Notes: a model not told the origin generated them from the letters alone. 64,000 nt of DNA from Blastococcus sp. (GCA_025965695.1 JAOPWM010000052.1:1-64000); one strand, 5' to 3'; shown: positions 1-64,000, counted from the first letter of the stretch. Made by a program: numbers and translations.

Positions 1-1054
1 CCTCGTTCAGCGTGGGCTCGGCCAGCGCGTAGACGCCGGACGCCTCCAGGGCCTCCTGCACCTCCGGGTCGGCCCGGAAGGACTGCGAGCGCTCCTTGAG
101 GCTGAGGTAGAGCTCCATGTTGGCCAGGGCCGACTCCCAGACGCCCTCGATGCTCTCGGTGCGCAGCGGCTTGTAGTCGAAGTGCCGGTCGCCGTCGTAC
201 GTCGGGCCGCCGTTGGGGCCGCCGTTCTCCAGCAGGTCGACGGTCGAGAAGGCCTGCAGCAGGTCGCCGTAGCCGAAGACCAGGTCCTGGTCGTAGCGGG
301 GGCCCTTCTGGCCGTTCAGGTCGATGTGGAACAGCTTGTTCTGCCACAACGCCTGCGCGATGCCGTGGGTGTAGTTGAGGCTTGCCATCTGCTCGTGCCC
401 GGTCTCGGGGTTGATGCCGACCATGTCGTGGTGCTCGAGCTGGGAGATGAAGGCGAGCGCGTGCCCGATCGAGGGCAGCAGGATGTCCCCGCGGGGCTCG
501 TTCGGCTTGGGCTCGATGGCGAACCGCATGCCGTAGCTCTGGTCGATCGAGTACTGGGCGAGAAAGTCGATGCCCTCGCGGTAGCGGTCGAGGGCGGCCC
601 GTACGTCCTTGGCGAAGTCGACCTCCGAGCCCTCCCGGCCGCCCCAGAACACGTAGATCTGGGCGCCGAGCTCAGCGGCGAGGTCCATGTTGTGCATGAC
701 CTTGCGCAGCGCGTAGCGGCGGACTGTGCGGTCGTTGCTGGTAAAGCCGCCGTCCTTGAAGACCGGGTCGCCGAACAGGTTGGTCGTGACCATGGGCACC
801 ACGAGGCCGGTCTCGGCCAGGGCAGCTTTGAACTCGTCGATGATCCGGGCCCGCTCGCTGCTGCTGGATCCGGGTGGGATCAGGTCGTCGTCGTGGAAGG
901 TGATGCCGTACGCGCCCAGCTCGGCGAGCTTGTGCACCGCCTCTACGGCTGCCAGGACCGGCCGGGTGGCCTCGCCGAACAGGTCGCGAGCCTGCCAGCC
1001 GACGGTCCATAGGCCGAAGCTGAACATGTCCTCACGCGTGGGTTTGATCGACAT
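1..1054 (-). CDS. xylA: Xylose isomerase (3' end outside window)
   Basis: Xylose isomerase interconverts D-xylose and D-xylulose in the cytoplasm using two divalent metals. The reverse-strand reading begins [20 protein letters not shown] and shows the family hallmarks in order: FHDDDL with the ring-opening His, [22 protein letters not shown] with the metal Glu and Lys, NPETGHEQM, and [11 protein letters not shown] with metal Asp/His ligands. About 351 residues are visible of a family length near 388, so roughly the last 40 residues lie outside the window. The start follows a strong AAGGAGGA site. The ORF track missed the gene because it runs off the edge. It is divergent from an MHS symporter, but no xylulokinase or xylose regulator is visible here. 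The family assignment is very secure. Confidence 0.96.
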
Positions 1055-1479
1055 CGGTGTCCTCCTTGCCTCGCTGAGCTGTGTCGTGAGTGGGGCTTTG
1101 TGCTGCGTTCGGGCTGTGTGGTGAGTCCGGGCCGGCGGAGCTGCTGAAGCGCGGACGCGAGCATTCGATCCGCGCCTGTGGGGCAGGGCGGCGTGGTGTG
1201 GTCGAACAGCTGCGATGTCCCGGAACACCGTTCGCCGGTGTCCCGGGACATCGTTCACGTTCAGGCCTGTCATTGGTAGTCGTGGCTGGGGTCGAGGATT
1301 CGTCGAAAGGTTCTCAGCGCCACCGGCACCGCCGGCGTCGACATCGATTTCCACGAGCACGAAACGCTCGCCCGATTCCACGACGATGGCTCTTCGGGAG
1401 CTCTGCGGCGCAGGTGCGTGCAGAGCCTCACGGGGGTATCGACACCGCACCCGATCGGCCGACCGGATCGAGGAGCGCC
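1055..1479. other. Divergent intergenic region between xylA and the MHS symporter
   Basis: This 425-base gap must hold the promoters of both divergent genes. Its only conspicuous element is the long inverted repeat listed separately. The short ORFs crossing it have no recognisable protein content and are treated as chance. Confidence 0.6.
1213..1253. promoter_or_regulatory. 18-bp inverted repeat built from two TGTCCCGGRACA dyads
   Basis: The arms CGATGTCCCGGAACACCG and CGGTGTCCCGGGACATCG pair over 18 bases with one mismatch around a 5-base loop. Each arm also contains its own dyad, TGTCCCGGAACA at 1216-1227 and TGTCCCGGGACA at 1239-1250, with starts 23 bp apart. The element is therefore both a hairpin and a tandem operator-like pair. 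Lying between divergent genes with no T-tract, it looks more like an operator than a terminator. The binding protein is unknown. Confidence 0.5.
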
Positions 1480-2805
1480 ATGACAGGCACGCACCCCGCG
1501 ACCCCTACGGGCAGTCTCCGCAAGGTGATCGTCGCCAGCCTCGTTGGCACCTCACTGGAGTGGTACGACTTCTTCCTCTACTCCACAGCGGCCGCAGTCG
1601 TCTTCAACAAGCTGTTCTTCCCCAATGTCTCCCCGGTGACGGGCACCCTGCTGGCCTTCACCACCGCCGCCGTCGGTTTCGTCGCCCGGCCGCTCGGTGG
1701 AATCATCTTCGGGCACCTCGGTGACCGCCGCGGCCGCAAGCAGGTGCTGGTGATGACCCTGCTTCTCATGGGCATCGCGACCGTGCTGATCGGCGCGCTC
1801 CCCACCTACGCCTCGATCGGCGTCGCTGCACCGTTGCTTCTGGCGGTGCTGCGCTTCATCCAGGGGCTCGGACTCGGCGGAGAGTGGGGCGGCGCAGTAC
1901 TCATGACGCTGGAGCATGGCTCCGCCCGGCGGCGAGGCCTCAACTCGAGCTGGGCGCAGGTCGGCGTCCCCATGGGAAACCTGCTCGCCGCCGGTGCGCT
2001 CGGCGTGCTGGGCGCGGTGATGAGCGAGGACACCTTCCTCTCCTGGGGCTGGCGACTGCCCTTCTTCCTGTCCGGCCTGCTGGTGCTCGCCGGACTCTGG
2101 ATCCGTCTCACGGTGGCGGAGAGCCCGCTCTTCACCGAGGTCGAGCGGGCCGGGGCGAAGGTGAAGATGCCGCTGGTCGAGGTCCTCCGCCGGCATCCGC
2201 GCCAATTGCTGGTCGCCATGGCCGCCCGGATCGGCACCGACGTCGCCTTCTACACCTTCACCGTGTACAGCCTGGTCTTCATCACGGGCACCGTGGGCCG
2301 AGAGCGCAGCGTCGGGCTGACCGCCGTGCTCGTCGGCTCGGCGTTCCAGCTGGTCCTGATTCCCTCATTCGGTGCGCTGTCCGACCGGTTCGGCCGACGG
2401 CCGGTGTACGCCGCCGGAGCCGTAGCGGCCGGGGCGTGGTCGTTTGCCTTCTTCCCGCTGCTCTCCACCGGCTCGACGGTGGTCATCGTGCTAGCCGTCG
2501 TCGTCGCCCTGCTCACCCATGCAGCAATGTATGGGCCGCAGGCGGCGTTCATCGCCGAGTTGTTCTCCACCGAGCTGCGCTACAGCGGGGCGTCGATGGG
2601 GTACCAGCTCGCCGGGGTCCTCGGCGGCGGCATCGCGCCGATCGTGGCGATCTCACTGGTCGACGCCTTCGGCACCGCCTACGCCGTGTCCGTGTATGTG
2701 CTTGCCATGGTGGTGCTGACGCTGGTGGCGCTCGCGGTGGCGCCCGAAACCTCCGAGCGGTCCCTTCGACAGCACCCGGATGTTGGTGTCGTCACAAGCC
2801 GATGA
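1480..2805 (+). CDS. MFS transporter, metabolite:H+ symporter (MHS) family
   Basis: This is a 441-residue, roughly 12-helix inner-membrane transporter of the MHS branch (ShiA/ProP/KgtP-like), whose members import organic acids, shikimate or betaines with protons. Diagnostic segments are [15 protein letters not shown] near residue 23, the loop-2/3 motif [10 protein letters not shown], and [13 protein letters not shown] in helix 4. I chose the ATG preceded by GAGGAGCG rather than the much longer track ORF, whose first 130 residues have no membrane or family character. It is divergent from xylA across a shared regulatory hairpin. The substrate cannot be read from sequence; the link to xylose is positional only. 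Confidence 0.9.
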
Positions 2806-2839
2806 GCTGACGCCGTCGGCTGCCCCGTTCATGGTCTTC

Positions 2840-3330
2840 CCCGAGGCATCCTGATCGCTGTCTCGCCAGCGAAAGGCCGGCGCCTCACCGCGGCGCATCC
2901 CGGTAGCCGCAAGGAGCCGCCAGTCCATGGCGAGGTCCCGATCACGGGCGTCCACCCAGCCGAGGAAGCCACCCAGCTCCGGCGCGGTCCATGCCTGCGT
3001 CCCGGGGGAACGGGCCTCTGATGGGCTCGGGGCTGTCGACCGGTTGGTCGGGTTGGCCGAGAGCGTCCTACGTGACCGTGTCATCCCGCGCCGACCGGAG
3101 AATCGTGAACACGTAGCGGACTGTGCGCGCGGAGAGACCGCCCTGACCGTCGGCCCGGCCGGACACCTCCAGCTTCCGCATCCAGGCGTCCACCGTCGAG
3201 CCGGTGAGACGGGCGACGGCTGCGCTCCGAGGTAGGGATCGATGGGCAGCCGGATGTTCGTTCGGTACGAGTCCAGCGTTGAGGGGCTGAGCCGCTGCCC
3301 CTTGAGCCACTGAGGCCGGCCGCCGGACCG
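2840..3330 (-). pseudogene. Tyrosine recombinase (phage integrase) remnant
   Basis: Three reverse-strand pieces in two frames assemble into the front half of an actinobacterial integrase. They are LKGQRLSPSTLDSYRTNI (core-binding start), then LTGSTVDAWMRKLEVSG and LSARTVRYVFTILRSA in another frame, and then DLAMDWRLLAATGMRRGE, which includes the first catalytic Arg. At least two frameshifts separate them. The C-terminal half with the HxxR and Tyr nucleophile is missing, cut off next to the end of the MHS gene. No start codon or att site could be assigned. It indicates a past integration event, and it is not functional. Confidence 0.75.
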
Positions 3331-3385
3331 CTCGATGCACCGATCCCGGGGTTGATCAGACCGGGCGGCTAATCTCGGCCGCAAC

Positions 3386-4942
3386 ATGTTCAAGACCGCG
3401 CCGCGCCGGGTGAGCGTCGTCGTCGCCGTGCTCGTGCTGGCAGTCACCGCCGTGCTGACCGTACTGACCTGGCAGGTCACCGTGCGCAGCGAGCAGCGAC
3501 TGCTCGCCCGACAGCTCGCGCAGGTGGGCACGCTGCTGACCAATCAGGCGGCCGTGTTGACCGTCGAGCTGGCCGACATCGGGCAGGTCGCGGTCAACAC
3601 GAACGGCAACCCGAACGCGTTCGCCCGGTTCGCCGGCGCCGAGTTGCGCGACACCGGCCAGTCTCTGTCGCTGTGGCGGATCAGGGACGGCGAGGCGCAG
3701 CAGCTGGCGGTGCAGGGTGTCGACCCGCGGCTGCCCGCGGACGGCGCCCCCGCTCTCGCCGGCCTTCAGCCCAACGGGCAGCTGGTGATCCTCGGCATCC
3801 TGCCCGGCGAGCCGGACCGGCTGGCGTACGCCCTGATGCCGGCCAGTGACAACGCCGACCTCGTCGTCTACGCGGAGTCCCCGCTCCCGCCGGGGCGCCG
3901 GATGCCGACGACCCCGGACTCCCCGGTCGCCGGCCTCGACCTCGCCCTCTACCTGGGCACAACGACCGATCCGGCGCATCTGCTGCAGGCGACCGCGCCC
4001 ACGCCGATCGCCGGGGACACCCAGACCAAGACGGTGCCATTCGGCGACTCGTCGGTCACCATCGTGGGCACCTCCCCGACCCAGCTGGCCGGCGAACTGG
4101 CGGCCGTGCTGCCGTGGGTCGTGCTCGGCGCCGGTCTCGTACTCGCCGCCGCCGGCGGGGTCGTGGTGGAGATCATCTCCCGACGGCGGGAGGTCGCGGA
4201 GCGGCTGGCCGCCGAGAATGCGCGTCTCTATCGCGAGCAGCGCGGTATCGCCGGCACCCTGCAGCACGCACTGCTGCCGGCCGTGCCCACCCTGCACGGG
4301 GTCGAGGTCGCCGCCCGCTACTCCGCCGGGGTGGACGCGCTCGAGGTCGGGGGTGACTGGTTCGACGTCATCGAGCTCCGCCCCGGTTGCTGCGTGTTCG
4401 TCGTCGGCGACGTCTCCGGCCACGGCCTGCCCGCGGCCACCACGATGGCCGCGCTGCGCTTCGCCGTCCGTGGCTACCTCGCCGAGGGGCATGACATCGG
4501 GGCGGTGCTGCCCCGTCTGCGGCGGCTGCTCGACGTCGACACCGACCACCAGTTCGCCACCGTGTTGCTCGGCGAACTCGATGCGGGCGCCGGTCGTCTG
4601 CGTCTGCTCTCGGCCGGTCACCTCTGCCCGCTGCTGGTCACGGAGGGCCGCGCCGAGCTGCTCGACTGCCCGCCGGCCCCGCCGGTGGGGGTCGACGGAG
4701 CGGCCGCCCCGCAGGTGACCGAGGTGAAGGTGTCCGGGCCTGCCACGCTGCTGGCCTTCACCGACGGCCTGATCGAGCGCCGCGGCGAGACCATCGACGC
4801 CGGCCTGGACCGCCTGCGGGCCGCCGCGGCCAGGGCCGACGAGCAGCCACTCGCGGCCATGCTGGACGATCTGCTGGGCACGCTCACGGTCGAGGGCAGG
4901 AGAGACGACACGGTGATCCTGGGGCTGCGGTGGACGAGGTAG
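3386..4942 (+). CDS. Membrane-anchored SpoIIE-family PP2C phosphatase (RsbU/P-like)
   Basis: The protein (518 aa) has an N-terminal helix (about 9-30), an extracytoplasmic sensor-like segment, and a second helix (about 235-258). A short linker and a C-terminal SpoIIE/PP2C domain (about 285-515) follow. The catalytic part shows the metal-site blocks GGDWFDVI, VGDVSGHGLPAATTMA, FATVLLGELD, LSAGHLCPLL, FTDGLIERRG and RRDDTVILGLR. By family it dephosphorylates a STAS anti-anti-sigma factor, and a STAS gene starts inside its last codons. A periplasmic signal probably controls the phosphatase. No sigma factor is adjacent, so the regulatory target is elsewhere. Confidence 0.92.
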   Translation: MFKTAPRRVSVVVAVLVLAVTAVLTVLTWQVTVRSEQRLLARQLAQVGTLLTNQAAVLTVELADIGQVAVNTNGNPNAFARFAGAELRDTGQSLSLWRIRDGEAQQLAVQGVDPRLPADGAPALAGLQPNGQLVILGILPGEPDRLAYALMPASDNADLVVYAESPLPPGRRMPTTPDSPVAGLDLALYLGTTTDPAHLLQATAPTPIAGDTQTKTVPFGDSSVTIVGTSPTQLAGELAAVLPWVVLGAGLVLAAAGGVVVEIISRRREVAERLAAENARLYREQRGIAGTLQHALLPAVPTLHGVEVAARYSAGVDALEVGGDWFDVIELRPGCCVFVVGDVSGHGLPAATTMAALRFAVRGYLAEGHDIGAVLPRLRRLLDVDTDHQFATVLLGELDAGAGRLRLLSAGHLCPLLVTEGRAELLDCPPAPPVGVDGAAAPQVTEVKVSGPATLLAFTDGLIERRGETIDAGLDRLRAAAARADEQPLAAMLDDLLGTLTVEGRRDDTVILGLRWTR

Positions 4943-5256
4943 CTGACCGGCCGCGCGCGCGGATGACCATCGCGACCGGGCCCGACGGTGGACTGTGCAT
5001 TCGCCTCGGCGGGGATCTGGACATCGCCAGCCTGCCCGACGTCGAAAGCGAGCTGAACCGGCTGCTCACCCGCAAACCGCGGCCGCTGCTGCTCGACCTT
5101 GCCGACCTGGACTTCCTCGACTCCTCCGGGGTCGCTCTGCTGATCCGGCTCGCCAACCGTTTCACCCCCGTGCAGACCCGCCACGCCACCGAGCCGGTCC
5201 GCCGGGTGCTCGGTGTGCTCGGCCTTGCCGACCGCTTCGGCCTGGACGGCGCCTGA
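4930..5256 (+). CDS. STAS-domain anti-sigma factor antagonist
   Basis: This 108-residue single STAS domain is an anti-anti-sigma factor of the SpoIIAA/RsbV type. The block DLADLDFLDSSGVALL holds the conserved Ser (DSSG) that the cognate kinase phosphorylates and the SpoIIE phosphatase dephosphorylates. The listed GTG start overlaps the phosphatase gene by 13 bases, implying translational coupling; an internal ATG 33 bases later is an alternative start. The HATPase gene follows after one base, so phosphatase, antagonist and kinase form one switch unit. Confidence 0.9.
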   Translation: MDEVADRPRARMTIATGPDGGLCIRLGGDLDIASLPDVESELNRLLTRKPRPLLLDLADLDFLDSSGVALLIRLANRFTPVQTRHATEPVRRVLGVLGLADRFGLDGA

Positions 5257-5257
5257 C

Positions 5258-5737
5258 ATGCCCCGCCAGACGTTCCCCACGTTGCCGGCCTCGGTACCCG
5301 CCGCCCGCAGCTACGTGACCGACCTGCTCGACCACGTCCCGCCGCAGTTCTCCCAGACCGCGGGGCTGCTCGTCTCCGAGTTGGCTACCAACGCCGTGCG
5401 CCACGCCGGCACGCCGGAGTTCGCCGTCGAGGTCACGTTCACCCGCGGCGAGGGACGACTGTGGGTCGGAGTCACCGACACCGGTCACGGGTCACCGGTC
5501 CCGCGCGCCCCCGAAGTCACCGCCGAGCACGGACGTGGGCTGCAACTGATCGCCATTCTCGCCGACCGCTGGGGCGCCCACCGCCGCCGCAGCACCCGAG
5601 AGAAGACCGTCTGGTTCGAGCTGCACACCCAGCCGAATGATCGGCAGGCGTACTCCCCGGCGTCCGCCACCCCCCTCCACGGCAGCGACCAGCAAGCCCC
5701 GAATCACTCCTCGACTGAGGTCGCGGAGACGGGCTGA
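5258..5737 (+). CDS. HATPase_c_2 serine kinase / anti-sigma factor (RsbW-like)
   Basis: The 159-residue protein carries the GHKL ATP-binding fold: N box ELATNAVRHA, G1 box VTDTGHGSP and G2 box EHGRGLQLI. Such proteins phosphorylate a STAS partner and, when free, bind a sigma factor. The ATG chosen lies one base after the STAS stop codon, and the longer upstream reading is only STAS overlap. The last 35 residues (after FELHTQPND) are low in structure and rich in Ser/Pro. It completes the partner-switching module with the two genes upstream. Confidence 0.9.
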   Translation: MPRQTFPTLPASVPAARSYVTDLLDHVPPQFSQTAGLLVSELATNAVRHAGTPEFAVEVTFTRGEGRLWVGVTDTGHGSPVPRAPEVTAEHGRGLQLIAILADRWGAHRRRSTREKTVWFELHTQPNDRQAYSPASATPLHGSDQQAPNHSSTEVAETG

Positions 5738-6203
5738 CAGGAGCTCTACCCGCAGTCGGGCCCTTCGCGTGCAGCAGCTACGGCGCCCAGCCCCGCCGAT
5801 CGGGAGGCCATCGCCGCCGTTACCCAGCTGCTGGCGCACGGCCTGGCCCGGGCCAGGGAGATCGCCGGGACGGCCGGGATCGTCGGGGCGGCGACCGCCG
5901 GCAACCGGGGAGCCGGTGCAAGTCAGCGCGCTCGACTTCACCTGCCCGAACCCGGACCACCTCCGGTCTGCGGTGCTCATATCCCCGCAGGGGACCTGCG
6001 CGGACTCACCCCGGTCCGCACGCGGTCCACCCGGCGATGCCGCGGTGCCCCCAGAGTCGGCCGCCCGGGCCAAAGTTCAACCTGCGTGTCCGTGGGCCTC
6101 CGGAAACCACGGGAGACCGACGCGGCGTCTCCGCCACGTGACCCCGGGCGCGGATCCGGTGTCTTCGGGTCGGCACGCTCGGCTGTGTCGACGCCGGGAA
6201 AGA
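5738..6203. other. Gap without a confident gene
   Basis: One forward frame reads ADREAIAAVTQLLAHGLARA followed by EIAGTAGIVGAATAGNRGAG, which has a helical, gene-like composition. It lacks a convincing start and dissolves into shadow-like sequence. It may be the relic of a small gene after the partner-switching operon. Otherwise the stretch holds only the downstream ends of the two flanking convergent genes. Confidence 0.3.
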
Positions 6204-7079
6204 TCAGCGGCGGCCGCCGGGATCGTCGCCGTCGACGTCGACCTGCTCCTTGCGCACTGTGTCGCTGACCTGCTCCTCGTCGGTCACGGTTTCCTTGTCC
6301 AGTCGGACCCGCTCCACCGGCACGGCCTCCTTCTCCACGACCGGGCGCTCGGCGTGGAGGGTGACCTCGTGCTCCGCTTCGCTGATCGCCGGCCCCGACA
6401 TCGCGTCGTCGACGTTCGCGTCGGTGATCGGTTCGCGCTCGAGCCGGGCCTCCTCGCGGGAGACCGGCACGGTCTCGGTCACGTTCTCGGTGACGACGTA
6501 CTTGCGCAGCCGCGCCCGGCCGGCCTCCTCGGCGCGGGTGTCGACGGCGAGGCGTTCCTCGGAGCGGGTCATGGCGTCGTCGGTGGTGGGACCGGAGGTG
6601 TCGCGCCCGGCGGGCCGGCCCTGCGCGCCGGCATCGGTGTCCCGGCGTCCGGCCGTCTCTGTCCTGCCGGGGTCAGTCATGCCGCCCGTGCCCGCCCGGC
6701 CGGTGGTGGCGGTCTCGGTCATGTCCGAACGACCCACGGTGGTCTCCGTGCGGCCCGTTCCGGCACCGGAGTCCATGCCGTAGTAGCGGTAGAGCTCGCG
6801 CTCCTCCTCCGGCGAGAGGTGGCCCTCGGCGTCGATCTTCGGTGCGTCCTTCACCTGGTCCTTGGCGACGTGTACGCGGACGCCGTCGTCGGTGAGGTCG
6901 GCGTCGCGGATCGGGACGAAGGACTCCTTGGTCCCGAACAGGCCGGTGCGCACCGTGACCCACTCGGGCTGACCGGTGTCGTCGTCGAGGTAGACCTCCG
7001 ACGCCGAGCCGATCTTGTCGCCGGACTCGTCGTAGACGTCGTGGCCGATCACGCGGCTGAGAGTTTCGGTGCCGATCAT
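6204..7079 (-). CDS. PRC-barrel plus DUF2382 (YsnF/AvaK-type) stress protein
   Basis: The 291-residue soluble protein opens with a PRC-barrel domain (about 1-80; IGHDVYDESGDKIGSASEVY and the strand QPEWVTVRTGLFG). A disordered Gly/Thr/Arg-rich linker (about 105-170) follows, then a DUF2382 domain from RSEERLAVDTRAEEAGRARL to the end with repeated conserved Glu/Arg segments. This architecture is widespread in actinobacteria and associated with stress or desiccation, but its biochemical role is not established. A TTTACTTAGTAAA dyad lies about 100 bases upstream of the ATG, suggesting control by the TetR encoded just upstream on the same strand. Confidence 0.88.
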   Translation of the reverse strand: MIGTETLSRVIGHDVYDESGDKIGSASEVYLDDDTGQPEWVTVRTGLFGTKESFVPIRDADLTDDGVRVHVAKDQVKDAPKIDAEGHLSPEEERELYRYYGMDSGAGTGRTETTVGRSDMTETATTGRAGTGGMTDPGRTETAGRRDTDAGAQGRPAGRDTSGPTTDDAMTRSEERLAVDTRAEEAGRARLRKYVVTENVTETVPVSREEARLEREPITDANVDDAMSGPAISEAEHEVTLHAERPVVEKEAVPVERVRLDKETVTDEEQVSDTVRKEQVDVDGDDPGGRR

Positions 7080-7179
7080 GTTCGCCCCCCAGAGGCTCGA
7101 TCCATAGGCGGCCCTGACGGTGCGCTCGGCGGCGCTCTTGCCGGAGCGCAGGGCCGTCGAGATGGATTCTGCCCCCCGA

Positions 7180-7192
7180 TTTACTTAGTAAA
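7180..7192. promoter_or_regulatory. Perfect TetR-type dyad TTTACTTAGTAAA
   Basis: This 13-base palindrome stands out from the GC-rich surroundings and matches the usual size and AT-rich form of TetR-family operators. It sits between the end of the tetR gene and the start of the PRC-barrel gene, both on the minus strand. The most direct reading is repression of the PRC-barrel promoter. Confidence 0.5.
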
Positions 7193-7245
7193 CAAGCGTC
7201 GGCCGGGCAAGTGGACGGCGCGCGTGGTGCAGCCTGCAGGGACGT

Positions 7246-8052
7246 TCAGGTGGACGGATCAGACTGGGTCGGGGACGGGCGCGATCGTCGGGACGCGACC
7301 AGATCCCGCTCCAGGCGATCGAGCAGGGTCTCCAGTGACTCGTCGAACTCGGCGGCGGACTCGTCCTGGGACAGATGTGGCTCGAGTCGCTGGACGTTCG
7401 GGTACTCGTCGAGGTCCACCGTGACCTCCGGGGATCCCTCCGGCTCGTCCTCGGGGCTGATGGGCACGCCCCGTTGGGCGACCTCGAGCAGCAGGTGCCC
7501 GAGCAGGAAGCTGGTGTAGGCGCGGTAGGCGGCCACCGCGGCCTCATCGGAGAAGCCGTTGCTGGTCAGCGCGCTCAGGAAGGACTCCACCCAACGCAGG
7601 CTGCGCAGTGGGGGCCGGATCCAGGGGGCCGCCGGCGGCCGGGTGGAGATGGTCGGGAACACGGCCGGATGGGCCAGCGCGATTCGCCGCACCCCGTGGG
7701 CCAGGCGGTGCAGATAGTCCTGCCAGCCATGGACCGGGGCGATGTGAACATCCGCGTCGCCGTAGAGCTCGTCGAGGACGGTCTCCACCACCCCGTCGAT
7801 CAGGCTCTCCCGGCCGGGCACGTACCGGTACAGGGCCATCGCCTCGACGCCGAGGTGCGCGCCCAGGCGGCGCATGGTGAGCGCGCTCAGTCCGTGTCGG
7901 TCGATCAACTCCACCGCAGCACGCAGCACCCGGCGGCGATCCAGCCCAGGCCGTCCCGAGGCCGGCGCACCCGCCGGCACATCACTGGCGGCAGCCCCGC
8001 GGCCCCGCGGGGTGTCGGGATCGTCCTCGCTGCCGCTTCGAGCCACGTCCAC
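7246..8052 (-). CDS. TetR-family transcriptional regulator with TetR_C-type ligand domain
   Basis: The N-terminal HTH reads RRRVLRAAVELIDRHGLSAL, then TMRRLGAHLGVEAMALYRYV, the classic TetR recognition region ending in LYRYV. The C-terminal half resembles the TetR_C (tetracyclin repressor C-terminal) class. The GTG start was placed after GGAGGAAGG; the track ORF runs further upstream into sequence without protein character, and a second in-frame GTG six bases later is also possible. The last 50 residues are acidic. The likely target is the dyad at 7180-7192 in front of the PRC-barrel gene. Its ligand is unknown. Confidence 0.85.
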   Translation of the reverse strand: MDVARSGSEDDPDTPRGRGAAASDVPAGAPASGRPGLDRRRVLRAAVELIDRHGLSALTMRRLGAHLGVEAMALYRYVPGRESLIDGVVETVLDELYGDADVHIAPVHGWQDYLHRLAHGVRRIALAHPAVFPTISTRPPAAPWIRPPLRSLRWVESFLSALTSNGFSDEAAVAAYRAYTSFLLGHLLLEVAQRGVPISPEDEPEGSPEVTVDLDEYPNVQRLEPHLSQDESAAEFDESLETLLDRLERDLVASRRSRPSPTQSDPST

Positions 8053-8517
8053 GCCTTCCTCCAGCCCGCGGTCACGCTGGCGACGGTGAGCAGGATGCTG
8101 CCGCTCATCAGCCGGTGCCCCACGGCCCGCGACGGCTGACCACAACCCCGCCGAGGTCAGTCTGAAACGAACTGTCCGTGGCCGCTCAGAACCCGCCGCT
8201 GCTGTCTGCCCATTCACCGACGCGCCGACTGACGCTTCTCCGCACGAACAGACCACCGGTTGCTCCAGGACTGCGCCACGACCACCGCCTGAGTGGAGTG
8301 GGGCGGCCAGTTCGGTGGCGATCCGTCGGCCGGGCCGGCCTGATCACGCCGGCCGGGCGGTTCGCGAGACCGTCGAATATCAACGGGGATGCGGGGTACG
8401 GGCGTCGCCGGACGCATCGGTGCCGGCCTCGCGGCGGCCGACAGCGCGCCTACCAGGATGGTTGCAGGAGGCAACCTTCCTTTCTACCGTTGGTGTCAGC
8501 AACCAATGGGAGGAACG
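8053..8517. other. Divergent intergenic region between tetR and marR
   Basis: The region lies between two divergent regulator genes and should contain both promoters. The only clear site is the MarR-like dyad at its right end. I see no further gene; the overlapping ORFs are short and unrelated in composition to real proteins. Confidence 0.5.
8460..8476. promoter_or_regulatory. Probable MarR operator GGTTGC-N5-GCAACC
   Basis: GGTTGCAGGAGGCAACC is a perfect 6-bp inverted repeat with a 5-base spacer, the usual form of MarR-family sites. It lies 41 bases before the marR start. A second, looser dyad TTGGT...ACCAA overlaps 8490-8507. The arrangement fits autoregulation of the marR-exporter operon. 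Confidence 0.55.
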
Positions 8518-8970
8518 TTGAACGACAAGATCGGCCCGCAACTCCTGGCCGCCTTCTCGAGCATCATCCGAAGGGCTCGAGCTGTGGAGACGTCCGCCGA
8601 GTCGACGGGGGACGTCCCGTCGTCCGTGATCGCCGTGCTGGGCCCACTTGCCGACAACGGCGAGCTGCGACTGGGCGCGCTCGCCACAAGTCTTTACGTC
8701 GACACCTCGGTGATCAGCCGGACCGTGGCTGTCGCCCAGCACCTGGACCTCGTGTCGCGCCGCCCGGATCCGCGGGACGGACGCGCGTGCCTGCTGTCGT
8801 TGACCGAGCGTGGGAGGCAGGCCCTGACCGACCGACGCAACCAGCGGCTCCGGCTGCTCTCCTCGGTCATGGACGGGTGGGAACCCGGCGCGGCCGAGGC
8901 GCTGCTGGCCGGGCTGACCCGCCTCCGCGACGGTCTGGCCCCCGCCAAGGACGTCCCGGCGGCCGCGTAG
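8518..8970 (+). CDS. MarR-family transcriptional regulator
   Basis: The 150-residue protein has the MarR winged helix: LGPLADNGELRLGALATSLYVDTSVISRTV (recognition helix) and the wing LVSRRPDPRDGRACLLSLTERG with its conserved DxR. The TTG start is preceded by GGGAGGA and gives the usual family length; the track's longer ORF would add unrelated residues. A MarR-type dyad lies just upstream. It is the first gene of a run with a DHA2 exporter, the common arrangement in which the repressor senses the exporter's substrate. Confidence 0.9.
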   Translation: MNDKIGPQLLAAFSSIIRRARAVETSAESTGDVPSSVIAVLGPLADNGELRLGALATSLYVDTSVISRTVAVAQHLDLVSRRPDPRDGRACLLSLTERGRQALTDRRNQRLRLLSSVMDGWEPGAAEALLAGLTRLRDGLAPAKDVPAAA

Positions 8971-9134
8971 CCGGGCGTTCCGCCGCAGCCCCCGTCGGCG
9001 CCGAGGTTCCCCCCCACGACGCATGGCCCCACTCCGCAGCCGATGTCCGGCGCAGCGCCGCACCGAACCCTGCACCACCCGTTGACCGGCACCGGTCTGC
9101 CGGACGGCAACCGCCCTGAGCAAAGGAACAGTGC

Positions 9135-11600
9135 ATGACCACGACCCACCGTGCGCAACCGGCGACCGCCGCCGCGGACGCGCCGATGACCAAACGGGAG
9201 ACGCTGGAGGCGCTCAGTGGCCTGCTGCTGGCGCTGTTCGTCGGCCTGCTGAGTTCCACGATCGTCGCCAACGCACTCCCGACGATCACCTCGAAGCTCG
9301 GAGGCACGCAGTCGCAGTACACCTGGGTGGTCACGGCCGCGCTGCTCGCCGCCACCGCGGCGACCCCCATCTGGGGCAAGCTCGCCGACCTCTTCAGCAA
9401 GAAGCTGCTGGTCCAGCTCGCCATCATCATCTTCGTCATCGGCTCGGCGCTGTGCGGCCTGACCCAGAGCATGGGGATGCTCATCGGCTTCCGCGTCATC
9501 CAGGGCGTGGGCATGGGCGGCCTGCAGGCCCTGGCCCAGGTCGTGATCGGCGCGATGATCCCGCCGCGCGAACGGGGCAAGTACTCCGGTTACCTCGGAG
9601 CCGTCATGGCGGTGGCCACCGTGGGTGGCCCCCTGCTCGGCGGCGTCATCGTCGACACCTCCTGGCTGGGCTGGCGGTGGACCTTCTACGTCTGCGTGCC
9701 CGTCGCCCTGGTCGCGCTGGCACTGCTGCAGAAGACGCTGCACCTGCCCGTCATCAAGCGGAAGGTGAGCATCGACTGGCTCGGCGCGAGCCTGATCACC
9801 GCGGCCGTCAGCGTGTTGCTCATCTGGGTCAGCTTCGCCGGCTCGAAGTTCGACTGGGTGTCCTGGCAGTCCGCGGTCATGGTCGGCGGCGGCGTGCTCG
9901 CCCTCCTGCTCACGATCCTGGTGGAGAGCCGCGTCGCGGAGCCGATCATCCCGCTGCCGATCGTGCGCGACCGCACCACCGCACTCGCGATCGTCGCGTC
10001 GGTCGCCGTCGGCGTCGGGATGTTCGGCGCCTCGGTGTTCTTCGGGCAGTACTTCCAGATCGCACGGGGCTGGTCGCCGACGAAGGCGGGCCTGGCGACC
10101 ATCCCGATGATCGGCGCGCTGCTCATCTCCTCGACGGTGTCCGGGCTGCTCATCACGCGGTTCGGGAAGTGGAAGGTGTTCCTGGTGTCGGGGACGGTCC
10201 TCATGGTCGCGGGCATGGGGCTGCTCGGAACGATCGACCACGCCACCAGCTATTCGCTCATGGCCTGCTACATGGCGCTGCTCGGACTCGGGGTCGGCAT
10301 GTCGATGCAGAACCTCGTGCTGGCGGTGCAGAACACCGTGGACATGCGGAACATCGGCGCCGCGTCGTCGGTGGTCACCTTCTTCCGCTCGTTGGGCGGT
10401 GCCGCCGGGGTCTCGGTGCTCGGCTCGATCGCCGCGACCCGCGTCAGCGCGCAGGTGGCCGACGGCCTGCGTGCCATGGGGCTGCCGGCTCCGCAGGGCG
10501 GTGGGTCGGAGTCGCTCGACCTCACGGTCCTTCCCGCGCCGGTCCAGCATCTCGTCCGGGGGGTGTACGGCGACGTCATCGGTGACGTGTTCGTCTACGC
10601 CGCGGCCATCTCCGCGATCGCGGTCCTCGCCGTCCTGTTCATCCGGGAGGTCCCGCTGCGGCGCAGCAACGCCCTGCAGGCCAAGGACGACGACACGGCC
10701 GACGACGTGCCCCGGAACTTCATGATCGAGGACGACGGCGACGAGCCCGTGGCGGTGACCGGTGAGCGGACGGACGCGGACGGCCGCCTCGCACCCGCCG
10801 CCGCACCCGCCGCCGCACCCGCCATGGCGAACGGCCTCACCGGGCGGATCGTGCTGGGCCGAGTGCTCCGCGGCGACGGCCGACCGCTGGCCGGTGCCTC
10901 CGTCACCCTCGCCGACGTGAGCGGACGGCAGGTCGACCGGGCCCGCTCGGGTGCCGACGGCGACTACCAGCTGCGCCCGACGGCCGGAGGGACCTACCTC
11001 CTGATCGCCTCGGCACCCGACCTGGCACCCAACGCCGCCATGGTTGCCCTGGCCGACTCTCCGGTGCGCCGCGACGTCGTGCTGGCCGGCAGTGCCCTGC
11101 TGCGCGGCAGCGTGCGCAGTGCCGAGGACGAGCCGCTGGCCGGCGCCCTGATCACCCTCACCGATGTCCAGGGGGACGTCGTCGGCAGCGCCGTCACCTC
11201 CGGCGACGGCCGGTTCGCCATCGGGGAGCTCCTCGCCGGGACCTACACCCTCGCGGGCCAAGCCCCGGGACACCAGCCGGTCGCGCTGACCGTCCAACTC
11301 GCCGACGGCGCCACGGTCGAGCGGGACGTCGTCCTGTTGGGCGGCGCCCGGGTGAGCGGCGTCGTGCGGGCGTTCAGCGACCAGCGGCCGCTCCCGGAGG
11401 CCACCGTCACCCTGCTCGACGACAGCGGGAACGTGCTGGCCACCACCTCCACCGGGGAGAAGGGCGAGTACGCCTTCGACGACCTCCTGGAGGGCGACTA
11501 CAGCCTGGTGACCAGCGGCTTCGCGCCGGTGGCTGCCGCCGTGCGCCTGCGGGCCGGGGCCGACCTCGAACATGACGTGACCCTCGGGGGCGCCCGATGA
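9135..11600 (+). CDS. DHA2-type MFS exporter fused to three carboxypeptidase-regulatory-like repeats
   Basis: Residues about 15-510 form a 14-helix drug:H+ antiporter of the DHA2 (EmrB/QacA) class, with PIWGKLADLFSKKLLVQL, RVIQGVGMGGLQALAQ and GPLLGGVIVDTSWLGWRW as landmark motifs. After a cytoplasmic linker containing an Ala-Pro run (AAAPAAAPA), about 270 residues form three tandem beta-sandwich repeats of about 80 aa. Each reads like GRVLRGDGRPLAGASVTLAD, then GADGDYQLRPTAGGTYLLIA, the CarboxypepD_reg/Cna-B-like pattern. The total of 821 aa is far longer than the usual 500. It overlaps the next gene by ATGA, and that gene begins with a fourth copy of the repeat. Exporter function is secure by family; the role of the tail is unknown. 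Confidence 0.93.
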   Translation: MTTTHRAQPATAAADAPMTKRETLEALSGLLLALFVGLLSSTIVANALPTITSKLGGTQSQYTWVVTAALLAATAATPIWGKLADLFSKKLLVQLAIIIFVIGSALCGLTQSMGMLIGFRVIQGVGMGGLQALAQVVIGAMIPPRERGKYSGYLGAVMAVATVGGPLLGGVIVDTSWLGWRWTFYVCVPVALVALALLQKTLHLPVIKRKVSIDWLGASLITAAVSVLLIWVSFAGSKFDWVSWQSAVMVGGGVLALLLTILVESRVAEPIIPLPIVRDRTTALAIVASVAVGVGMFGASVFFGQYFQIARGWSPTKAGLATIPMIGALLISSTVSGLLITRFGKWKVFLVSGTVLMVAGMGLLGTIDHATSYSLMACYMALLGLGVGMSMQNLVLAVQNTVDMRNIGAASSVVTFFRSLGGAAGVSVLGSIAATRVSAQVADGLRAMGLPAPQGGGSESLDLTVLPAPVQHLVRGVYGDVIGDVFVYAAAISAIAVLAVLFIREVPLRRSNALQAKDDDTADDVPRNFMIEDDGDEPVAVTGERTDADGRLAPAAAPAAAPAMANGLTGRIVLGRVLRGDGRPLAGASVTLADVSGRQVDRARSGADGDYQLRPTAGGTYLLIASAPDLAPNAAMVALADSPVRRDVVLAGSALLRGSVRSAEDEPLAGALITLTDVQGDVVGSAVTSGDGRFAIGELLAGTYTLAGQAPGHQPVALTVQLADGATVERDVVLLGGARVSGVVRAFSDQRPLPEATVTLLDDSGNVLATTSTGEKGEYAFDDLLEGDYSLVTSGFAPVAAAVRLRAGADLEHDVTLGGAR

Positions 11601-12475
11601 ACAACGGTCTGCTCACCGGCGACACATCCGAGGTCGCCGCACCCCACGTCGGCGGGACCACTGACGGGGAGCGCCGACCCCGGGTCTTCGGAACCGTCCT
11701 CGGGCGAGACGGCTGGCCCCTGGAACCGGCGACCGTCACGCTCGTCGGCCCGGCCGGGGGGCAGCTCGGGCGGGCGGCCGTCGGAGGCGACGGTCGGTTC
11801 GACGTGCTCGTGCCCACGGCCGGCCCCGCCACGCTGATCGTCGCCTCCCCCGGTGCGTTGCCGGTGGCCCGGGCCGTGACGATCCCGCCCGCCGGACTGG
11901 ATCTCGGACCCGTCACCCTGGCCCGTCCCGGCGACGCGGGCACCCCCCACGCGGGGCGATGGACGATCGACCCGGCGCACTCGACCATCGCCGTCACGGC
12001 CCAGCACCTCGCCCTGTCCAAGGTCCACGGCCGCTTCCGCCAATTCTCCGGCGAGCTGGTGGTCGCCGATCCGCTGGAGCAGTCCCGCTGCGAAGCTCGC
12101 ATCGCCGCCGGCAGCATCGACACCGGCAACGAGCAGCGCGACGCGCACCTGCGATCCGAGGACTTCCTCGACGCGGAACGCTGTCCCGAGATCCGGTACC
12201 GCAGCACGGCGATCGAGTCCGCCGGACCGGGTCGCTGGACGGTGCATGGCCGGCTCGACCTCGCCGGAACCACCCGGGACGTTCCGCTCGACGTCCGCTA
12301 CCGCGGCAGCCGGCCCGATCCCTGGGGCGGCGTCCGGGCGGGTTTCACCGCCACCGCCCGGCTCAACCGCGAGGACTTCCGGATGAACTGGAACCAGGCG
12401 GTCGAGCTGGGCCTTTCCCTCGTCGGCACGCACCTGCTGGTGGAGCTCGACATCCAGGCCGTCCTGGCCGGCTGA
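11597..12475 (+). CDS. YceI-family protein with N-terminal carboxypeptidase-regulatory-like domain
   Basis: The protein (292 aa) has two parts. Residues about 28-112 are a CarboxypepD_reg-like repeat (RPRVFGTVLGRDGWPLEPAT) matching those on the upstream exporter. Residues about 115-290 form a YceI lipocalin-like barrel: GRWTIDPAHSTIAVTAQHLA, VHGRFRQFSGELVV, IDTGNEQRDAHLRSEDFLDA and FRMNWNQAVE. YceI proteins bind polyisoprenoid or other lipids; many are periplasmic, but this one has no signal peptide. It overlaps the exporter gene by four bases, so the two are co-translated and may work together. Confidence 0.92.
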   Translation: MNNGLLTGDTSEVAAPHVGGTTDGERRPRVFGTVLGRDGWPLEPATVTLVGPAGGQLGRAAVGGDGRFDVLVPTAGPATLIVASPGALPVARAVTIPPAGLDLGPVTLARPGDAGTPHAGRWTIDPAHSTIAVTAQHLALSKVHGRFRQFSGELVVADPLEQSRCEARIAAGSIDTGNEQRDAHLRSEDFLDAERCPEIRYRSTAIESAGPGRWTVHGRLDLAGTTRDVPLDVRYRGSRPDPWGGVRAGFTATARLNREDFRMNWNQAVELGLSLVGTHLLVELDIQAVLAG

Positions 12476-12525
12476 CCATCGAGAGCTTTGGCACGCGGCC
12501 ACCATCTCCACGAGCGGAAGATCCG

Positions 12526-13341
12526 ATGCATGACGACGACGCGAACCTGCGAGCGACACTCGCCCACGTCGTGCTCACCGAACTCCGGTCCGGCCGAACC
12601 CACCTGAGCCCCGCGGCACTCACCGCGCTGCGAATCCTCGCCGAGAACTCCGCGGAGCCAGCGCTCTCTCCGAGAGATGTCCCAGCAACGCCGCGCCGCA
12701 TGCGCCGCACCCTGGCCGCGGTCGGCGTCGTGACGGCGCTCGCGGGCCTGGCCGGAGGGCTGGTACTGGCCGAGGGAAGCAACCATTCGCCGAGCTCCCA
12801 GGCGGTCGCGCCTGCTGTCGCGGACACTCCACCTCCCGCGCCACCGACTCCCGTGCCGTCGAGTGCCGCGTCACCGGCCGACACGGGCGGCCCTCCGCCG
12901 CCGGCGACGGCGTCCCCGAGCGACGGATCCGGCCCGGCCGATGTGCCGTCACAACAGAGGCCCCCGCCGGCGACCATGGAGGCCGGAGCCGCGACTACGG
13001 CTCGGCCGGCCGTCGTGGAGCCGCCCGGAGCACCCCAGGTCCGCAGAGAGAGTGGCCCTCCCGTGCTCCGACCGGAGGCCCCTTCGGCGGCGGCCACGTC
13101 GGCGCTGTCCGTGACGTCGTCGCCGCCGAGCACGACTCCCCCGATGCCGACACCCACCCCGACGCCGACAGCCACCCCGGCGGGGAGCGGAACCTCCACG
13201 CCCACCGCGGATCCGCCTCCGGCGTGCACACCCACCTCCGCGCCCGCGCCTCCGTGGGAGGCGGTGCAGCCGTCCTCTCCCTCGACCTCGGACGCCACCC
13301 CTCCCGGGGACGCCCGACACGGGGACGGTTCCCTCAGATGA
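12526..13341 (+). CDS. Single-pass membrane protein with long Pro/Thr/Ser-rich tail
   Basis: I do not recognise a family. Residues 1-63 are soluble and Arg/Glu-containing (LRATLAHVVLTELRSGRTHL). One helix follows at about 65-84 (LAAVGVVTALAGLAGGLVLA), then about 185 residues of disordered Pro/Ala/Thr/Ser sequence including PTPTPTPTATPAG. The layout resembles short anti-sigma-factor-like or wall-spanning anchors with an external tail, but no zinc anti-sigma motif is present. It starts 50 bases after the YceI gene and overlaps the UspA gene by ATGA, so it belongs to the same operon. Confidence 0.7.
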   Translation: MHDDDANLRATLAHVVLTELRSGRTHLSPAALTALRILAENSAEPALSPRDVPATPRRMRRTLAAVGVVTALAGLAGGLVLAEGSNHSPSSQAVAPAVADTPPPAPPTPVPSSAASPADTGGPPPPATASPSDGSGPADVPSQQRPPPATMEAGAATTARPAVVEPPGAPQVRRESGPPVLRPEAPSAAATSALSVTSSPPSTTPPMPTPTPTPTATPAGSGTSTPTADPPPACTPTSAPAPPWEAVQPSSPSTSDATPPGDARHGDGSLR

Positions 13342-13817
13342 CCGGGGAACGACGGAACGGACCCTTCCCCCGGGACGGCGCGTTCGAGCTCGGCGACGAC
13401 GGGCCGAGAGTGATCCTCGTCGGCATCGACGGCTCACCGACCTCCCTACGAGCGGGCGCCTACGCCGCCGGGCTGGCCCGCCGGCAGGGGGCCGAACTGG
13501 TGGCGGTACACGTCGCGACCACGCCGGCGCTCGCGATGCTCGCCCCCGACCGGCCGTGGCCGGTCGAGGAGACCCTGACGGCCGTGACGGAGGAGATCCG
13601 CCGGCAGGTGGCGGCCGGCGCGGCGCACGTCGGCGTGCCGGTCCAGTTCGTGGCGCTCCGCGGGGATCCCTACGCGGAGCTGTGCCGTGTCGCGACCGAG
13701 ACACGCGCGGACGCCGTCGTCGTCGGGGCGTCCACACAGGTGGGACACCGATTGATGGGATCGCTCGCCGTGCGGCTCGTACGCGCGGGACGGTGGCCGG
13801 TCACCGTCGTGCCGTAG
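13338..13817 (+). CDS. UspA-family universal stress protein
   Basis: This 159-residue single Usp domain begins its fold at PRVILVGIDGSPTSLRAGAY. It ends with GASTQVGHRLMGSLAVRLV and WPVTVVP, the position of the G2xG9xG(S/T) nucleotide loop. Usp proteins help survival under starvation, hypoxia or oxidative stress, often binding ATP. The ATG overlaps the stop of the Pro-rich membrane protein gene, placing it last in the MarR-exporter-YceI operon. Confidence 0.9.
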   Translation: MTGERRNGPFPRDGAFELGDDGPRVILVGIDGSPTSLRAGAYAAGLARRQGAELVAVHVATTPALAMLAPDRPWPVEETLTAVTEEIRRQVAAGAAHVGVPVQFVALRGDPYAELCRVATETRADAVVVGASTQVGHRLMGSLAVRLVRAGRWPVTVVP

Positions 13818-14124
13818 CCCGCCGTCCTCGCCTGAGCCGGCGCGTCCGCGGAGTGCCCGTCGAACCGGGCCTCCACACGTTCTTCCCATCCGGGGCTGCC
13901 CTGCCCGGCACCTGCTCCGCCACTCCCCGTTCCGGGCTCCGCGGGTGGGCAATCGGCCACGGTCTGTGTGCACAGGTGAGGAGCGCCAGCCGCCAGCGTC
14001 CAACAACCGGCGCTCGCTGGCGCGTGGCCGTTGTGTGCCGGAACGGCGATGCGGCCGACCGAGGGGGTGTGCGACCTTGTCCGGGTGTCTACTCCCGGCG
14101 CATCCGACTCGCGGGGGATCCACG
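13818..14124. other. Gap with no recognised gene
   Basis: About 300 bases separate uspA from the broken DUF2188 gene. A GAGCGCCAGC...GCTGGCGCG inverted repeat lies near 13979-14026 and may act as a weak terminator for the upstream operon. No protein-like frame was found. Confidence 0.35.
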
Positions 14125-14299
14125 ATGGCCGAACGCCACGACATCCACGTCCTGCCGCACCAGCTGGCCGTCCGAGGCGGAGCAGTGCGGCCGGACCTTG
14201 CCAAGGATGAGAAGGCCGAGCTGTTTCGTGCACAGCCACACGGGCCCGATCCGCGATCGTTCCACCTACGGCCGCGACCCGCGGGACATCCCCGGGTAG
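14125..14299 (+). pseudogene. DUF2188 protein, frameshifted
   Basis: DUF2188 proteins are about 70-80 aa, beginning with a HxVxPH segment and ending in the highly conserved RxxSYGxDPRDIPG. Here the ATG frame gives MAERHDIHVLPHQLAVRGGA, while the conserved C-terminus TGPIRDRSTYGRDPRDIPG lies in a different frame of the same 175 bases. At least one indel separates the two halves. The last bases overlap the stop end of the convergent luxR-type gene. Function of the family is unknown. Confidence 0.65.
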
Positions 14300-15339
14300 C
14301 CGGGGAACGGGACGTACAGGCCGGACCGCTCCGCGCGCACCGCGGCGAGGGTCCGTGAGGGCGCCGACAGCTTGACCAGGATGTGTTCCAGGTGCGCTGC
14401 CACGGTGCGCTGGGCCACGACCAGGGCGTGTGCGATCTCCACGTTCGAGAACCCCTCGATCAGCAGCCCCAGGACCTCCAGCTCCCGGGGGGTGAGCCCG
14501 CGCAGGTTTCCGGCCGGGGACACCAGGACGACGGCCGCGGCGAACAGGCGCACGTCCGGCGGGACGGCCAGCACCGTGACGCGGACGTGGGTCTCCGCGC
14601 CCTCCCGGCCGGTCGGGCCCGGCAGCACAGCGAGGAACGACGCGAGCGGACCACCCCGCGCGAGTCGCACGGCGGCCGCGATGAGGACAGCGGAGCCGGG
14701 CGCGAGCAGCCGATGGCCAGGCAGCCCGGGCAGCGGCAGCACCGCTCCGGACGGGGCGAGCACGATCCCCGCGGCGGCCCGCTCGACCACCTGGGCAATC
14801 GTGGCCAGGGAGCGCAGCGGGTCCACGGCGTCCGCGATGTGGGCAGCGAGCACCTCCAGCAGATCGCGGGCGGCATCGCTCACCTGGTCCGCGGCCCGCG
14901 TGTGCAGGGCGAGGAGCCCCAGGTAGCGGCCCTCCGGGGTGAACAGCCCGGTGCTCACGCCGTCCCGGAATCCCGCCGGCTCCAGGTACTCCGCCCAGGT
15001 CGGCACCTCTGACGGCGGAAACGGCAGGTCGCGGCCTCGGAGCGGCCGACGCGAGCGGCTCAGGCCGACCAGTTCGACCTCCTCCAGCACGGACGCGCTG
15101 TCCAGATGGCCGCAGATCCGCTCGTCGTAGCCGGACCGGGCCACAGCAACGTGTGCGTCCTGGTCCGCCGGCAGCAGGGTGATCCAGCCGGCGTCGAACC
15201 GCACTACCCGCTGCAACTGCGCCAGCAGTGCCTCAGCCCGCTCGGCCAGACTGCCGGGCCCATCGGCGATGCCGGCGACCTCGGTGAGGATCTCGGCGGT
15301 GCCGACCGGCAGACCACCGCCATCCCGGTCTGACGGCAT
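14266..15339 (-). CDS. GAF-domain LuxR-family response regulator-like protein
   Basis: The 357-residue protein has an N-terminal GAF-like sensory region (about 30-175; VVRFDAGWITLLPADQDAHV, then FTPEGRYLGLLALHT). A variable middle follows, then a C-terminal LuxR HTH, LTPRELEVLGLLIEGFSNVE, continuing IAHALVVAQRTVAAHLEHIL. The start was set at the ATG after GGGAGGG; two upstream in-frame ATGs are possible. With no receiver domain, it probably senses a small ligand. Neighbours are a broken DUF2188 gene and an MFS transporter, which give no clear target. Confidence 0.85.
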   Translation of the reverse strand: MPSDRDGGGLPVGTAEILTEVAGIADGPGSLAERAEALLAQLQRVVRFDAGWITLLPADQDAHVAVARSGYDERICGHLDSASVLEEVELVGLSRSRRPLRGRDLPFPPSEVPTWAEYLEPAGFRDGVSTGLFTPEGRYLGLLALHTRAADQVSDAARDLLEVLAAHIADAVDPLRSLATIAQVVERAAAGIVLAPSGAVLPLPGLPGHRLLAPGSAVLIAAAVRLARGGPLASFLAVLPGPTGREGAETHVRVTVLAVPPDVRLFAAAVVLVSPAGNLRGLTPRELEVLGLLIEGFSNVEIAHALVVAQRTVAAHLEHILVKLSAPSRTLAAVRAERSGLYVPFPGYPGMSRGSRP

Positions 15340-15567
15340 CAGCCCTCCCGGCGGCACCACGAACGGCATGCCCGAGAGTCCCCGTCTCCCCGACATGCCG
15401 GCGTGGGTCGACCGCTGTCCTCCAGCGTCGGCTGGGACCGTCATTGTCAACCCCAGGAACTCGCGACGGCCAGCCCTTGCTCACGGGCCGGATACCGATC
15501 AGTTCCTGGTCACGGGCGGCCGCGAGTGCCGAGGTTCTGGCGCCGTGACCGATGAGCGTGTCTCTTC

Positions 15568-16956
15568 TCAGGAGACGGCCAGGATGCGCAGATCCTCCGC
15601 GGCACGCCGAGCACTGATGTTCGCGCTGCGGCCGACCGGCTGCAAGCGAGCGCTCGTCCAGGTGACCACAGCCGAAATCACCGGGCGACGCAGTCCGAGG
15701 ACCACCGGCCGACGCACGGAGACCGGCTCACCGCCGAGCGACCGGACGAGCACCGCGGCGACCACAGCGAACACGGACACCGTGCTCAAGGCGATCGACA
15801 GTCCGGTGTACTCAGCCAGGAACCCGAGCAACGGGGGGCCGCCGAGCAGGCCGCTGTAGCCCACGGTCGAAGCCAGGGCCACTCCCCCGGCCCCACCGAT
15901 GGCACCGGCCCGGCCGATCGCCAGCGGGAAGACGTTCGCCAGCCCGAGCCCGACGAGGACGAATCCGGCCAGCGCGACGGTCACCGACCCGGACCAGGCG
16001 GCGATGGCCATGCCGCTCGCGGCCAGCAGCGCCCCGCCGACGAGGAGCCTGTCCTCGCCCAGTTCGACCACCAGCCTGCTGCCGATGAGTCGACCACACG
16101 CCATGGCAAGGGAGAACCCGGCGTAACCCGCGGCGGCCAGGGCCGAAGTCGCACCGAGGTCCTCCCGGAGGTACAGCGCGCCCCAGTCAGTGAGCGCGCC
16201 CTCCCCGTACGCAGTGCAGCCGGCGATCGCGCCGAGCACCACGAGGACGGCCGTGGTGGCGGCGCCACGGCGACCCTGCTCGTCGCCTTTCGAGCGCGCG
16301 GCTTGGTTCCGAGGCGCAGCCTGGTCGGCTCGGGCCAGTGTGGGCCCGATCCAGAGCAGGAGTGCGAGCCCGGCGACCGTGACACCCAGGAGGTGCGGCG
16401 CGACACCGACGAAGGCCGACAGCAGTCCACCGACCAAGGCGCCGGCCAGACCGCCGAAGCTGAACCCGGCGTGCAGCGAGGGTAGGAGCGGATGGCCGTA
16501 CCGGGCCTCCACCTGCACCCCGAGGCTGTTGGCCGCCACGTTGACCGCGCCGGTCGCGGCACCGAAGAACAGCAGCGCCACGCACAACTGCGGTACGGAC
16601 GAGGCCATGCCGGGCAGCGCGGTCGCCACGCTGACCAGCGCCGCGGCCACCACGGTGACCCTGCCGACGCCGAGCCGGGAGCTCAGCGCGCCGGTCAGTT
16701 GCATGCAGGCGAGGGCACCCAGGGACAGACAGAGCACGGCGATCCCCAGGGAGCTGTGTGACGCGCCCACTCGGGTGCTCACGTCGGGGATGCGCGCGGC
16801 CCAGGTGCCGAACACGAAGCCGTCCATGGCGAACAGGACGGCGACGGCCACACGCAGTCGCTGCAACGGCAGCGGGGCGGGAGGGATGGGAGCGGACGCC
16901 GGGGACAGTGGGCGTGGAGCGGACGTGCGGGCACGGCTGAGGACAGGCAGGGACAA
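15568..16956 (-). CDS. MFS transporter (YbjJ/FucP-like branch)
   Basis: The protein has 462 residues and about 12 helices. Landmarks are FAMDGFVFGTWAARIPDVST at the first helix, followed by the loop LGASHSSLG-like region, and PLLPSLHAGFSFGGLAGALV in the middle of the first half. This subgroup (YbjJ-like) often lacks an assigned substrate. The C-terminus extends about 45 residues past the last helix. It is divergent from the ADA-family deaminase, and purine or nucleoside transport is a positional guess only. Confidence 0.85.
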   Translation of the reverse strand: MSLPVLSRARTSAPRPLSPASAPIPPAPLPLQRLRVAVAVLFAMDGFVFGTWAARIPDVSTRVGASHSSLGIAVLCLSLGALACMQLTGALSSRLGVGRVTVVAAALVSVATALPGMASSVPQLCVALLFFGAATGAVNVAANSLGVQVEARYGHPLLPSLHAGFSFGGLAGALVGGLLSAFVGVAPHLLGVTVAGLALLLWIGPTLARADQAAPRNQAARSKGDEQGRRGAATTAVLVVLGAIAGCTAYGEGALTDWGALYLREDLGATSALAAAGYAGFSLAMACGRLIGSRLVVELGEDRLLVGGALLAASGMAIAAWSGSVTVALAGFVLVGLGLANVFPLAIGRAGAIGGAGGVALASTVGYSGLLGGPPLLGFLAEYTGLSIALSTVSVFAVVAAVLVRSLGGEPVSVRRPVVLGLRRPVISAVVTWTSARLQPVGRSANISARRAAEDLRILAVS

Positions 16957-17221
16957 CGCCGGTCTTCCTCTCGGGGCGGGGGTGCGCGACTCCGATTCCC
17001 CGGAGCGGGGCGGATGCGCTCGCCGTCACGTGACGGCTCGACAGGGGCTACGACGCACGGCCCGGGCCCGTCTCGAACGGTGCCCGCAGCGTCGCCTACG
17101 TGAGTAATCAACCGACTACCCTGCGCCCGAATTTCCGTGAGCCCGCACACGGTCGAAGGTCCCTGTGCCCTGTTCGAATGCGCCGGGACAGCGTCCGACG
17201 GTACTAGGCGATACTCCCGCC

Positions 17222-18307
17222 ATGATCACCGACAGGGACGTGGAGAGCTTCATCGCGAGGGTGCCCAAGTGCGAGCTGCACCTGCACATCGAGGGCACGC
17301 TCGAGGGCGAGCTGGTCTTCGAGCTCGCCCGGCGCAACGGCATCGAACTGCCCTACGCCGACGCCGCAGAGATGAAGCGCGAGAGCCCCTTCCACGACCT
17401 GGCCAGCTTCCTGGTCGGCTACTACCGCAACATGCAGGTGCTGGTCACCGAGCAGGACTTCTACGACCTGGCGACCGCCTACTTCACCAGGGCCGCCGCC
17501 CAGAACGTGCGCTACGCCGAGATCTTCTTCGACCCCCAGGCGCACACGTCGCGCGGCGTGGAGTTCGGCACCGTCCTGCGTGGGTTGCGCCGGGCCGTCG
17601 TCGACGCGCGCCGCACGCTGGACCTGCACGCCTCGCTGATCATGTGCTTCCTGCGCGACTTCTCCGCCGAGTACGCGATGGCCACCCTGATGGAGTCGCT
17701 TCCCTACAAGGACTGGATCGTGGGCGTCGGGCTGGACTCCGACGAGCGGGGCAACCCCCCGGTCAAGTTCGAGAAGGTCTTCGCCCGGGCCCGCGCGGAG
17801 GGCTACCTGCTGACCATGCACTGCGATGTCGACCAGCCGGGCACGCTCGACCACATCCGGCAGGCGCTGGACGTCATCGGGGTCGACCGGATCGACCACG
17901 GCGTGAACATCCTGGAAGATCCCGCACTCCTCGCGGAGATCGTCGAGCGCGGCATCGGGCTCACCGTCTGCCCCATGTCCAACACGTTCGTCCGCGGGTC
18001 CGCCTGGGAGGGCGCGACCAAGCGACTGCTGGACGCCGGCGTCATGGTGACCGTGAACTCCGACGACCCGGCGTACTTCGACGGCTACGTCGCCGAGTGC
18101 TTCCTCCGAGTGCACCAGGAGACGCCGCTGAGCGTCGCCGAGGTCCGCACCCTCGCCCGCAATTCCTTCGAGATCGCTTGGCTGCCGGCGACGCTGCGGG
18201 CCCGGTTCCTCGACGAGGTCGACGCCGCACTGCCCCACTCAGCTCCTCGGGAGGAGGGCGGCCAGCGCCGGCGGATCGCTGCCCGGGACGGCGGAGGCGA
18301 ACGCTGA
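17222..18307 (+). CDS. Adenosine/adenine deaminase-family amidohydrolase with altered active-site motif
   Basis: The ADA superfamily TIM barrel hydrolytically deaminates purines using one Zn. Present are CELHLHIEGT (metal HxH) near residue 20, the metal His in LLTMHCDVDQ near 196, IDHGVNI, and VTVNSDDPAYF with metal Asp. The usual HAGE, whose Glu relays the proton, is HCDV here. The SDDPAYFDGY block resembles adenine- rather than adenosine-deaminases. The chosen ATG removes 19 weak upstream residues from the track ORF. The last 30 residues are Arg/Gly-rich. Deaminase fold is certain, substrate is open. Confidence 0.88.
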   Translation: MITDRDVESFIARVPKCELHLHIEGTLEGELVFELARRNGIELPYADAAEMKRESPFHDLASFLVGYYRNMQVLVTEQDFYDLATAYFTRAAAQNVRYAEIFFDPQAHTSRGVEFGTVLRGLRRAVVDARRTLDLHASLIMCFLRDFSAEYAMATLMESLPYKDWIVGVGLDSDERGNPPVKFEKVFARARAEGYLLTMHCDVDQPGTLDHIRQALDVIGVDRIDHGVNILEDPALLAEIVERGIGLTVCPMSNTFVRGSAWEGATKRLLDAGVMVTVNSDDPAYFDGYVAECFLRVHQETPLSVAEVRTLARNSFEIAWLPATLRARFLDEVDAALPHSAPREEGGQRRRIAARDGGGER

Positions 18308-18377
18308 CGTTCCGGACAGCGGCGCGTCAGCTCCTCGAGTCCGCCGGCACGGCGGGTCCGGTCGGACATGTCGCCCC

Positions 18378-19430
18378 TTACAGTTCGCCTCCGGATGACG
18401 TCCGGAACCGGCGGACGCCCTGCTCTTCCGCGCTGGAGAGACGTCCCTGCACCAACAGCAACTCGAGGTGTGCTCCGGTCTCGGAGACGGCCAGCATCTG
18501 GTTGTAGGGGTCCAGGTCCGTGAAAGACCGCTCGCGCCGGGTCCAGCGCAGCCGGCCCGCGACCTCGAAGGCGGTGTGCGCGCCGGCGGCCACCGCGACC
18601 TCGGTCTGCTCCAGGCGACCTCCGTGGTGGTGGACCAGCTCGTCCACCCTCTGATGGACGCTGGCGGTGACCGGACCGTGTGCGGGCAGCAGCGTCGCAT
18701 CCGGGCGGGCTCGTACTGCGGCGAGCGACAGCAGGAAGTCCCCCAACGGGTTCGACGCGGTGACCGGCTCGAAGCCGATCGACGGGGTGATGGTGGGCAG
18801 CACGTGGTCACCGGCGAAGAGCAGACCGCCGTCGACGTCGTGGAACACGACGTGCCCCTGCGTGTGCCCGGGGGTCGGAACGACGTCAAGTGCGCGCGCC
18901 CCCGCCGTGACGACCTCACCCTGCGTGAACCAATGGTCAGGCCTCTCGAAGTCCAGGCGATTGATGTCCTCCTGGATGCCGGCCACCTGCGCCAGGTGGT
19001 CAGCCAGGGCCCCGGCCCCCGCCCGTCGCAGTTGCATGAGCTGGTGCTGCAGAGGTACGCGGGTCGGGTCCATCGCGGCCTCGATCGCCGGCTGCTCGCC
19101 GATGCCCAGCCCGATCGACGTTCCGAACTCGCGGCGCAGATGGACTGCTTGGGTGTAGTGATCGCGGTGGACATGGGTGATGAGGAAGCGTTCGACGTCC
19201 GTGAAGGACCATCCCAGGGCGTCGAACGCCTCGGCGAGCAGCCGACGGGCGTCCGGGATGGCCCAGCCGGAGTCGATGAGAACCACGCCGGCGCCGGTCG
19301 TGAGCGCGTAGACGTTGACCGCCCTCAGTCCGTCGCTGGGCAGGGGCAGCGGTACGCGGTAGACGCCCGGCACGACCTCGAAGATTCCTGGGGAGGACCA
19401 CTCCTCGGTGCCGTCCGGGAGCACCCTCAT
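18378..19430 (-). CDS. MBL-fold metallo-hydrolase
   Basis: The protein (350 aa) is a metallo-beta-lactamase-fold hydrolase with ITHVHRDHYTQAV (HxHxDH), TPGHTQGHVVF and FAGDHVLPTI metal-ligand blocks, and a LPAHG C-terminal His. A winged-helix-like C-terminal domain, LRWTRRERSFTDLDPYNQML, follows, as in the lactamase-B2 group. Such proteins hydrolyse thioesters or lactones. Its ATG overlaps by four bases the stop of the eroded crotonase gene upstream, making it the last gene of the minus-strand thiolase operon, where thioester or lactone cleavage would fit. Confidence 0.9.
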   Translation of the reverse strand: MRVLPDGTEEWSSPGIFEVVPGVYRVPLPLPSDGLRAVNVYALTTGAGVVLIDSGWAIPDARRLLAEAFDALGWSFTDVERFLITHVHRDHYTQAVHLRREFGTSIGLGIGEQPAIEAAMDPTRVPLQHQLMQLRRAGAGALADHLAQVAGIQEDINRLDFERPDHWFTQGEVVTAGARALDVVPTPGHTQGHVVFHDVDGGLLFAGDHVLPTITPSIGFEPVTASNPLGDFLLSLAAVRARPDATLLPAHGPVTASVHQRVDELVHHHGGRLEQTEVAVAAGAHTAFEVAGRLRWTRRERSFTDLDPYNQMLAVSETGAHLELLLVQGRLSSAEEQGVRRFRTSSGGEL

Positions 19431-19780
19431 GGCGCCACCGGCTGATCAGCGGGCTTCTGCCCTGCTGCCGCGCCGCGGAAGGGGGCGAAGTCCGGGGGCC
19501 GCTTGTCGTGGAAGGTGGCGTGCGCCGCGGCGAGGGTGAGGTCGCAGATGACGTGGAGGACGTGACCCCCGCCGACGCAGAAGGCGCGGTCCCCGGCTCC
19601 CGTCAGAGCGACCACACCCACCGAGGAATCGACCCAAGCGGCCTTGAAGGCGCGGATCAGCTCATCCACAGTCCGTGCCCGGAACGCGTTCAGGCACTCC
19701 GGACGGTCGATCGTGATCCAGGCCAGCCCACGATCGACCTGGAAGCGGACGTCGATCAGTTCCTCGTGATGCACATGCAT
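19427..19780 (-). pseudogene. Crotonase-family gene with two internal deletions (BadI-like)
   Basis: This open frame of 117 residues splices together three distant pieces of a roughly 260-aa crotonase. The N-terminal strand region is GLAWITIDRPECLNAFRART up to GAGDRAFC. It jumps to VGGGHVLHVICDLTLAA, normally 50 residues later, and then directly to the C-terminal tail TFHDKRPPDFAPFRG. The pattern GGGHVLHVICDLT resembles 2-ketocyclohexanecarboxyl-CoA hydrolase (BadI). Both oxyanion loops and the trimerisation helices are mostly gone, so catalysis is unlikely. The frame and its coupling to the downstream MBL gene (ATGA overlap) are intact. Confidence 0.75.
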
Positions 19781-19817
19781 CTCCGGTCGTTGGCAGTGGT
19801 GTGCCCTAGCGGGGCCG

Positions 19818-20858
19818 TCAGGCTTTCGGGCCGAACGTGTCGAGGATGGCCTCGAGGTTCTCGGCGAAGCGTTCCTCGGAGAGGCCGAAGCTCGGCGAGT
19901 AGAGGAGCGCGTCGTCGTAGAGACCGTCGAAGCCGTCGGAGAACCGCTGTCGCACCTCGTCCGGCGGACCCGCCACGGCCATGGCGTCGACGAGTGCCTC
20001 GGGAACGGCCGCGATCATGGCGGCCCTGTCCCGTCGCATCCAGGCAGCCCGGATCTCCTCGATGTCGCGCTCGAAGCCGTGGAGACGGAAAACGCCCGCA
20101 TAGCTCTTGACGACCGCGTAGAAAGCGATCTGTGCCTTCGCGTCAGCGCGCGCCACGTCGACGTCGTCATGGATGGAGCAGATGACGTAGCCGGCGATGC
20201 CCACATCGACATCCCTCCGACCACTGAGCTGCGTCCCCGTCGCCAGTGCCGGCCGCACGACCTCCTCGACGTACCGACGCGTGAAGATGGGGTGCCCGAC
20301 CAGGCCGTCGGCGACCGTCCCGGCTGCCTGCACCATGCGTGGGTTCACGCCGGCGAGGTAGACGGGGATGTCGGCGCGAAGCGGGGGCCGGACGGCGACC
20401 GTCGGCTGGAGCCGAACGGAGTAGAAGCGGCCCTCGTGGTTCACGCCGCTCTCGTCCATCGCCCAGAACTGGCGCAGCAGCGGTACCAACTCCTCGACCC
20501 GCTTCGCCGGCGCCTCGGGGTCGGCTCCGTGCCAATCCCTCTGCATGGTCCGCGTTCCCGTACCCAGACCCAGGATCAGCCGGCCGTTGGAGAGCTCGTC
20601 GAGGTCCCGCGCCTCGGCCGACAGGACCAGGGGTGAGCGTCCGACCGCGTAGGCGATCGCACTGCCCAGTGTCACGCGCTCACTGGCATTCGCCATCGCC
20701 GCCAGGGAGACGACAGCCGTCCGCTCGTAGAACTCGGTCGTCCAGACGGAATCGAAGCCGGCGACCTCGGCACGGGACGTCAGCTGAACCGCGGTAGCGA
20801 TGTCCCCACCCAACAGCACGATCCCCATGCGTGAGCGGGTTCCCGCGCCGGCGGTCAC
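19818..20858 (-). CDS. LLM-class F420-dependent oxidoreductase
   Basis: This 346-residue luciferase-like TIM-barrel protein has AEVAGFDSVWTTEFYERTAV and LSNGRLILGLGTGTRTMQRD, typical of actinobacterial F420-utilising members. Motif LAGVNPRMVQAAGTVADGLV marks the C-terminal half. It probably transfers hydride between F420H2 and an enoyl-, aldehyde- or alcohol-type substrate. It is in line with the nitronate-monooxygenase-like and thiolase genes, 42 bases downstream of the former, so it is part of the same catabolic operon. FMN instead of F420 cannot be excluded. Confidence 0.88.
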   Translation of the reverse strand: MTAGAGTRSRMGIVLLGGDIATAVQLTSRAEVAGFDSVWTTEFYERTAVVSLAAMANASERVTLGSAIAYAVGRSPLVLSAEARDLDELSNGRLILGLGTGTRTMQRDWHGADPEAPAKRVEELVPLLRQFWAMDESGVNHEGRFYSVRLQPTVAVRPPLRADIPVYLAGVNPRMVQAAGTVADGLVGHPIFTRRYVEEVVRPALATGTQLSGRRDVDVGIAGYVICSIHDDVDVARADAKAQIAFYAVVKSYAGVFRLHGFERDIEEIRAAWMRRDRAAMIAAVPEALVDAMAVAGPPDEVRQRFSDGFDGLYDDALLYSPSFGLSEERFAENLEAILDTFGPKA

Positions 20859-20900
20859 CAGGTGCGCCCGTGCCTCGTGAACGTCACGTCGCCGGCTCCG

Positions 20901-21941
20901 TCAGACCGCGGCCGCGGGCTGTGAGCCGGCGGCCAGCCGCTGCAGCAGGGCGGCGGCCTCCGCTGCCATGCGCGGCACGAATTCGGCGATGGAGACGATC
21001 TCGCGGATGCCGCTGGAGACCTGCCCGGCGGCCATGATCCCGTTCTCGACGTCACCGGTCTCCTGAGCCCGGATCAACCCCTCGTCCTTCCACCGGATGA
21101 GTTCGTCGCTGGTCATCTCGTTGGTGCGGACGATCTCGAGCAGTCGTTCGACGCCGGCGTTGCGCAGTCCGCGCGCGGGGCCGTACACCGCGGGGAAGAC
21201 GACGTCGTCGCCCTCGCGCGCATCGACGATCCGCTGGGCGTAGGCCGGGTGCCAGTCGGTGTTCTCGTGGGTCGCGATGAATCGGGTGCCCATCGCGACC
21301 CCACTCGCGCCGAGGGCCAGCGCGGCGGCGAGCGTCCGGCCGTCCCTGGCGCCGCCGGAGAGCACGACGGGGACCGACACCGTCTCGGCGACGTTCGGCA
21401 CGAGGACGAACGTGTGCACCGGGCTGGCGTGCGTGTGGCCGCCCATCTCGTAACCGGAGGCGATGACGACGTCGACGCCCTGCTCCTCGGCCTTCTGCGC
21501 GTGACGCGTGGCGCCGACCTTGTGCATGTGGACCAGGCCGGCGTCGCGGATCATGGCGCGGAACTCACCGGGGAAGCCGGCGCTGGTCGTCAACGCCACG
21601 AGCTGGCGCTCGACCGCGCTGTCCTCGCGACGGGCCTCGATGACAGCCCGGATGTATGCCTCGCTGACCGGTAGGACGGTGCCGCTGTCGTCGCGTCCGA
21701 CGGGCACGTTGACCGCGAACGGGCGGTCGGTGAGCCCGGCCACCTCCGCGATGCTCTCTCGCAGCAGGCGGGACCCCACGGCGGGGTCCTTCGTCATCCC
21801 CGGCATGCTGACCGTGCCCAGCCCGCCGGCGGCCGACACAGCGGCCGCGATGCTGTTGGTCTTGTAGGGGCCCATGCCCTCCTGGATGATCGGGTGCTCG
21901 ATCCCCAGCAGTTCGGTCAGACGGTTGGAAAGCGTGTTCAC
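20901..21941 (-). CDS. Nitronate monooxygenase / 2-nitropropane dioxygenase-like flavoprotein
   Basis: The protein (346 aa) is an FMN TIM barrel. It begins LSNRLTELLGIEHPIIQEGM, then AAVSAAGGLGTVSMPG, VDVVIASGYEMGGHTH with the active-site His, VPVVLSGGARDGRTLAAALA and LGASGVAMGTRFIATHE. In acyl-CoA degradation clusters these proteins commonly act as FMN-dependent enoyl reductase/oxidase-like enzymes rather than on nitronates. The GTG start follows AGAGGGAA. It begins 14 bases after the thiolase-like gene, in the same operon. Confidence 0.88.
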   Translation of the reverse strand: MNTLSNRLTELLGIEHPIIQEGMGPYKTNSIAAAVSAAGGLGTVSMPGMTKDPAVGSRLLRESIAEVAGLTDRPFAVNVPVGRDDSGTVLPVSEAYIRAVIEARREDSAVERQLVALTTSAGFPGEFRAMIRDAGLVHMHKVGATRHAQKAEEQGVDVVIASGYEMGGHTHASPVHTFVLVPNVAETVSVPVVLSGGARDGRTLAAALALGASGVAMGTRFIATHENTDWHPAYAQRIVDAREGDDVVFPAVYGPARGLRNAGVERLLEIVRTNEMTSDELIRWKDEGLIRAQETGDVENGIMAAGQVSSGIREIVSIAEFVPRMAAEAAALLQRLAAGSQPAAAV

Positions 21942-21955
21942 GGTGTTCCCTCTGC

Positions 21956-23104
21956 TCAGCGGTCGGTGGTGAGGACGAGTGCGGAACCGTCGGCCAGGGC
22001 GCCGGACGTGACGACGCCGACCTCGTGCCGTGACACCTGACGGGCGCCGCCTCGGCCCTGGATCTGGAGCGCCGCCTCGGCGACGGTGTTCATGCCGTGC
22101 AGGTAGCCCTCGGCCAAGAGGCCACCGTGGGTGTTGACCGGCAGGCTGCCCGCCAATCCGGTGGCACCCGACCGGACGAACTCCCCGGCCTCGCCACGCC
22201 CGCAGAAGCCGAGGCCCTCCAGGCCCATGAGCACCACGGCGGTGAAGCAGTCGTAGATCTCGGCGAAGTCGACGTCGCTCGCGGAGATGCCGGCGCGGCC
22301 GTACAGCTCGTCGCGCAGCAGGCCCGTGAAGTTGCGGGTGTAGTCGTCGTAGAGCAACTGATCGCCGATGTCCAGGCCCGGCCTGGCACCTGCGCGGTAG
22401 GCCGCGGACGCGATCACCGCCGGCGGCTGCTGCAGATCGCGGGCCCGGTCCAGGCTCGTCACCAGGACGGCGCAGGCCCCATCGACCTCGCTCGTGCAGT
22501 CGGCCACCCGGAAGGGGTCGGCAATCATCGGTGACGCGAGGTAGGACTCCATGTCCAACGGCCGCCGCAGGATGGCGCGGTCGTTGAGCTCGGCGTAGGC
22601 CCGCTGCGCCACGGCGACGTCGCCCAGGGCCCGAGGGTCGGTGCCCGTCTCGTGCAGGTACCGCTGCGCCCACATGGCGATGTACATCAGATAGGCGTTG
22701 TAGCCGATCGGGTAGCGGTACTGGGACGCGCCCCCGGCGAACTGTCCGCTCCCCACACGGACCCCGGATCGGCCGTTGAGCGCCCGGAAGACCAGGACGT
22801 TCTCGGCGTACCCCTGCGCCACCGCCATCGCCGCCTGCTGGACCATGAAGCACGGCGACTGGCCACCCTGCTGGAAGTCCATCACGAAGCGCAGCCCAGG
22901 CAGGGCCAATGACGTGGCGACTGCCTCGCTGGACACGGAGTCGTTCAGGACGCTGAAGCTGACGACGCCGTCGATCTCCCCGAACGGCAGACCTGCGTCT
23001 TGTGCCGCCCCCCGCGCCGCCTCACTGGCGAGGTCGAGCACGGTCCGGCCTGAGGCCTTGGTCATCTCGGTGTATCCGACGCCTGCGATCGCTGCAGTTC
23101 TCAT
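21956..23104 (-). CDS. Thiolase-family protein (SCP-x/Ltp2-like)
   Basis: The 382-residue thiolase-fold protein opens with MRTAAIAGVGYTEMTKASGR and has the C-terminal blocks EIYDCFTAVVLMGLEGLGF and NTHGGLLAEGYLHGMNTVAE. The normal nucleophile segment is QQGGQSPCFMVQQAAMAV rather than the classical NxxCxSG, as in lipid-transfer-protein-like members. Ltp2-type relatives cleave beta-hydroxyacyl-CoA by a retro-aldol reaction with a DUF35 OB-fold partner, and such a partner is encoded at 24540 on the facing operon. The ATG follows GAGGAGG. Its promoter TTGACG overlaps the operator-like site at 23153-23166. Thiolase versus aldolase remains open. Confidence 0.88.
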   Translation of the reverse strand: MRTAAIAGVGYTEMTKASGRTVLDLASEAARGAAQDAGLPFGEIDGVVSFSVLNDSVSSEAVATSLALPGLRFVMDFQQGGQSPCFMVQQAAMAVAQGYAENVLVFRALNGRSGVRVGSGQFAGGASQYRYPIGYNAYLMYIAMWAQRYLHETGTDPRALGDVAVAQRAYAELNDRAILRRPLDMESYLASPMIADPFRVADCTSEVDGACAVLVTSLDRARDLQQPPAVIASAAYRAGARPGLDIGDQLLYDDYTRNFTGLLRDELYGRAGISASDVDFAEIYDCFTAVVLMGLEGLGFCGRGEAGEFVRSGATGLAGSLPVNTHGGLLAEGYLHGMNTVAEAALQIQGRGGARQVSRHEVGVVTSGALADGSALVLTTDR

Positions 23105-23121
23105 GGCACCTCCTCGGTCAC

Positions 23122-23213
23122 CAGCAAGGTAAAAGGATCGCGGGCGATACGTCAACCGGCGGGTAGAAGTTTTCCCTTGACGTCGGTTATCAACCCGGTG
23201 TTAGTCTCGCGCC
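23122..23213. promoter_or_regulatory. Divergent promoters with two operator-like dyads 38 bp apart
   Basis: On the minus strand, TTGACG and TACCTT, 18 bases apart, form a promoter for the thiolase operon. On the plus strand, TTGACG (23177-23182) and GTTAGT (23200-23205), 17 apart, place the thioesterase GTG eight bases after the -10, a leaderless start. The dyad-like sites CAACCGGCGGGTAG (23153-23166) and CAACCCGGTGTTAG (23191-23204) begin 38 bp apart and overlap the minus -35 and plus -10. The same pair with the same spacing occurs at 31367-31418. Confidence 0.7.
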
Positions 23214-23714
23214 GTGACCACAGGGCATCAACCATCACTGAGCGTCGCCACCAGACGCGTGACGATGGGCGACGTCGACGCGGCAGGGATCCTGTATTTC
23301 CCGGTGCCCTTCCGGTGGCACGAGGAGCTGTTCACCGGCTGGCTCAAGGACGTGGGGCATCCGATCAGCGGGATGCTCCGGGACGGGGAAGCCTGCCCCT
23401 GCGTGGGCTCGGCCGCGACCTACCCAGCTCCGGCGGCGGTCGACGACGAGCTGGAGATGACCCTCCACCCGACCAGCGCCGGAACGACGTCGTTCGGCCT
23501 GACGACGAGGGTCCGCCGGGTCGACAACGGGCGGCTCGTCGTGCACGTCGGCAGTTGGCACGTCTGGGCCGCCTTCACCGGGGAGGCGCCGAACCGCACG
23601 CTCAGTCCGACGCCGTTGCCGTCCTGGCTGCGGATCGCGCTCGCCGACGCACCCATGACCGAACCGCCGGCGCCTGGCAGGCCCTCGGCGATCACCACTG
23701 GAGGACAGCAGTGA
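23214..23714 (+). CDS. Hotdog-fold acyl-CoA thioesterase
   Basis: The 166-residue 4-hydroxybenzoyl-CoA-thioesterase-type protein has VTMGDVDAAGILYFPVPFRW (the DxxGxxYF-type active-site loop with Asp) and the long helix HEELFTGWLKDVGHP. It probably releases a free acid from a pathway CoA thioester or controls CoA recycling. The GTG is read as leaderless because a -10 element ends eight bases upstream. It is the first gene of the plus-strand catabolic operon and overlaps the crotonase gene by four bases. Confidence 0.85.
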   Translation: MTTGHQPSLSVATRRVTMGDVDAAGILYFPVPFRWHEELFTGWLKDVGHPISGMLRDGEACPCVGSAATYPAPAAVDDELEMTLHPTSAGTTSFGLTTRVRRVDNGRLVVHVGSWHVWAAFTGEAPNRTLSPTPLPSWLRIALADAPMTEPPAPGRPSAITTGGQQ

Positions 23715-24526
23715 CCGACAACGACACGATCCTCGTCGAGCGCATCCCGGTCGACGATCACGGCTCCACGCTGGGCCTGGTGACTCTCAACCGGCCGAAG
23801 GAGATGAACCCCCTCGACTGGGACACCGGCCTGCGGCTGGGCCGCATCTTCGACGAGCTGGCGGCGGACCCGCAGGTGCGCGTCATCGCCGTCACCGGAG
23901 CGGGCCGGGCCTTCTCGGCGGGCGGCGACATGAAGAAGTATCAGGTGCTGCAGCGGGACCCGAAGGACTTCCCGCAGTTCCTGGCGGACCTGCACGAGGT
24001 CTTCAGCCGTATCTCCCAGCAGCCCAAGCCCGTGATCGCGCTGGTGAACGGGATCGCGGTCGCCGGGGGGATCGAGCTGATCCTGTCCTGTGATCTGGCG
24101 ATCGCGGCCGAGTCGGCGCAGATCGGCGACGCGCACCTGACGTTCGGTCAGATGGGCGGCGGCGGGGTGCTGACGCTGCTGCCGCGCGCGGTCGGCCCCG
24201 CTCGGGCCCGCGAGCTCGTGCTTTCCGGACGCCTGCTCTCACCCGCGGAGGCGCTCGACTGGGGTCTGGTCAGTCAGGTCGTGCCCGACGCCGATCTCAT
24301 CGCCGCCGGCATCGCCTTCACCAAGGAGGTCGCCAAGAAGTCGCCGCTCGCGGTCGCGAACGCCAAGAGCGTCCTCAACGCCGCCTTCTCCGACGGGACG
24401 GGCATCCCGGCCGGGATGCGTCTCGAGCGTGAGGTGACCGCCCGTTACTGCCTCACCAGCGACGACGCGCACGAAGGACTGCACGCCTTCGCCGACAAGC
24501 GTCCCCCCGCCTTCACCGGACGATGA
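23711..24526 (+). CDS. Enoyl-CoA hydratase/isomerase
   Basis: This complete crotonase (271 aa) has oxyanion-hole strands AGRAFSAGGDMKKYQ and VNGIAVAGGIELILSCDLAI and the trimerisation region FGQMGGGGVLTLLPRAVGPA. The position of the second catalytic Glu (usually E near 144/164) reads GGGGV, so its reaction may differ from simple hydration. The GTG at the TGA of the thioesterase gene gives translational coupling. It is intact, unlike the eroded crotonase in the facing operon, and may have replaced it. Confidence 0.9.
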   Translation: MTDNDTILVERIPVDDHGSTLGLVTLNRPKEMNPLDWDTGLRLGRIFDELAADPQVRVIAVTGAGRAFSAGGDMKKYQVLQRDPKDFPQFLADLHEVFSRISQQPKPVIALVNGIAVAGGIELILSCDLAIAAESAQIGDAHLTFGQMGGGGVLTLLPRAVGPARARELVLSGRLLSPAEALDWGLVSQVVPDADLIAAGIAFTKEVAKKSPLAVANAKSVLNAAFSDGTGIPAGMRLEREVTARYCLTSDDAHEGLHAFADKRPPAFTGR

Positions 24527-24539
24527 ACAGGAGTTCTTC

Positions 24540-24956
24540 GTGACCACGACCGACGCACCGACCCCGACACCGCCGAAGCCGGTACCAGACGAGGACAGCG
24601 CAGGTTACTGGGAGCAGCTGCGCGAGCACCGCGTCGTTCTACAGGCCTGCACGGAGTGTGACCGTCGCCGCTTCCCGGCCACACCTGCCTGCCCCTACTG
24701 TGCCCACCCGCACTGGCGACTCGAGCAGGCCGCGGGCACCGGCACCGTCTACTCCTTCATCGTCGTGCACCGCGCCTTCGATCCCGCCTTCGCCGCAGAC
24801 GTCCCGTACACCGTCGCGACGGTCGACCTCGACGGCGGCGGACGACTCATCGCACGCATGGACCTCACAGCCCCCATCGGGGCGCGAGTCGGTCCGCACT
24901 TCGTCGACCACACCGACTGGACCGAGCTGCGGTTCCAAGAGCTGGAGGCATCATGA
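24540..24956 (+). CDS. Zn-ribbon OB-fold (DUF35) protein, thiolase/Ltp2 partner
   Basis: The 138-residue protein has a rubredoxin-like zinc ribbon, LQACTECDRRRFPATPACPYCA (two CxxC pairs), after an N-terminal helix SAGYWEQLREHRVVLQ. An OB-fold with GTGTVYSFIVVHRAFDPAFA follows. DUF35 proteins form complexes with thiolase-like enzymes such as Ltp2, binding the CoA thioester. Here the thiolase-like gene is on the opposite operon but under the same control region. It overlaps the acyl-CoA dehydrogenase gene by four bases. Confidence 0.92.
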   Translation: MTTTDAPTPTPPKPVPDEDSAGYWEQLREHRVVLQACTECDRRRFPATPACPYCAHPHWRLEQAAGTGTVYSFIVVHRAFDPAFAADVPYTVATVDLDGGGRLIARMDLTAPIGARVGPHFVDHTDWTELRFQELEAS

Positions 24957-26140
24957 CGACCCTTGCCGAGACGCACCAGAGCACCGCGTCGCCCTTCGCC
25001 GAGACCATCCGGCGGTTCACGGCGGAGAAGGTCATCCCGCGCAACCACGAGCTCGATCAGCACCCGCAGGACATGGGGCTCATCCGCGAGCTGCTCCTGG
25101 AGGCCGGCAGGCTGGGCCTGTACGGCGCGGTCATCCCGGAGGAGTACGGCGGCACGGGGCCCAACTCCCTGGCGCTCCACGAGGGCATCGAGGAGCTGGG
25201 CTACGGCAACGCCGGCCTGGCGATGTCCCTGATGCCCACCTATCTGCTGGCGCGCGCCGTCGCCCTGCACGGCTCGGCGGATCAGAAGACGCGCTGGCTC
25301 GTCCCGATCGCCGAGGGCAGCTCGATCGGGTCCTGGGCGGTGACCGAGCCGCACGCCGGTTCGGACGTCGCCAGCATCACCACCAAGGCCGAGCGCACGG
25401 CCAACGGCTGGCGCCTCAACGGCCGGAAGATGTTCATCACCAACGCGACGATCGCCGACTGCCTGCTCGTCCTGGCCCGCACGGGTGGTCCCGGCATCCG
25501 CGAGACGCTCACGACGTTCGTGATCCCCATGGACCTGCCGGGCATCAGCGTCCCGCGTGCCATAGAGAAGATGGGTCTTCGCTCCTCCCCCACGTGTGAG
25601 CTCGTCCTCGACGATGTCGAGGTCCCCGACTCCGACCGGCTGGGCCCGGTCGGGCATGGCTGGCAGATCGGCATGGACGTGCTCGACTACGAGCGGTTGG
25701 CCATCCCGGCGATCGCGGCCGGCATGTGCACTCGCGCCCTCGAGCTGTCCACGAAGTACGCCGCCGACCGCACAGCCTTCGGCAAGCCCCTCGACAAGCA
25801 CGGCCCGGTGCAGGGCATGCTCGCCGACATCGCCTGCGGGCTGCTCGAGTGCCGGCTGCTCTACCGGCACATCGCCGGGCTCGTGGATGCCGAGCGGCCC
25901 GCGATCATCGACGGATCCGTCGGCAAGCTGGTCGGGGCCAGGCTCGCCAATGCTGTCAGCAGCCTCGCCGTCCAGGTGCACGGCGGTTACGGCTACACCC
26001 GGGAGTACGAGGTCGAGCGCCTCTACCGGGACGCCCGCCTGTTCACCATCGGAGGCGGAACCAGCGAGATCCAGCAGAAGATCATCGCCGAGCACGTCGG
26101 GCGAGCGCCGGGCTGGGGCCGCCGGGCTGCGCTGCTCTGA
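24953..26140 (+). CDS. Acyl-CoA dehydrogenase, isovaleryl/long-chain-type active site
   Basis: The 395-residue FAD enzyme introduces an alpha,beta double bond into acyl-CoA. Seen are GSWAVTEPHAGSDVASITTK (FAD-binding signature), KMGLRSSPTCELVLDDVEVP and HGGYGYTREYEVERLYRDAR. The site where medium-chain enzymes carry the catalytic Glu reads IGGGTSEIQ, so the base must be elsewhere. LDYERLAIPAI near residue 245 matches the Glu of isovaleryl- and long-chain-type enzymes. It is the fourth gene of the operon. Electron acceptor genes (ETF) are not in the window. Confidence 0.93.
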   Translation: MTTLAETHQSTASPFAETIRRFTAEKVIPRNHELDQHPQDMGLIRELLLEAGRLGLYGAVIPEEYGGTGPNSLALHEGIEELGYGNAGLAMSLMPTYLLARAVALHGSADQKTRWLVPIAEGSSIGSWAVTEPHAGSDVASITTKAERTANGWRLNGRKMFITNATIADCLLVLARTGGPGIRETLTTFVIPMDLPGISVPRAIEKMGLRSSPTCELVLDDVEVPDSDRLGPVGHGWQIGMDVLDYERLAIPAIAAGMCTRALELSTKYAADRTAFGKPLDKHGPVQGMLADIACGLLECRLLYRHIAGLVDAERPAIIDGSVGKLVGARLANAVSSLAVQVHGGYGYTREYEVERLYRDARLFTIGGGTSEIQQKIIAEHVGRAPGWGRRAALL

Positions 26141-26202
26141 GCGGCGGTCGCCATAGCCTGCACGGGCACTGTCCGTCGGGCACTGAGCCCCAAGTCGAGG
26201 AG

Positions 26203-26844
26203 ATGATGGCGTTGACGACGGTGGATGGGCTGAGCTCGGAACCGACGAACAGAGTCGCCCGTCGACGCAACCAGAAGGTCCACGACATCCTCAACGCGAC
26301 GGCGAACGTCCTGGCCGAGCGCGGATACCACGAGACCAGCCTCGACGAGATCGCCGAGCGGCTCGACCTCACGAAGGCCTCGCTGTACCACTACTTCCCC
26401 AGCAAGGAAGCGCTCGTCACCGCCTGCCTCGAGTCGGTGGGCAAGCTGGTTACCGAGCGGTTGGCCGAGACGGCCGCCAACCGGAAGGGTTCGGCGAGCG
26501 AGCGCCTGACCGCCCTCATCGTCGTGCAGTTGGACTCCATCATCCGCGAGCACCCCCAGATGGCCAGGCTGTTCCTGCAGCCGCTGGATTGGCCGGAGCC
26601 CTACCGGGAGCGCACGAAGCTGCTGCGCCAGCAGCACGACGAGGTCTTCCGGACTGTCATCCGCGAGGGGGTCGCCAACGGGGAGTTCGGCGTCATCGAC
26701 GAAGCCGTCGCCGTCCACTGCCTGCACGGAGCGATGAACTACGTCCCCGTCTGGTTCCGACCCACGCGCAAGAAGGACTACGAAGAGATGTACATGACGG
26801 TGGCCGCGAGCCTCCTACGACTGTTCCGCTCCACCCCGGCATGA
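26203..26844 (+). CDS. TetR/AcrR regulator, likely controller of the catabolic island
   Basis: The 213-residue protein has the HTH NVLAERGYHETSLDEIAERL, then DLTKASLYHYFPSKEALVTA, typical of KstR2-like TetR regulators that sense CoA thioesters. The C-terminal all-helical domain is of TetR_C_33-like length. Two adjacent ATGs (MMAL) are possible starts after GAGGAG. It sits in the plus-strand operon between the acyl-CoA dehydrogenase and the SDR. It is the only regulator in the island, so the paired sites at 23.15 and 31.37 kb are most simply its operators. Confidence 0.9.
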   Translation: MMALTTVDGLSSEPTNRVARRRNQKVHDILNATANVLAERGYHETSLDEIAERLDLTKASLYHYFPSKEALVTACLESVGKLVTERLAETAANRKGSASERLTALIVVQLDSIIREHPQMARLFLQPLDWPEPYRERTKLLRQQHDEVFRTVIREGVANGEFGVIDEAVAVHCLHGAMNYVPVWFRPTRKKDYEEMYMTVAASLLRLFRSTPA

Positions 26845-27611
26845 CGTCGGCGCTGCTGGGCGAGCTGTTCGGCCTCGAAGGCCGGCGTGCCGTGGTGACC
26901 GGAGCCAGCCGGGGCATCGGTGCCCGCGCGGCGCAGGCCCTGGATGCGGCCGGCGCCCGGGTCGCGCTCGTCGCTCGCAGCGAGGACCAGTTGCGGGAGG
27001 TGGCGGCGACTCTCGGCAACGAGGCGCTGGTGATCCCCGCGGACCTGGGCAGGAATGGCGCAGCGGAGGAGGTGGCAGACGCCGTCTCGGCGGCCTGGGG
27101 CGGCGCGGACATCCTGGTGAATAACGCGGGGCTGTCGCGTCCCACGGCCGCGGTCGACCTGTCGATGGACGACTGGGACGCCGTGCTGAACCTCAACCTG
27201 CGCAGCGTCTTCGCGCTGACCCGGGCCCTCGCCGTCGGCATGCTCGACCGCGGCTACGGCCGCATCGTGAACGTCGGCAGCGTCCTCGGCCTGCTGGGTG
27301 AGGCCTGGGCCGGTCCGTACAGCGCGTCGAAGGCGGGCGTCAACGGGCTCACCCGCTCCCTGGCCGTCGAGTGGGCGAGCAAGGGCGTGACGGTGAACGC
27401 CCTGTGCCCGGGCTGGGTCGACACCGACATGGTCGCGGAGCTGCGCGCCGATCCCCGATTCGAGCAGCGGGTGCTGCGCCGCGTGGCCGCCCGCCGGTGG
27501 GGCACTCCGCGTGACATGGACGGCGCGCTCCTGCTGCTGGCCGCGCCGTCGTCGTCGTATCTCACCGGACAGACCGTCGTGGTCGACGGCGGCCTGTCGG
27601 CGGGATGGTGA
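26841..27611 (+). CDS. SDR-family oxidoreductase (3-oxoacyl reductase-like)
   Basis: The classical short-chain dehydrogenase (256 aa) has VVTGASRGIGARAAQAL cofactor motif, ILVNNAGLSRP, the catalytic set with Ser in VGSVLGLLGE and YSASKAGVNGL, and the C-terminal TGQTVVVDGG. The Arg after the glycine motif and SRG suggest NADP(H) preference. It probably oxidises or reduces a hydroxyacyl intermediate of the island. It overlaps the tetR stop by four bases and the next LLM gene by seven. Confidence 0.92.
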   Translation: MTSALLGELFGLEGRRAVVTGASRGIGARAAQALDAAGARVALVARSEDQLREVAATLGNEALVIPADLGRNGAAEEVADAVSAAWGGADILVNNAGLSRPTAAVDLSMDDWDAVLNLNLRSVFALTRALAVGMLDRGYGRIVNVGSVLGLLGEAWAGPYSASKAGVNGLTRSLAVEWASKGVTVNALCPGWVDTDMVAELRADPRFEQRVLRRVAARRWGTPRDMDGALLLLAAPSSSYLTGQTVVVDGGLSAGW

Positions 27612-28522
27612 CCTCCATCGGCGTCATGCTGCCGATCTCCGACCCGCTCGGAGTCGGCACCGCCGACATCCCGGCTGCCGCGCGCCATCTCGAGCAGATC
27701 GGCGCCGACACCGTGTGGGCCGGCGACCACCTCGCTTTTCACACTCCGCTGGTCGAGCCGACCGTCACGCTCGCCACGGCGGCGGCGGTCACCGAACGGG
27801 TACGCCTGGGCTTCGGCGTGCTGCTGCTCGCGCTGCGACAGCCGGCCTGGGCCGCCAAGCAGATCAGTTCCCTGCAGGCCGTGTCCGGTGGACGCGTCGT
27901 CCTGGGCGTGGGGGTCGGCGGCGAGAATCCCGAGGAGTGGGAAGCCGCCGGCATTCCGCTGCGCGAGCGGGCCCGGCGTACCGACGCGATCCTCAGCGTG
28001 CTGCCGCAGATGCTGTCCGGCACCGCGGTCACGGTGCCGGCGCCCTACGACCTACCGGTCCCGGCGCTGGGCCCAACAGCCGGGGTCCCGCCACTCTGGA
28101 TCGGTGGACGCAGCGACGAGGCGCTCCGCCGGGCAGTCCGGTTCGCCGACGGCTGGCTCGGCATGTGGGCGGACGAGCGCAGAGTGCTCCGGGCGCGAGA
28201 GCAGCTGCAGACCGTCGCCGCGCAGGAGGGACGGGCGGTGCCGCGCACCGGTCTGCACGTCTTCGTCCACGTCGAGGACGGGGAGAGCGGGCGGGCAGAG
28301 GCGGCCGCCTTCGTCACCGGCCAGTACCAGTTGCCCTTCGAGAAGGTCGAGCGGTACGTCGCGCTCGGGTCCGTCGGTCAGGTGACCGAACAGCTGGCTG
28401 GACTGCTCACCAGCGGCGTGGACGAGCTGCTGCTGCACCCGGCCGCCGGGGACCACCGCGTCCAGTACGACCGGCTGGGCAGCGTCCTCTCCGGCCTGCG
28501 AGAGGTGGTCACCACACGCTAA
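27605..28522 (+). CDS. LLM-class flavin/F420-dependent oxidoreductase
   Basis: The 305-residue luciferase-like protein has DTVWAGDHLAFHTPLVEPTV, VRLGFGVLLLALRQPAWAAK, GGRVVLGVGVGGENPEEWEA and PLWIGGRSDEALRRAVRFAD, as in the short TIGR03619-like F420 group. It is the last gene of the plus-strand operon. Its stop overlaps the stop of the convergent LLM gene by four bases, so there is no terminator between the two transcripts. Confidence 0.88.
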   Translation: MVTSIGVMLPISDPLGVGTADIPAAARHLEQIGADTVWAGDHLAFHTPLVEPTVTLATAAAVTERVRLGFGVLLLALRQPAWAAKQISSLQAVSGGRVVLGVGVGGENPEEWEAAGIPLRERARRTDAILSVLPQMLSGTAVTVPAPYDLPVPALGPTAGVPPLWIGGRSDEALRRAVRFADGWLGMWADERRVLRAREQLQTVAAQEGRAVPRTGLHVFVHVEDGESGRAEAAAFVTGQYQLPFEKVERYVALGSVGQVTEQLAGLLTSGVDELLLHPAAGDHRVQYDRLGSVLSGLREVVTTR

Positions 28523-29556
28523 AGCGGGGTGCGGACGGACGGCGCTGCTAGCTTCCTCAGGTCGGCCACGACGGCCCGGCGCACGTCGTCGGACAGTGGT
28601 CCCTTGACGTACAACTGAGCACGGGTGAACAGATCGCCGTATCGGCGCTCGATCTCCGCAGCGACGCCGCTCGGCTCAGCCACCACTGCGACGGTGTCCA
28701 GCAGCTCGTCGTCGATGAGATCGCCCATCTCCCGCCAGCGACCAGCCTTCGACATCACGGTCAGCTCGGTCTGCAGGTCCCCCCAGCCGTGCAGTTCCAG
28801 CACCGGCCGATAGGCCGGCGTGGAGGCGTAGAAGGCGAGCTGCTCCTTCGTCGCTCGCTTCACCGCTGTCATCTCCCGCTCGTCCGCACCGGTGACGACG
28901 AACGGCATACCGCCCACCTCGAACCCGGCCATGGATTTGCCGGCCGACGCGCGACCGGCCGCGACCCAGGGCAACGTGACCTCGCGCAGATAGCGCTCGG
29001 TCGTGAACCCGTGGCACAGCAGCCCGTCAGCGACCTGGCCGGCCACCTGCGTCATGGCCGCGCCCACTCCGGCGAGCAGGATGCCCGGCGCCCCGTGCGG
29101 GTTGGGGCCCGGGTTGAACATCGGGGTCATGAGGGTGTGCTGGTAGAACTCGCCCTCGAACTTCAGCGGAACGCCCTCGTTCCAGGTCCGCCAGATCGCT
29201 CTGGTCGCCATCACGAGCTCACGCATGCGAGCCGCCGGCTGCGACCACGGCATCGAGAAACGACGGGTGATGTGTGCCTTCACCTGCGAGCCGAGCCCCA
29301 GCAGGAACCGGCCCTGGGAGAGCAGCTGGAGGTCATTGGCGGTGACCGCGAGCGTCATCGGTGACCTGGCGAATGCGACGGCGATCCCCGTGCTGATCTG
29401 GGCACGCGAGGTGGCGGACGCGACGAGGGCCGCGGCGAGGAAAGGGTCGTGCGCGGCCTCGATCAGGGAGACGCCGTCGTACCCCTCATCCTCGACGTGC
29501 CGAGCAGCCTGGAGAACGCGTCCCGGGGCCACGTCCAGCTGGAAATCGACCTTCAT
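28519..29556 (-). CDS. LLM-class F420-dependent oxidoreductase (MSMEG_2256-like)
   Basis: The protein (345 aa) has EDEGYDGVSLIEAAHDPFLA, STGIAVAFARSPMTLAVTAN and LSQGRFLLGLGSQVKAHITR, then FNPGPNPHGAPGILLAGVGA. The SQVKAHITRRFSMPW segment is characteristic of a mycobacterial-type F420 subfamily (my recollection is TIGR03617). It is encoded 168 bases downstream of the acyl-CoA synthetase gene on the same strand, so probably in the same regulon. Its substrate is unknown; F420 is inferred from family. Confidence 0.88.
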   Translation of the reverse strand: MKVDFQLDVAPGRVLQAARHVEDEGYDGVSLIEAAHDPFLAAALVASATSRAQISTGIAVAFARSPMTLAVTANDLQLLSQGRFLLGLGSQVKAHITRRFSMPWSQPAARMRELVMATRAIWRTWNEGVPLKFEGEFYQHTLMTPMFNPGPNPHGAPGILLAGVGAAMTQVAGQVADGLLCHGFTTERYLREVTLPWVAAGRASAGKSMAGFEVGGMPFVVTGADEREMTAVKRATKEQLAFYASTPAYRPVLELHGWGDLQTELTVMSKAGRWREMGDLIDDELLDTVAVVAEPSGVAAEIERRYGDLFTRAQLYVKGPLSDDVRRAVVADLRKLAAPSVRTPL

Positions 29557-29724
29557 CTGTCGGAACCTCTCTCGGGCAGCACGGGGCAGTGGTCGATCGC
29601 TCCGCGTGACGGCGGTGCTCCGCCGCCGCCGGGACGATGCGAGATGTCCCTCAGAAGGCCGGTCGTTGCAGGCGGCGGTCCGGGTGCGCGGCCGACCGCC
29701 CCACCCGGACCGCCGCCTGCCGGC

Positions 29725-31281
29725 TCAACGGACGCGCCGGTCCTGACCCACCCAGTAGGGCTCCCTCAACGCACGCCGGAAGACCTTCCCGACCGCCGTC
29801 TTGGGGATCTCCTCGATGATGTCGAGCGAGAGCGGCTTCTTGTAAGAAGCAAGCCCGGCGTCGCGGCAGTGCTGCTGGAGCTCGTCCAGCGTGAGCGTCG
29901 CGCCCGGCCGCAGTGAGACGCAGGCCTTGACCGCCTCTCCCCATTTCTCGTGGGGGATGCCGATGACGGCCACCTCGTTGACGGCCGGATGCGCCGCGAT
30001 GACGTCCTCGACCTCGCGCGGGTAGACGTTGAGGCCACCGCTGATCAGCATGTCGTTCTTGCGGTCGACGATGGTGATGTAACCCTCCTCGTCACTCGTC
30101 GCGAGGTCACCCATCCGGAACCAGCCGTCGACGTATACGGCGGCTGTTGCCTCGGGCTGTTCCCAGTACTCCTGGGACACCGCATCTCCCCGGACCCAGA
30201 GCTCCCCCATGTCGCCCTGGGCCACCTCCTTGCCGTCGTCGTCCGCGATCTTCACATCGAAGAAGGGGTTAGGACGGCCGCAGGAGCTCAGCCGCTCGGG
30301 ACGGTTGCGCAGGGCCTCCACGTGCTCCTCCGGAGACAGGATCGTGTTGTAGATCGTCCCGCTCTCGGTGGACCCGTACCCCTGCAGGAAGATCGGGCCG
30401 AAGACATCGATGGCCCTGTGGAGTGCCGCCGGCGCGATCGGCGACCCGGAATAGTAGATGCGGCGCAGGCTGCTCAGGTCATGGGACGCCGCACCAGGGT
30501 GGCTCGCCAGTGCGTTGATGATCGCCGGCGCAAGAATGGTGTGGGTGATGCGCTCCTGCTCCACGACGTCGAAGAACTTGTCGGCGTCGAACGACGGCAT
30601 CATGACCGACCTCGCCCCGCGGTACAGCGCGGGAGCCGTCAGGATGCCGGACTGGTGCGAGAGCGGACCCACGTGGACCAGCGCCGAATCCGGCCCCATG
30701 TCGCCCATGATGGTGGCGAGGATGTTCCGGTAGATGTTGACCCAGTTGCGGTGGGTGTAGATGGCCCCTTTGTAGCGCCCCGTCGTTCCCGACGTGTGGA
30801 ACACCAGGTACGGCGTCTCGTCCGGGAGCGCCTGCGGCTCCAGGGGCGTGGCCGCCGCCAGGAGCTGTTCGTAGTCGCCGCTGTCCCGCAGGCCGACGAC
30901 GCGCGTGGGGGGCGCCGCGCCGCTGTCGACGAGTTGCTGCACCAGCGCCGTGAACTCGGGTCCGGTGATGACCACCTTGGGCCGGACGTCGTTGAGGACC
31001 CAGGCGAACTCCCGCGCCGAGTCGCGATTGTTGAGGCGCCCCCGCATGGCACCGGTCATGGAGGCCGCGTTGTCGACCTCCACCCACTCGCTGCAGTTGC
31101 TCATCAGCGCGACGACCCGGTCGCCGGGTTCCACACCGAGCTCGACGAGGGCGCCCGCGAGCAGCTTGCTGCGCTCCCACATCTCCGTGAAGGACGATCT
31201 GCCGCGATCGTCGACCAGCGCCGTGCGATCACCGAACCGTCGCACAGCTGAGTGAACGAAGTCGTGGACCAAGACAGCCAC
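29725..31281 (-). CDS. Acyl-CoA synthetase (FadD-like, AMP-forming)
   Basis: The 518-residue ANL enzyme activates a carboxylic acid to its CoA ester via an acyl-adenylate. Motifs are VFHTSGTTGRYKGAIYTH (P-loop), LQGYGSTESGTIY, GWFRMGDLATSDEEGYITIV, DRKNDMLISGGLNVYPREVE (hinge) and EIPKTAVGKVFRRAL with the catalytic Lys. I chose the GTG after TTGGAGG rather than the 20-residue longer track start. It is the likely entry step of the island pathway. Its TTGACA promoter overlaps an operator-like dyad shared with the thiolase/thioesterase control region. Confidence 0.93.
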   Translation of the reverse strand: MAVLVHDFVHSAVRRFGDRTALVDDRGRSSFTEMWERSKLLAGALVELGVEPGDRVVALMSNCSEWVEVDNAASMTGAMRGRLNNRDSAREFAWVLNDVRPKVVITGPEFTALVQQLVDSGAAPPTRVVGLRDSGDYEQLLAAATPLEPQALPDETPYLVFHTSGTTGRYKGAIYTHRNWVNIYRNILATIMGDMGPDSALVHVGPLSHQSGILTAPALYRGARSVMMPSFDADKFFDVVEQERITHTILAPAIINALASHPGAASHDLSSLRRIYYSGSPIAPAALHRAIDVFGPIFLQGYGSTESGTIYNTILSPEEHVEALRNRPERLSSCGRPNPFFDVKIADDDGKEVAQGDMGELWVRGDAVSQEYWEQPEATAAVYVDGWFRMGDLATSDEEGYITIVDRKNDMLISGGLNVYPREVEDVIAAHPAVNEVAVIGIPHEKWGEAVKACVSLRPGATLTLDELQQHCRDAGLASYKKPLSLDIIEEIPKTAVGKVFRRALREPYWVGQDRRVR

Positions 31282-31848
31282 ACGTGCCTCCAAGAGGTCA
31301 GGTCGCCGACCGGAGAGGCCTCGCGGTGACGTAGATCGCACGCTAGGTCCGGACGTGAGTCGGTGTCAACTGGCTGGTTGGGTTTCTTCGTAACGGTAAT
31401 TTTTCTACTGGCGGGTTGGATGCTGCGCGTCGTCCCGCACCCGCCTTCACCAGCACGCTCATCCGCTTTCCTCTCGCGGCGCGGGCGCACTTGAAGCCGT
31501 CAGGCCCCGGCAGACCGGCGCGACGTCGTGGGACCACTCGAGCGGGATGGGGCGAGCCGCCGACCGCCAAGCACCCACCTCCGCCCGGACGGCGGCTGGC
31601 AGGGGCGCTCGGGGTCCGCCCGATACCAGGCGGCCCCTGGACCTCGATGGGCACCGGCGTTCGGATCTGAGCCCGGATACGCGAGCCCACAGCCGCTGCG
31701 CACCGCCTCCACCTCGGACAGCCCGGCCCGACCAGTGACGCGAGCTTGCGGGGCGCCGGGCCTCTGCCCTCCCGCTCGAGCGCGGTGCCTCGCGGAACCA
31801 CGAAAAGGACGTCCATTCCCGCAGCCACGGGAGCCGAAAGAGCGAAGA
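31282..31848. other. Gap holding the fadD control region, otherwise no gene
   Basis: The left 140 bases contain the acyl-CoA synthetase promoter and paired dyads described separately. The local drop in GC near 31390-31405 (TAACGGTAATTTTTCTAC) marks the regulatory core. From 31420 to 31848 the sequence is GC-rich with only chance ORFs; it should include the promoter for the DUF4383 gene. Confidence 0.5.
31340..31418 (-). promoter_or_regulatory. Acyl-CoA synthetase promoter with two dyads 38 bp apart
   Basis: Read on the minus strand, TTGACA (31364-31369) and TAGCGT (31340-31345) are 18 bases apart. The dyad CAACTGGCTGGTTG (31367-31380) overlaps the -35, and CTACTGGCGGGTTG (31405-31418) lies 38 bp further upstream. 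On the minus strand, CAACCAGCCAGTTGACA aligns with CTACCCGCCGGTTGACG at the thiolase promoter. The geometry therefore repeats that at 23.15 kb. Confidence 0.7.
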
Positions 31849-32685
31849 ATGGCCACCCTCCCCTCCTCATCGGAGCTCACCATGCCACTGCGACTGCACC
31901 TCCCCCACCGCACGACGGCCGGCTCCGCTCCCTCCGAAGAACGGCCAGGCCTCGGGGCCCGCGTCTACACCGTCCAGCGCGCCGGCGCCGTCATCGTGGC
32001 GCTGTTCCTGCTGGTCTTCGCCGGGCTCGGCTTCGCGAGCGGCCAGCACTTCCTCTCGACCCGGGGTCAACCGGTCCTGGGGATGTCCTCCAACGGCCTG
32101 CTGTCGACCATCTCCGTGGTCGTCGCGCTCGTGCTCCTCGCCGCCGCCGCGCGCAGTGCACGCACCGCATCGACGGTCATGATCGTCCTGGGCCCGCTGT
32201 TCCTGCTCTCCGCGTTCGTCAACTCGATCGTGCTGGAGACCCGCCTCAATGTGCTGGCGTTCCAGCTCAGCAACGTGGTCTTCTCCGTCGTGGTCGGGCT
32301 GCTCATGCTGCTGCTCGGTGCCTACGGCCGGGTCGGTGGTCACCTCCCGCCGGACAGTCCGTACGCCCATCCGGCGACCGCCGAAGCGGACTACGTCGAC
32401 GAACGCCCCAGCACGCCGGAGGAGTTCGCCGCCGAGGTGGCGATGCGCGAGGCCGAGATCGCCGTCGTCCAGCACACTGCCACTCCGGACCAGATCCTCC
32501 GGGTCCAGGCGATGGCGCAGATGCACACCCAGGCGGATCGACGGCGGGTGTGGATGGAGTTGGACGCGGCGGATGAGGAGAGAGCTCGCCGAGCCGCGAC
32601 CTCGCCGGGCCAAGGTGCCCCCGTCCCCCACCCGCGTCCTGGCGGGCACCTGCCCTGGCACCGGGTAGGCCCACGCCGCAGCTGA
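31849..32685 (+). CDS. DUF4383 membrane protein
   Basis: The 278-residue protein has four predicted helices: VYTVQRAGAVIVALFLLVFA; GLLSTISVVVALVLLAAAAR; STVMIVLGPLFLLSAFVNSI; and VVFSVVVGLLMLLLGAYGRV. The pattern is that of the actinobacterial DUF4383 family. The soluble C-terminal region (about 170-278) is charged and ends in a Pro-rich tail. The start is uncertain: the ATG at 31849 is listed, and another at 31882 (MPLRLHL) is plausible. Function of the family is unknown. Confidence 0.8.
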   Translation: MATLPSSSELTMPLRLHLPHRTTAGSAPSEERPGLGARVYTVQRAGAVIVALFLLVFAGLGFASGQHFLSTRGQPVLGMSSNGLLSTISVVVALVLLAAAARSARTASTVMIVLGPLFLLSAFVNSIVLETRLNVLAFQLSNVVFSVVVGLLMLLLGAYGRVGGHLPPDSPYAHPATAEADYVDERPSTPEEFAAEVAMREAEIAVVQHTATPDQILRVQAMAQMHTQADRRRVWMELDAADEERARRAATSPGQGAPVPHPRPGGHLPWHRVGPRRS

Positions 32686-32760
32686 CGACGCCGCCCCGGT
32701 GCTGATCAGCCGTGACCCACGGCGCGCGTGCGCCCTGCCCCGCCCGGGGAGGCCATCGGC

Positions 32761-33525
32761 ATGGAAGCCACCTATCCCGACCTGCGGCACAAAACCGTGC
32801 TCGTCACCGGCGGCTCGCGCGGCATCGGCGCCCACACCGCCCGGGCCTTCGCCGCCCAGGGTGCGAAGGTCTGCATCGTCGGCCGCGACCGCGACGCCCT
32901 GGACGGGGTCGTTTCCGACATCACCTCGGGCGGCGCCACCGCGATCGCCGTCGCCGCCGATGTCACCGACGCCGCCGCCCTTGCCCGCGTCCGCGAGCAG
33001 ACCGAGACCCGGCTCGGTCCGGTCGACGTGCTCGCTGTCTTCGCCGGCGGCCAGGGCGCGCCGGTCCCTACGCCGGAGCTGACCGAGCAGCACTGGCGGC
33101 AGGTCCTCGACTCCGAGTTGACCTCGGCGTTCCTCACCATCCAGGCGTTCCTGCCCGGGATGCTCGAGCGCGGCGCCGGGGCGATCCTGACCATGTCGTC
33201 GTCGGCCGGCCGCCAACCCAGCCAGGCCAATCTGGCCTACGGCGTCGCCAAGGCCGGCCTGGTGATGCTCACCCGCCACCTGGCCACCGAGGTAGGCCCG
33301 CGCGGCGTGCGGGTCAACGCAATCGCGCCGTCGTCCATCCGCACCGAGAAGGTCGCCACGCACATGCCCGCTGCGGTACAGGAGCAGGTTGCGGCGATGC
33401 ACCCGCTGCGCCGGCTCGGCGCGCCCGACGACGTCGCCCAGGTGGCCCTCTTCCTCGCGTCCGACGCCGCCTCCTGGCTCACGGGCCTCACCATCGACGT
33501 CGCGGGCGGCCGGGTCGCCGGGTGA
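32761..33525 (+). CDS. SDR-family oxidoreductase
   Basis: This complete short-chain dehydrogenase (254 aa) has VTGGSRGIGAHTARAFAAQG, the active-site Ser in SSSAGRQPSQ, YGVAKAGLVM, and the C-terminal LTGLTIDVAGG. The usual NNAG structural motif is replaced by FAGGQG. The ATG follows GGGGAGG nine bases upstream. It stands between a DUF4383 gene and a CoA-transferase gene without tight coupling, so its pathway is unclear. Confidence 0.9.
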   Translation: MEATYPDLRHKTVLVTGGSRGIGAHTARAFAAQGAKVCIVGRDRDALDGVVSDITSGGATAIAVAADVTDAAALARVREQTETRLGPVDVLAVFAGGQGAPVPTPELTEQHWRQVLDSELTSAFLTIQAFLPGMLERGAGAILTMSSSAGRQPSQANLAYGVAKAGLVMLTRHLATEVGPRGVRVNAIAPSSIRTEKVATHMPAAVQEQVAAMHPLRRLGAPDDVAQVALFLASDAASWLTGLTIDVAGGRVAG

Positions 33526-33619
33526 GCCCTTTCGCGACCGGCCCGCTCCACCGGCCCGATCCCCTCTGCGTGAGGACCCTGGAGCGGGTCGCTGCATGAC
33601 GCGGGGACTGCCGACTCCT

Positions 33620-33643
33620 GGGCGACATGTCGTCATGTCGCCC
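33620..33643. terminator. Hairpin GGGCGACATG-TCGT-CATGTCGCCC
   Basis: A perfect 10-bp stem with a four-base loop lies about 95 bases after the SDR stop codon. It has no T-tract, as is usual in actinomycetes. It most likely terminates the SDR transcript, although an operator for the downstream CoA-transferase is possible. Confidence 0.5.
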
Positions 33644-33693
33644 CGCGGACGGCCGCTGGGTAGCCTTCACGAGGCTGGGCCGTCGCGGTTCGT

Positions 33694-33733
33694 CGGAGCC
33701 TTGTTTCGGAGCCTTGTTTTCGAGCCTTGTTCC
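33694..33733 (+). repeat. Three tandem 13-14-base repeats (CGGAGCCTTGTTT)
   Basis: CGGAGCCTTGTTT, CGGAGCCTTGTTTT and CGAGCCTTGTTCC follow one another without spacers, ending 33 bases before the CoA-transferase ATG. Their position in the leader suggests a slippage-prone regulatory element or protein-binding repeats; nothing further can be said from sequence. Confidence 0.7.
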
Positions 33734-33766
33734 GGCAGCCGCATCCCTCGAAGCAGGTGATGTGCC

Positions 33767-35290
33767 ATGCCAAGAAGCGGACGCATCCGCTACCCCGCGC
33801 TGGCTCGGAAGGTCGTCCCCGCCGATGTGGCTGCGGCGATGATCGGTCCGGGCGCCACCGTCGGGATGAGCGGGTTCACCGGCGCGGGCTATCCCAAAGA
33901 GGTCCCACTCGCTCTCGCGAAACGAATCGCCGAAGCCAACGCATCCGGCGCTCGTTTCAGGATCAACGTCTGGACCGGCGCGTCCACCGCCCCGGAACTG
34001 GACGGAGCCCTCGCGGCAGCCGACGGGATCGAACTGCGGCTGCCGTACCAGTCCGACCCGGTCAGCCGCGAGAAGATCAACAGCGGCCACATGGAGTACA
34101 TCGACGTCCACCTGTCGCACGTCGCGCAGATGGTGTGGGAAGGCTTTCTCGGGCATCTCGACGTCGCCCTGATCGAGGTCAGCGGGATCACCGCGGACGG
34201 ACGCCTCATCCCCTCGTCCTCGGTCGGCAACAACAAGACCTGGATCGACCGGGCCGACGCGGTGATCCTCGAGGTCAACTCCTGGCAGAGCCCCTACCTC
34301 GACGGGATGCACGACATCTACTACGGCACCGCGTTGCCACCGAACCGCGTGCCGATCCAGCTGGTCCGGCCTGGTGACCGGATCGGCGAGCCGTATCTGC
34401 GCTGCCCGCCGGAGAAGGTCATCGCAGTGGTGGAGACCGACGCGCCCGATCGCAACAGCGCCTTCACCCCACCCGACGAGGCCTCACGGCAGATCGCCGG
34501 GCATCTCATCGAGTTCCTCGAGCACGAGGTCGCCCGGGGACGGCTGCCGGCCGAGCTGCTCCCGGTCCAGTCGGGAGTGGGCAACGTGGCGAATGCGGCG
34601 CTCGCGGAGTTGGCGCAGTCGCGGTTCGAGAACCTCACCGCCTACACCGAGGTCATCCAGGACGGCATGCTCGGCCTGCTCAAGTCGGGGACGCTGTCGG
34701 TGGCGTCCGCGACCGCCTTCTCCCTGAGCCCCGACGCGGTCGCCGAGTTCAACGACAACGCGCGGGACTATCGGGACCGGATCGTGCTCCGCCCGCAGGA
34801 GATCAGCAATCATCCCGAACTCGTGCGGCGGCTGGGCGTGCTGGCCATGAACGGGGTGATCGAGGCCGACATCTACGGCAACGTCAATTCCACGCACCTC
34901 ATGGGCAGCCGGATCCAGAACGGCATCGGTGGGTCGGGCGACTTCGCGCGCAACGCCTACATATCGTTCTTCGTCACACCCTCGACGGCGAAGGGGGGCG
35001 CCATCTCCAGCATCGTGCCCATGGTCTCGCACGTGGACCACACCGAGCACGACGTCAACGTGATCGTCACCGAGCAGGGGCTCGCCGATCTGCGCGGGCT
35101 GGCGCCGCGCCGCCGGGCCCGCCTGCTGATCGACAACTGCGCGCATCCGGACTACCGGCCCCTGCTCGAGGACTACTTCGACCGGGCGCTCAGCGGTGCC
35201 TTCGGCCGGCACACTCCCCATCTGCTCGAAGAGTCGCTGAGCTGGCACGCGCGGTACGTGCAGACGGGAAGCATGATGCCGCAGCGCTGA
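33767..35290 (+). CDS. Acetyl-CoA hydrolase/transferase, succinyl-CoA:acetate CoA-transferase type
   Basis: The 507-residue class I CoA-transferase moves CoA between acetate and succinyl-CoA (AarC/Cat1-like). Key segments are VGMSGFTGAGYPKEVPLALA near the N-terminus, SGHMEYIDVHLSHVAQMVWE, the active-site Glu in AYTEVIQDGMLGLLKSG near residue 290, and NAYISFFVTPSTAKGGAISS. Length and blocks match the intact family. It probably links acetate metabolism to the TCA cycle. No operon partner is adjacent. A short tandem repeat lies in its leader. Confidence 0.92.
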   Translation: MPRSGRIRYPALARKVVPADVAAAMIGPGATVGMSGFTGAGYPKEVPLALAKRIAEANASGARFRINVWTGASTAPELDGALAAADGIELRLPYQSDPVSREKINSGHMEYIDVHLSHVAQMVWEGFLGHLDVALIEVSGITADGRLIPSSSVGNNKTWIDRADAVILEVNSWQSPYLDGMHDIYYGTALPPNRVPIQLVRPGDRIGEPYLRCPPEKVIAVVETDAPDRNSAFTPPDEASRQIAGHLIEFLEHEVARGRLPAELLPVQSGVGNVANAALAELAQSRFENLTAYTEVIQDGMLGLLKSGTLSVASATAFSLSPDAVAEFNDNARDYRDRIVLRPQEISNHPELVRRLGVLAMNGVIEADIYGNVNSTHLMGSRIQNGIGGSGDFARNAYISFFVTPSTAKGGAISSIVPMVSHVDHTEHDVNVIVTEQGLADLRGLAPRRRARLLIDNCAHPDYRPLLEDYFDRALSGAFGRHTPHLLEESLSWHARYVQTGSMMPQR

Positions 35291-35972
35291 CCCTCAGCTC
35301 TGCCCTCCGATGCGTCAGCTGCAGGTCCGCGGGATCGCTGAAGTACGGGGCGCTCTGCGGGGTGCCGGCGGAACCGAGCGTCATCGGGCGAGAGGTCGCG
35401 ACGCACCAGCCGAGGGCGGTCTCCGGCAGCCGGTCGCCGCCGCTCAGCACGGCCTCGCGTGTGGCATCGCCGCCCACCCGCGTGTCGTTCGGCACGTGGG
35501 AGACGGTCGACCGGCTGACCGCGGCGAGCCGCGCCTCATCCGTCTCGCCGGACATGGCGCCCCTCGTGTCGAGCGCATGACAGCAGCCTGACGACCGGTC
35601 ACGGAAGGTCTTGCGCGTGCCCTTACCGGCCTTTACGGTTCCGCCCACACCGGCTGGTCAGGCGGGTGGTCCAACCGCGCATGAGGTCGGGCGGTCGTTG
35701 ATGCGCACTCCACTTCCCGGCCTCGCCGAGCGGCTCCATCCGGCCGCGACGTGCACCGGTCCGGCCCCGTGACGGGGCGACGGCCAGCAGCTGCCGGCCG
35801 GTTCCTCCCACCACGACGGCTCGCCGTCGCGGTGGTCATCGTGCGTCCTGAGACGGCCGCGCCTCTCGCACCACCGCGGCAGACGGGCGACGCGCCCCCA
35901 CTGTCCAGCGAACTCCCACCCAGCAGACCGAGGCACCCGTCGTCCACGGGGGCTCGACAGGAGGACCCAATC
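35291..35972. other. Gap holding a LacI remnant and the ABC operon promoter region
   Basis: The left part contains the degraded LacI-type regulator listed separately. The right 400 bases before the binding-protein ATG hold only chance ORFs; the start site itself has GACAGGAGG. I found no convincing operator dyad. Confidence 0.45.
35340..35555 (-). pseudogene. LacI-family regulator remnant (HTH end only)
   Basis: The reverse strand encodes a recognisable but damaged LacI HTH: DEARLAAVSRSTVSHVPNDT, then ATREAVLSGGDRLPETALGW and CVATSRPMTLG. In intact proteins this continues into a 270-residue sugar-binding domain; here sequence similarity stops after about 60 residues. The N-terminal VTLADVA helix is eroded too. 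It lies upstream of and divergent to the sugar ABC operon, the usual place of its repressor, so the importer has probably lost its dedicated control. Confidence 0.7.
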
Positions 35973-37022
35973 ATGCGTTCCACGTCCCGCACCCCCCGCG
36001 CGGTCACCTTCGCCGTGACCGCACTCACCCTGTCCGCCCTGATCGCCGGTTGCACCAGCACCAAGAGCGGCGGCAGCGACAGCGGGGGCGGTGGCAGCAG
36101 CGGCACCGTCAAGATCGGGTTGATCACGAAGACCGACTCGAACCCCTACTTCATCTCGATGCGCGATGCCGCGCAGGCCGAGGCGCAGAAGATGGGCGCC
36201 GAGCTGACCGCTGCAGCCGGGACCGCCGACGGCGACAACGACAGCCAGGTCACGGCGGTGCAGAACATGATCGCCTCCGGCGTGAAGGCCATCCTGATCA
36301 CGCCGAACGACTCCAAGGCCATCGTCCCGACTCTGCTGCAGGCGCAGCAGAAGGGCGTCTTCGTCGCCGCCCTGGACACCCAGACCGACGGCAACAAGGG
36401 CGTGGACGCCACGTGGGCCACCGACAACACAAAGGCCGGCGAGCAGCAGGGCGCCTACGTCAAGGCCGCGCTCGGCTCCACTACGCCGGTGCTCGCCATG
36501 CTCGACCTGCAGCCCGGCGTCTCGGTCGGTGACCAGCGGCACAGCGGCTTCCTCTCCGGCATGGGCCTGACCGACAGCAGCCCGCAGATCGCCGGGAAGG
36601 AGAACACCAGCGGCGACCAGGGCAAGGGCCAGACGGCCATGGAGAACCTGCTGCAGAAGGACCCGAACATCAACTCCGTCTACACGATCAACGAGCCGGC
36701 CGCGATCGGCGCCGCCACCGCCCTGAAGAACGCCGGCAAGACCGACTCTGTGATCGTCGGCTCCATCGACGGCGGTTGCGCAGGCGTCACGGCCGTCAAA
36801 AACGGCCAGATCGCGGCCACGGTCATGCAGTTCCCGGCGAAGATGGCCGTCGCGGGCGTGGACGCCGCGGTCGCTTTCGCGAAGGACGGCAGCAAGCCCA
36901 CCGTCCCCACCACCGGCTACATCGACACCGGTGTGCAGCTGATCACCGACAAGCCGCTCGGTGGCCTCGACTCCAAGGACACCACCTGGGGCCTGCAGAA
37001 CTGCTGGGGCGGCAAGTCCTGA
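35973..37022 (+). CDS. Sugar ABC transporter substrate-binding lipoprotein (FrcB/RbsB-type)
   Basis: The 349-residue lipoprotein has a signal peptide ending in the lipobox LSALIAGC, then a Gly/Ser linker, and a periplasmic-binding type 1 fold from SSGTVKIGLITKTDSNPYFI. MIASGVKAILITPNDSKAIV and VGSIDGGCAGVTAVKNGQIA are the hinge and pocket regions typical of ribose/fructose/inositol binders. The ATG follows GACAGGAGG. It is the first gene of the importer operon, separated from the permease by a stable hairpin. The exact sugar is unresolved; the single-domain ATPase and kinase relic downstream favour a fructose-type (Frc) system. Confidence 0.9.
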   Translation: MRSTSRTPRAVTFAVTALTLSALIAGCTSTKSGGSDSGGGGSSGTVKIGLITKTDSNPYFISMRDAAQAEAQKMGAELTAAAGTADGDNDSQVTAVQNMIASGVKAILITPNDSKAIVPTLLQAQQKGVFVAALDTQTDGNKGVDATWATDNTKAGEQQGAYVKAALGSTTPVLAMLDLQPGVSVGDQRHSGFLSGMGLTDSSPQIAGKENTSGDQGKGQTAMENLLQKDPNINSVYTINEPAAIGAATALKNAGKTDSVIVGSIDGGCAGVTAVKNGQIAATVMQFPAKMAVAGVDAAVAFAKDGSKPTVPTTGYIDTGVQLITDKPLGGLDSKDTTWGLQNCWGGKS

Positions 37023-37029
37023 TCATGAC

Positions 37030-37069
37030 GGGCTGGTCGTGTCGGCGCCTGCGCCGGCGCGACCAGCCC
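37030..37069 (+). promoter_or_regulatory. Intercistronic hairpin between binding protein and permease genes
   Basis: GGGCTGGTCG pairs perfectly with CGACCAGCCC, and the inner bases extend the stem with few mismatches. It starts eight bases after the binding-protein stop. Such elements typically stabilise the upstream mRNA or partly stop transcription, giving more binding protein than membrane components. Confidence 0.6.
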
Positions 37070-37142
37070 GGCGAACCGGCGTGGTCCAGGACGTCGCCGG
37101 TCCGCACCTCACCAGCGCTCGGCGACAGGAAAGGCGCCCGAC

Positions 37143-38168
37143 ATGACCGGCTCGCTCCAGGCCGCGGAAGAAGAGGCTCCCGCGGCTCCAGACACCTCCG
37201 GCACACGTGCCGCCACGATCACGGACCGGATCTTCCGCAACCCCGTCCTCGGACCGTTGGGCGCGCTGATCGTCCTGATCATCGCCTTCTCGATCCTCAC
37301 CCAGAACTTCCTGAGCGTGGACAACACCTCGCTCATCCTTCAGCAGTCCGTGGTCGTCGGGACCCTCGCCCTGGGCCAGACGATCATCATCCTGACCGGC
37401 GGCATCGACCTGGCCAACGGGGCGATCATGGTGCTGGCGTCCCTTGTCATCGCCAAGCTGGCCGCGGGCGGCGTGGGTCAGCAGTGGCCGGCCATGTTCG
37501 TCGGCCTGCTCCTGTGCGCACTCCTCGGGGCGATCTCCGGGTTGCTCGTCTCCCGGTTGGGCCTGCCCCCGTTCATCGTCACCCTGGGGTTGCTGACGAT
37601 CCTGCAGGCGACGTCGCGGCTGTACACCAAGCAGACACTGCTCGTCGACGAAGGCCCGCTGACGTTCCTGTCCAAGGGCGGGTACCTGTTCGGGCAGTTC
37701 CAGATCACCATCGGCGTCGTGGTCGTCCTGCTCAGCGTGGCGGTCCTGCACTTCTCCCTCACTCGAACGTCCTGGGGGCGGCACGTCTACGCCGTCGGCA
37801 ACAACGACCTGGCCGCCAAGCGCACCGGCATCAACGTCCGGCGCGTCCTGCTCTCGGTGTACGTGCTTGCCGGCCTGCTGTACGCATTGGCGGCCCTGCA
37901 GGCCTTCGGCCGTAGTCCCGCCACCTCGCCGAACGCGTTCCCGACCGCGAACCTCGACACCATCACCGCCGTCGTCATCGGCGGCACCAGCCTGTTCGGT
38001 GGCCGCGGCACGGTCCTGGGGAGCTACCTGGGTGCGCTGATCGTCCTGGTCCTGCAGTCCGGTCTCACCCAGGCGGGCATCGACCCGCTGTACCAGAACA
38101 TCGTCACCGGCGTGCTCGTCATCGCCGCCGTCGCCCTCGACGCCATCACCCGGAGGAAGGCCCGATGA
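37143..38168 (+). CDS. Sugar ABC transporter permease (FrcC/RbsC-type)
   Basis: The 341-residue inner-membrane protein has about nine or ten helices. Family landmarks are TLALGQTIIILTGGIDLANG, where the GGIDL motif is diagnostic of the CUT2 class, GLPPFIVTLGLLTILQATSR, and AVVIGGTSLFGGRGTVLGSY near the C-terminus. It forms the channel for the binding protein and ATPase. It overlaps the ATPase gene by ATGA. Confidence 0.93.
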   Translation: MTGSLQAAEEEAPAAPDTSGTRAATITDRIFRNPVLGPLGALIVLIIAFSILTQNFLSVDNTSLILQQSVVVGTLALGQTIIILTGGIDLANGAIMVLASLVIAKLAAGGVGQQWPAMFVGLLLCALLGAISGLLVSRLGLPPFIVTLGLLTILQATSRLYTKQTLLVDEGPLTFLSKGGYLFGQFQITIGVVVVLLSVAVLHFSLTRTSWGRHVYAVGNNDLAAKRTGINVRRVLLSVYVLAGLLYALAALQAFGRSPATSPNAFPTANLDTITAVVIGGTSLFGGRGTVLGSYLGALIVLVLQSGLTQAGIDPLYQNIVTGVLVIAAVALDAITRRKAR

Positions 38169-38950
38169 GCGAGACCGTGCTGGAGGCACGCAACATCGTC
38201 AAGCGCTACGGCCACGTGACAGCCGTCAACGGAGCGGACTTCGACCTCCGCGCCGGGGAGGTGCTCGCGGTCATCGGCGACAACGGTGCCGGGAAGTCCA
38301 GCCTGATCAAGGTGCTCTCCGGCGACGTCATCGCCGACTCCGGCGAGGTCCTGCTGGACGGCAAGCCGGTGCACTTCCGCAGCCCGCACGACGCGCAGCA
38401 GGCCGGCATCGAGACCGTCTACCAGGACCTCGCGATGGCCCCGGCGCTCGACATCGCCACCAACCTCTTCCTCGGTCGGGAGATCAAGCGCAAGGGTCCG
38501 CTCGGCTCGGTCCTGCGCATGATCGACACCAAGGAGATGCGCAAGCAGTCGCGCCAGCAGATGGACGAGCTGGGGATCACCACGCTGCAGTCGATCACCC
38601 AGCCGGTCGACAGCCTGTCCGGCGGCCAGCGACAGACGGTCGCCGTCGCCCGCGCCGCCGCCTTCGGCCGCAAGGTCGTGATCATGGACGAGCCCACAGC
38701 GGCACTCGGCGTCCGCGAGTCCAAGGGCGTCCTCGACCTGATCAAGCGAATCACGGGCCGCGGGATACCGGTGGTCCTGATCAGCCACGACATTCCCGCG
38801 GTCTTCGAGGTCGCCGACCGGATCCACATCCACCGGCTCGGCCGCCGCGCGACGGTGGTGCGACCCCAGGACCACACCATGAACGAGGTCGTGGGGATCA
38901 TGACCGGCGCGCTACCGGCGCCTCCCGTCAAGGACGAGGTCGCCTCGTGA
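38165..38950 (+). CDS. Sugar ABC transporter ATP-binding protein (FrcA-like, single domain)
   Basis: The 261-residue protein has one nucleotide-binding domain: Walker A GDNGAGKSSL, signature LSGGQRQTVAVAR, and Walker B VVIMDEPTAALGVRES. Most CUT2 ATPases have two fused domains of about 500 aa; a single domain with ALGVRES is the FrcA hallmark. It energises the permease as a homodimer. Following genes are a UspA protein and a dead kinase. Confidence 0.93.
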   Translation: MSETVLEARNIVKRYGHVTAVNGADFDLRAGEVLAVIGDNGAGKSSLIKVLSGDVIADSGEVLLDGKPVHFRSPHDAQQAGIETVYQDLAMAPALDIATNLFLGREIKRKGPLGSVLRMIDTKEMRKQSRQQMDELGITTLQSITQPVDSLSGGQRQTVAVARAAAFGRKVVIMDEPTAALGVRESKGVLDLIKRITGRGIPVVLISHDIPAVFEVADRIHIHRLGRRATVVRPQDHTMNEVVGIMTGALPAPPVKDEVAS

Positions 38951-39002
38951 GCGAGCTTGCGAGTTCGGGCACGGGCGCGACGAGCGCCGGCGAGGCGGCC
39001 CC

Positions 39003-39407
39003 GTGACCGTCGTCGTGGGCTACGTGCCCGACGCCACCGGCTACCTGGCCGTCACGGAGGCGACCCGCGAGGCGCGGTGGCGGGAGACCGACGTCGTCAT
39101 CGTGAACGCGGTCGACTCGGTCGGCTACACCCGGCCCACCGCCGCCGATGAACTCGACCTCGACGCCCTGACGGCGCGGTTGGACACCCAGGGCGTGCCC
39201 CACCGGATCAGGCACCTGGACATCGGCACCGGCACCGCCTCCGAAGCCGTCCTGGGCGTTGCGGAGGAGGTCGGCGCCGAACTGCTCGTCGTGGGCATCC
39301 ACCGCCGCTCCCCCGTCGGCAAGGCGCTGCTCGGCAGCAACGCCCAACGCATCCTGTTGAACGCCACGTGCCCCGTCCTCGCCGTCCGGGCCGACGACAC
39401 CGACTGA
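39003..39407 (+). CDS. UspA-family universal stress protein
   Basis: This 134-residue Usp domain begins MTVVVGYVPDATGYLAVTEA and ends with the nucleotide loop GIHRRSPVGKALLGSNAQRI and CPVLAVRADD, a well-formed G2xG9xG(S/N) region. The GTG start is 52 bases after the ATPase stop. Usp genes inside Frc-type operons recur in actinomycetes, but a role in sugar uptake is unproven. Confidence 0.88.
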   Translation: MTVVVGYVPDATGYLAVTEATREARWRETDVVIVNAVDSVGYTRPTAADELDLDALTARLDTQGVPHRIRHLDIGTGTASEAVLGVAEEVGAELLVVGIHRRSPVGKALLGSNAQRILLNATCPVLAVRADDTD

Positions 39408-39482
39408 GTCAGCTGCACCATCGCGACCGGTCCCCAAGGCCAGGACCTCCCCCGACGGACACGATCAGTGAAGGAGGCCTTC

Positions 39483-40140
39483 ATGTCGACCTTCCTGGAG
39501 GTCAGCGGTGCGTGAGGGTGAGAGCGGCCGAGCGCCTCGGCTCCCCACCTCGACGCCGTCGACGAGAACCGTCTGGTGGCGAGGATCGAGGAGTTGGCCG
39601 CGGCGCGACCGTGTGCTCCTGGGCATCGCCGGATCGCCGGGCGCAGGCAGATCGACGCTCGCCGCCGGCCTGGCGGAGGCGTTGCGCACGCGCGGGATAC
39701 CGGTCGCCTCGGTCCCCATGGACGGCTTCCACCTCGCGGACGTCGAGTTCGACCGGCTGTGACGGCGGGAGCGCAAGGGCGCCCTCGACACCTTCGACGG
39801 CTACGGCTACCTCGCCCTCCTGCGCCGGGTGGCCGGGCCCTCCTGCGCCGGGTGGCCGGCGAGACCGGCAACACGTGTACGCGCCACCTTCGACCGCACC
39901 ACCGAGCAACCCGTTGCCGGCGCCATCGCGGTGGAGCCGGCGGCACGGGTCCTCCTGAGCGAGGGCAACTACCTGCTCGACGAGTCCGAACCGTGGGGCG
40001 ACGTCCGCAGGGTGCTCACCGAGGTCTGGTTCTGCCACCTACCGGACGAGGTCCGGCGTCAACGTCTGACCCGTCACGCCAGCACCGACCAGTCGTCGCG
40101 CCGACAGGTGCGACGCCGAGCTGACACTGGAAGATCGCGC
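39483..40140 (+). pseudogene. Nucleoside/nucleotide kinase-family (FrcK-like) gene, multiply broken
   Basis: A roughly 210-residue P-loop kinase can be read across frames. ATG 39483 (after GAAGGAGG) reaches a stop within ten codons. LDAVDENRLVARIEELAAAR is in one frame, and VLLGIAGSPGAGRSTLAAGL and VPMDGFHLADVEFDRL in another, ended by TGA at 39760. RRERKGALDTFDGYGY and VLLSEGNYLLDESEPW follow. A perfect 23-base tandem duplication adds a frameshift, and the Walker Lys is Arg (GAGRST). In rhizobial frcBCAK the kinase gene occupies this position. The gene cannot give an active enzyme. Confidence 0.85.
39814..39859 (+). repeat. Perfect 23-bp tandem duplication inside the kinase pseudogene
   Basis: The unit GCCCTCCTGCGCCGGGTGGC plus CGG occurs at 39814-39836 and again immediately at 39837-39859 with no mismatch. 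Being 23 bases long, it shifts the reading frame. The identity of the copies indicates a recent replication-slippage event. Confidence 0.9.
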
Positions 40141-40546
40141 ACTTCTTCCGACGCCTCAGCGGTGCCGCGCAGGACTCCCCCGCTCCGGCTGCGGGTGGGC
40201 GAGTGCCACACCGCGGTGTCCAAGTCGCCCTCGGACACTGATCGGAACCCCCGCGGTCGAAGACCGTGGGGGTTCAGTCACGAATGCAGGGTTCGCGGGC
40301 CGTCTCAGCGCGTCTCCGAGCCCCGCCAGCAGGAACCGGACGATCAAATGGGACCAGTGTCGTCCGCGGCATGCGCCGACCTGCACCTCCTGCGGGGCGA
40401 CGACTTCGGTGACGTCGGCAGGTGGCCGCGGACCGAAACGGGCGACATCGTCCGACTCTCGTCCCTGGGCACCCGGACGGCCGCCCTGCCGTGGGCGTCG
40501 ATCTGCGGGAGTGGCAGGCAAAGGCGGACGTCGCGTTCCGAGACGC
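40141..40546. other. Gap with a terminator hairpin, no gene
   Basis: The region follows the kinase pseudogene and precedes the convergent end of the HD-like gene. It contains one strong hairpin (listed) and otherwise only chance ORFs. Confidence 0.5.
40245..40275. terminator. Hairpin GAACCCCCGCGGT-CGAAG-ACCGTGGGGGTTC
   Basis: A 13-bp stem with a single G-T wobble and a five-base loop ends about 270 bases before the convergent HD-like gene's stop. It is well placed to end transcription of the ABC operon. Confidence 0.65.
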
Positions 40547-41047
40547 TCACGCCAGGATGCGCTGCAGGTCGGCGGCCTCGGCCTTGAGCAGGATGCGCCG
40601 CGCTGGGAGGTAGCGGCCTTCGCGCAGGATGCGGGCCTTGTCGGGGTCGGCTCTGGCCAGGTCCACGGTCTGGTCGAGGTCGCACTTGTTGTCCAAGAGC
40701 GCGATCAAGCGGCCGAGCCGGTCGGCGGCGGAGCGTTGAATGAGGCCGCCGAGATACCTTTCGCCGGGGCGCCGGGTGACCGCCTCGATCGCTCGAACGA
40801 CTTCCTCGGGCACCTCGAGGGCGCGCAGCCGGTCCGCGTCGTAGCGACCGGTGACGTCGGGGTGGTCCCGGGTGTGCTCGATGATGCGGTGCAGGACCGC
40901 CGCCATCTCGGCGCGAGCCCCGTAGGGCCTGGCCGCGTCGGCAAGCGGGACGAGGCGGTGCAGGTAGTAGTCGCCGCCCTGCTCGACGACCTGGCCTTCG
41001 TGCGCCTCCATGGCGAGCAGGTGAGCCGAGGCCACCGTAAAGAGCAC
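40547..41047 (-). CDS. HD/RelA-SpoT hydrolase-like protein with altered HD motif
   Basis: The reverse reading HLLAMEAHEGQVVEQGGDYY, then LHRLVPLADAARPYGARAEM and AAVLHRIIEHTRDHP, follows the layout of small HD-domain ppGpp-hydrolase-like proteins: AxxxHxGQ, YxxHPL, and the HD helix AxLLHDxxEDT. The HD pair is HR here, and the first-block pattern is also modified. VTRRPGERYLGGLIQRSAAD and the C-terminal LLDNKCDLDQ continue the fold. The start is uncertain; the GTG at 41047 precedes the domain, and the ATG at 41011 is a shorter alternative. It may be catalytically inactive or a different phosphohydrolase. Confidence 0.6.
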   Translation of the reverse strand: MLFTVASAHLLAMEAHEGQVVEQGGDYYLHRLVPLADAARPYGARAEMAAVLHRIIEHTRDHPDVTGRYDADRLRALEVPEEVVRAIEAVTRRPGERYLGGLIQRSAADRLGRLIALLDNKCDLDQTVDLARADPDKARILREGRYLPARRILLKAEAADLQRILA

Positions 41048-41287
41048 GGGATCGAGGCTATGCCGGTTCAGATACCCGGGGACGTGGGTGTTGATCTTGA
41101 CGGACGGCACCGTGGTGTCGTGGAGGACGGCGAGCTGGTCATGGCGGGCGGCGGAACCCGCGGGTTCTGACGGCGTTGGCCTGAGCCGCACGAACTGCGT
41201 TCCCCGTGGCGCTGGTGGCACCGAGTCCGCTCCGCGGTTCCACCGATTCATCGCGCCAGGTTCCGCGTCCACTCGCACCTCCTCTGA

Positions 41288-41788
41288 ATGATTGCCGGGC
41301 CTGCCGCCGAGCCAATGGGCTCTCCAGCGCACGCCATCGAGTACCAGACCCGGCACCCGGGTAGGACGGATTGGGTGGAGAATGCCGAGCTGCGCAGGCT
41401 GTTCGCCTCCAGCCCGGTCTCCCACCTTTCGACGGTCCGGCCGGACGGCCGGCCACACGTCGTCCCGATGGTGTTCGCGCTCATCGAGGACACGGTGTAT
41501 TCGGCCGTCGATGCCAAGCCGAAGCGCTCCCGTGGCCTGCAGCGCCTGGCCAACATCCGTGCCGACCCCCGCTGTGCCCTCCTCGTCGACCACTACGAGG
41601 ACGACTGGCGGCGACTGTGGTGGGTCCGCGCCGACGGGTACGGCGAGGTGGTGGATGAACCGTCGGGCACGCATCGCGGGATCCAGGCACTGGTGCGGCG
41701 GTTTTCTCAGTACCGTGACGACCCTCCGGCGGGGCCGCTCCTCGTCGTCACCGTCGAGCGGTGGAGCGGCTGGGCGGGCACCGCCTGA
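41288..41788 (+). CDS. PPOX-class F420-dependent oxidoreductase-like protein
   Basis: The 166-residue split-barrel flavin/F420-binding protein has LRRLFASSPVSHLSTVRPDG, then RPHVVPMVFALIEDTVYSAV and DAKPKRSRGLQRLANIRADP. CALLVDHYEDDWRRLWWVRA completes a pattern I associate with TIGR03668-type proteins. These bind F420 or FMN and may reduce small aromatic compounds or act in F420 side-chain chemistry. It is 15 bases upstream of an LLM oxidoreductase gene on the same strand, so the two are co-transcribed. Confidence 0.88.
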   Translation: MIAGPAAEPMGSPAHAIEYQTRHPGRTDWVENAELRRLFASSPVSHLSTVRPDGRPHVVPMVFALIEDTVYSAVDAKPKRSRGLQRLANIRADPRCALLVDHYEDDWRRLWWVRADGYGEVVDEPSGTHRGIQALVRRFSQYRDDPPAGPLLVVTVERWSGWAGTA

Positions 41789-41803
41789 CGAGAGGAGAGC
41801 GCG

Positions 41804-42661
41804 GTGGACATCGGCATCGGCATCCCGAACAGCGTCCGGGGCACCACGGGCCCGCAGCTGCTGGAGTGGGCCCGGCGGGCCGAGACCGCCGGCTTCTCGA
41901 GCCTGGCGACGATCGGGCGGGTGGCATACCCGAACTACGAGGAGCTGACGGTCCTCGCGGCCGCCGGCGCGGTGACCGAACGCATCCGGCTCCTGACCGA
42001 CATCCTGCTCGCGCCGACGCGCAGCACCGCCGAGCTGGCCAAGCAGGCCGCCACCGTGCAGGAGCTCAGCGGCGGACGGCTCACCCTCGGCCTCGGCGTC
42101 GGTGGCCGCGAGGACGACTTCCTCCTGACCGGACGGGACTTCCACAGCCGCGGCAGCGTGTTCGATCAGCAACTGGCCGACCTGCGGCGCGCCTTCGCCG
42201 GCGAGCCCCTGCTCAACGGCGGCCCGCCGGTGGTGCCGGCTCCGGTGACCGTGCCGATCGTGGTCGGCGGGATGAGCGACTCGGCCGTCCGGCGGACGAT
42301 CGAGTACGGGAGCGGGTGGACCGCGGGCGGGCTGCCGCCGCAGATGATCGCGCCGTTCATCGAGCGCGTGCGCGCCGCCTGGCGGGACGCCGGCCGCGAG
42401 GGAGCGCCGCGGATCGTGGCGCTCAACTACTTCGGTCTCGGCGACACGGAGGAGCAGTCGCGGGCGAACCTGGCCGACTACTACCGGGTCCTGGGCCCCG
42501 AGACGGCCGAGATGATCGCGTCGGGCGCGCACCGCTCACCCGAGGCGATCAGGGACGTCATCGCCGGGTTCGCGGAGGTCGGCGTCGACGAGTTGATCCT
42601 CGACCCCAGCGTGGGCGACCCGGCGCAGGTCGATCTGCTCGCCCAGGCCGCCCTGAGCTGA
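41804..42661 (+). CDS. LLM-class F420-dependent oxidoreductase
   Basis: This 285-residue luciferase-like barrel has AETAGFSSLATIGRVAYPNY, IRLLTDILLAPTRSTAELAK, LSGGRLTLGLGVGGREDDFL and VPIVVGGMSDSAVRRTIEYG. The GTG start has GAGAGGAGAG upstream. It forms an operon with the PPOX-like gene, a pairing that supports F420 as cofactor for both. It is a distinct subfamily from the three LLM proteins of the 19-29 kb island. Confidence 0.9.
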   Translation: MDIGIGIPNSVRGTTGPQLLEWARRAETAGFSSLATIGRVAYPNYEELTVLAAAGAVTERIRLLTDILLAPTRSTAELAKQAATVQELSGGRLTLGLGVGGREDDFLLTGRDFHSRGSVFDQQLADLRRAFAGEPLLNGGPPVVPAPVTVPIVVGGMSDSAVRRTIEYGSGWTAGGLPPQMIAPFIERVRAAWRDAGREGAPRIVALNYFGLGDTEEQSRANLADYYRVLGPETAEMIASGAHRSPEAIRDVIAGFAEVGVDELILDPSVGDPAQVDLLAQAALS

Positions 42662-43012
42662 CGCGCACCGGCGGGTGCGCACACACCTCCTCACCGACCG
42701 GCTGTCGCCGTCGCCCAGCAGGTCCTGAGCCACCGGCCGGGCGGGGCGACGACGCTCTGTTGTTCGGCCTGGCCTGAGCGGCGGTGCGGATCATCGACGT
42801 CCTGCTGTTCGACGTGGTCGGCCAGGACGACGGCGACCTCCGGAGCGGCGTGCGCCCGCTCTGCTCGCGGGCCCGGTGGCGATCGTCGCCGCGGCGTTCG
42901 TCGACTCGCCCCACCGGCACTGTTGCCAGGCGTGGAGCCGCGCAGGAAGAGGGCCGCATCCGGATGGCGAATGCGGCCCTCTTCGTGCGCAGTGGTCGGT
43001 GCAGTTCGCCGG
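42662..43012. other. Gap with hairpin and a possible DUF6325-like relic
   Basis: The frame from 42784 reads VRIIDVLLFDVVGQDDGDL, resembling the internal strand-helix of DUF6325 proteins. A second frame gives GPVAIVAAAFVDSPHRH, the matching later segment. This suggests a frameshifted remnant, but the similarity is recalled, not searched. The right part holds a strong terminator hairpin. Confidence 0.3.
42946..42984. terminator. Perfect 14-bp hairpin GAAGAGGGCCGCAT...ATGCGGCCCTCTTC
   Basis: Both arms match over 14 bases around an 11-base loop. It lies 29 bases beyond the 3' end of the convergent P450 gene and about 285 bases after the LLM gene, so it can stop transcripts from either side; the minus-strand P450 operon is nearest. 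Confidence 0.75.
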
Positions 43013-44284
43013 TCAGCCGATTCGGAGGGGCAGTGTCCGAGGACCGCGGATCTGACCGGACGACCACGTCACCGCGGGGGGCTCGGCCAGCGAGAACTCC
43101 GGGATGCGCTCCAACCAGACCTCGAGCGCGACGCGCAGCTCCATCCGCGCGAGGTGCGACCCGACGCAGCGGTGAATGCCCAGACCGAACGCGGCGTGCC
43201 GGTTGACCGTGCGGTCGATGACCACCTCGTCGGCGCGGTCGAACTTCTCGGGATCACGGTTGGCAGCGGGGAAGGACAGCAGGATCCAGTCGTCGGCCTT
43301 CATGTCGACGCCCCGCCACTCCATGTCCTCCTTGACCAGCCGCGCCATCGTGACCGGCGCGTAGGCGCGGAGGAACTCCTCCATCGCCGTCGACATCAGA
43401 CCAGGCTCGGCGACCAGCCGCCGACGGTCCTCGGGCGTCTTTGCCAGGTGCCACAGCGACGCGCCGATGGCGCTCCACGACGTGTCGATCCCGGCGACGA
43501 GCAGCAGGGCCATCGTGCCGGCGACGTGCAGCGGCTCGAGCTTCTGGCCGTACAGCTCCACGTTCATCAGGTAGTTGGTGAGGTCCTCGCGCGGATTGTC
43601 GGCGTGGTCGCGGACCTGCGCGAACAGGTAGTCGAACAGGCCGGCAGTGCGCTCCATCCGCTCGTCGAACGGGAGGTTGACGCCCTCCAGCACGTTCTCG
43701 ACGAAGACCTTGAACTGCGGCCCGTCCTCCGGCGGGAAGCCCAGCATGTCGGCAATCACGCGCATCGGGATGTGCTGGGCGTACTCCGCGGCCGCGTCGA
43801 CGACGTCGCGCCCCTCGAACCCGTCGATCAGCGAATGGCAGAAGGCCCGGGTCGACTCCTCCTGCTTGCCGACGGCGGTCTTCGTGAACGCCGGCAACAG
43901 CAGCTTGCGGGCGTCGTGGTGGAACGGCGGGTCGGAGGAGATCGGCGGACTGTCACCGATCGGGGCCATCTCCCGCGGCGTGCGGTAGTTGCCCATGATG
44001 ATCGACCGGGACGAGAACTGCTCCGTGTCGTAGGCGACCGCGGCGACGTCCTCGTACGTGGTCGGCAGCCAGGCCCCTCCGAACCGCTCTGTGTGCGCCA
44101 CGGGGCAGCGCTGCCGGAGGTCGTCCCAGATGTCGATCGCGCCGGCGGCGTACTCCGGCTCCATGTGGGAGAAGTCGGTGGCCCAGTCCGACACCGGGCC
44201 GGTGACGACCTCGGTGTGCTCGATGAGCTCGGGCGCGACCCGCATGTCGCGGTAGTCCTGGGCGAACCGGTCGTCGGTGGTCAT
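43013..44284 (-). CDS. Cytochrome P450
   Basis: The soluble bacterial P450 (423 aa) has the I-helix oxygen-activation segment LLLVAGIDTSWSAIG, the K-helix EEFLRAYAPVTMAR (ExxR) and the heme-thiolate loop FGLGIHRCVGSHLARMEL. The residue pair after AGIDT is SW rather than the typical T-S/T, so the acid-alcohol pair deserves attention. Electrons should come from the [3Fe-4S]-type ferredoxin encoded one base upstream; a reductase is not in the window. A TetR repressor heads the operon. The substrate is unknown. Confidence 0.95.
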   Translation of the reverse strand: MTTDDRFAQDYRDMRVAPELIEHTEVVTGPVSDWATDFSHMEPEYAAGAIDIWDDLRQRCPVAHTERFGGAWLPTTYEDVAAVAYDTEQFSSRSIIMGNYRTPREMAPIGDSPPISSDPPFHHDARKLLLPAFTKTAVGKQEESTRAFCHSLIDGFEGRDVVDAAAEYAQHIPMRVIADMLGFPPEDGPQFKVFVENVLEGVNLPFDERMERTAGLFDYLFAQVRDHADNPREDLTNYLMNVELYGQKLEPLHVAGTMALLLVAGIDTSWSAIGASLWHLAKTPEDRRRLVAEPGLMSTAMEEFLRAYAPVTMARLVKEDMEWRGVDMKADDWILLSFPAANRDPEKFDRADEVVIDRTVNRHAAFGLGIHRCVGSHLARMELRVALEVWLERIPEFSLAEPPAVTWSSGQIRGPRTLPLRIG

Positions 44285-44285
44285 C

Positions 44286-44495
44286 TCAGGCCCCCCCGAC
44301 AAGGACGATCGCCAGTTCCGGGCAGTTGTCCGCCGCGAGTTGGGCGTCGTCCTCCCGGCCCGCCGGCACGGAGCCGTCGGCGGTCAGCGGGGTCAGGGTC
44401 GCGTAACCGTCCTCGTCCTCACCGAACAGGTCCGGGACGAGGTCGTAGCAGCGGCCGTGGCCCTGACACAGTGCTGGATCGATCTGCACTCTCAT
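44286..44495 (-). CDS. [3Fe-4S]-type ferredoxin for the adjacent P450
   Basis: This 69-residue ferredoxin reads MRVQIDPALCQGHGRCYDLV and NCPELAIVL. The spacing CQGHGRC (His where a fourth Cys would be) plus the distal NCPE Cys gives three cluster ligands, the SoyB/FdxD-like type that serves bacterial P450s. Its ATG overlaps the tetR stop by four bases and it ends one base before the P450 start. The longer track ORF is not the real start. Confidence 0.93.
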   Translation of the reverse strand: MRVQIDPALCQGHGRCYDLVPDLFGEDEDGYATLTPLTADGSVPAGREDDAQLAADNCPELAIVLVGGA

Positions 44496-45109
44496 TCGGC
44501 GGTTCCCATCTCTTCTGTGGGGTGGGTGGGGCCGAGGGCGGCCAGGAGGCGGGCGAGCAGAGCTGCCCACTCCTCGTCGTCCACGTCATTGAGGTCCGGG
44601 CTCACCAGAGCGGTCCCGGCGGCGAGGGAAAGGCAGAAGTGCGCGACGGCCGACGGCGCGATGCCCGGATCGAGCTCGCCGCGTTCCTGGGCGTCCTGCA
44701 CGAGGCCGGCCAGCCAGTCGGCCCGCTCCCGGACGTAGGCGCGCATCGGAGCGGCCACCTCCTCGTCACGGCGAGCGGCGATCAGCGCCTCGATCACCAG
44801 CTGATCGTCGGGCTCCCGCTGCAGATGGAGGGACCGGCCGGTCTGGAGGAGCAGATCGCTGATCGAGCGCGTGGGGTCCGCGGACGCCAGGTCGGCGAGC
44901 ATCCGTTGCCCGTGCGCGCGCAGCGCATCCACGAGCAGCTCCGCCTTGGAGCCGAAGTACGCGTACAGCGCGCCGTTGCTCAGTCCGGCCGCCTCCGCGA
45001 TCTCCGCCACCCTCGTGCCTTCGTAGCCGCGGCGGGCGAAGACGTCGGCAGCCGCCCGCAGCAACCGCTGGCATGTGGAGGCGGCGGTAGCCCCCGGTGT
45101 GCGACCCAC
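44492..45109 (-). CDS. TetR regulator of the P450 operon (leaderless start)
   Basis: The 205-residue protein has the HTH DVFARRGYEGTRVAEIAEAA, then GLSNGALYAYFGSKAELLVD, followed by a TetR_C domain. The track begins at a TTG whose bases TTGACG are better read as a -35 box; TTCAAT lies 17 bases on, and GTG follows within about seven bases, so a leaderless GTG is chosen. A perfect dyad GAATTGAAT-GGTG-ATTCAATTC fills the promoter spacer, so the protein very likely represses its own operon with ferredoxin and P450. Confidence 0.9.
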   Translation of the reverse strand: MGRTPGATAASTCQRLLRAAADVFARRGYEGTRVAEIAEAAGLSNGALYAYFGSKAELLVDALRAHGQRMLADLASADPTRSISDLLLQTGRSLHLQREPDDQLVIEALIAARRDEEVAAPMRAYVRERADWLAGLVQDAQERGELDPGIAPSAVAHFCLSLAAGTALVSPDLNDVDDEEWAALLARLLAALGPTHPTEEMGTAE

Positions 45110-45114
45110 GTCAC

Positions 45115-45136
45115 GAATTGAATGGTGATTCAATTC
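45115..45136. promoter_or_regulatory. Autoregulatory TetR operator within the P450-operon promoter
   Basis: GAATTGAAT and ATTCAATTC are perfect 9-bp arms around GGTG, in an AT-rich island between the -35 TTGACG and the -10 TTCAAT of the minus-strand promoter. Binding here would block RNA polymerase directly. The site lies six bases upstream of the proposed leaderless GTG. Confidence 0.75.
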
Positions 45137-45340
45137 ATCCGTCAAGGGGTGGAGTCAACTCAGTCGCGGCGGGACGACCGCTGGGCTCCCGGTGGGCATC
45201 CAGGTCCTCGGGGACCGCTTCCAGGAGCTGCTGTGCCGGGAAGCGGCGGAGATGTCGAGCGCACATCGAGCCGGTGCTCCGACGACGGCGCCGCACCCGG
45301 GGATGGGCCCGTCGCACTCAGCTCCGTGCACGCACCGATC

Positions 45341-45811
45341 TCAGGTCCCGGAGCGGGACCCCGCCTGTGCGACCGGGTCGTCGACGTGACCTGACATGTG
45401 GACGGCACCTGCAGCGGCGAGCGCGCTCAGCCAGTCCACCACCATCCAGATGCCGCTGATCCGGCCGTCGGCCAGTGTCACGACGTCGATTATCCGAAGG
45501 TCCAGTCGCTGCCCGGTCGGGGGCAGTCGCCCGACCGAGGTCTCCAACGGGCCCACCTGCACACCGGCCAGCCGGAAGGCGACAGCGACGGAAGTGCCGG
45601 CGTCGACCACGCTCAACACTTCATGCTCCGGTCGCTCGAGAGCTGCCTGCATTCCCCGGGCGCGGGCGACCAGGTCGGCCGCAGTCAGCGAGGCGCCGTT
45701 GACGGTGACGGGGTCGGAGTACAGCTCCCGGAAGGCCGCCGCCGCTGCTCCATCGTCCCCGGGCAGCGGATCGGTCCACAACCGCAGCAGCCGCTGAACG
45801 TCGAAGGGCAC
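45341..45811 (-). CDS. SnoaL-like / NTF2-fold polyketide-cyclase-type protein
   Basis: The 156-residue protein has an NTF2-like fold pattern: LWTDPLPGDDGAAAAAFREL, then YSDPVTVNGASLTAADLVAR, VAVAFRLAGVQVGPLETSVG and LRIIDVVTLADGRISGIWMV. This is the usual ester-cyclase/SnoaL arrangement with DGRI..W at the end. The GTG with GGGAGGAG nine bases upstream was chosen; the track ORF extends further without family support. These proteins isomerise, cyclise or hydrolyse small molecules. It is divergent from the GH13 gene; no partner suggests a substrate. Confidence 0.75.
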   Translation of the reverse strand: MPFDVQRLLRLWTDPLPGDDGAAAAAFRELYSDPVTVNGASLTAADLVARARGMQAALERPEHEVLSVVDAGTSVAVAFRLAGVQVGPLETSVGRLPPTGQRLDLRIIDVVTLADGRISGIWMVVDWLSALAAAGAVHMSGHVDDPVAQAGSRSGT

Positions 45812-45995
45812 CGGCCCATGCTCCTCCCGACGGCTCCTCACGACCAGGCGCAGACCCCGGGCGGTGACGGTCAACTCGCGCCCGCGCGGCTGACCAGGCC
45901 AGCCGTCAGGCGTTGTCAAGACCTGTCCCTGAGGGCACCGTGGTTTGACATTTGTGCTCCACAACTCGAGGCGCCCGACGGCTGATGGTGGGCAC

Positions 45996-47627
45996 ATGCG
46001 ACGTCGGCTTTCCACAGCGGGGACAACCTCCGCCCACCAGCAGGCGGCATCCGAGCCCTCGTCGGCCTGGTGGCGGACAGCAGTCGTCTACCAGGTCTAC
46101 CTGCGCTCCTTCGCCGACAGCAACGGCGACGGCATCGGCGACCTGGCAGGTGTCCGCTCCCGCCTGCCGTACCTCGCCTGGCTCGGCGTCGACGCGCTGT
46201 GGATCAATCCCCACTACCCGTCCGGTGGCGCGGACGGCGGCTACGACGTCATCGATTACCGGGCGGTCGACCCCCACTATGGCGACCTCGCCGACCTGGA
46301 GGCCCTCGTGGCCGACGCACGTCGACTCGGGTTGCGAGTCCTTCTCGACGTCGTCCCCAACCACACGTCCGACCGCCACCCGTGGTTCCAGGCCGCGCTT
46401 GCCGACCCGGACTCGCCCGAGGCGTCCCGCTACCACTTCGCCCCGCCGTCGGACCAGCCGCCGAACAACTGGCAGTCCCTCTTCGGCGGCCCAGCGTGGT
46501 CGCCCACGCCCGACGGCCGGTGGTACCTGCACCTGTTCGCCCCCGGGCAGCCCGACCTGAACTGGCGGAACCCCGCCGTGGCCGCCGACTTCGAGAAGAC
46601 CCTGCGGTTCTGGCTCGACCGGGGCGTCAGCGGCTTCCGGGTCGATGTCGCCTACGGCCTGTTCAAGGACGCCGGACTCCGGGACAACCCGGGCGCCTAC
46701 TCCCCCACGCTGTTCGGTCACGGCCCCGAGCAGGCGATGACGTGGAACCAGCCCGAGGTGCACGACGTCTGGCGGCGCTGGCGGTCGATCTGCGACGAGT
46801 ACCCGGACACCATGCTCGTCGGTGAGGTCTGCCTGGCCGACCTCGAAGAGGTGGCGCTCTACTCACGGGACGACGAGATGCACCAGTCCTTCTCGTTCCG
46901 GTTGCTCAAGTCGTCGTGGTCGGCCTCGGCCTTCGCCGACGGCGTGCGCACCACCCTCGATGCGTTCGGCCAGGTGGGCGCCCCGGTGTCCTGGGTCCTC
47001 GGCAACCACGACAAGGACCGTCAGGTCAGCCGGTTCGGCGGCGGGGCGGTCGGCATCGCCCGGGCACGCGCCGCGGCGCTGCTCCTGCTCGCGCTCCCGG
47101 GATCCGCCTACCTCTACGCCGGCGACGAACTGGGGCTGCCGCAGGCCCACGTCCCGGATGTGGCGAAGCGCGACCCGATCTTCTTCCGTAGCGGCGGTAC
47201 GCGCCCCGGGCGGGACGGCTGCCGCGTGCCGATGCCGTGGAACACCGCGGAGAGCCTTGGCTTCTCCCCCGCGGGCGCCGCCCAACCGTGGCTGCCGCTC
47301 CCGTCCGGCTGGGAGCGGTACGCGGTCTCCCGTCAGCACCGGGACGGCGGCTCGATGCTGACCCTGTATCGACGGGCCCTGGCCTTGCGCGGGGCCCACC
47401 CGGCGCTCGGCTCCGGTGAGGCGACAGTCGGCACGGAGGGCGACGTCCTCACCGTGCGGTCCGTCGGTGGGGGCCAGACCGTGCGGTGCGTGGTCAACAT
47501 GGGCTCCGAGACCGCTCTCGTCGGCTGCTCCGGCTCGGTCCTTCTCTCGTCGACCGCGCGCCTGCGCCGCTCGGACGGCAGCGTCGCCCTGCCGCCGGAC
47601 ACAGCCGTCTGGCTGGCCGAGGACTGA
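45996..47627 (+). CDS. GH13 alpha-glucosidase / oligo-1,6-glucosidase-like
   Basis: The 543-residue intracellular-type GH13 enzyme has AVVYQVYLRSFADSNGDGIG, LLDVVPNHTSDRHPWF (region I), GFRVDVAYGLFKD with the nucleophile Asp (region II), MLVGEVCL with the acid Glu (III), and WVLGNHDKDRQVSRFGG with the transition-state Asp (IV). QPDLNWRNP and the C-terminal beta domain are present. It should hydrolyse or transfer alpha-glucosidic bonds of short oligosaccharides or trehalose-like sugars. No signal peptide is visible. The start is provisional because the ATG has a weak ribosome site. Confidence 0.92.
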   Translation: MRRRLSTAGTTSAHQQAASEPSSAWWRTAVVYQVYLRSFADSNGDGIGDLAGVRSRLPYLAWLGVDALWINPHYPSGGADGGYDVIDYRAVDPHYGDLADLEALVADARRLGLRVLLDVVPNHTSDRHPWFQAALADPDSPEASRYHFAPPSDQPPNNWQSLFGGPAWSPTPDGRWYLHLFAPGQPDLNWRNPAVAADFEKTLRFWLDRGVSGFRVDVAYGLFKDAGLRDNPGAYSPTLFGHGPEQAMTWNQPEVHDVWRRWRSICDEYPDTMLVGEVCLADLEEVALYSRDDEMHQSFSFRLLKSSWSASAFADGVRTTLDAFGQVGAPVSWVLGNHDKDRQVSRFGGGAVGIARARAAALLLLALPGSAYLYAGDELGLPQAHVPDVAKRDPIFFRSGGTRPGRDGCRVPMPWNTAESLGFSPAGAAQPWLPLPSGWERYAVSRQHRDGGSMLTLYRRALALRGAHPALGSGEATVGTEGDVLTVRSVGGGQTVRCVVNMGSETALVGCSGSVLLSSTARLRRSDGSVALPPDTAVWLAED

Positions 47628-47807
47628 CCGGGGAGAAGCTCGCACAGGTGGCCGGCCAGATCCGCAGATCCAGATGGCAGCCGTGACGTCCGGGCGGCTC
47701 AGCCGCTCTCCTCCGCGAACGGGGCCTCCGGTCGCGGACCTGCGACACAGCGCGCACTGTGGGGTGGTCGTCGCCTCATGGCTGTGTCAGGCCGAGAAGG
47801 AGGTCGC

Positions 47808-48779
47808 ATGCGACACGTCCACCTGCTGGGCACCGGGGGCACGATCGCCAGCCGACAGGGACCGGACGGGCTCGCGGCTGTCACTCCCGCCGCGGAACTG
47901 CTCGCCGCGGCCGGGCCACTCCCCCGACTGACCGTGACGACGAGCGACCTCGGCACAGTCGGCAGCTTCGCGTTCACGACATCCGACCTCCGGGGACTGG
48001 TGGCGGAGGCGCGTCGCTGCCTGGCGCAGGGCGTGGACGGCGTCGTCGTCACCCAGGGCACCGACACGATGGAGGAGTCGGCGTACCTCGCCGATCTCGT
48101 GCACGACGATCCGCGCCCGATCGTCTTCACAGGGGCGCAACGACCGTTCGACGCCGCGGCTCCCGACGGTCCCGCCAACCTCGCCGATGCCCTGCTGGTC
48201 GCAGCCTCCCCCGCAGCCCGCGAGCTCGGTGCTCTCCTGTGCTTCGACGGGCTGGTCTTCGCCGCCCACGGCGTGCGCAAGGTCGAGACGCTTCGCAGCG
48301 GGGCCTTCGCGGCTCCCGGCAGAGGCCCGGTGCTGCGACTGGCCGCTGCATCCGTCCTGCCACTCGCTCGCCCTGTCCGCCCGGCGGCGCTGCCGCTCGA
48401 TCTGGCTGCCGACCTGCCCCGTGTTGACGTCGTGGCGTGCTACGTGGGTGGGGACGGGGCCCTGATGTACGCCGCGGTGGCCGCCGGCGCCGCCGGGCTG
48501 GTGCTCCAGGCCTTCGGCGCCGGGAACGTCACCCCGGCGGTCGTCGCGGCCACCGGGGACCTGGTCGCCCGGGGCATCCCGGTGCTCGTCTGCTCGCGGG
48601 TGCCATCGGGTCCGGTGGTGCCCCTCTACACCGGCGGTGGCGGGGCCGATCTGGCACGGGCCGGCGCGGTGTTCGCCCATGACCTCAGCCCGTGGCAGGG
48701 CCGGCTGCTGCTGGCCGCGGCCCTCGTCCTCGCACCGGACGCCCCGCAGCGCGTCCTGGCTGACCGCCTCGCCGTCTGA
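47808..48779 (+). CDS. Asparaginase (type I/II asparaginase family)
   Basis: The 323-residue amidohydrolase has HLLGTGGTIASRQ with the nucleophile Thr near residue 11, and GVVVTQGTDTMEESAYLADL with the second Thr-Asp pair. FTGAQRPFDAAAPDGPANLA and FGAGNVTPAVV complete the family signatures. It hydrolyses L-asparagine to aspartate and ammonia. The ATG follows AAGGAGG. With no signal peptide it appears cytoplasmic. It is not coupled to the GH13 gene 180 bases upstream. Confidence 0.93.
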   Translation: MRHVHLLGTGGTIASRQGPDGLAAVTPAAELLAAAGPLPRLTVTTSDLGTVGSFAFTTSDLRGLVAEARRCLAQGVDGVVVTQGTDTMEESAYLADLVHDDPRPIVFTGAQRPFDAAAPDGPANLADALLVAASPAARELGALLCFDGLVFAAHGVRKVETLRSGAFAAPGRGPVLRLAAASVLPLARPVRPAALPLDLAADLPRVDVVACYVGGDGALMYAAVAAGAAGLVLQAFGAGNVTPAVVAATGDLVARGIPVLVCSRVPSGPVVPLYTGGGGADLARAGAVFAHDLSPWQGRLLLAAALVLAPDAPQRVLADRLAV

Positions 48780-49059
48780 CACCACGCCGCGCCACGGGGC
48801 GGCACGCGACCCATCCCGGAAGGAGCGCGCGGCCTGGCGGCTCGCATGACACCCTGGCCCGACCGGAGTACGAGCCGCTGCTCGCTGATCAACAGCCGTC
48901 AGGGGCCGCGCACGGCGCGCACGCGACACGGTCGTCACCCCCGGCTGCAACTGATCGGCTGACATCGAGTCATCAGGACCTAGGCCCCTGACCCGCGTCC
49001 ACGGTTCCGCGGACCCTGGCCATGCACGTCTTTGCACGCAACAGCAGGGAGGGGTTGTC

Positions 49060-49341
49060 ATGTACGTGGGCGTCATCCACACCGTCAGGGATGCCACCGC
49101 CTGGGCCGAGATGATGCGGAGCCTCGACCCCGACAGCTTCCCGGCGGGCCTCGAGTTGCTCGCGACCGGGACATCGCAGGACGTCGACCGAGCGATCTGT
49201 CTGTGGCGTGCCCCGAGCGTCGAGCAGCTGCAAACCACCCTGGATCAGTTGGCCGGGCAGATCGCGGTCAACGACTGCTTCGGTGTGTCCGACGAGTTCA
49301 CATCGGTAGCGGGACAGACCCCGCAGGCAGCGACTGCGTGA
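49060..49341 (+). CDS. Small hypothetical protein, alpha/beta fold
   Basis: This 93-residue protein begins MYVGVIHTVRDATAWAEMMR and contains RAICLWRAPSVEQLQTTLDQ, a strand-helix-strand-helix pattern like ferredoxin-like dimeric barrels. I do not recognise a named family. The ATG follows AGGGAGGGG at good spacing, and a terminator-like hairpin starts seven bases after the stop, both supporting a real gene. It stands alone between asparaginase and the MFS operon. Confidence 0.75.
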   Translation: MYVGVIHTVRDATAWAEMMRSLDPDSFPAGLELLATGTSQDVDRAICLWRAPSVEQLQTTLDQLAGQIAVNDCFGVSDEFTSVAGQTPQAATA

Positions 49342-49347
49342 GTCGGT

Positions 49348-49386
49348 CTGCCGTCACCGCCCGCACCGTCTCGGCGGTGACGGCAG
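49348..49386 (+). terminator. Perfect 14-bp hairpin CTGCCGTCACCGCC...GGCGGTGACGGCAG
   Basis: The two arms pair over 14 bases around an 11-base loop and begin seven bases after the stop of the small gene. It is a clear terminator structure without a U-tract. Confidence 0.8.
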
Positions 49387-49570
49387 GCAGAGCCCATCTG
49401 TGACCGGAGCACGTATCGCCGGCCACGCCCGACAACCCGCGGCTGTCGGCAAGGCCATCATGGTGCCTCGTCGTTTGCTGTCGACGCGCACCGGCCGGCC
49501 CCTTGCGCTCCTCGCGTCGTAGCCGCCGGAAACCGCGAGACGGCTTGGCGCTGGACGCCGGCCCTCCCGC

Positions 49571-50764
49571 TCACGGCCGCGTTCCAGCAGCCCGTGAGCC
49601 GCGTTCGATCAAGAGCAGGAGCGCCGCGGCTGCCGGGATCAGCGGTGCCACGGCGAGTCCCAGGAACGCCGGGTGCCCGTCCTGAAGGCGGAGGACGAAT
49701 TCGCCGGCCACGGGGGCGAGCAGTCCGGCGCAGCCCCAACCGGTGAAGATCCTGCCGTAGGCGGTCGGGAAGGCACCGGCGCCTACCTGGTCCGCCGTGG
49801 CGGCCGGCACCAGCGACGACACGGCGCCGTAGCCGAGCCCGGTACCCAGGAACCCGGCAAGGACGATCAGCGGCGACGTGGGGCCGGCCAGGCCGACGAT
49901 CGAGACCGCGGCGGTCGCCAGCGCCGCCGCCAGGGCCGGAAGGCGGCCGGTCCGGTCGGAAGCCCACCCCGCCACCAGCCGTCCGATGAGATTGCCGGTG
50001 GCAAGTGCCGTGACGGCCAGGCCTGCGGCCGGCGCGCTGAGTCCCCGGTCCCGCGCCACCGGGACGGCGTGAGCGAAGAGGGCGAGCGCGGGCGCGGCAC
50101 CTCCGGCGAAGACCAGCCACAGCAGAGCCACCGGCCTGCGCGGGATGCAGCCAGCTGCTGCCCCCCGGGCCCGAGGCGGCGCCCCCTCCACGGGAGCCAG
50201 CCGCGCCGCGACCGCGAGGAGCGCAGTGACCAGCAGGGCCAGGCAGGCCAGGCACGGCCGCCAGCCGAAGGCCCGCAGCGCGCGGGGCGCCACGAGTCCG
50301 AGCAGTACCGGTCCGGCGGCGTAGGCGGTGACGACGAGTCCGGTCACAGCACCCCGATGCTCGGGCACCCGGGCGGTGAGTCCGATCGCGACGCCGTAGC
50401 CCAGCCCGTTGGCGGTCCCGAAGAGCAGGGCTACACCGGCCCACAGGGCAAGGGGCGCGGTGGCTGTCGCAGCCAGGAGCAGTCCCGCACCGCCCACGCC
50501 GGCGGCCACGTACAGCAGTCGGCGGGGGCCGCACCACCGCTGGGCACGGCCCACACCCAGCAGGGTCGCGGTGAAGACCACGATCGCCGTGGCGAAGACC
50601 GTCGCGGCGGTACCGCGGGAGATGCCCACGCCGGCCGCGACGTCCTGCGCGACCAGGCTCCATGCGAACAGCGTCCCTGCGGCGACGTTCGCGACGACTC
50701 CGCTGAGGACGAGCCGGACCGTGGCGGGCACGTCAGCGGTCCGCGCCGTCGTCACCGCCCTCAC
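49571..50764 (-). CDS. MFS transporter (OxlT-like, oxalate/formate antiporter family)
   Basis: The 397-residue, 12-helix transporter begins VRLVLSGVVANVAAGTLFAW, then SLVAQDVAAGVGISRGTAAT, matching the OxlT/MCT-like subgroup. LVAGWASDRTGRLPAL is the mid-loop motif. The GTG start lies 27 bases after the butanediol-dehydrogenase-like gene, so it is the third gene of the FMO operon and may move its substrate or product across the membrane. Confidence 0.85.
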   Translation of the reverse strand: MRAVTTARTADVPATVRLVLSGVVANVAAGTLFAWSLVAQDVAAGVGISRGTAATVFATAIVVFTATLLGVGRAQRWCGPRRLLYVAAGVGGAGLLLAATATAPLALWAGVALLFGTANGLGYGVAIGLTARVPEHRGAVTGLVVTAYAAGPVLLGLVAPRALRAFGWRPCLACLALLVTALLAVAARLAPVEGAPPRARGAAAGCIPRRPVALLWLVFAGGAAPALALFAHAVPVARDRGLSAPAAGLAVTALATGNLIGRLVAGWASDRTGRLPALAAALATAAVSIVGLAGPTSPLIVLAGFLGTGLGYGAVSSLVPAATADQVGAGAFPTAYGRIFTGWGCAGLLAPVAGEFVLRLQDGHPAFLGLAVAPLIPAAAALLLLIERGSRAAGTRP

Positions 50765-50791
50765 GGGTGAGCGGCCAGCGCGTCGGCCCCG

Positions 50792-51847
50792 TCACGGCCG
50801 GACGAGGATCTTGACGTTCTCCTCCTTGTTGTCCACCAGTTCCCGGAAGCCCTTGTCGACGATGTCGTCGAGCTGGATCCGGCCGGTGATGAACTGGAAC
50901 GGATCGACCAGGCCTCCCGCCACCATCTCGATGGTCGCCGGATGGTCGTGCGCATAGGCCAGGCTGCCCACCAGGGAGACCTCGCGAAAGACGAGATCGT
51001 TCATGGTGACCCGGGCCTGGTGTCCCCAGATCGCCACGTTGACGCACGTGCCACCGGCCCGCGTCGCACGGATGGCGGTCTCCAGCACCGCGTCGATGCC
51101 CGCGCACTCGAAGGTGACGTCGGCCCCCCGGCCGTTCGTCAGGTCGGCGACAGCCCCGAGCACGTCGGTCTCCCGAGGGTCGAGCACGATGTCGGCGCCG
51201 GCGACCGGCGCCTTGCCCTTGCGTGCCTCGGCCGGCTCGACGACGACCACCTGGCCCACGCCGGCTGCCTTGAGGGCCGCTGTCGTCACCAGACCGATGG
51301 GCCCCGCGCCGAAGACCACCGCGGAGTGCTCCGGACGCGCACCGGAGAGCCGGACCGCGTGGTACGCCACGGCCAGCGGCTCGATCAGTGCCCCGACGTC
51401 GGTGCCGAGGTCGCCGAGCGGGTGGATCCAGCGGGGTTCCGCGACGACGAACTGCGAGAAGCCGCCGCCGCCGCCGGAGAGGCCGACGAAGCCCAGCGAC
51501 GCACAGACGTTGTAGCGGCCCTGGCTGCAGGCGTCGCACCGTCCGCAGACGATGTACGGCTCGACGGCGACGCGATCACCGACCGCCAGGCGATCCACGC
51601 CGGCGCCGACCTCGGCGACGACTCCGGCGAACTCGTGCCCAAGGGTGATCGGGATGCTCTCGCCCGTCAGCGCGTGCGGCGCCTCGGGGGTCGGGGCGAA
51701 GATCGGCCCCTCCAAATACTCGTGCAGGTCGGTGCCGCAGATGCCGCACCACTCGACCTCGACCGCCACGGTGCCGGGACGGAGGACGGGCTCGAGGATC
51801 TCGTCGACGCGGATGTCACCGCGCCCGTGGAAACGCGCTGCCTTCAT
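50792..51847 (-). CDS. Zn-dependent alcohol dehydrogenase, 2,3-butanediol-dehydrogenase-like
   Basis: The 351-residue MDR enzyme has the catalytic Zn site CGICGTDLHEYLEGP and GHEFAG, a structural Zn loop CGRCDACSQGRYNVC and the NAD-binding VFGAGPIGLVTTAALKAAG. The sequence IFAPTPEAPHALTGESIPIT between the first two motifs is the insertion typical of (R,R)-butanediol dehydrogenases. It would interconvert an acyloin-type ketone and diol, or a similar secondary alcohol. It is encoded between FMO and MFS genes on the same strand. Confidence 0.92.
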   Translation of the reverse strand: MKAARFHGRGDIRVDEILEPVLRPGTVAVEVEWCGICGTDLHEYLEGPIFAPTPEAPHALTGESIPITLGHEFAGVVAEVGAGVDRLAVGDRVAVEPYIVCGRCDACSQGRYNVCASLGFVGLSGGGGGFSQFVVAEPRWIHPLGDLGTDVGALIEPLAVAYHAVRLSGARPEHSAVVFGAGPIGLVTTAALKAAGVGQVVVVEPAEARKGKAPVAGADIVLDPRETDVLGAVADLTNGRGADVTFECAGIDAVLETAIRATRAGGTCVNVAIWGHQARVTMNDLVFREVSLVGSLAYAHDHPATIEMVAGGLVDPFQFITGRIQLDDIVDKGFRELVDNKEENVKILVRP

Positions 51848-51920
51848 GACGTCTACTCCGTCCGGAAGAGATGGCCGGCCGGGGCGCCCGCACCGCAGTG
51901 GTCCGGACGCCCGGCGGTGC

Positions 51921-53744
51921 TCAGCTGCGGTGGTGCACTTCTTGCAGGCCATGGACCGGCGTGGGGATCCCCTCGTACCGGGCCTTGAGCTGCAGGGCCA
52001 GGTAGAGCGAGTAGTGCCGCGACTGGTGCAGGTTGCCGCCGTGGAACCACAGCCCCTCCTGCTGGGTGGGCTTCCACATGTTGCGCTGCTCGCCCTCCCA
52101 CGGGCCCGGGTCCTTGGTCGTGTCCGACCCGAGTCCCCAGACCTTGCCGACCGCGTCGGCCACCTCCTGGCTGATGAGGTCGGCCGCCCAGCCGTTCATC
52201 GACCCGTATCCGGTGGCGTAGACGACCAGGTCGGCCGGCAGTTCTGTCCCGTCCTCCAGGACGACGGCATCCTCGGTCAGGTGGCCGACCTGCCCGTGGA
52301 CCAGCTTCACGTCGCCGTTCGCGACGAGGTCGGCGGCGCCCACGTCGATGTAGTAGCCCGAGCCCCGGCGGAGGTACTTCATGAACAGACCGGAGCCGTC
52401 CTCGCCCCAGTCGTGCCAGAAGCCGGCGTTCTCCAGCCGGTCGTAGAAGTCGGCGTCGCGCTCCTTCATCTGCTCGTACAGCGGGATCTGGAACTCGTGC
52501 ATGATCCGGTACGGCAGGGACGCGAAGATCAGGTCCGCCTTCTCCGTCGTGACCCCGGCGGCCACCGCCTCCTCGGAGTAGAGGGCACCCAGGCCGATGT
52601 CCATGAGGCTCCTGCTCTTGACGATGTGCGTCGACGAACGCTGCACCATGGTGACGTCCGCGTCGTGCTCCCAGAGCGCCCCGCAGATGTCGAACGCCGA
52701 GTTGTTGCTGCCGATGACGACGACCTTCTTGCCCGCATAGGCGTCCGGGCCCGGGTGCGCCGACGAGTGCTGCTGGTCGCCGCGGAAGACGTCCTGCCCG
52801 GGGATGACCGGGATGTTCGGCTTACCCGACATCCCCGTCGCGAGGACCAAATGCGTCGGGCGCAGTGTCAGGGGCATGCCGTCGCGCTCGACCTCGACGG
52901 TCCACTCGCCCAAGGCCGGCGAGTACGTCGCCGAGGTCGCCACCGTGCTCCCCCAGTACGGGACCTCCATGACCTTCACGTACGACTCGAGCCAGTCGCC
53001 GATCTTGTCCTTGGGCGAGAAGACCGGCCAGTTGTCCGGGAACTTCAGATACGGCAGGTGGTCGTACCAGACCGGGTCGTGCAGGCAGAGGGACTTGTAG
53101 CGGCCCCGCCACTGATCACCCGGCCGGGCGTGCTTGTCGACCACGAGGGCCGGCATGCCCAACTGACGCAGGCGCGCGCCGAGGGCGATCCCGCCCTGCC
53201 CGCCGCCGATGACGAGCACGTACGGCTGGACGGCGACGCCCAGGTCGGCCTCCTCCTTCTCCCGCCGCTCCAGCCAGGTCAGCCGCTCCTTGTTCGCACC
53301 GTGCTCGGCCCCCATCGGCCGGGCCGGGCCGCGCGGCTCCTCGTGGCCCTGCAGTTCGTACAGCGTCGTGAGGAAGGTCCATGCCTTCGCCGTCCCGTCC
53401 TCCTCGATCAGGCGCAGCAGGCCTCGGCCGCGGCCGACGGAAGTCTCGAAGGTGAACCAGGCCGTGGTGACCCCGTCGGCCTCCTCCGGCGGCTCCTCGA
53501 GCGCGAAGAACGTCGGGTCGGTGCGCTCGAGGGTCGCTTCGAGCAGCTCTGCCACGCCCGCGGGGTTCTCGACCGTGGTGATGTTCCAGGTGAAGGACAC
53601 CAGGTCGCGCCAGAAGCTGGTCGCGGCGAACATGCCGGCGGCGCGCGCGACGTCCCGCGCGCGCAGCGCCTCCTCGAATCCATGAAGCCAGTTCTCCACG
53701 CGCTGCACCGGGGTGAGCAGCGGGGAGTCCAGGGTCTGCGTCAT
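51921..53744 (-). CDS. Flavin-containing / Baeyer-Villiger-type monooxygenase with N-terminal SnoaL-like domain
   Basis: The 607-residue protein begins with an NTF2/SnoaL-like region (about 1-150; NITTVENPAGVAELLEATLE). The FMO core follows: FAD motif VIGGGQGGIALGARLRQLG, DQWRGRYKSLCLHDPVWYDH, FRGDQQHSS (FxGxxxH), NADPH motif VVVIGSNNSAFDICGALWE and VVYATGYGSMNGW. Relatives oxidise ketones or hetero-atoms with NADPH and O2. The ATG follows GGGAGGG. It is the first gene of the operon with the butanediol-dehydrogenase-like enzyme and MFS transporter, opposite a GAF activator. Confidence 0.93.
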   Translation of the reverse strand: MTQTLDSPLLTPVQRVENWLHGFEEALRARDVARAAGMFAATSFWRDLVSFTWNITTVENPAGVAELLEATLERTDPTFFALEEPPEEADGVTTAWFTFETSVGRGRGLLRLIEEDGTAKAWTFLTTLYELQGHEEPRGPARPMGAEHGANKERLTWLERREKEEADLGVAVQPYVLVIGGGQGGIALGARLRQLGMPALVVDKHARPGDQWRGRYKSLCLHDPVWYDHLPYLKFPDNWPVFSPKDKIGDWLESYVKVMEVPYWGSTVATSATYSPALGEWTVEVERDGMPLTLRPTHLVLATGMSGKPNIPVIPGQDVFRGDQQHSSAHPGPDAYAGKKVVVIGSNNSAFDICGALWEHDADVTMVQRSSTHIVKSRSLMDIGLGALYSEEAVAAGVTTEKADLIFASLPYRIMHEFQIPLYEQMKERDADFYDRLENAGFWHDWGEDGSGLFMKYLRRGSGYYIDVGAADLVANGDVKLVHGQVGHLTEDAVVLEDGTELPADLVVYATGYGSMNGWAADLISQEVADAVGKVWGLGSDTTKDPGPWEGEQRNMWKPTQQEGLWFHGGNLHQSRHYSLYLALQLKARYEGIPTPVHGLQEVHHRS

Positions 53745-53872
53745 GCGGTGCCCTCCCTGCGGACACGGGGATACGTGGTGTGATGGAGAGCACATCCCGG
53801 GAAGGCCCGGCCGGGAAGCGTTGCACCGTGTTGCATCCGCCGGCACGGGGGTCGCCCGAGAAGGAGGTGGCC

Positions 53873-55068
53873 GTGACCGGTTACTCCGCCATCGCGCCTG
53901 GCACCGATCTCTTCCAGCACGCACGAGTGCTCCAGCGGGTCCACGACGCGGTCATCGGCGGGGCAGCCCGCCGGTCCGCCCCCGCGGCGTCGTGGCGCGG
54001 TCCTGGACCCGGGTGCTCGGGCTCGGGCTGGATCCCGCCCGCACCAATGCCCGACAGCCCCTCCCCTTTCGGGATGTCGAGGCCCGACGGCGACGCTCAC
54101 CCCTGTCGCTGGTCATCGACGAGCTCAGGCAGGTGCTGGGCAGTGTCGCCGACGCCTCGGTGTTCGTCATGGTCGTCACCGACGCCGACGGGGTGATCCT
54201 CTGGCGCGAGGGCTCGGCCCGGGTCCTGATGCGCGCGGACGCCCTGGGCTTCGCCGAGGGGGCCCGCTGGACCGAGGCCACCGTCGGGACCAACGCCATC
54301 GGGACGGCACTCGCCGAGGCTGCCCCGGTGCAGTTGTTCTCCGCCGAGCACTTCGAGGAGGCACAGCACCCCTGGTACTGCACGGCGGCGCCCATCCACC
54401 ACCCGTCCACCGGGGAGCTGCTGGGCGTCGTCGACGTCAGCGGGCCGGCGCTCACCCTGCATCCGGTCATCGCCGCGCTGGTCGAGACCGCGGTCAAGCT
54501 GGCGGAGTCACGGCTGTGGCGCCACCACGAGCTGCGTCTGGAACAGCTGCGGCGGTCGGTCCAGGGCGTCCTGGCCACCGTGCGCGGACCGGTGCTGCTC
54601 GTCGACGACGACGGCTGGGTGGCTCACCAGTCGGGCATCGCGGTCCGTGACCGCATCGAGGTGCCCCGGACCGACCGCGTCATGGCGGTCCCGGGCCTGG
54701 GCCTGTGCACGCCGGAGCGGCTGGGTGAGGGCTGGCTGGTCCGGCCGCGCTCAGCGGAGTCCGTTGTGGAGGCCGAGCTGGACCTGACCGGACCACCGGT
54801 GCTCCGGCTGCGTTCGGAGATCGAGCCGTGGCAGACGGCGCTGACCCGGCGGCACGCCGAGGTCCTCCTGCTGCTGCACCGGAGCGGGCGTCGCGGGTTG
54901 AGCGCGGCGCAGCTCAGCACGGCGCTCTTCGGGGACGACGAGCACTGCGTGACCGCCCGGGCAGAGGTCTCCCGCCTCCGGCGCGTCCTCGGCGGTCTGG
55001 TGAGCACAAACCCCTACCGGCTTGCCGACGGCGTCACGCTCACTCTTCTGCGGCCCGAAGGCGGCTGA
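53873..55068 (+). pseudogene. GAF-domain transcriptional activator, frameshifted near N-terminus
   Basis: The gene has two frames. From the GTG after AAGGAGG, one reads MTGYSAIAPGTDLFQHARVL, then QRVHDAVIGGAARRSAP. The continuation VVARSWTRVLGLGLDPAR and everything after it lie in the -1 frame. Both pieces are needed for the AcoR/MimR-like family start, so a one-base loss probably occurred near 53968-53990. Downstream are a GAF domain (SVFVMVVTDADGVILWREGS, WTEATVGTNAIGTALAE) and a C-terminal winged-helix-like region (ALTRRHAEVLLLLHRSGRRG); no AAA+ sigma-54 domain is present. It faces the FMO operon, which it would activate if intact. Sequencing error or recoding cannot be excluded. Confidence 0.7.
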
Positions 55069-55672
55069 CCGGAGTCGCCGTCAGCGGTACGGGAGGGGAC
55101 CCATGGTCGCCGACCGTGGGGCTGGTCGTGACCGCGGCCATGGGCGGGACGGGCACGGGAGAAGCGCCGCCGGCACCGTCGGGGTGAGCTCAAGCGATGG
55201 AGGACCGCGCTCCCCGACGACCAGCGACCCTGCCGATACCGACGAGACACAGAGTCACCACCGGCCCCGGGCCACGACCCGCACGGTCTCCGCCGGCCCG
55301 GGATCGAGAACCATCCCGTCCGCGGTCGCCTGCTCGCGAGTCGGACTCGGCCGCGCTGCACCGCCTGCTCACTGCGACTGCCGAACCAGGCGCTGCCCGG
55401 ACCGGTCGGCCCCCGAACGCCGCTCGCCCCTTGCAGTTGGCCGGTCGCCAGTACCGAGTTGGGTGTAGAGGACAGCACCGCCGGCAGCTTCTCCTTGGTC
55501 CGTTGGTCCCGGTGGCTCTTCCCACCACCGAACCACCGCGCGACCATGGCGGCGCCCACGGGCGTCGAGCCGGGTCGGCCCCCGTGCAGCGAGGCCAAGC
55601 GCCGCGCACTGCGCCCGCACCTGGGTCCCGCGCATCGCCGGGTCCGTGAGCCGCTTCGTACGAGGAGAACCG
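55069..55672. other. 600-base gap without a recognised gene
   Basis: Both strands show open frames of 100-150 codons, but they are Arg/Pro/Gly-rich and none carries a start-site or family pattern. The region must contain the promoter of the selenium-binding-protein gene. I see no dyads of note. Confidence 0.4.
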
Positions 55673-57082
55673 ATGACGATCACCGACCCGACCTTCTACC
55701 GAAGCCCGGCCGAGGCCATCGCCGCCCCGACCGAGCAGCTCGCCTACGTGGTCACCTTCGACCGGGCCGGTGCGGTCCCGGACGCGCTCGCCGTCGTCGA
55801 CGTCGACCAGCACTCCGACGACTACGGCACCGTCGTCGGCTGGGCCGACCTGCCCACCACCGGCGACGAGCTGCACCACTTCGGGTGGAACGCCTGCTCC
55901 AGTGCGCTCATGCACGAGGGCCACGACATGGGTGAGGACGGGCTGCAGCGCCGTTTCCTGCTGCTGCCGGGCCTGCGCAGCTCGCGCATCCACGTCTACG
56001 ACACCCAGCCCGACCCGCGCTCCCCCCGACTGCACAAGACCGTCGAGGCAAAGGAGCTGGCGGAGCGGGCGGGATACTCCCGGCCGCACACCCTGCACTG
56101 CGGGCCGGACGGCGTCTTCCTCACGTGCCTGGGCGCAGGCGACGGGAGCGATGGGCCGGGCGGCATCGCACTGCTCGACCACAACACGTTCGACGTCCTC
56201 CGGGCATGGGAGACCGACCGGGGGCCGCAGTACCTGGCCTACGACGCGTGGTGGCACCTCAACCAGAACGTCCTGGTGTCCAGCGAATGGGGCACGCCCT
56301 CGATGATCGAGAACGGCCTGGTGCCCGAGCTGCTGCTCGGTCAGGAGTACGGACACCGGATCCACTTCTGGGACCTGGCGGAGGGCCGGAACCTGCAGAC
56401 GGTCGACCTCGGCCCCGAGCACCAGATGACGCTGGAGCTGCGCCCCTCGCATGACCCCGAGGCGACGTGGGGATTCGTCGGCGTCGTGGTCTCCACGGCC
56501 GACCTGTCCGCCTCGGTCTGGCGGTGGCACCGCGAGGGAACCGAATGGAAGGTCGACAAGGTCATCACGATCCCTGCCGAGCCCGCCGATCCGGCCGACC
56601 TCCCGCCCGCGCTGCAGTCGTTCGGTGCCGTCCCGCCGCTGGTCACCGACATCGACCTGTCCGTCGACGACCGAATGCTGTACGTGTCGTGCTGGGGTAC
56701 CGGTGAGCTCAAGCAGTTCGACGTGTCCGATCCTGCGAGCCCGCGCGAGGTCGGTGCGGTCCACCTAGGAGGGATCATCCGCCGCGCGGCGCACCCGTCC
56801 GCGCCGGCGGAGCAGTTGGCCGGCGGTCCGCAGATGGTGGAGGTCAGCCGCGACGGTCGGCGCGTCTACGTCACCAATTCGCTGTACGGGGCGTGGGACG
56901 ACCAGTTCTACCCGGACGGGGTCGGGGCCTGGATGGCCAAGATCGACACCGACCCGTCGGCCGGCGGGCTCAGCATCGACGAACGTTTCTTCCCGCACGG
57001 CCAGGACTTCCGCGGACGGCGGACACACCAGGTGCGCCTCCAGGGAGGTGACGCCTCCTCGGACTCCTACTGCTACCGCTGA
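55673..57082 (+). CDS. Selenium-binding protein family (SBP56 / methanethiol oxidase-like)
   Basis: The 469-residue beta-propeller protein has FGWNACSSALMHEGHDMGED near the N-terminus, then RPHTLHCGPDGVFLTCLG, QEYGHRIHFWDLAEGRNLQT, LELRPSHDP, and GGPQMVEVSRDGRRVYVTNS. SLYGAWDDQFYPDGVGAWMA near the end is highly conserved in SBP56. Bacterial members oxidise methanethiol to formaldehyde, H2S and peroxide, and bind copper. The ATG follows GAGGAG. It is not tightly coupled to any neighbour, and whether it acts with the nearby FMO is unknown. Confidence 0.93.
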   Translation: MTITDPTFYRSPAEAIAAPTEQLAYVVTFDRAGAVPDALAVVDVDQHSDDYGTVVGWADLPTTGDELHHFGWNACSSALMHEGHDMGEDGLQRRFLLLPGLRSSRIHVYDTQPDPRSPRLHKTVEAKELAERAGYSRPHTLHCGPDGVFLTCLGAGDGSDGPGGIALLDHNTFDVLRAWETDRGPQYLAYDAWWHLNQNVLVSSEWGTPSMIENGLVPELLLGQEYGHRIHFWDLAEGRNLQTVDLGPEHQMTLELRPSHDPEATWGFVGVVVSTADLSASVWRWHREGTEWKVDKVITIPAEPADPADLPPALQSFGAVPPLVTDIDLSVDDRMLYVSCWGTGELKQFDVSDPASPREVGAVHLGGIIRRAAHPSAPAEQLAGGPQMVEVSRDGRRVYVTNSLYGAWDDQFYPDGVGAWMAKIDTDPSAGGLSIDERFFPHGQDFRGRRTHQVRLQGGDASSDSYCYR

Positions 57083-57522
57083 GCGCGCCGGCCTGGCGAT
57101 CCGGCTCGCGGATACGACGGGATGCGCGACTCGTCGTGCGAGAGGACCTCGAACAGCGCCTGGGCACAGTGCACAGGGCCTACGACGAGCGCCCTGACCT
57201 CGAGCGCTTCGCCGCCCGTGCCCCGAAGAACTGGCTCCGCAGTACCGGCGCTGCCCGAGAGGTGACGGCGAACGACGACTGCGTCGTCGTGTGCATCTAC
57301 GGGCGGGGATCGTGATCGTCGCCGTGACGTTGCTCGCGGCGGTGTCGAACCGGATGACCGCACCGGCGACAGGGTCGGCGATGGAGGCGAATCGCCCGTC
57401 GGGTGCGATGGCCATGTAATGCGGCGCCCTGCCGGTGACGACCGCTGGACCGACCCCGGGGTCCGCCGCACTTGCCGGGCTGAGCGCCCCGCGTGTGAGA
57501 CGTGGCCGCCGCGAGAACGGTG
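57083..57522. other. Gap with a beta-propeller repeat relic on the minus strand
   Basis: Minus-strand bases about 57300-57420 encode MAIAPDGRFASIADPVAGAV, then IRFDTAASNVTATITIP, a single YVTN/NHL-type propeller blade. It has no full gene around it and the frame deteriorates afterwards, so it is probably a remnant. The rest shows no gene. Confidence 0.35.
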
Positions 57523-58107
57523 TCAGGGCCGCCCCACACGTGGATCCTGGCCCTTGTGGTGCCGGTGCCCCGTAGTGAGCCGGTGTGTCAGCCGCGGGAT
57601 CGCGCTGCTGAAGTCGTGACGTGCGATGCCGGCCCGAAGCCCTCGCCGAGCAGGTCGCGCCTCTGCGGACAGCTCAGGCGTGCGAGGGACGGCGCCGCTT
57701 GCTTCGCCGTCGACGAGCGACGGATCCTCGCCCCGCGCCTTGGAGGACCTCGCCGCCGGGGTCCGGCCGCCGAGGACGGCGTGTCGGACGGCGTCCCCCA
57801 TCTGCGGTCGCGGCCTCACGCGCCGTGCGGCCTGTGTGCGCGAGGTCGCCGAGATCCGGCCCGCTGCCTGGGGCGGGACACGGATCGACGCGGCGGCGCG
57901 CCCCGCTACGACCGCCGTTCTCGCCGCTGCACGACGCAGCCGGGCAGCGGCCGCCGGCGGGGACGTGGGTGGAGCGGTGGCCGCGCGCCGGGAGGCGCGC
58001 GCCGCTCTTCGCTCCCGTTCCCAACGCGCGGTAGAGCTACGGGCCAGAGCAATGACGCAGGCGGAGACCAGAAGGAACCCGCCGGCAAGCACGATCACCC
58101 TCAACAT
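57523..58107 (-). CDS. Hypothetical protein with one N-terminal membrane helix
   Basis: From the ATG after GGGGGA the reading is MLRVIVLAGGFLLVSACVIA, then LARSSTARWERERRAARASR: a clear single transmembrane or signal-anchor segment and a basic helical tail. The remaining 150 residues are Arg/Ala-rich and of uncertain reality, since several frames are open. No family is recognised. It ends where the eCIS region begins, in the opposite direction. Confidence 0.4.
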   Translation of the reverse strand: MLRVIVLAGGFLLVSACVIALARSSTARWERERRAARASRRAATAPPTSPPAAAARLRRAAARTAVVAGRAAASIRVPPQAAGRISATSRTQAARRVRPRPQMGDAVRHAVLGGRTPAARSSKARGEDPSLVDGEASGAVPRTPELSAEARPARRGLRAGIARHDFSSAIPRLTHRLTTGHRHHKGQDPRVGRP

Positions 58108-58396
58108 GCCGGTCCCCCGGTGCAGCCTCGGAGGTTCCGGCTCCCGGTCGTCCGAAGCGCGTCCCGACGATCCCGCCGACAGGGCCGAGCGGCAAGAAGA
58201 AGAGGCGCGGCACGACATCAACCGTTATGGACTCGCCCAGACATGACAGGGGGCCACCCGGTGATTACCGCGGCGATCGGCGTCGGGTACCAGCAGGATT
58301 GCTGAGCGGGTGACGCTCCGGTGACGGTCCCTCCGTGACGATGACCCGCATGAGGTCGCCAGCTGGGGTACGCGGTCAGCGCACCGGGCGGCGGCA

Positions 58397-59611
58397 GTGA
58401 GCCGGTTCGGCTGGCGGGCCCGCCGGCCGACGCCCCCGCCCCAGGTGCCCGCCAGGAACGGCGGCCGCGTCTTCGTCGCCGAACCCGGCCAAGCGGCCGT
58501 GCGTGAGGTGACGGCGGATGTCGTTCTCCCGGCCCTGACCGCGACCTCCGTGCCGGAGGCGGTTGGCCCGGAGGCGGTTGGCGAGGTGCCGGAAGCTGAC
58601 GCGGGAGCCCCTTCGACACCTGCGAGCACCGGTCCGATCGTGGTGTCGTCCCCGGATGCGGCGGTCTCCGCCGTCGTGGCCGCGCTGTCGGGGTACCTGC
58701 GGCCGGTCGCCGAGATGCCCGACCCGACCGTCGTCGTGCTCCAAGTGGGCGACCGGACCCTGGGGCTCGGCAATTCGCGAGGGCTCGAGGCGATCGGCCC
58801 CTTCGACGCTGCCGAGCTGTTCGGCGGCCGGATCGACTGCGTCGTGCGCTTCCAGGTATGGGGTGCCGACGTCTCAGCCGCGGACACCGCGATGACCGAG
58901 CTGCAGGGTCGCCTGCTGGGCGCACGGGCGAGCTTGTTCCACGCCGGTTTCCTGACGTTCGACGGGGTCGCAGGTGCCTTGCCGGCCGGCGAGCGCGATG
59001 CCTGGTCGCGCACCGCGGACTACCACGCCCTCGTCGAGTACCACCTCGCCGCGGCACCGAGCGCAGGCAGCCTCATCGCCGCGATCCCCGTCGACGCGAA
59101 GCAGGAGGTGGCCGGCTCGCTCGTGAGCGAGCTGGCCACGGTCACCGGCGACACGGTCCGTTGGGATCTGGGCAGCGCGCCGGCGCTCGTGGTGCGCGGC
59201 CGGCGCAGCGTCGAGCAACTGGCGGTCACCGCGTTCCTGCCGGCACCGCAGCCGTCGGGGGCGGTCCGGATCCAGCGCACGCACGACGGCGCTACCGGGA
59301 TGCCGACGGACTACCCGACGCTGCCCGCGCTGCTGGCAGCGGTCGCCGACCCGGTCGCTCCCGAGCGCAACGGCCGGTACAGCTTCCCGTCGCTGGCCGC
59401 CTTCGTCGCGACCTTCGATGTCGCCGGCAGCCTGCTGCTCGCCGACCCGGATCACCCGGATCACACCGACGACTACGTGGTCGGGCAGCTGTCGCTCGAA
59501 CCGCCGATCCGGCTGACGGCAGCGACGGACCGACTCGAGATCTCGCTCCAGACGTCGCCGCTGGATCACCCGGGAGTGGTCTACCTGCGCCCAGCGCGAG
59601 CCCTGTACTGA
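58397..59611 (+). CDS. eCIS-associated protein, possible tail-terminator/cap-like
   Basis: This 404-residue protein directly precedes the sheath gene by 16 bases. After a disordered N-terminus (1-80), residues about 85-225 resemble tail completion proteins: IDCVVRFQVWGADVSAADTA, MTELQGRLLGARASLFHAGF, then DAWSRTADYHALVEYHLAAA. The pattern of an interface strand, a sub-unit helix and a final Y-ALxEY strand is like phage gpU or Pvc16-type caps. The C-terminal 180 residues are an additional domain of unknown type (TGDTVRWDLGSAPALVVRGR). This is a structural analogy, not a firm family match. Confidence 0.6.
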   Translation: MSRFGWRARRPTPPPQVPARNGGRVFVAEPGQAAVREVTADVVLPALTATSVPEAVGPEAVGEVPEADAGAPSTPASTGPIVVSSPDAAVSAVVAALSGYLRPVAEMPDPTVVVLQVGDRTLGLGNSRGLEAIGPFDAAELFGGRIDCVVRFQVWGADVSAADTAMTELQGRLLGARASLFHAGFLTFDGVAGALPAGERDAWSRTADYHALVEYHLAAAPSAGSLIAAIPVDAKQEVAGSLVSELATVTGDTVRWDLGSAPALVVRGRRSVEQLAVTAFLPAPQPSGAVRIQRTHDGATGMPTDYPTLPALLAAVADPVAPERNGRYSFPSLAAFVATFDVAGSLLLADPDHPDHTDDYVVGQLSLEPPIRLTAATDRLEISLQTSPLDHPGVVYLRPARALY

Positions 59612-59627
59612 CCAAGGAGAGCGACCC

Positions 59628-61307
59628 ATGACCGAGATGATCTTGCCGGGGACGTACATCCAGGTGCGGCCCGAGGGGCTCATCGTCCCCGGCCGCGTGT
59701 CGGTGGGGACGGTCGGCGTGGTGGGCACGGCCCAGAAGGGGCAGCTCAGCACGCCGACGGCGGTCAGCGGCTTCCTGGACGCCCGCGACCGGTTCGGCCG
59801 CTACGACCCATGGGTCGACGGAGCGAGCAACGAGCTCACCCTCGTTCGCGCGATCGAGATCGCGGCCGCCCACGGCGCGACGTCGATCATCGCCGTGCGC
59901 GTCTCCGCGGTGGACACCCATGGCGTTCCGACGGCGACGGCGGCGACCTACGCGCTCGGATCCACCGGCGGCGCGTGCGCCGAGCTGACGGCGAACTCCC
60001 CCGGGACCTGGGGCAACGACCTCACCGTCCAGGTCGTCGCCGCGGACGAACCCGCCTTCGTGGGTCCGGAGCAGCACGCCGGGAACGCCGCGGCGTCCTT
60101 GGCGCACAAGCCCGTGCTCAAGAGCGCGCGCAACCGCGTCCAGCTGTTCACCGCGGCCGACGGCGTGACCCGGCCACTGGAGGTCCTCTACGACGACCAC
60201 CCCGGGGCCCCGGGCAGGAATCAGGTCAAGATCGACCGTACGACGGGCGGCTTGGCGTTCAGTGGCGCGCTCGACGCAGCGGACAAGGTCACTGCCTGGT
60301 ACTCCGTGGACCCGGCCAGCGCGGCCACGGTCGTGCTGCGGTTCGAGAGCAGCACGGAGCGGTACACCGTCGTCAGCGGCGATGACCTCGTCGAGGACAT
60401 CACCGCCTCCGGTTGGGTGACGGCGACGAAGGGCCAGCACTCCGGGGAGCTTCCCACTCGGATGTCGGACCCTGCGGCATTCGGAACCGGCACGAACACA
60501 CGCGGGAGCAACGGCGAGTCCGCCGTCGACACCGACTACGAGGCCGCCCTCGCCACCCTGCTCAACGAGGACGCCCACATCATCGTGGGAGCCGGCCGGA
60601 CGACGACCTTCGCCGGCAAGCTGAACGGGCACTGCCAGCTCGCGAGCAGCGACGTCATCCGCCGAGACCGGACCGGGGTCGTCGGGGGCGCTCCCGGGAC
60701 CAGCCTGGACACCCTGCGCGGGCACAACATCGACAGCGACCGAGTGGTGCTCGTGGCACCCGGCATCGTCTTCGGCGACGCCGCCGCGGGCGTCGACGTG
60801 AGACTGCCCGGCGCGTACGCCGCAGCAGCCGTGGCGGGACTGCTCTCGAGCTATCCGCCTCATACCAGTCTGACCAACAAGGTGCTCTCCGTCGGCGATC
60901 TGGAGACGCGTTACACGCTGGCCGAGCTGACCCAGCTCGTGCAAGCACGCGTCCTGGCGCTGGAGGCCCGGCAGGGGATTCGTGTGGTCCAGGGCATCAC
61001 GACATCGACCAACACCGCCTGGCACCAGATCACCACCAGACGCATCGTCGACTACGCCAAGTTCGGCGTCCGCTCGGCGGCGCTCTCCTACATCGGTCTG
61101 CTGAACAACGAGCGCGTGCGCACCGCGCTGCGGACGACGATCACGAGCTTCCTCAACGGGATGGTCGACGACGAGATGCTCATCAGCTACACCCTCGACG
61201 TGACCGCGACCCGGGACCAGGAGCGCCAGGGAATCGTCGCCGTGACCATGGTCCTGCGGCCCACCTTCAGCATCGACTTCATCAAGGTCACGATGTTCCT
61301 CGAGTGA
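59628..61307 (+). CDS. Contractile injection system sheath protein
   Basis: The 559-residue sheath protein of the Afp2/Pvc2 class contracts around the inner tube. It begins MILPGTYIQVRPEGLIVPGR with the typical PGVYI-like N-terminal strand. TSTNTAWHQITTRRIVDYAK marks the C-terminal sheath domain, and SYTLDVTATRDQERQGIVAV and LRPTFSIDFIKVTMFLE its last strands, the usual handshake region. The ATG follows AAGGAGAG. A larger-than-usual middle insertion (about 140-290) would be surface-exposed. It is the first unequivocal eCIS gene in the window. Confidence 0.93.
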   Translation: MTEMILPGTYIQVRPEGLIVPGRVSVGTVGVVGTAQKGQLSTPTAVSGFLDARDRFGRYDPWVDGASNELTLVRAIEIAAAHGATSIIAVRVSAVDTHGVPTATAATYALGSTGGACAELTANSPGTWGNDLTVQVVAADEPAFVGPEQHAGNAAASLAHKPVLKSARNRVQLFTAADGVTRPLEVLYDDHPGAPGRNQVKIDRTTGGLAFSGALDAADKVTAWYSVDPASAATVVLRFESSTERYTVVSGDDLVEDITASGWVTATKGQHSGELPTRMSDPAAFGTGTNTRGSNGESAVDTDYEAALATLLNEDAHIIVGAGRTTTFAGKLNGHCQLASSDVIRRDRTGVVGGAPGTSLDTLRGHNIDSDRVVLVAPGIVFGDAAAGVDVRLPGAYAAAAVAGLLSSYPPHTSLTNKVLSVGDLETRYTLAELTQLVQARVLALEARQGIRVVQGITTSTNTAWHQITTRRIVDYAKFGVRSAALSYIGLLNNERVRTALRTTITSFLNGMVDDEMLISYTLDVTATRDQERQGIVAVTMVLRPTFSIDFIKVTMFLE

Positions 61308-61354
61308 CGCGCGGTCCCCCCGATCACGCATTTCTGTTCGAAAGGAGGAGCCGC

Positions 61355-61888
61355 GTGGCTCTCAACAACATCTACGTGGGCTCGCACGGCACGCTCGGAA
61401 TCGCCGTCGAAGGGAGCCCGGCCCAGCAGGCCGATTTCACGGCGATCAGCGACGCCTACACGTCCGCGATCGTCGGCCGGGTCACCGCGGTCGAGGTGTG
61501 CGTCCAGACCGAGCTCGAGGAGTTCTTCGAGATCGGTGCGCGCGACGTCAGCACGATCTCGACCGGGAACGTCCACGTCAGCGGCAGCATCGGGCGCGCG
61601 TACATGAACGGAGCGCTGCTCTTCCTGCTGCTGGGCCGCGGCGCCGCGGAGAACGGCCTGACCACGCTCCAGCCGAGCTTCGTGCTGAACCTGACGCTGC
61701 GCGATCCCCAGATCCCCACCAACGCCCTGAAGGTCAACGTGTTCGGCGTGAAGTTCGAGACATGGGGGTTCAGCGTTCCGCAGGAGAGCTTCGTGATGGA
61801 GCACCTGCGGTTCAAGGCGACGCGGGTCGGCCTGCTGGACAACGAGGCAGGCAAGGACATCGCGGTCGCCTTCCCGGCGCCGGCGTAG
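61355..61888 (+). CDS. Contractile injection system inner tube protein
   Basis: This 177-residue tube protein has the Hcp/gp19-like layout: IYVGSHGTLGIAVEGSPAQQ, FFEIGARDVSTISTGNVHVS, GSIGRAYMNGALLFLLLGRG and FGVKFETWGFSVPQESFVME. Hexamers stack to form the tube inside the sheath. The GTG follows AAAGGAGGAG, one of the strongest ribosome sites in the window, fitting its high copy number. It is 47 bases downstream of the sheath gene. Confidence 0.9.
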   Translation: MALNNIYVGSHGTLGIAVEGSPAQQADFTAISDAYTSAIVGRVTAVEVCVQTELEEFFEIGARDVSTISTGNVHVSGSIGRAYMNGALLFLLLGRGAAENGLTTLQPSFVLNLTLRDPQIPTNALKVNVFGVKFETWGFSVPQESFVMEHLRFKATRVGLLDNEAGKDIAVAFPAPA

Positions 61889-61904
61889 GCGAGCGGGACC
61901 GGCC

Positions 61905-62390
61905 ATGACACTCACCGCCGAGGACCTGCTCGGCGGCGCCGGCGTGACGCACGACGTCGCGGTCCCGCCGGCGTTGCTGACGCCGGGCGACCGGGCGAGC
62001 GACGGGACGGACGACGGCCCGACCACGGTCGTCCTGCGCCCGCTGACCGTGCGCGACCTCCAGCAGATCGCGCGAGCCGGGCAGGACGACGACGGGCTGT
62101 CGGCGGCACTGATGATCCAGCAGTCCCTGGTCCGGCCCGCCCTCGGCTTCGAGGAGGTGACCCGGCTCCCGGCCGGGCTGGCCCGGTTCCTCGTCGAGCG
62201 GATCAACGAGATCAGCGGGGTGGACGCCGGGCGTGACGAGCTGGCGGAGCTGGTGCAGACGCCGCTGGCACGCGCCTGCTTCATCCTCGCCAGGGAGTTC
62301 GGCTGGACGCCGGAGGAGGTGAGCGGGATGACGATCGGCCAGATCCTGCTCTACCTCGAGATGTCGCGGGCCGGTGAATCCGACCGATGA
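61905..62390 (+). CDS. eCIS tail-assembly-chaperone-like protein
   Basis: The 161-residue acidic protein ends in FILAREFGWTPEEVSGMTIG, then QILLYLEMSRAGESDR, a pattern often found just after tube genes in actinobacterial CIS clusters. Its size, position and helical Leu-rich C-terminus suggest the equivalent of the phage assembly chaperone. An internal segment PTTVVLRPLTVRDLQQIARA resembles a DUF6760-adjacent region. The start ATG is 16 bases after the tube stop. Precise function is inferred from position. Confidence 0.65.
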   Translation: MTLTAEDLLGGAGVTHDVAVPPALLTPGDRASDGTDDGPTTVVLRPLTVRDLQQIARAGQDDDGLSAALMIQQSLVRPALGFEEVTRLPAGLARFLVERINEISGVDAGRDELAELVQTPLARACFILAREFGWTPEEVSGMTIGQILLYLEMSRAGESDR

Positions 62391-63778
62391 CATTTCCCTT
62401 CCCGGCGGCGCAGCGCGCAGCGGTGCTGCTTCGCACGAACCGGAGACTGCTGCTCTGGTCGCGTGCACTGTCGGGGCCGGTGCGGCGAGCCCGCCGGACG
62501 TCGCTGCTGTGCGCCTGGGTGCAGGAACCACTCCAGCCACCACGGTTGCGACAGGGGTCCCTCCTCGGCAGTTGCCTCGCTGACATCGTCGGTGACGCCC
62601 GTGCCGGGCGCGGCAGAGCGGACCCCGAGCCCTGGCCGGTCGGCCCTGGGATCCCCCGTCCCGCGCCGCGGGCGCGTGCCGGTGCACGAGCGATCCGCGA
62701 CCCCGCCGGCGGCCGGCCCGGCGGATCTCCCCCGCCCGTGGAGCCCCCGTACGCGGAGCCCGCGCCTGCGGAGCCCGGGCCTGCGGCGCGTACGCCACAT
62801 CCCTCCCGGCCGCAGGTATTCCCGCCGCGGGCCTTCCGGCGACAGGCATCCCCGCCGCACGCTCCGCCGCCGCACGCCCCCCCGCCGCAGGCCCCCCCGC
62901 CGCAGGCCTCGACGTCGCAGGCCTCCCGGCCTCCGGGGCCACGGCCGGTGGGCGGTCACGGGACGGTCGACGGGGCGACGCTCCGCCGATTGGCGGGACC
63001 GGCCGTTCCGGCGCCGGTGATGCCGGCGCGGCGGATGGTGCCTCCGTCGGCAGCGGTGCGCCGGCCCCGGCCCGAGCGCTGCTCACCGGAGGCCCCGCTC
63101 GCGCCGGCCACGGCGCGGTCGGCACGTCACCTCAGCGGGCGGACCGGAGCCGCAGATGCGTCACGGTCCGCGATCCTCCGACCAGGCCGCCTCCACGTCG
63201 ACGGACCCGTGGCGCCGTCGGACATCCTGTTCCTCCGCGCTGGTCCCGCAGTGACCGGCGACCGGTCCGGACGCGTGCGTCCCGGCCGGTCGGGCGCCGA
63301 TCCCGAACGGCGGCGCAGACGGCGCGCCGATGCCGGCCCTCCGGTGACGGCCGCGTCCGGACCGGTCCGGGAGGGCTGGTCCCCCACAGCCACCGGCGCC
63401 GACGGCACACGGCCGCCCGAGACGCCGGTCACCCGAACGGCGCAGAGGTCCGCTGTGGCAACGGCTGCGCCGGTCTTCGGGCCCAGGGGGCCCGGGGGCA
63501 ACCGCGGCACGCCCCCGCGCGACGACGTCCCCGCGCCGGTCGTGCCGCCGACGGCGTCCGAGCGACTCGGACCGGCGCCCGTCCTGACCCCGTCCCAGCC
63601 GGCGATGGTCGCCCCGGAACCACCGGCAGGCCAGACCATGCCCGTTGCCGCCGGCACCCTGCGGCGAGCAGCCGCTCGGGACGGGGCGCTGCCGGACTTC
63701 CTGGACGACGACGAGCTCACCCGGCGGATGGCGCAGGTGCTGCAGGACGAGGCCCGCCGCTATGGGATCGAGGTCTGA
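62387..63778 (+). CDS. Proline-rich eCIS-associated protein, reading frame uncertain upstream
   Basis: The ATG overlaps the previous stop (ATGA) and the C-terminus is convincing: ALPDFLDDDELTRRMAQVLQ, then DEARRYGIEV, the sort of helical tail that anchors CIS accessory proteins. Residues about 100-420 are Pro/Ala/Arg-rich, including a PPHAP/PPQAP repeat. The first 100 residues in this frame are Arg/Trp-rich and less protein-like than the frame starting GTG 62374 (VNPTDDISLPGGAARSG), so one or more indels, or a small overlapping gene, are possible. Only the C-terminal part is firmly supported. Confidence 0.55.
   Translation: MTFPFPAAQRAAVLLRTNRRLLLWSRALSGPVRRARRTSLLCAWVQEPLQPPRLRQGSLLGSCLADIVGDARAGRGRADPEPWPVGPGIPRPAPRARAGARAIRDPAGGRPGGSPPPVEPPYAEPAPAEPGPAARTPHPSRPQVFPPRAFRRQASPPHAPPPHAPPPQAPPPQASTSQASRPPGPRPVGGHGTVDGATLRRLAGPAVPAPVMPARRMVPPSAAVRRPRPERCSPEAPLAPATARSARHLSGRTGAADASRSAILRPGRLHVDGPVAPSDILFLRAGPAVTGDRSGRVRPGRSGADPERRRRRRADAGPPVTAASGPVREGWSPTATGADGTRPPETPVTRTAQRSAVATAAPVFGPRGPGGNRGTPPRDDVPAPVVPPTASERLGPAPVLTPSQPAMVAPEPPAGQTMPVAAGTLRRAAARDGALPDFLDDDELTRRMAQVLQDEARRYGIEV
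62852..62911 (+). repeat. Four 15-bp tandem repeats coding PPHAP/PPQAP
   Basis: Units CCGCCGCACGCTCCG, CCGCCGCACGCCCCC, CCGCCGCAGGCCCCC and CCGCCGCAGGCCTCG follow directly. In the annotated frame they encode PPHAP, PPHAP, PPQAP, PPQAS. Fifteen-base units keep the frame during expansion or contraction. Confidence 0.8.
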
Positions 63779-63780
63779 CC

Positions 63781-64000
63781 ATGCGCCCGATGCTGGACGA
63801 CCTGGAGCTGCCCCAGGTGCAGGAGATCGGTACGTACGACCGGCGCGCGCTGGCCGAGCACCAGGCCCCCGGCGGGGACGGCAGCCATCTGCAGGACCTG
63901 GGTCGCCGCCCGACGCGGGTCGCGCTGTGGGGAGTCGCGACCGGTGACGACGCTCCGGCGTTCGTGGACAAGCTCGAGGCGAAGTTCCGCGCGGGAACGC
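63781..64000 (+). CDS. eCIS baseplate-type protein (start only)
   Basis: The first 73 residues read MRPMLDDLELPQVQEIGTYD, then RRALAEHQAPGGDGSHLQDL and GRRPTRVALWGVATGDDAPA. The LxxLGRRPxRVxLxGV segment is typical of the phage DNA-circularisation-N-like / tube-baseplate adaptor proteins near the start of baseplate operons. The ATG lies two bases after the previous stop, so it is co-transcribed with the sheath and tube. The gene runs past the window edge, so its full length and domains are unknown. Confidence 0.75.
   Translation, partial: MRPMLDDLELPQVQEIGTYDRRALAEHQAPGGDGSHLQDLGRRPTRVALWGVATGDDAPAFVDKLEAKFRAGT

What the first reader, a model, noticed from the sequence alone, without database searches (positions are those of the whole stretch)
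58397..64000. Start of an extracellular contractile injection system (eCIS) locus
Sheath, tube, chaperone-like and baseplate-type genes sit in tight order with strong ribosome sites. No capsid, portal or terminase genes are nearby, which argues for an eCIS rather than a prophage tail. The locus leaves the window before the ATPase, tape-measure, fibre and effector genes, so target and cargo are unknown.
Basis: partly seen in the sequence, partly recalled or inferred. Interest (0 to 1): 0.8.

Follow-up and report, generated by a model that had tools for sequence, protein, structure and literature searches.

The report
Uncharted phage-tail-like protein injection system
An environmental actinobacterium carries a complete, headless, phage-tail-like 'syringe' gene cluster from a rare branch seen in at least seven bacterial phyla; sister branches keep Rhs toxin-like genes beside the needle hub, so it is probably a protein-injecting machine, although it lacks the motor gene that a published survey uses to recognise such systems.

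Summary
The window ends inside a contractile-tail cluster; the contig continues to 85,152 bp, so the whole cluster could be read: 18 co-directional genes, 58397-84701. It has sheath, tube, tail-assembly chaperone, tube initiator, hub, spike, PAAR-like tip, gp25, baseplate J, tail protein I, fibre-like proteins and a GH5 enzyme without a signal peptide. No capsid, portal or terminase gene was found; upstream genes are metabolic. So it is a contractile injection system (CIS), not a prophage. 'eCIS' is only partly right: no AAA+ (Cis15) ATPase, DUF4255, DUF4157 or gp19-type tube was detected, the order is phage Mu-like, and the sheath lies far from ATPase-bearing CISs. Relatives (Frankia, Eremiobacterota, Chloroflexota, Accumulibacter, Desulfobacula, Thiothrix, myxobacteria) keep the same core. 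In a sister clade the slot between tape measure and hub holds Rhs-repeat proteins; here it holds a tube-initiator + OmpA/peptidoglycan-binding + HExxH fusion. Two Eremiobacterota relatives carry a Cis15-like ATPase beside PAAR. The putative tape measure is 137 aa (about 1,140 aa in the sister clade). Best reading: a divergent, apparently uncatalogued CIS lineage with hub-associated cargo. Target, release and cargo activity are untested.

The parts
58397..59611 (+). g01, 404 aa, putative tail terminator (by position before the sheath); true start may be near 58.6 kb
   Evidence: No Pfam, NCBIfam or PHROG match; homologues in the same position in Frankia and Eremiobacterota, and a 171-aa counterpart before the sheath in Desulfobacteraceae
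59628..61307 (+). g02, contractile sheath, 559 aa
   Evidence: Phage_sheath_1C 4.2e-12; PHROG_279 tail sheath 3.1e-38; 73% identical to Frankia
61355..61888 (+). g03, tube protein, 177 aa, GTG start
   Evidence: Conserved in 22 loci directly after the sheath; AlphaFold model plus Foldseek hits to tail tubes and Hcp
61905..62390 (+). g04, tail assembly chaperone (E/41/14 type), 161 aa
   Evidence: Phage_TAC_7 2.6e-4, below curated cut-off; conserved position
62387..63778 (+). g05, 463-aa proline-rich protein with a family-conserved C-terminal motif (...EARRxGI...)
   Evidence: C-terminal motif shared with same-position genes in Frankia, Thiothrix, Paraglaciecola, Desulfobacula and others; no Pfam match
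63781..64000 (+). g06, DNA_circ_N tube initiator (180 aa), cut by the window end; runs to 64323 on the contig. Beyond the window (same coordinates): g07 64333-64746 (137 aa, tape-measure position), g08 64761-68882 (slot fusion, 1373 aa), g09 68896-69408 (HEAT-like), g10 69405-70466 (hub), g11 70463-71263 (spike), g12 71273-71608 (PAAR-like), g13 71618-72097 (gp25), g14 72094-73695 (baseplate J), g15 73701-78521 (tail protein I + repeats), g16 78579-79502, g17 79507-83538 (fibre-like), g18 83604-84701 (GH5)
   Evidence: DNA_circ_N 4.7e-4 for the whole protein, at the cut-off; downstream genes

Best explanation
This is a complete chromosomal gene cluster for a phage-tail-derived contractile injection system, from a lineage separate from Afp/Pvc/Streptomyces-type CISs and laid out like the tail operon of phage Mu. 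Inferred working: the DNA_circ_N tube initiator (g06) starts the tube (g03) on a hub-spike-PAAR tip (g10-g12) ringed by gp25, J and I wedge proteins (g13-g15); the sheath (g02) polymerises around the tube, helped by the chaperone (g04). Fibre-like proteins (g15 repeats, g16, g17) bind a target surface, the sheath contracts, and the tube with its hub-associated cargo is driven through the envelope. Cargo is probably not loaded by a Cis15 ATPase but built into the hub region: the slot between tape measure and hub holds g08, which begins with a second tube-initiator domain and continues with OmpA and PG_binding_1 domains (peptidoglycan attachment) and a C-terminal HExxH stretch (putative zinc metalloprotease). 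In sister clades the same slot holds Rhs-repeat toxin-like proteins. The GH5 enzyme at the 3' end, without a signal peptide, is a possible second cargo. Shown by computation: parts list, synteny, slot contents, absence of head genes and of a Cis15 match. Inferred: assembly, firing, cargo status and target.
For: Whole cluster read on the contig, co-directional, bounded by a minus-strand gene. Family matches for sheath, J, gp25, base_V spike, DNA_circ_N, OmpA, PG_binding_1 and GH5. Hub profile matches CIS and T6SS VgrG-type hubs and Mu gp44 in the PDB (best E 9.6e-18); PAAR motif in 2 of 4 g12 homologues; tube fold. Same core order in relatives from seven phyla. RHS_repeat 1.8e-21 to 3.1e-40 in the slot of seven relatives; g08 conserved in Frankia with the HEIGH motif, truncated before it in Eremiobacterota. 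Cis15-like ATPase directly after PAAR in two Eremiobacterota relatives, which ties the lineage to protein-loading CISs. Flanking DNA 83-88% identical to same-genus genomes, so the contig is not misbinned. Mu gene order; Mu gp43 is the tube initiator and bears a LysM module (PMC11915804).
Against: No expression or particle data. The tape-measure role of g07 rests on position and weak helical similarity (49% probability). The HExxH domain could not be modelled (pLDDT 28) and matches no Pfam peptidase. Rhs proteins are in the sister clade, not here; no toxin domain is proven in this cluster. R-type tailocins also lack heads and an ATPase.
Confidence: 0.7

Rival explanations
1. A canonical Afp/Pvc/Streptomyces-type eCIS whose ATPase lies elsewhere or was lost recently; effectors would be loaded into the tube by the usual route.
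For: Two relatives (Eremiobacterota) have a Cis15-like ATPase in the cluster; sheath, PAAR-like tip, gp25, J and hub types are shared with eCIS.
Against: Sheath separated from 12 ATPase-adjacent CIS sheaths by a branch of 6 changes per site with 100/100 support (such a long branch makes exact placement unsure). Tube and terminator match no eCIS family; DUF4255, DUF4157 and AAA not found. DNA_circ_N and TAC_7 genes are Mu-like. Most relatives have no Cis15-like gene near the cluster.
Confidence: 0.12
2. An R-type tailocin: a defective Mu-like tail that kills related bacteria by puncturing the membrane, with no protein cargo.
For: Mu-like order, chaperone and DNA_circ_N genes, no head genes, no ATPase.
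Against: No lysis cassette recognised in the cluster; PAAR-like tip; slot proteins with Rhs repeats in relatives or enzyme-like and cell-wall-binding domains here; Cis15-like ATPase in two relatives; spread over seven phyla with sporadic presence.
Confidence: 0.13
3. Remnant of a Mu-like prophage tail that is decaying.
For: Phage-derived parts in phage order.
Against: All 18 reading frames are open; orthologues in Frankia are collinear and 64-79% identical for tube, g07 and g01; no head or integration gene found; close relatives nearly absent from 50,697 phage records.
Confidence: 0.05

Closest known systems
Tail operon of myophage Mu (genes K-L-M-41-42-N-P-45-46-47-48-S)
   Same: Nearly the same order: terminator, sheath, tube, E/41/14 chaperone, DNA_circ_N initiator, hub, spike, gp25-like, J-like, I-like, fibre.
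   Different: No head genes; initiator precedes a tiny tape-measure candidate; extra slot protein, HEAT-like protein, PAAR-like tip and GH5.
Afp/Pvc-type and Streptomyces-type eCIS (subtypes I and II)
   Same: Headless contractile cluster with sheath, hub (matches AlgoCIS, tCIS and Pvc8/Afp8 hubs), PAAR-like tip, gp25 and J; an HExxH motif in or near the cargo position, as DUF4157 has.
   Different: No Cis15 ATPase, DUF4255, DUF4157 or gp19-type tube detected; Mu-like initiator and chaperone; very distant sheath.
Type VI secretion Rhs/VgrG-PAAR effector delivery
   Same: VgrG-type hub and PAAR-like tip; in sister clades an Rhs protein encoded next to the hub gene.
   Different: No membrane complex or ClpV in the cluster; has tail-type wedge, initiator, chaperone and fibre-like genes.
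R-type tailocins
   Same: Headless phage-tail operon without ATPase.
   Different: No lysis genes recognised; slot gene with enzyme-like or Rhs content.

Membership tests
Contractile injection system (any) | Sheath, tube, hub/spike and gp25/J baseplate in one cluster without head genes | tested here: met
eCIS (Geller 2021 core domains, PMC8213781) | Sheath, GPW_gp25, Baseplate_J, GPD-type hub, PAAR | tested here: met
   Sheath and J above cut-off; gp25 below Pfam cut-off but PHROG 4.7e-18; hub by profile 9.6e-18; PAAR only through homologues
eCIS (Geller 2021 core domains) | Phage_T4_gp19-type tube and DUF4255 terminator | tested here: not met
   No Pfam match for g03 or g01; tube identity rests on fold only
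eCIS (Geller 2021; Li 2025, PMC12210884) | AAA+ ATPase (Cis15/Afp15) | tested here: not met
   None on contig C293; no Cis15-like protein in the 81.5%-complete MAG. Present in two Eremiobacterota relatives
eCIS (Geller 2021) | DUF4157 domain | tested here: not met
   No match in the 18 genes; g08 has a different HExxH stretch
eCIS | Particles released and active outside the cell | not testable with these tools
   Needs microscopy and functional assay
Mu-like phage or prophage | Head, portal and terminase genes with the tail genes | tested here: not met
   None downstream; ten upstream genes sampled are cellular
R-type tailocin | Lysis genes with tail genes, no protein cargo | tested here: inconclusive
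   No lysis gene recognised; cargo only inferred
Type VI secretion system | TssJLM membrane complex and ClpV | tested here: not met
   None among the 18 cluster genes; not searched genome-wide

The most novel reading that the evidence does not exclude
A broad CIS lineage beside Afp-type eCIS and T6SS in which cargo is built into the hub region (tube-initiator fusions here, Rhs proteins in sister clades) instead of being loaded by an ATPase, and in which the window's clade makes very short particles because its tape measure has only about 137 residues.
Probability: 0.35. Interest if true: 0.8.

Novelty: new variant of a known kind. Interest (0 to 1): 0.62.

Why it matters
A published metagenome survey discards CIS clusters that have fibres and tape measure but no Cis15 ATPase as phage or tailocin (Li 2025, PMC12210884), so a lineage like this would be missed by design. 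It occurs in at least seven phyla, and a sister clade pairs an Rhs-repeat protein with the hub, which points to cargo delivery without a loading ATPase. The Eremiobacterota members, which add a Cis15-like ATPase to the same core, make the question of what that ATPase is needed for testable. A tape-measure candidate of 137 versus about 1,140 residues within one family also gives a natural test of length control.

Tried and rejected
Single-protein sheath scan of viral contigs found no relative; the plasmid collection had none. Profile searches of the PDB for g01, g03, g06 and g12 gave nothing usable. The AlphaFold model of the g08 C-terminal domain failed (two-sequence alignment, pLDDT 28), so no peptidase family is assigned. 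A PHROG/Pfam screen of flanking and accessory genes in three relatives gave tail-fibre, collagen and housekeeping families and no head family among the 25 families listed, but more families matched than were shown. Misbinning was considered and rejected: flanking DNA matches the genus at 83-88%. The early idea that the lineage always lacks the ATPase was dropped when the Eremiobacterota clusters were read. Literature searches found no description of these loci; Geller 2021 and the 2024 toxin-classifier paper do not mention Rhs in their main text. Supplementary locus lists (dbeCIS, eCIStem) could not be opened, so 'uncatalogued' is not proven.

Full report
WHAT IS THERE. The window is bases 1-64000 of an 85,152-bp contig (C293) of a 4.09-Mb, 81.5%-complete actinobacterial metagenome-assembled genome. 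Fetching the rest of the contig let me read the whole cluster. It runs from 58397 to 84701 on the + strand, genes overlapping or separated by short gaps, and is followed by a minus-strand collagen-like gene that runs off the contig end.

PARTS. g01 (404 aa) putative terminator; g02 sheath; g03 tube; g04 tail assembly chaperone; g05 proline-rich protein with a family-conserved C-terminal motif; g06 DNA_circ_N protein; g07 137-aa helical protein; g08 1373 aa; g09 170-aa HEAT-like; g10 hub; g11 spike (Phage_base_V 1.5e-5); g12 PAAR-like; g13 gp25; g14 baseplate J (2.9e-15); g15 1606 aa with a baseplate-like N-terminus (phrog_1160, 1.2e-4) plus repeats of roughly 110-120 residues; g16 and g17 fibre-like by position, g17 with a helix-hairpin-helix domain; g18 GH5-family enzyme (2.3e-33). 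GH5 starts 65 bp after g17 and no signal peptide is evident in its N-terminus. The hub profile matches CIS and T6SS hubs and Mu gp44 in solved structures. The PAAR call rests on homologues. The tube call rests on position, conservation in 22 loci and fold comparison at moderate confidence.

NOT A PROPHAGE. No capsid, portal or terminase match appears among the 18 genes. Ten upstream genes sampled are a selenium-binding protein, oxidoreductases, transporters, an asparaginase, an amylase, a P450 and a GAF-domain protein. Flanking DNA is 83-88% identical to genomes of the same genus, while the tube profile finds the family in only 1 of 115 genomes of the taxonomic family (this one) and 3 of 397 of the phylum. 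It is therefore rare and probably acquired horizontally. Only distant phage sheaths (about 25% identity over half the protein) were found among 50,697 phage records.

THE LINEAGE. A sheath profile found 21 named loci in GTDB genomes, a lower bound because the scan uses short patterns: Frankia (73% identity), Candidatus Eremiobacterota, Chloroflexota, Humibacillus, Actinopolymorpha, Nitriliruptoraceae, Rubrobacter, Accumulibacter, Azohydromonas, Pyxidicoccus and another myxobacterium, Desulfobacteraceae including Desulfobacula, Thiothrix, Paraglaciecola and a Gemmatimonadetes MAG: seven phyla. They keep sheath-tube-chaperone in order, followed by the proline-rich protein, initiator, tape measure, slot, hub, spike, gp25 and J with local rearrangements; in Eremiobacterota the gp25-J-I-fibre block is on the opposite strand. 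In the sheath tree, 22 family rows and 12 sheaths that have a Cis15-like ATPase within about 12 kb (identified) fall on opposite sides of a branch of 6 changes per site with 100/100 support; the two phage rows sit on very long branches and are not placed reliably.

THE SLOT. In Chloroflexota, Humibacillus, Actinopolymorpha, Pyxidicoccus, Accumulibacter and two IMG/VR contigs, the gene between tape measure and hub encodes an Rhs-repeat protein (E 1.8e-21 to 3.1e-40 in the seven scanned). Their cores end in a conserved YEHELRHxNQY...ERDAREH-like stretch, and in Humibacillus and Actinopolymorpha about 870 and 920 further residues follow. Desulfobacteraceae have an unrelated 969-989-aa protein there. 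In the window and Frankia the slot protein is g08: a second DNA_circ_N domain, OmpA (4e-8), PG_binding_1 (3.7e-11), and a C-terminal HEIGHVLTxK...GHY...NLM stretch that resembles a metzincin active site (motif reading only; no Pfam match, and the model failed). The Eremiobacterota version stops short of that domain. Mu gp43, a DNA circularisation protein, is the tube initiator and carries a LysM peptidoglycan-binding module (PMC11915804), so OmpA + PG_binding_1 on g08 is plausibly the same job done by other domains.

THE ATPASE. PF00004 has no hit on contig C293 (all 17 hits of the MAG lie on other contigs). Searching the MAG with the Eremiobacterota Cis15-like protein finds only two weak matches (E 3e-11 and 3e-5) confined to the AAA domain. 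Most other relatives also lack one near the cluster. In both Eremiobacterota relatives a full-length Cis15-like ATPase directly follows PAAR, and proteins of this family lie beside canonical actinobacterial CIS sheaths. Either the ATPase was ancestral and lost, or it was gained in Eremiobacterota; the data do not decide. A published filter that requires Cis15 would drop these clusters (PMC12210884).

TAPE MEASURE. Relatives with Rhs slots have a helical protein of 1135-1150 aa between initiator and slot, and Desulfobacteraceae 1170-1176 aa, strikingly constant. In the window, Frankia and Eremiobacterota that position holds 137-143 aa. Homology between the two is weak, so the tape-measure role is positional inference. 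If it holds, the particles should be very short, or length is set some other way.

VERDICT. Shown: a complete headless contractile-tail cluster, its parts, its conserved family, slot contents and missing eCIS markers. Inferred: function as an injector, hub-built cargo, peptidoglycan attachment, protease activity, GH5 as cargo (eCIS toxins tend to lie just downstream of the core genes, PMC11297309). Unknown: target, release, expression.

Noticed in passing
G531:C4:301773-303776 (L063:16774-18777) and G541:C55 (L092:10933-13548): Two Eremiobacterota relatives carry a Cis15-like AAA+ ATPase directly after PAAR, and each genome holds a second such ATPase elsewhere, which suggests a second CIS.
   Followed up: partly
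L043, L044, L045, L047, L051, L056, L059, L061: Rhs-repeat proteins in the slot share a conserved HELRHxNQY...ERDAREH-like stretch at the end of the Rhs core, an HExxH-type motif.
   Followed up: partly
L059, L060, L061: IMG/VR 'viral' contigs of 19-24 kb carry this CIS family, two of them with Rhs slot genes; they may be bacterial CIS loci filed as viruses.
   Followed up: no
window 9135-11597: MFS transporter with C-terminal carboxypeptidase-regulatory-like/SdrD-like repeats, an unusual fusion.
   Followed up: no
contig C293 84702-85152 (beyond the window), minus strand: Collagen-like Gly-X-Y protein with a hydrophobic C-terminal tail, cut by the contig end.
   Followed up: no
L058 (Pyxidicoccus), 10001-10381: A 129-aa open frame matching only the sheath N-terminus, apparently a fragment of a second copy.
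   Followed up: no
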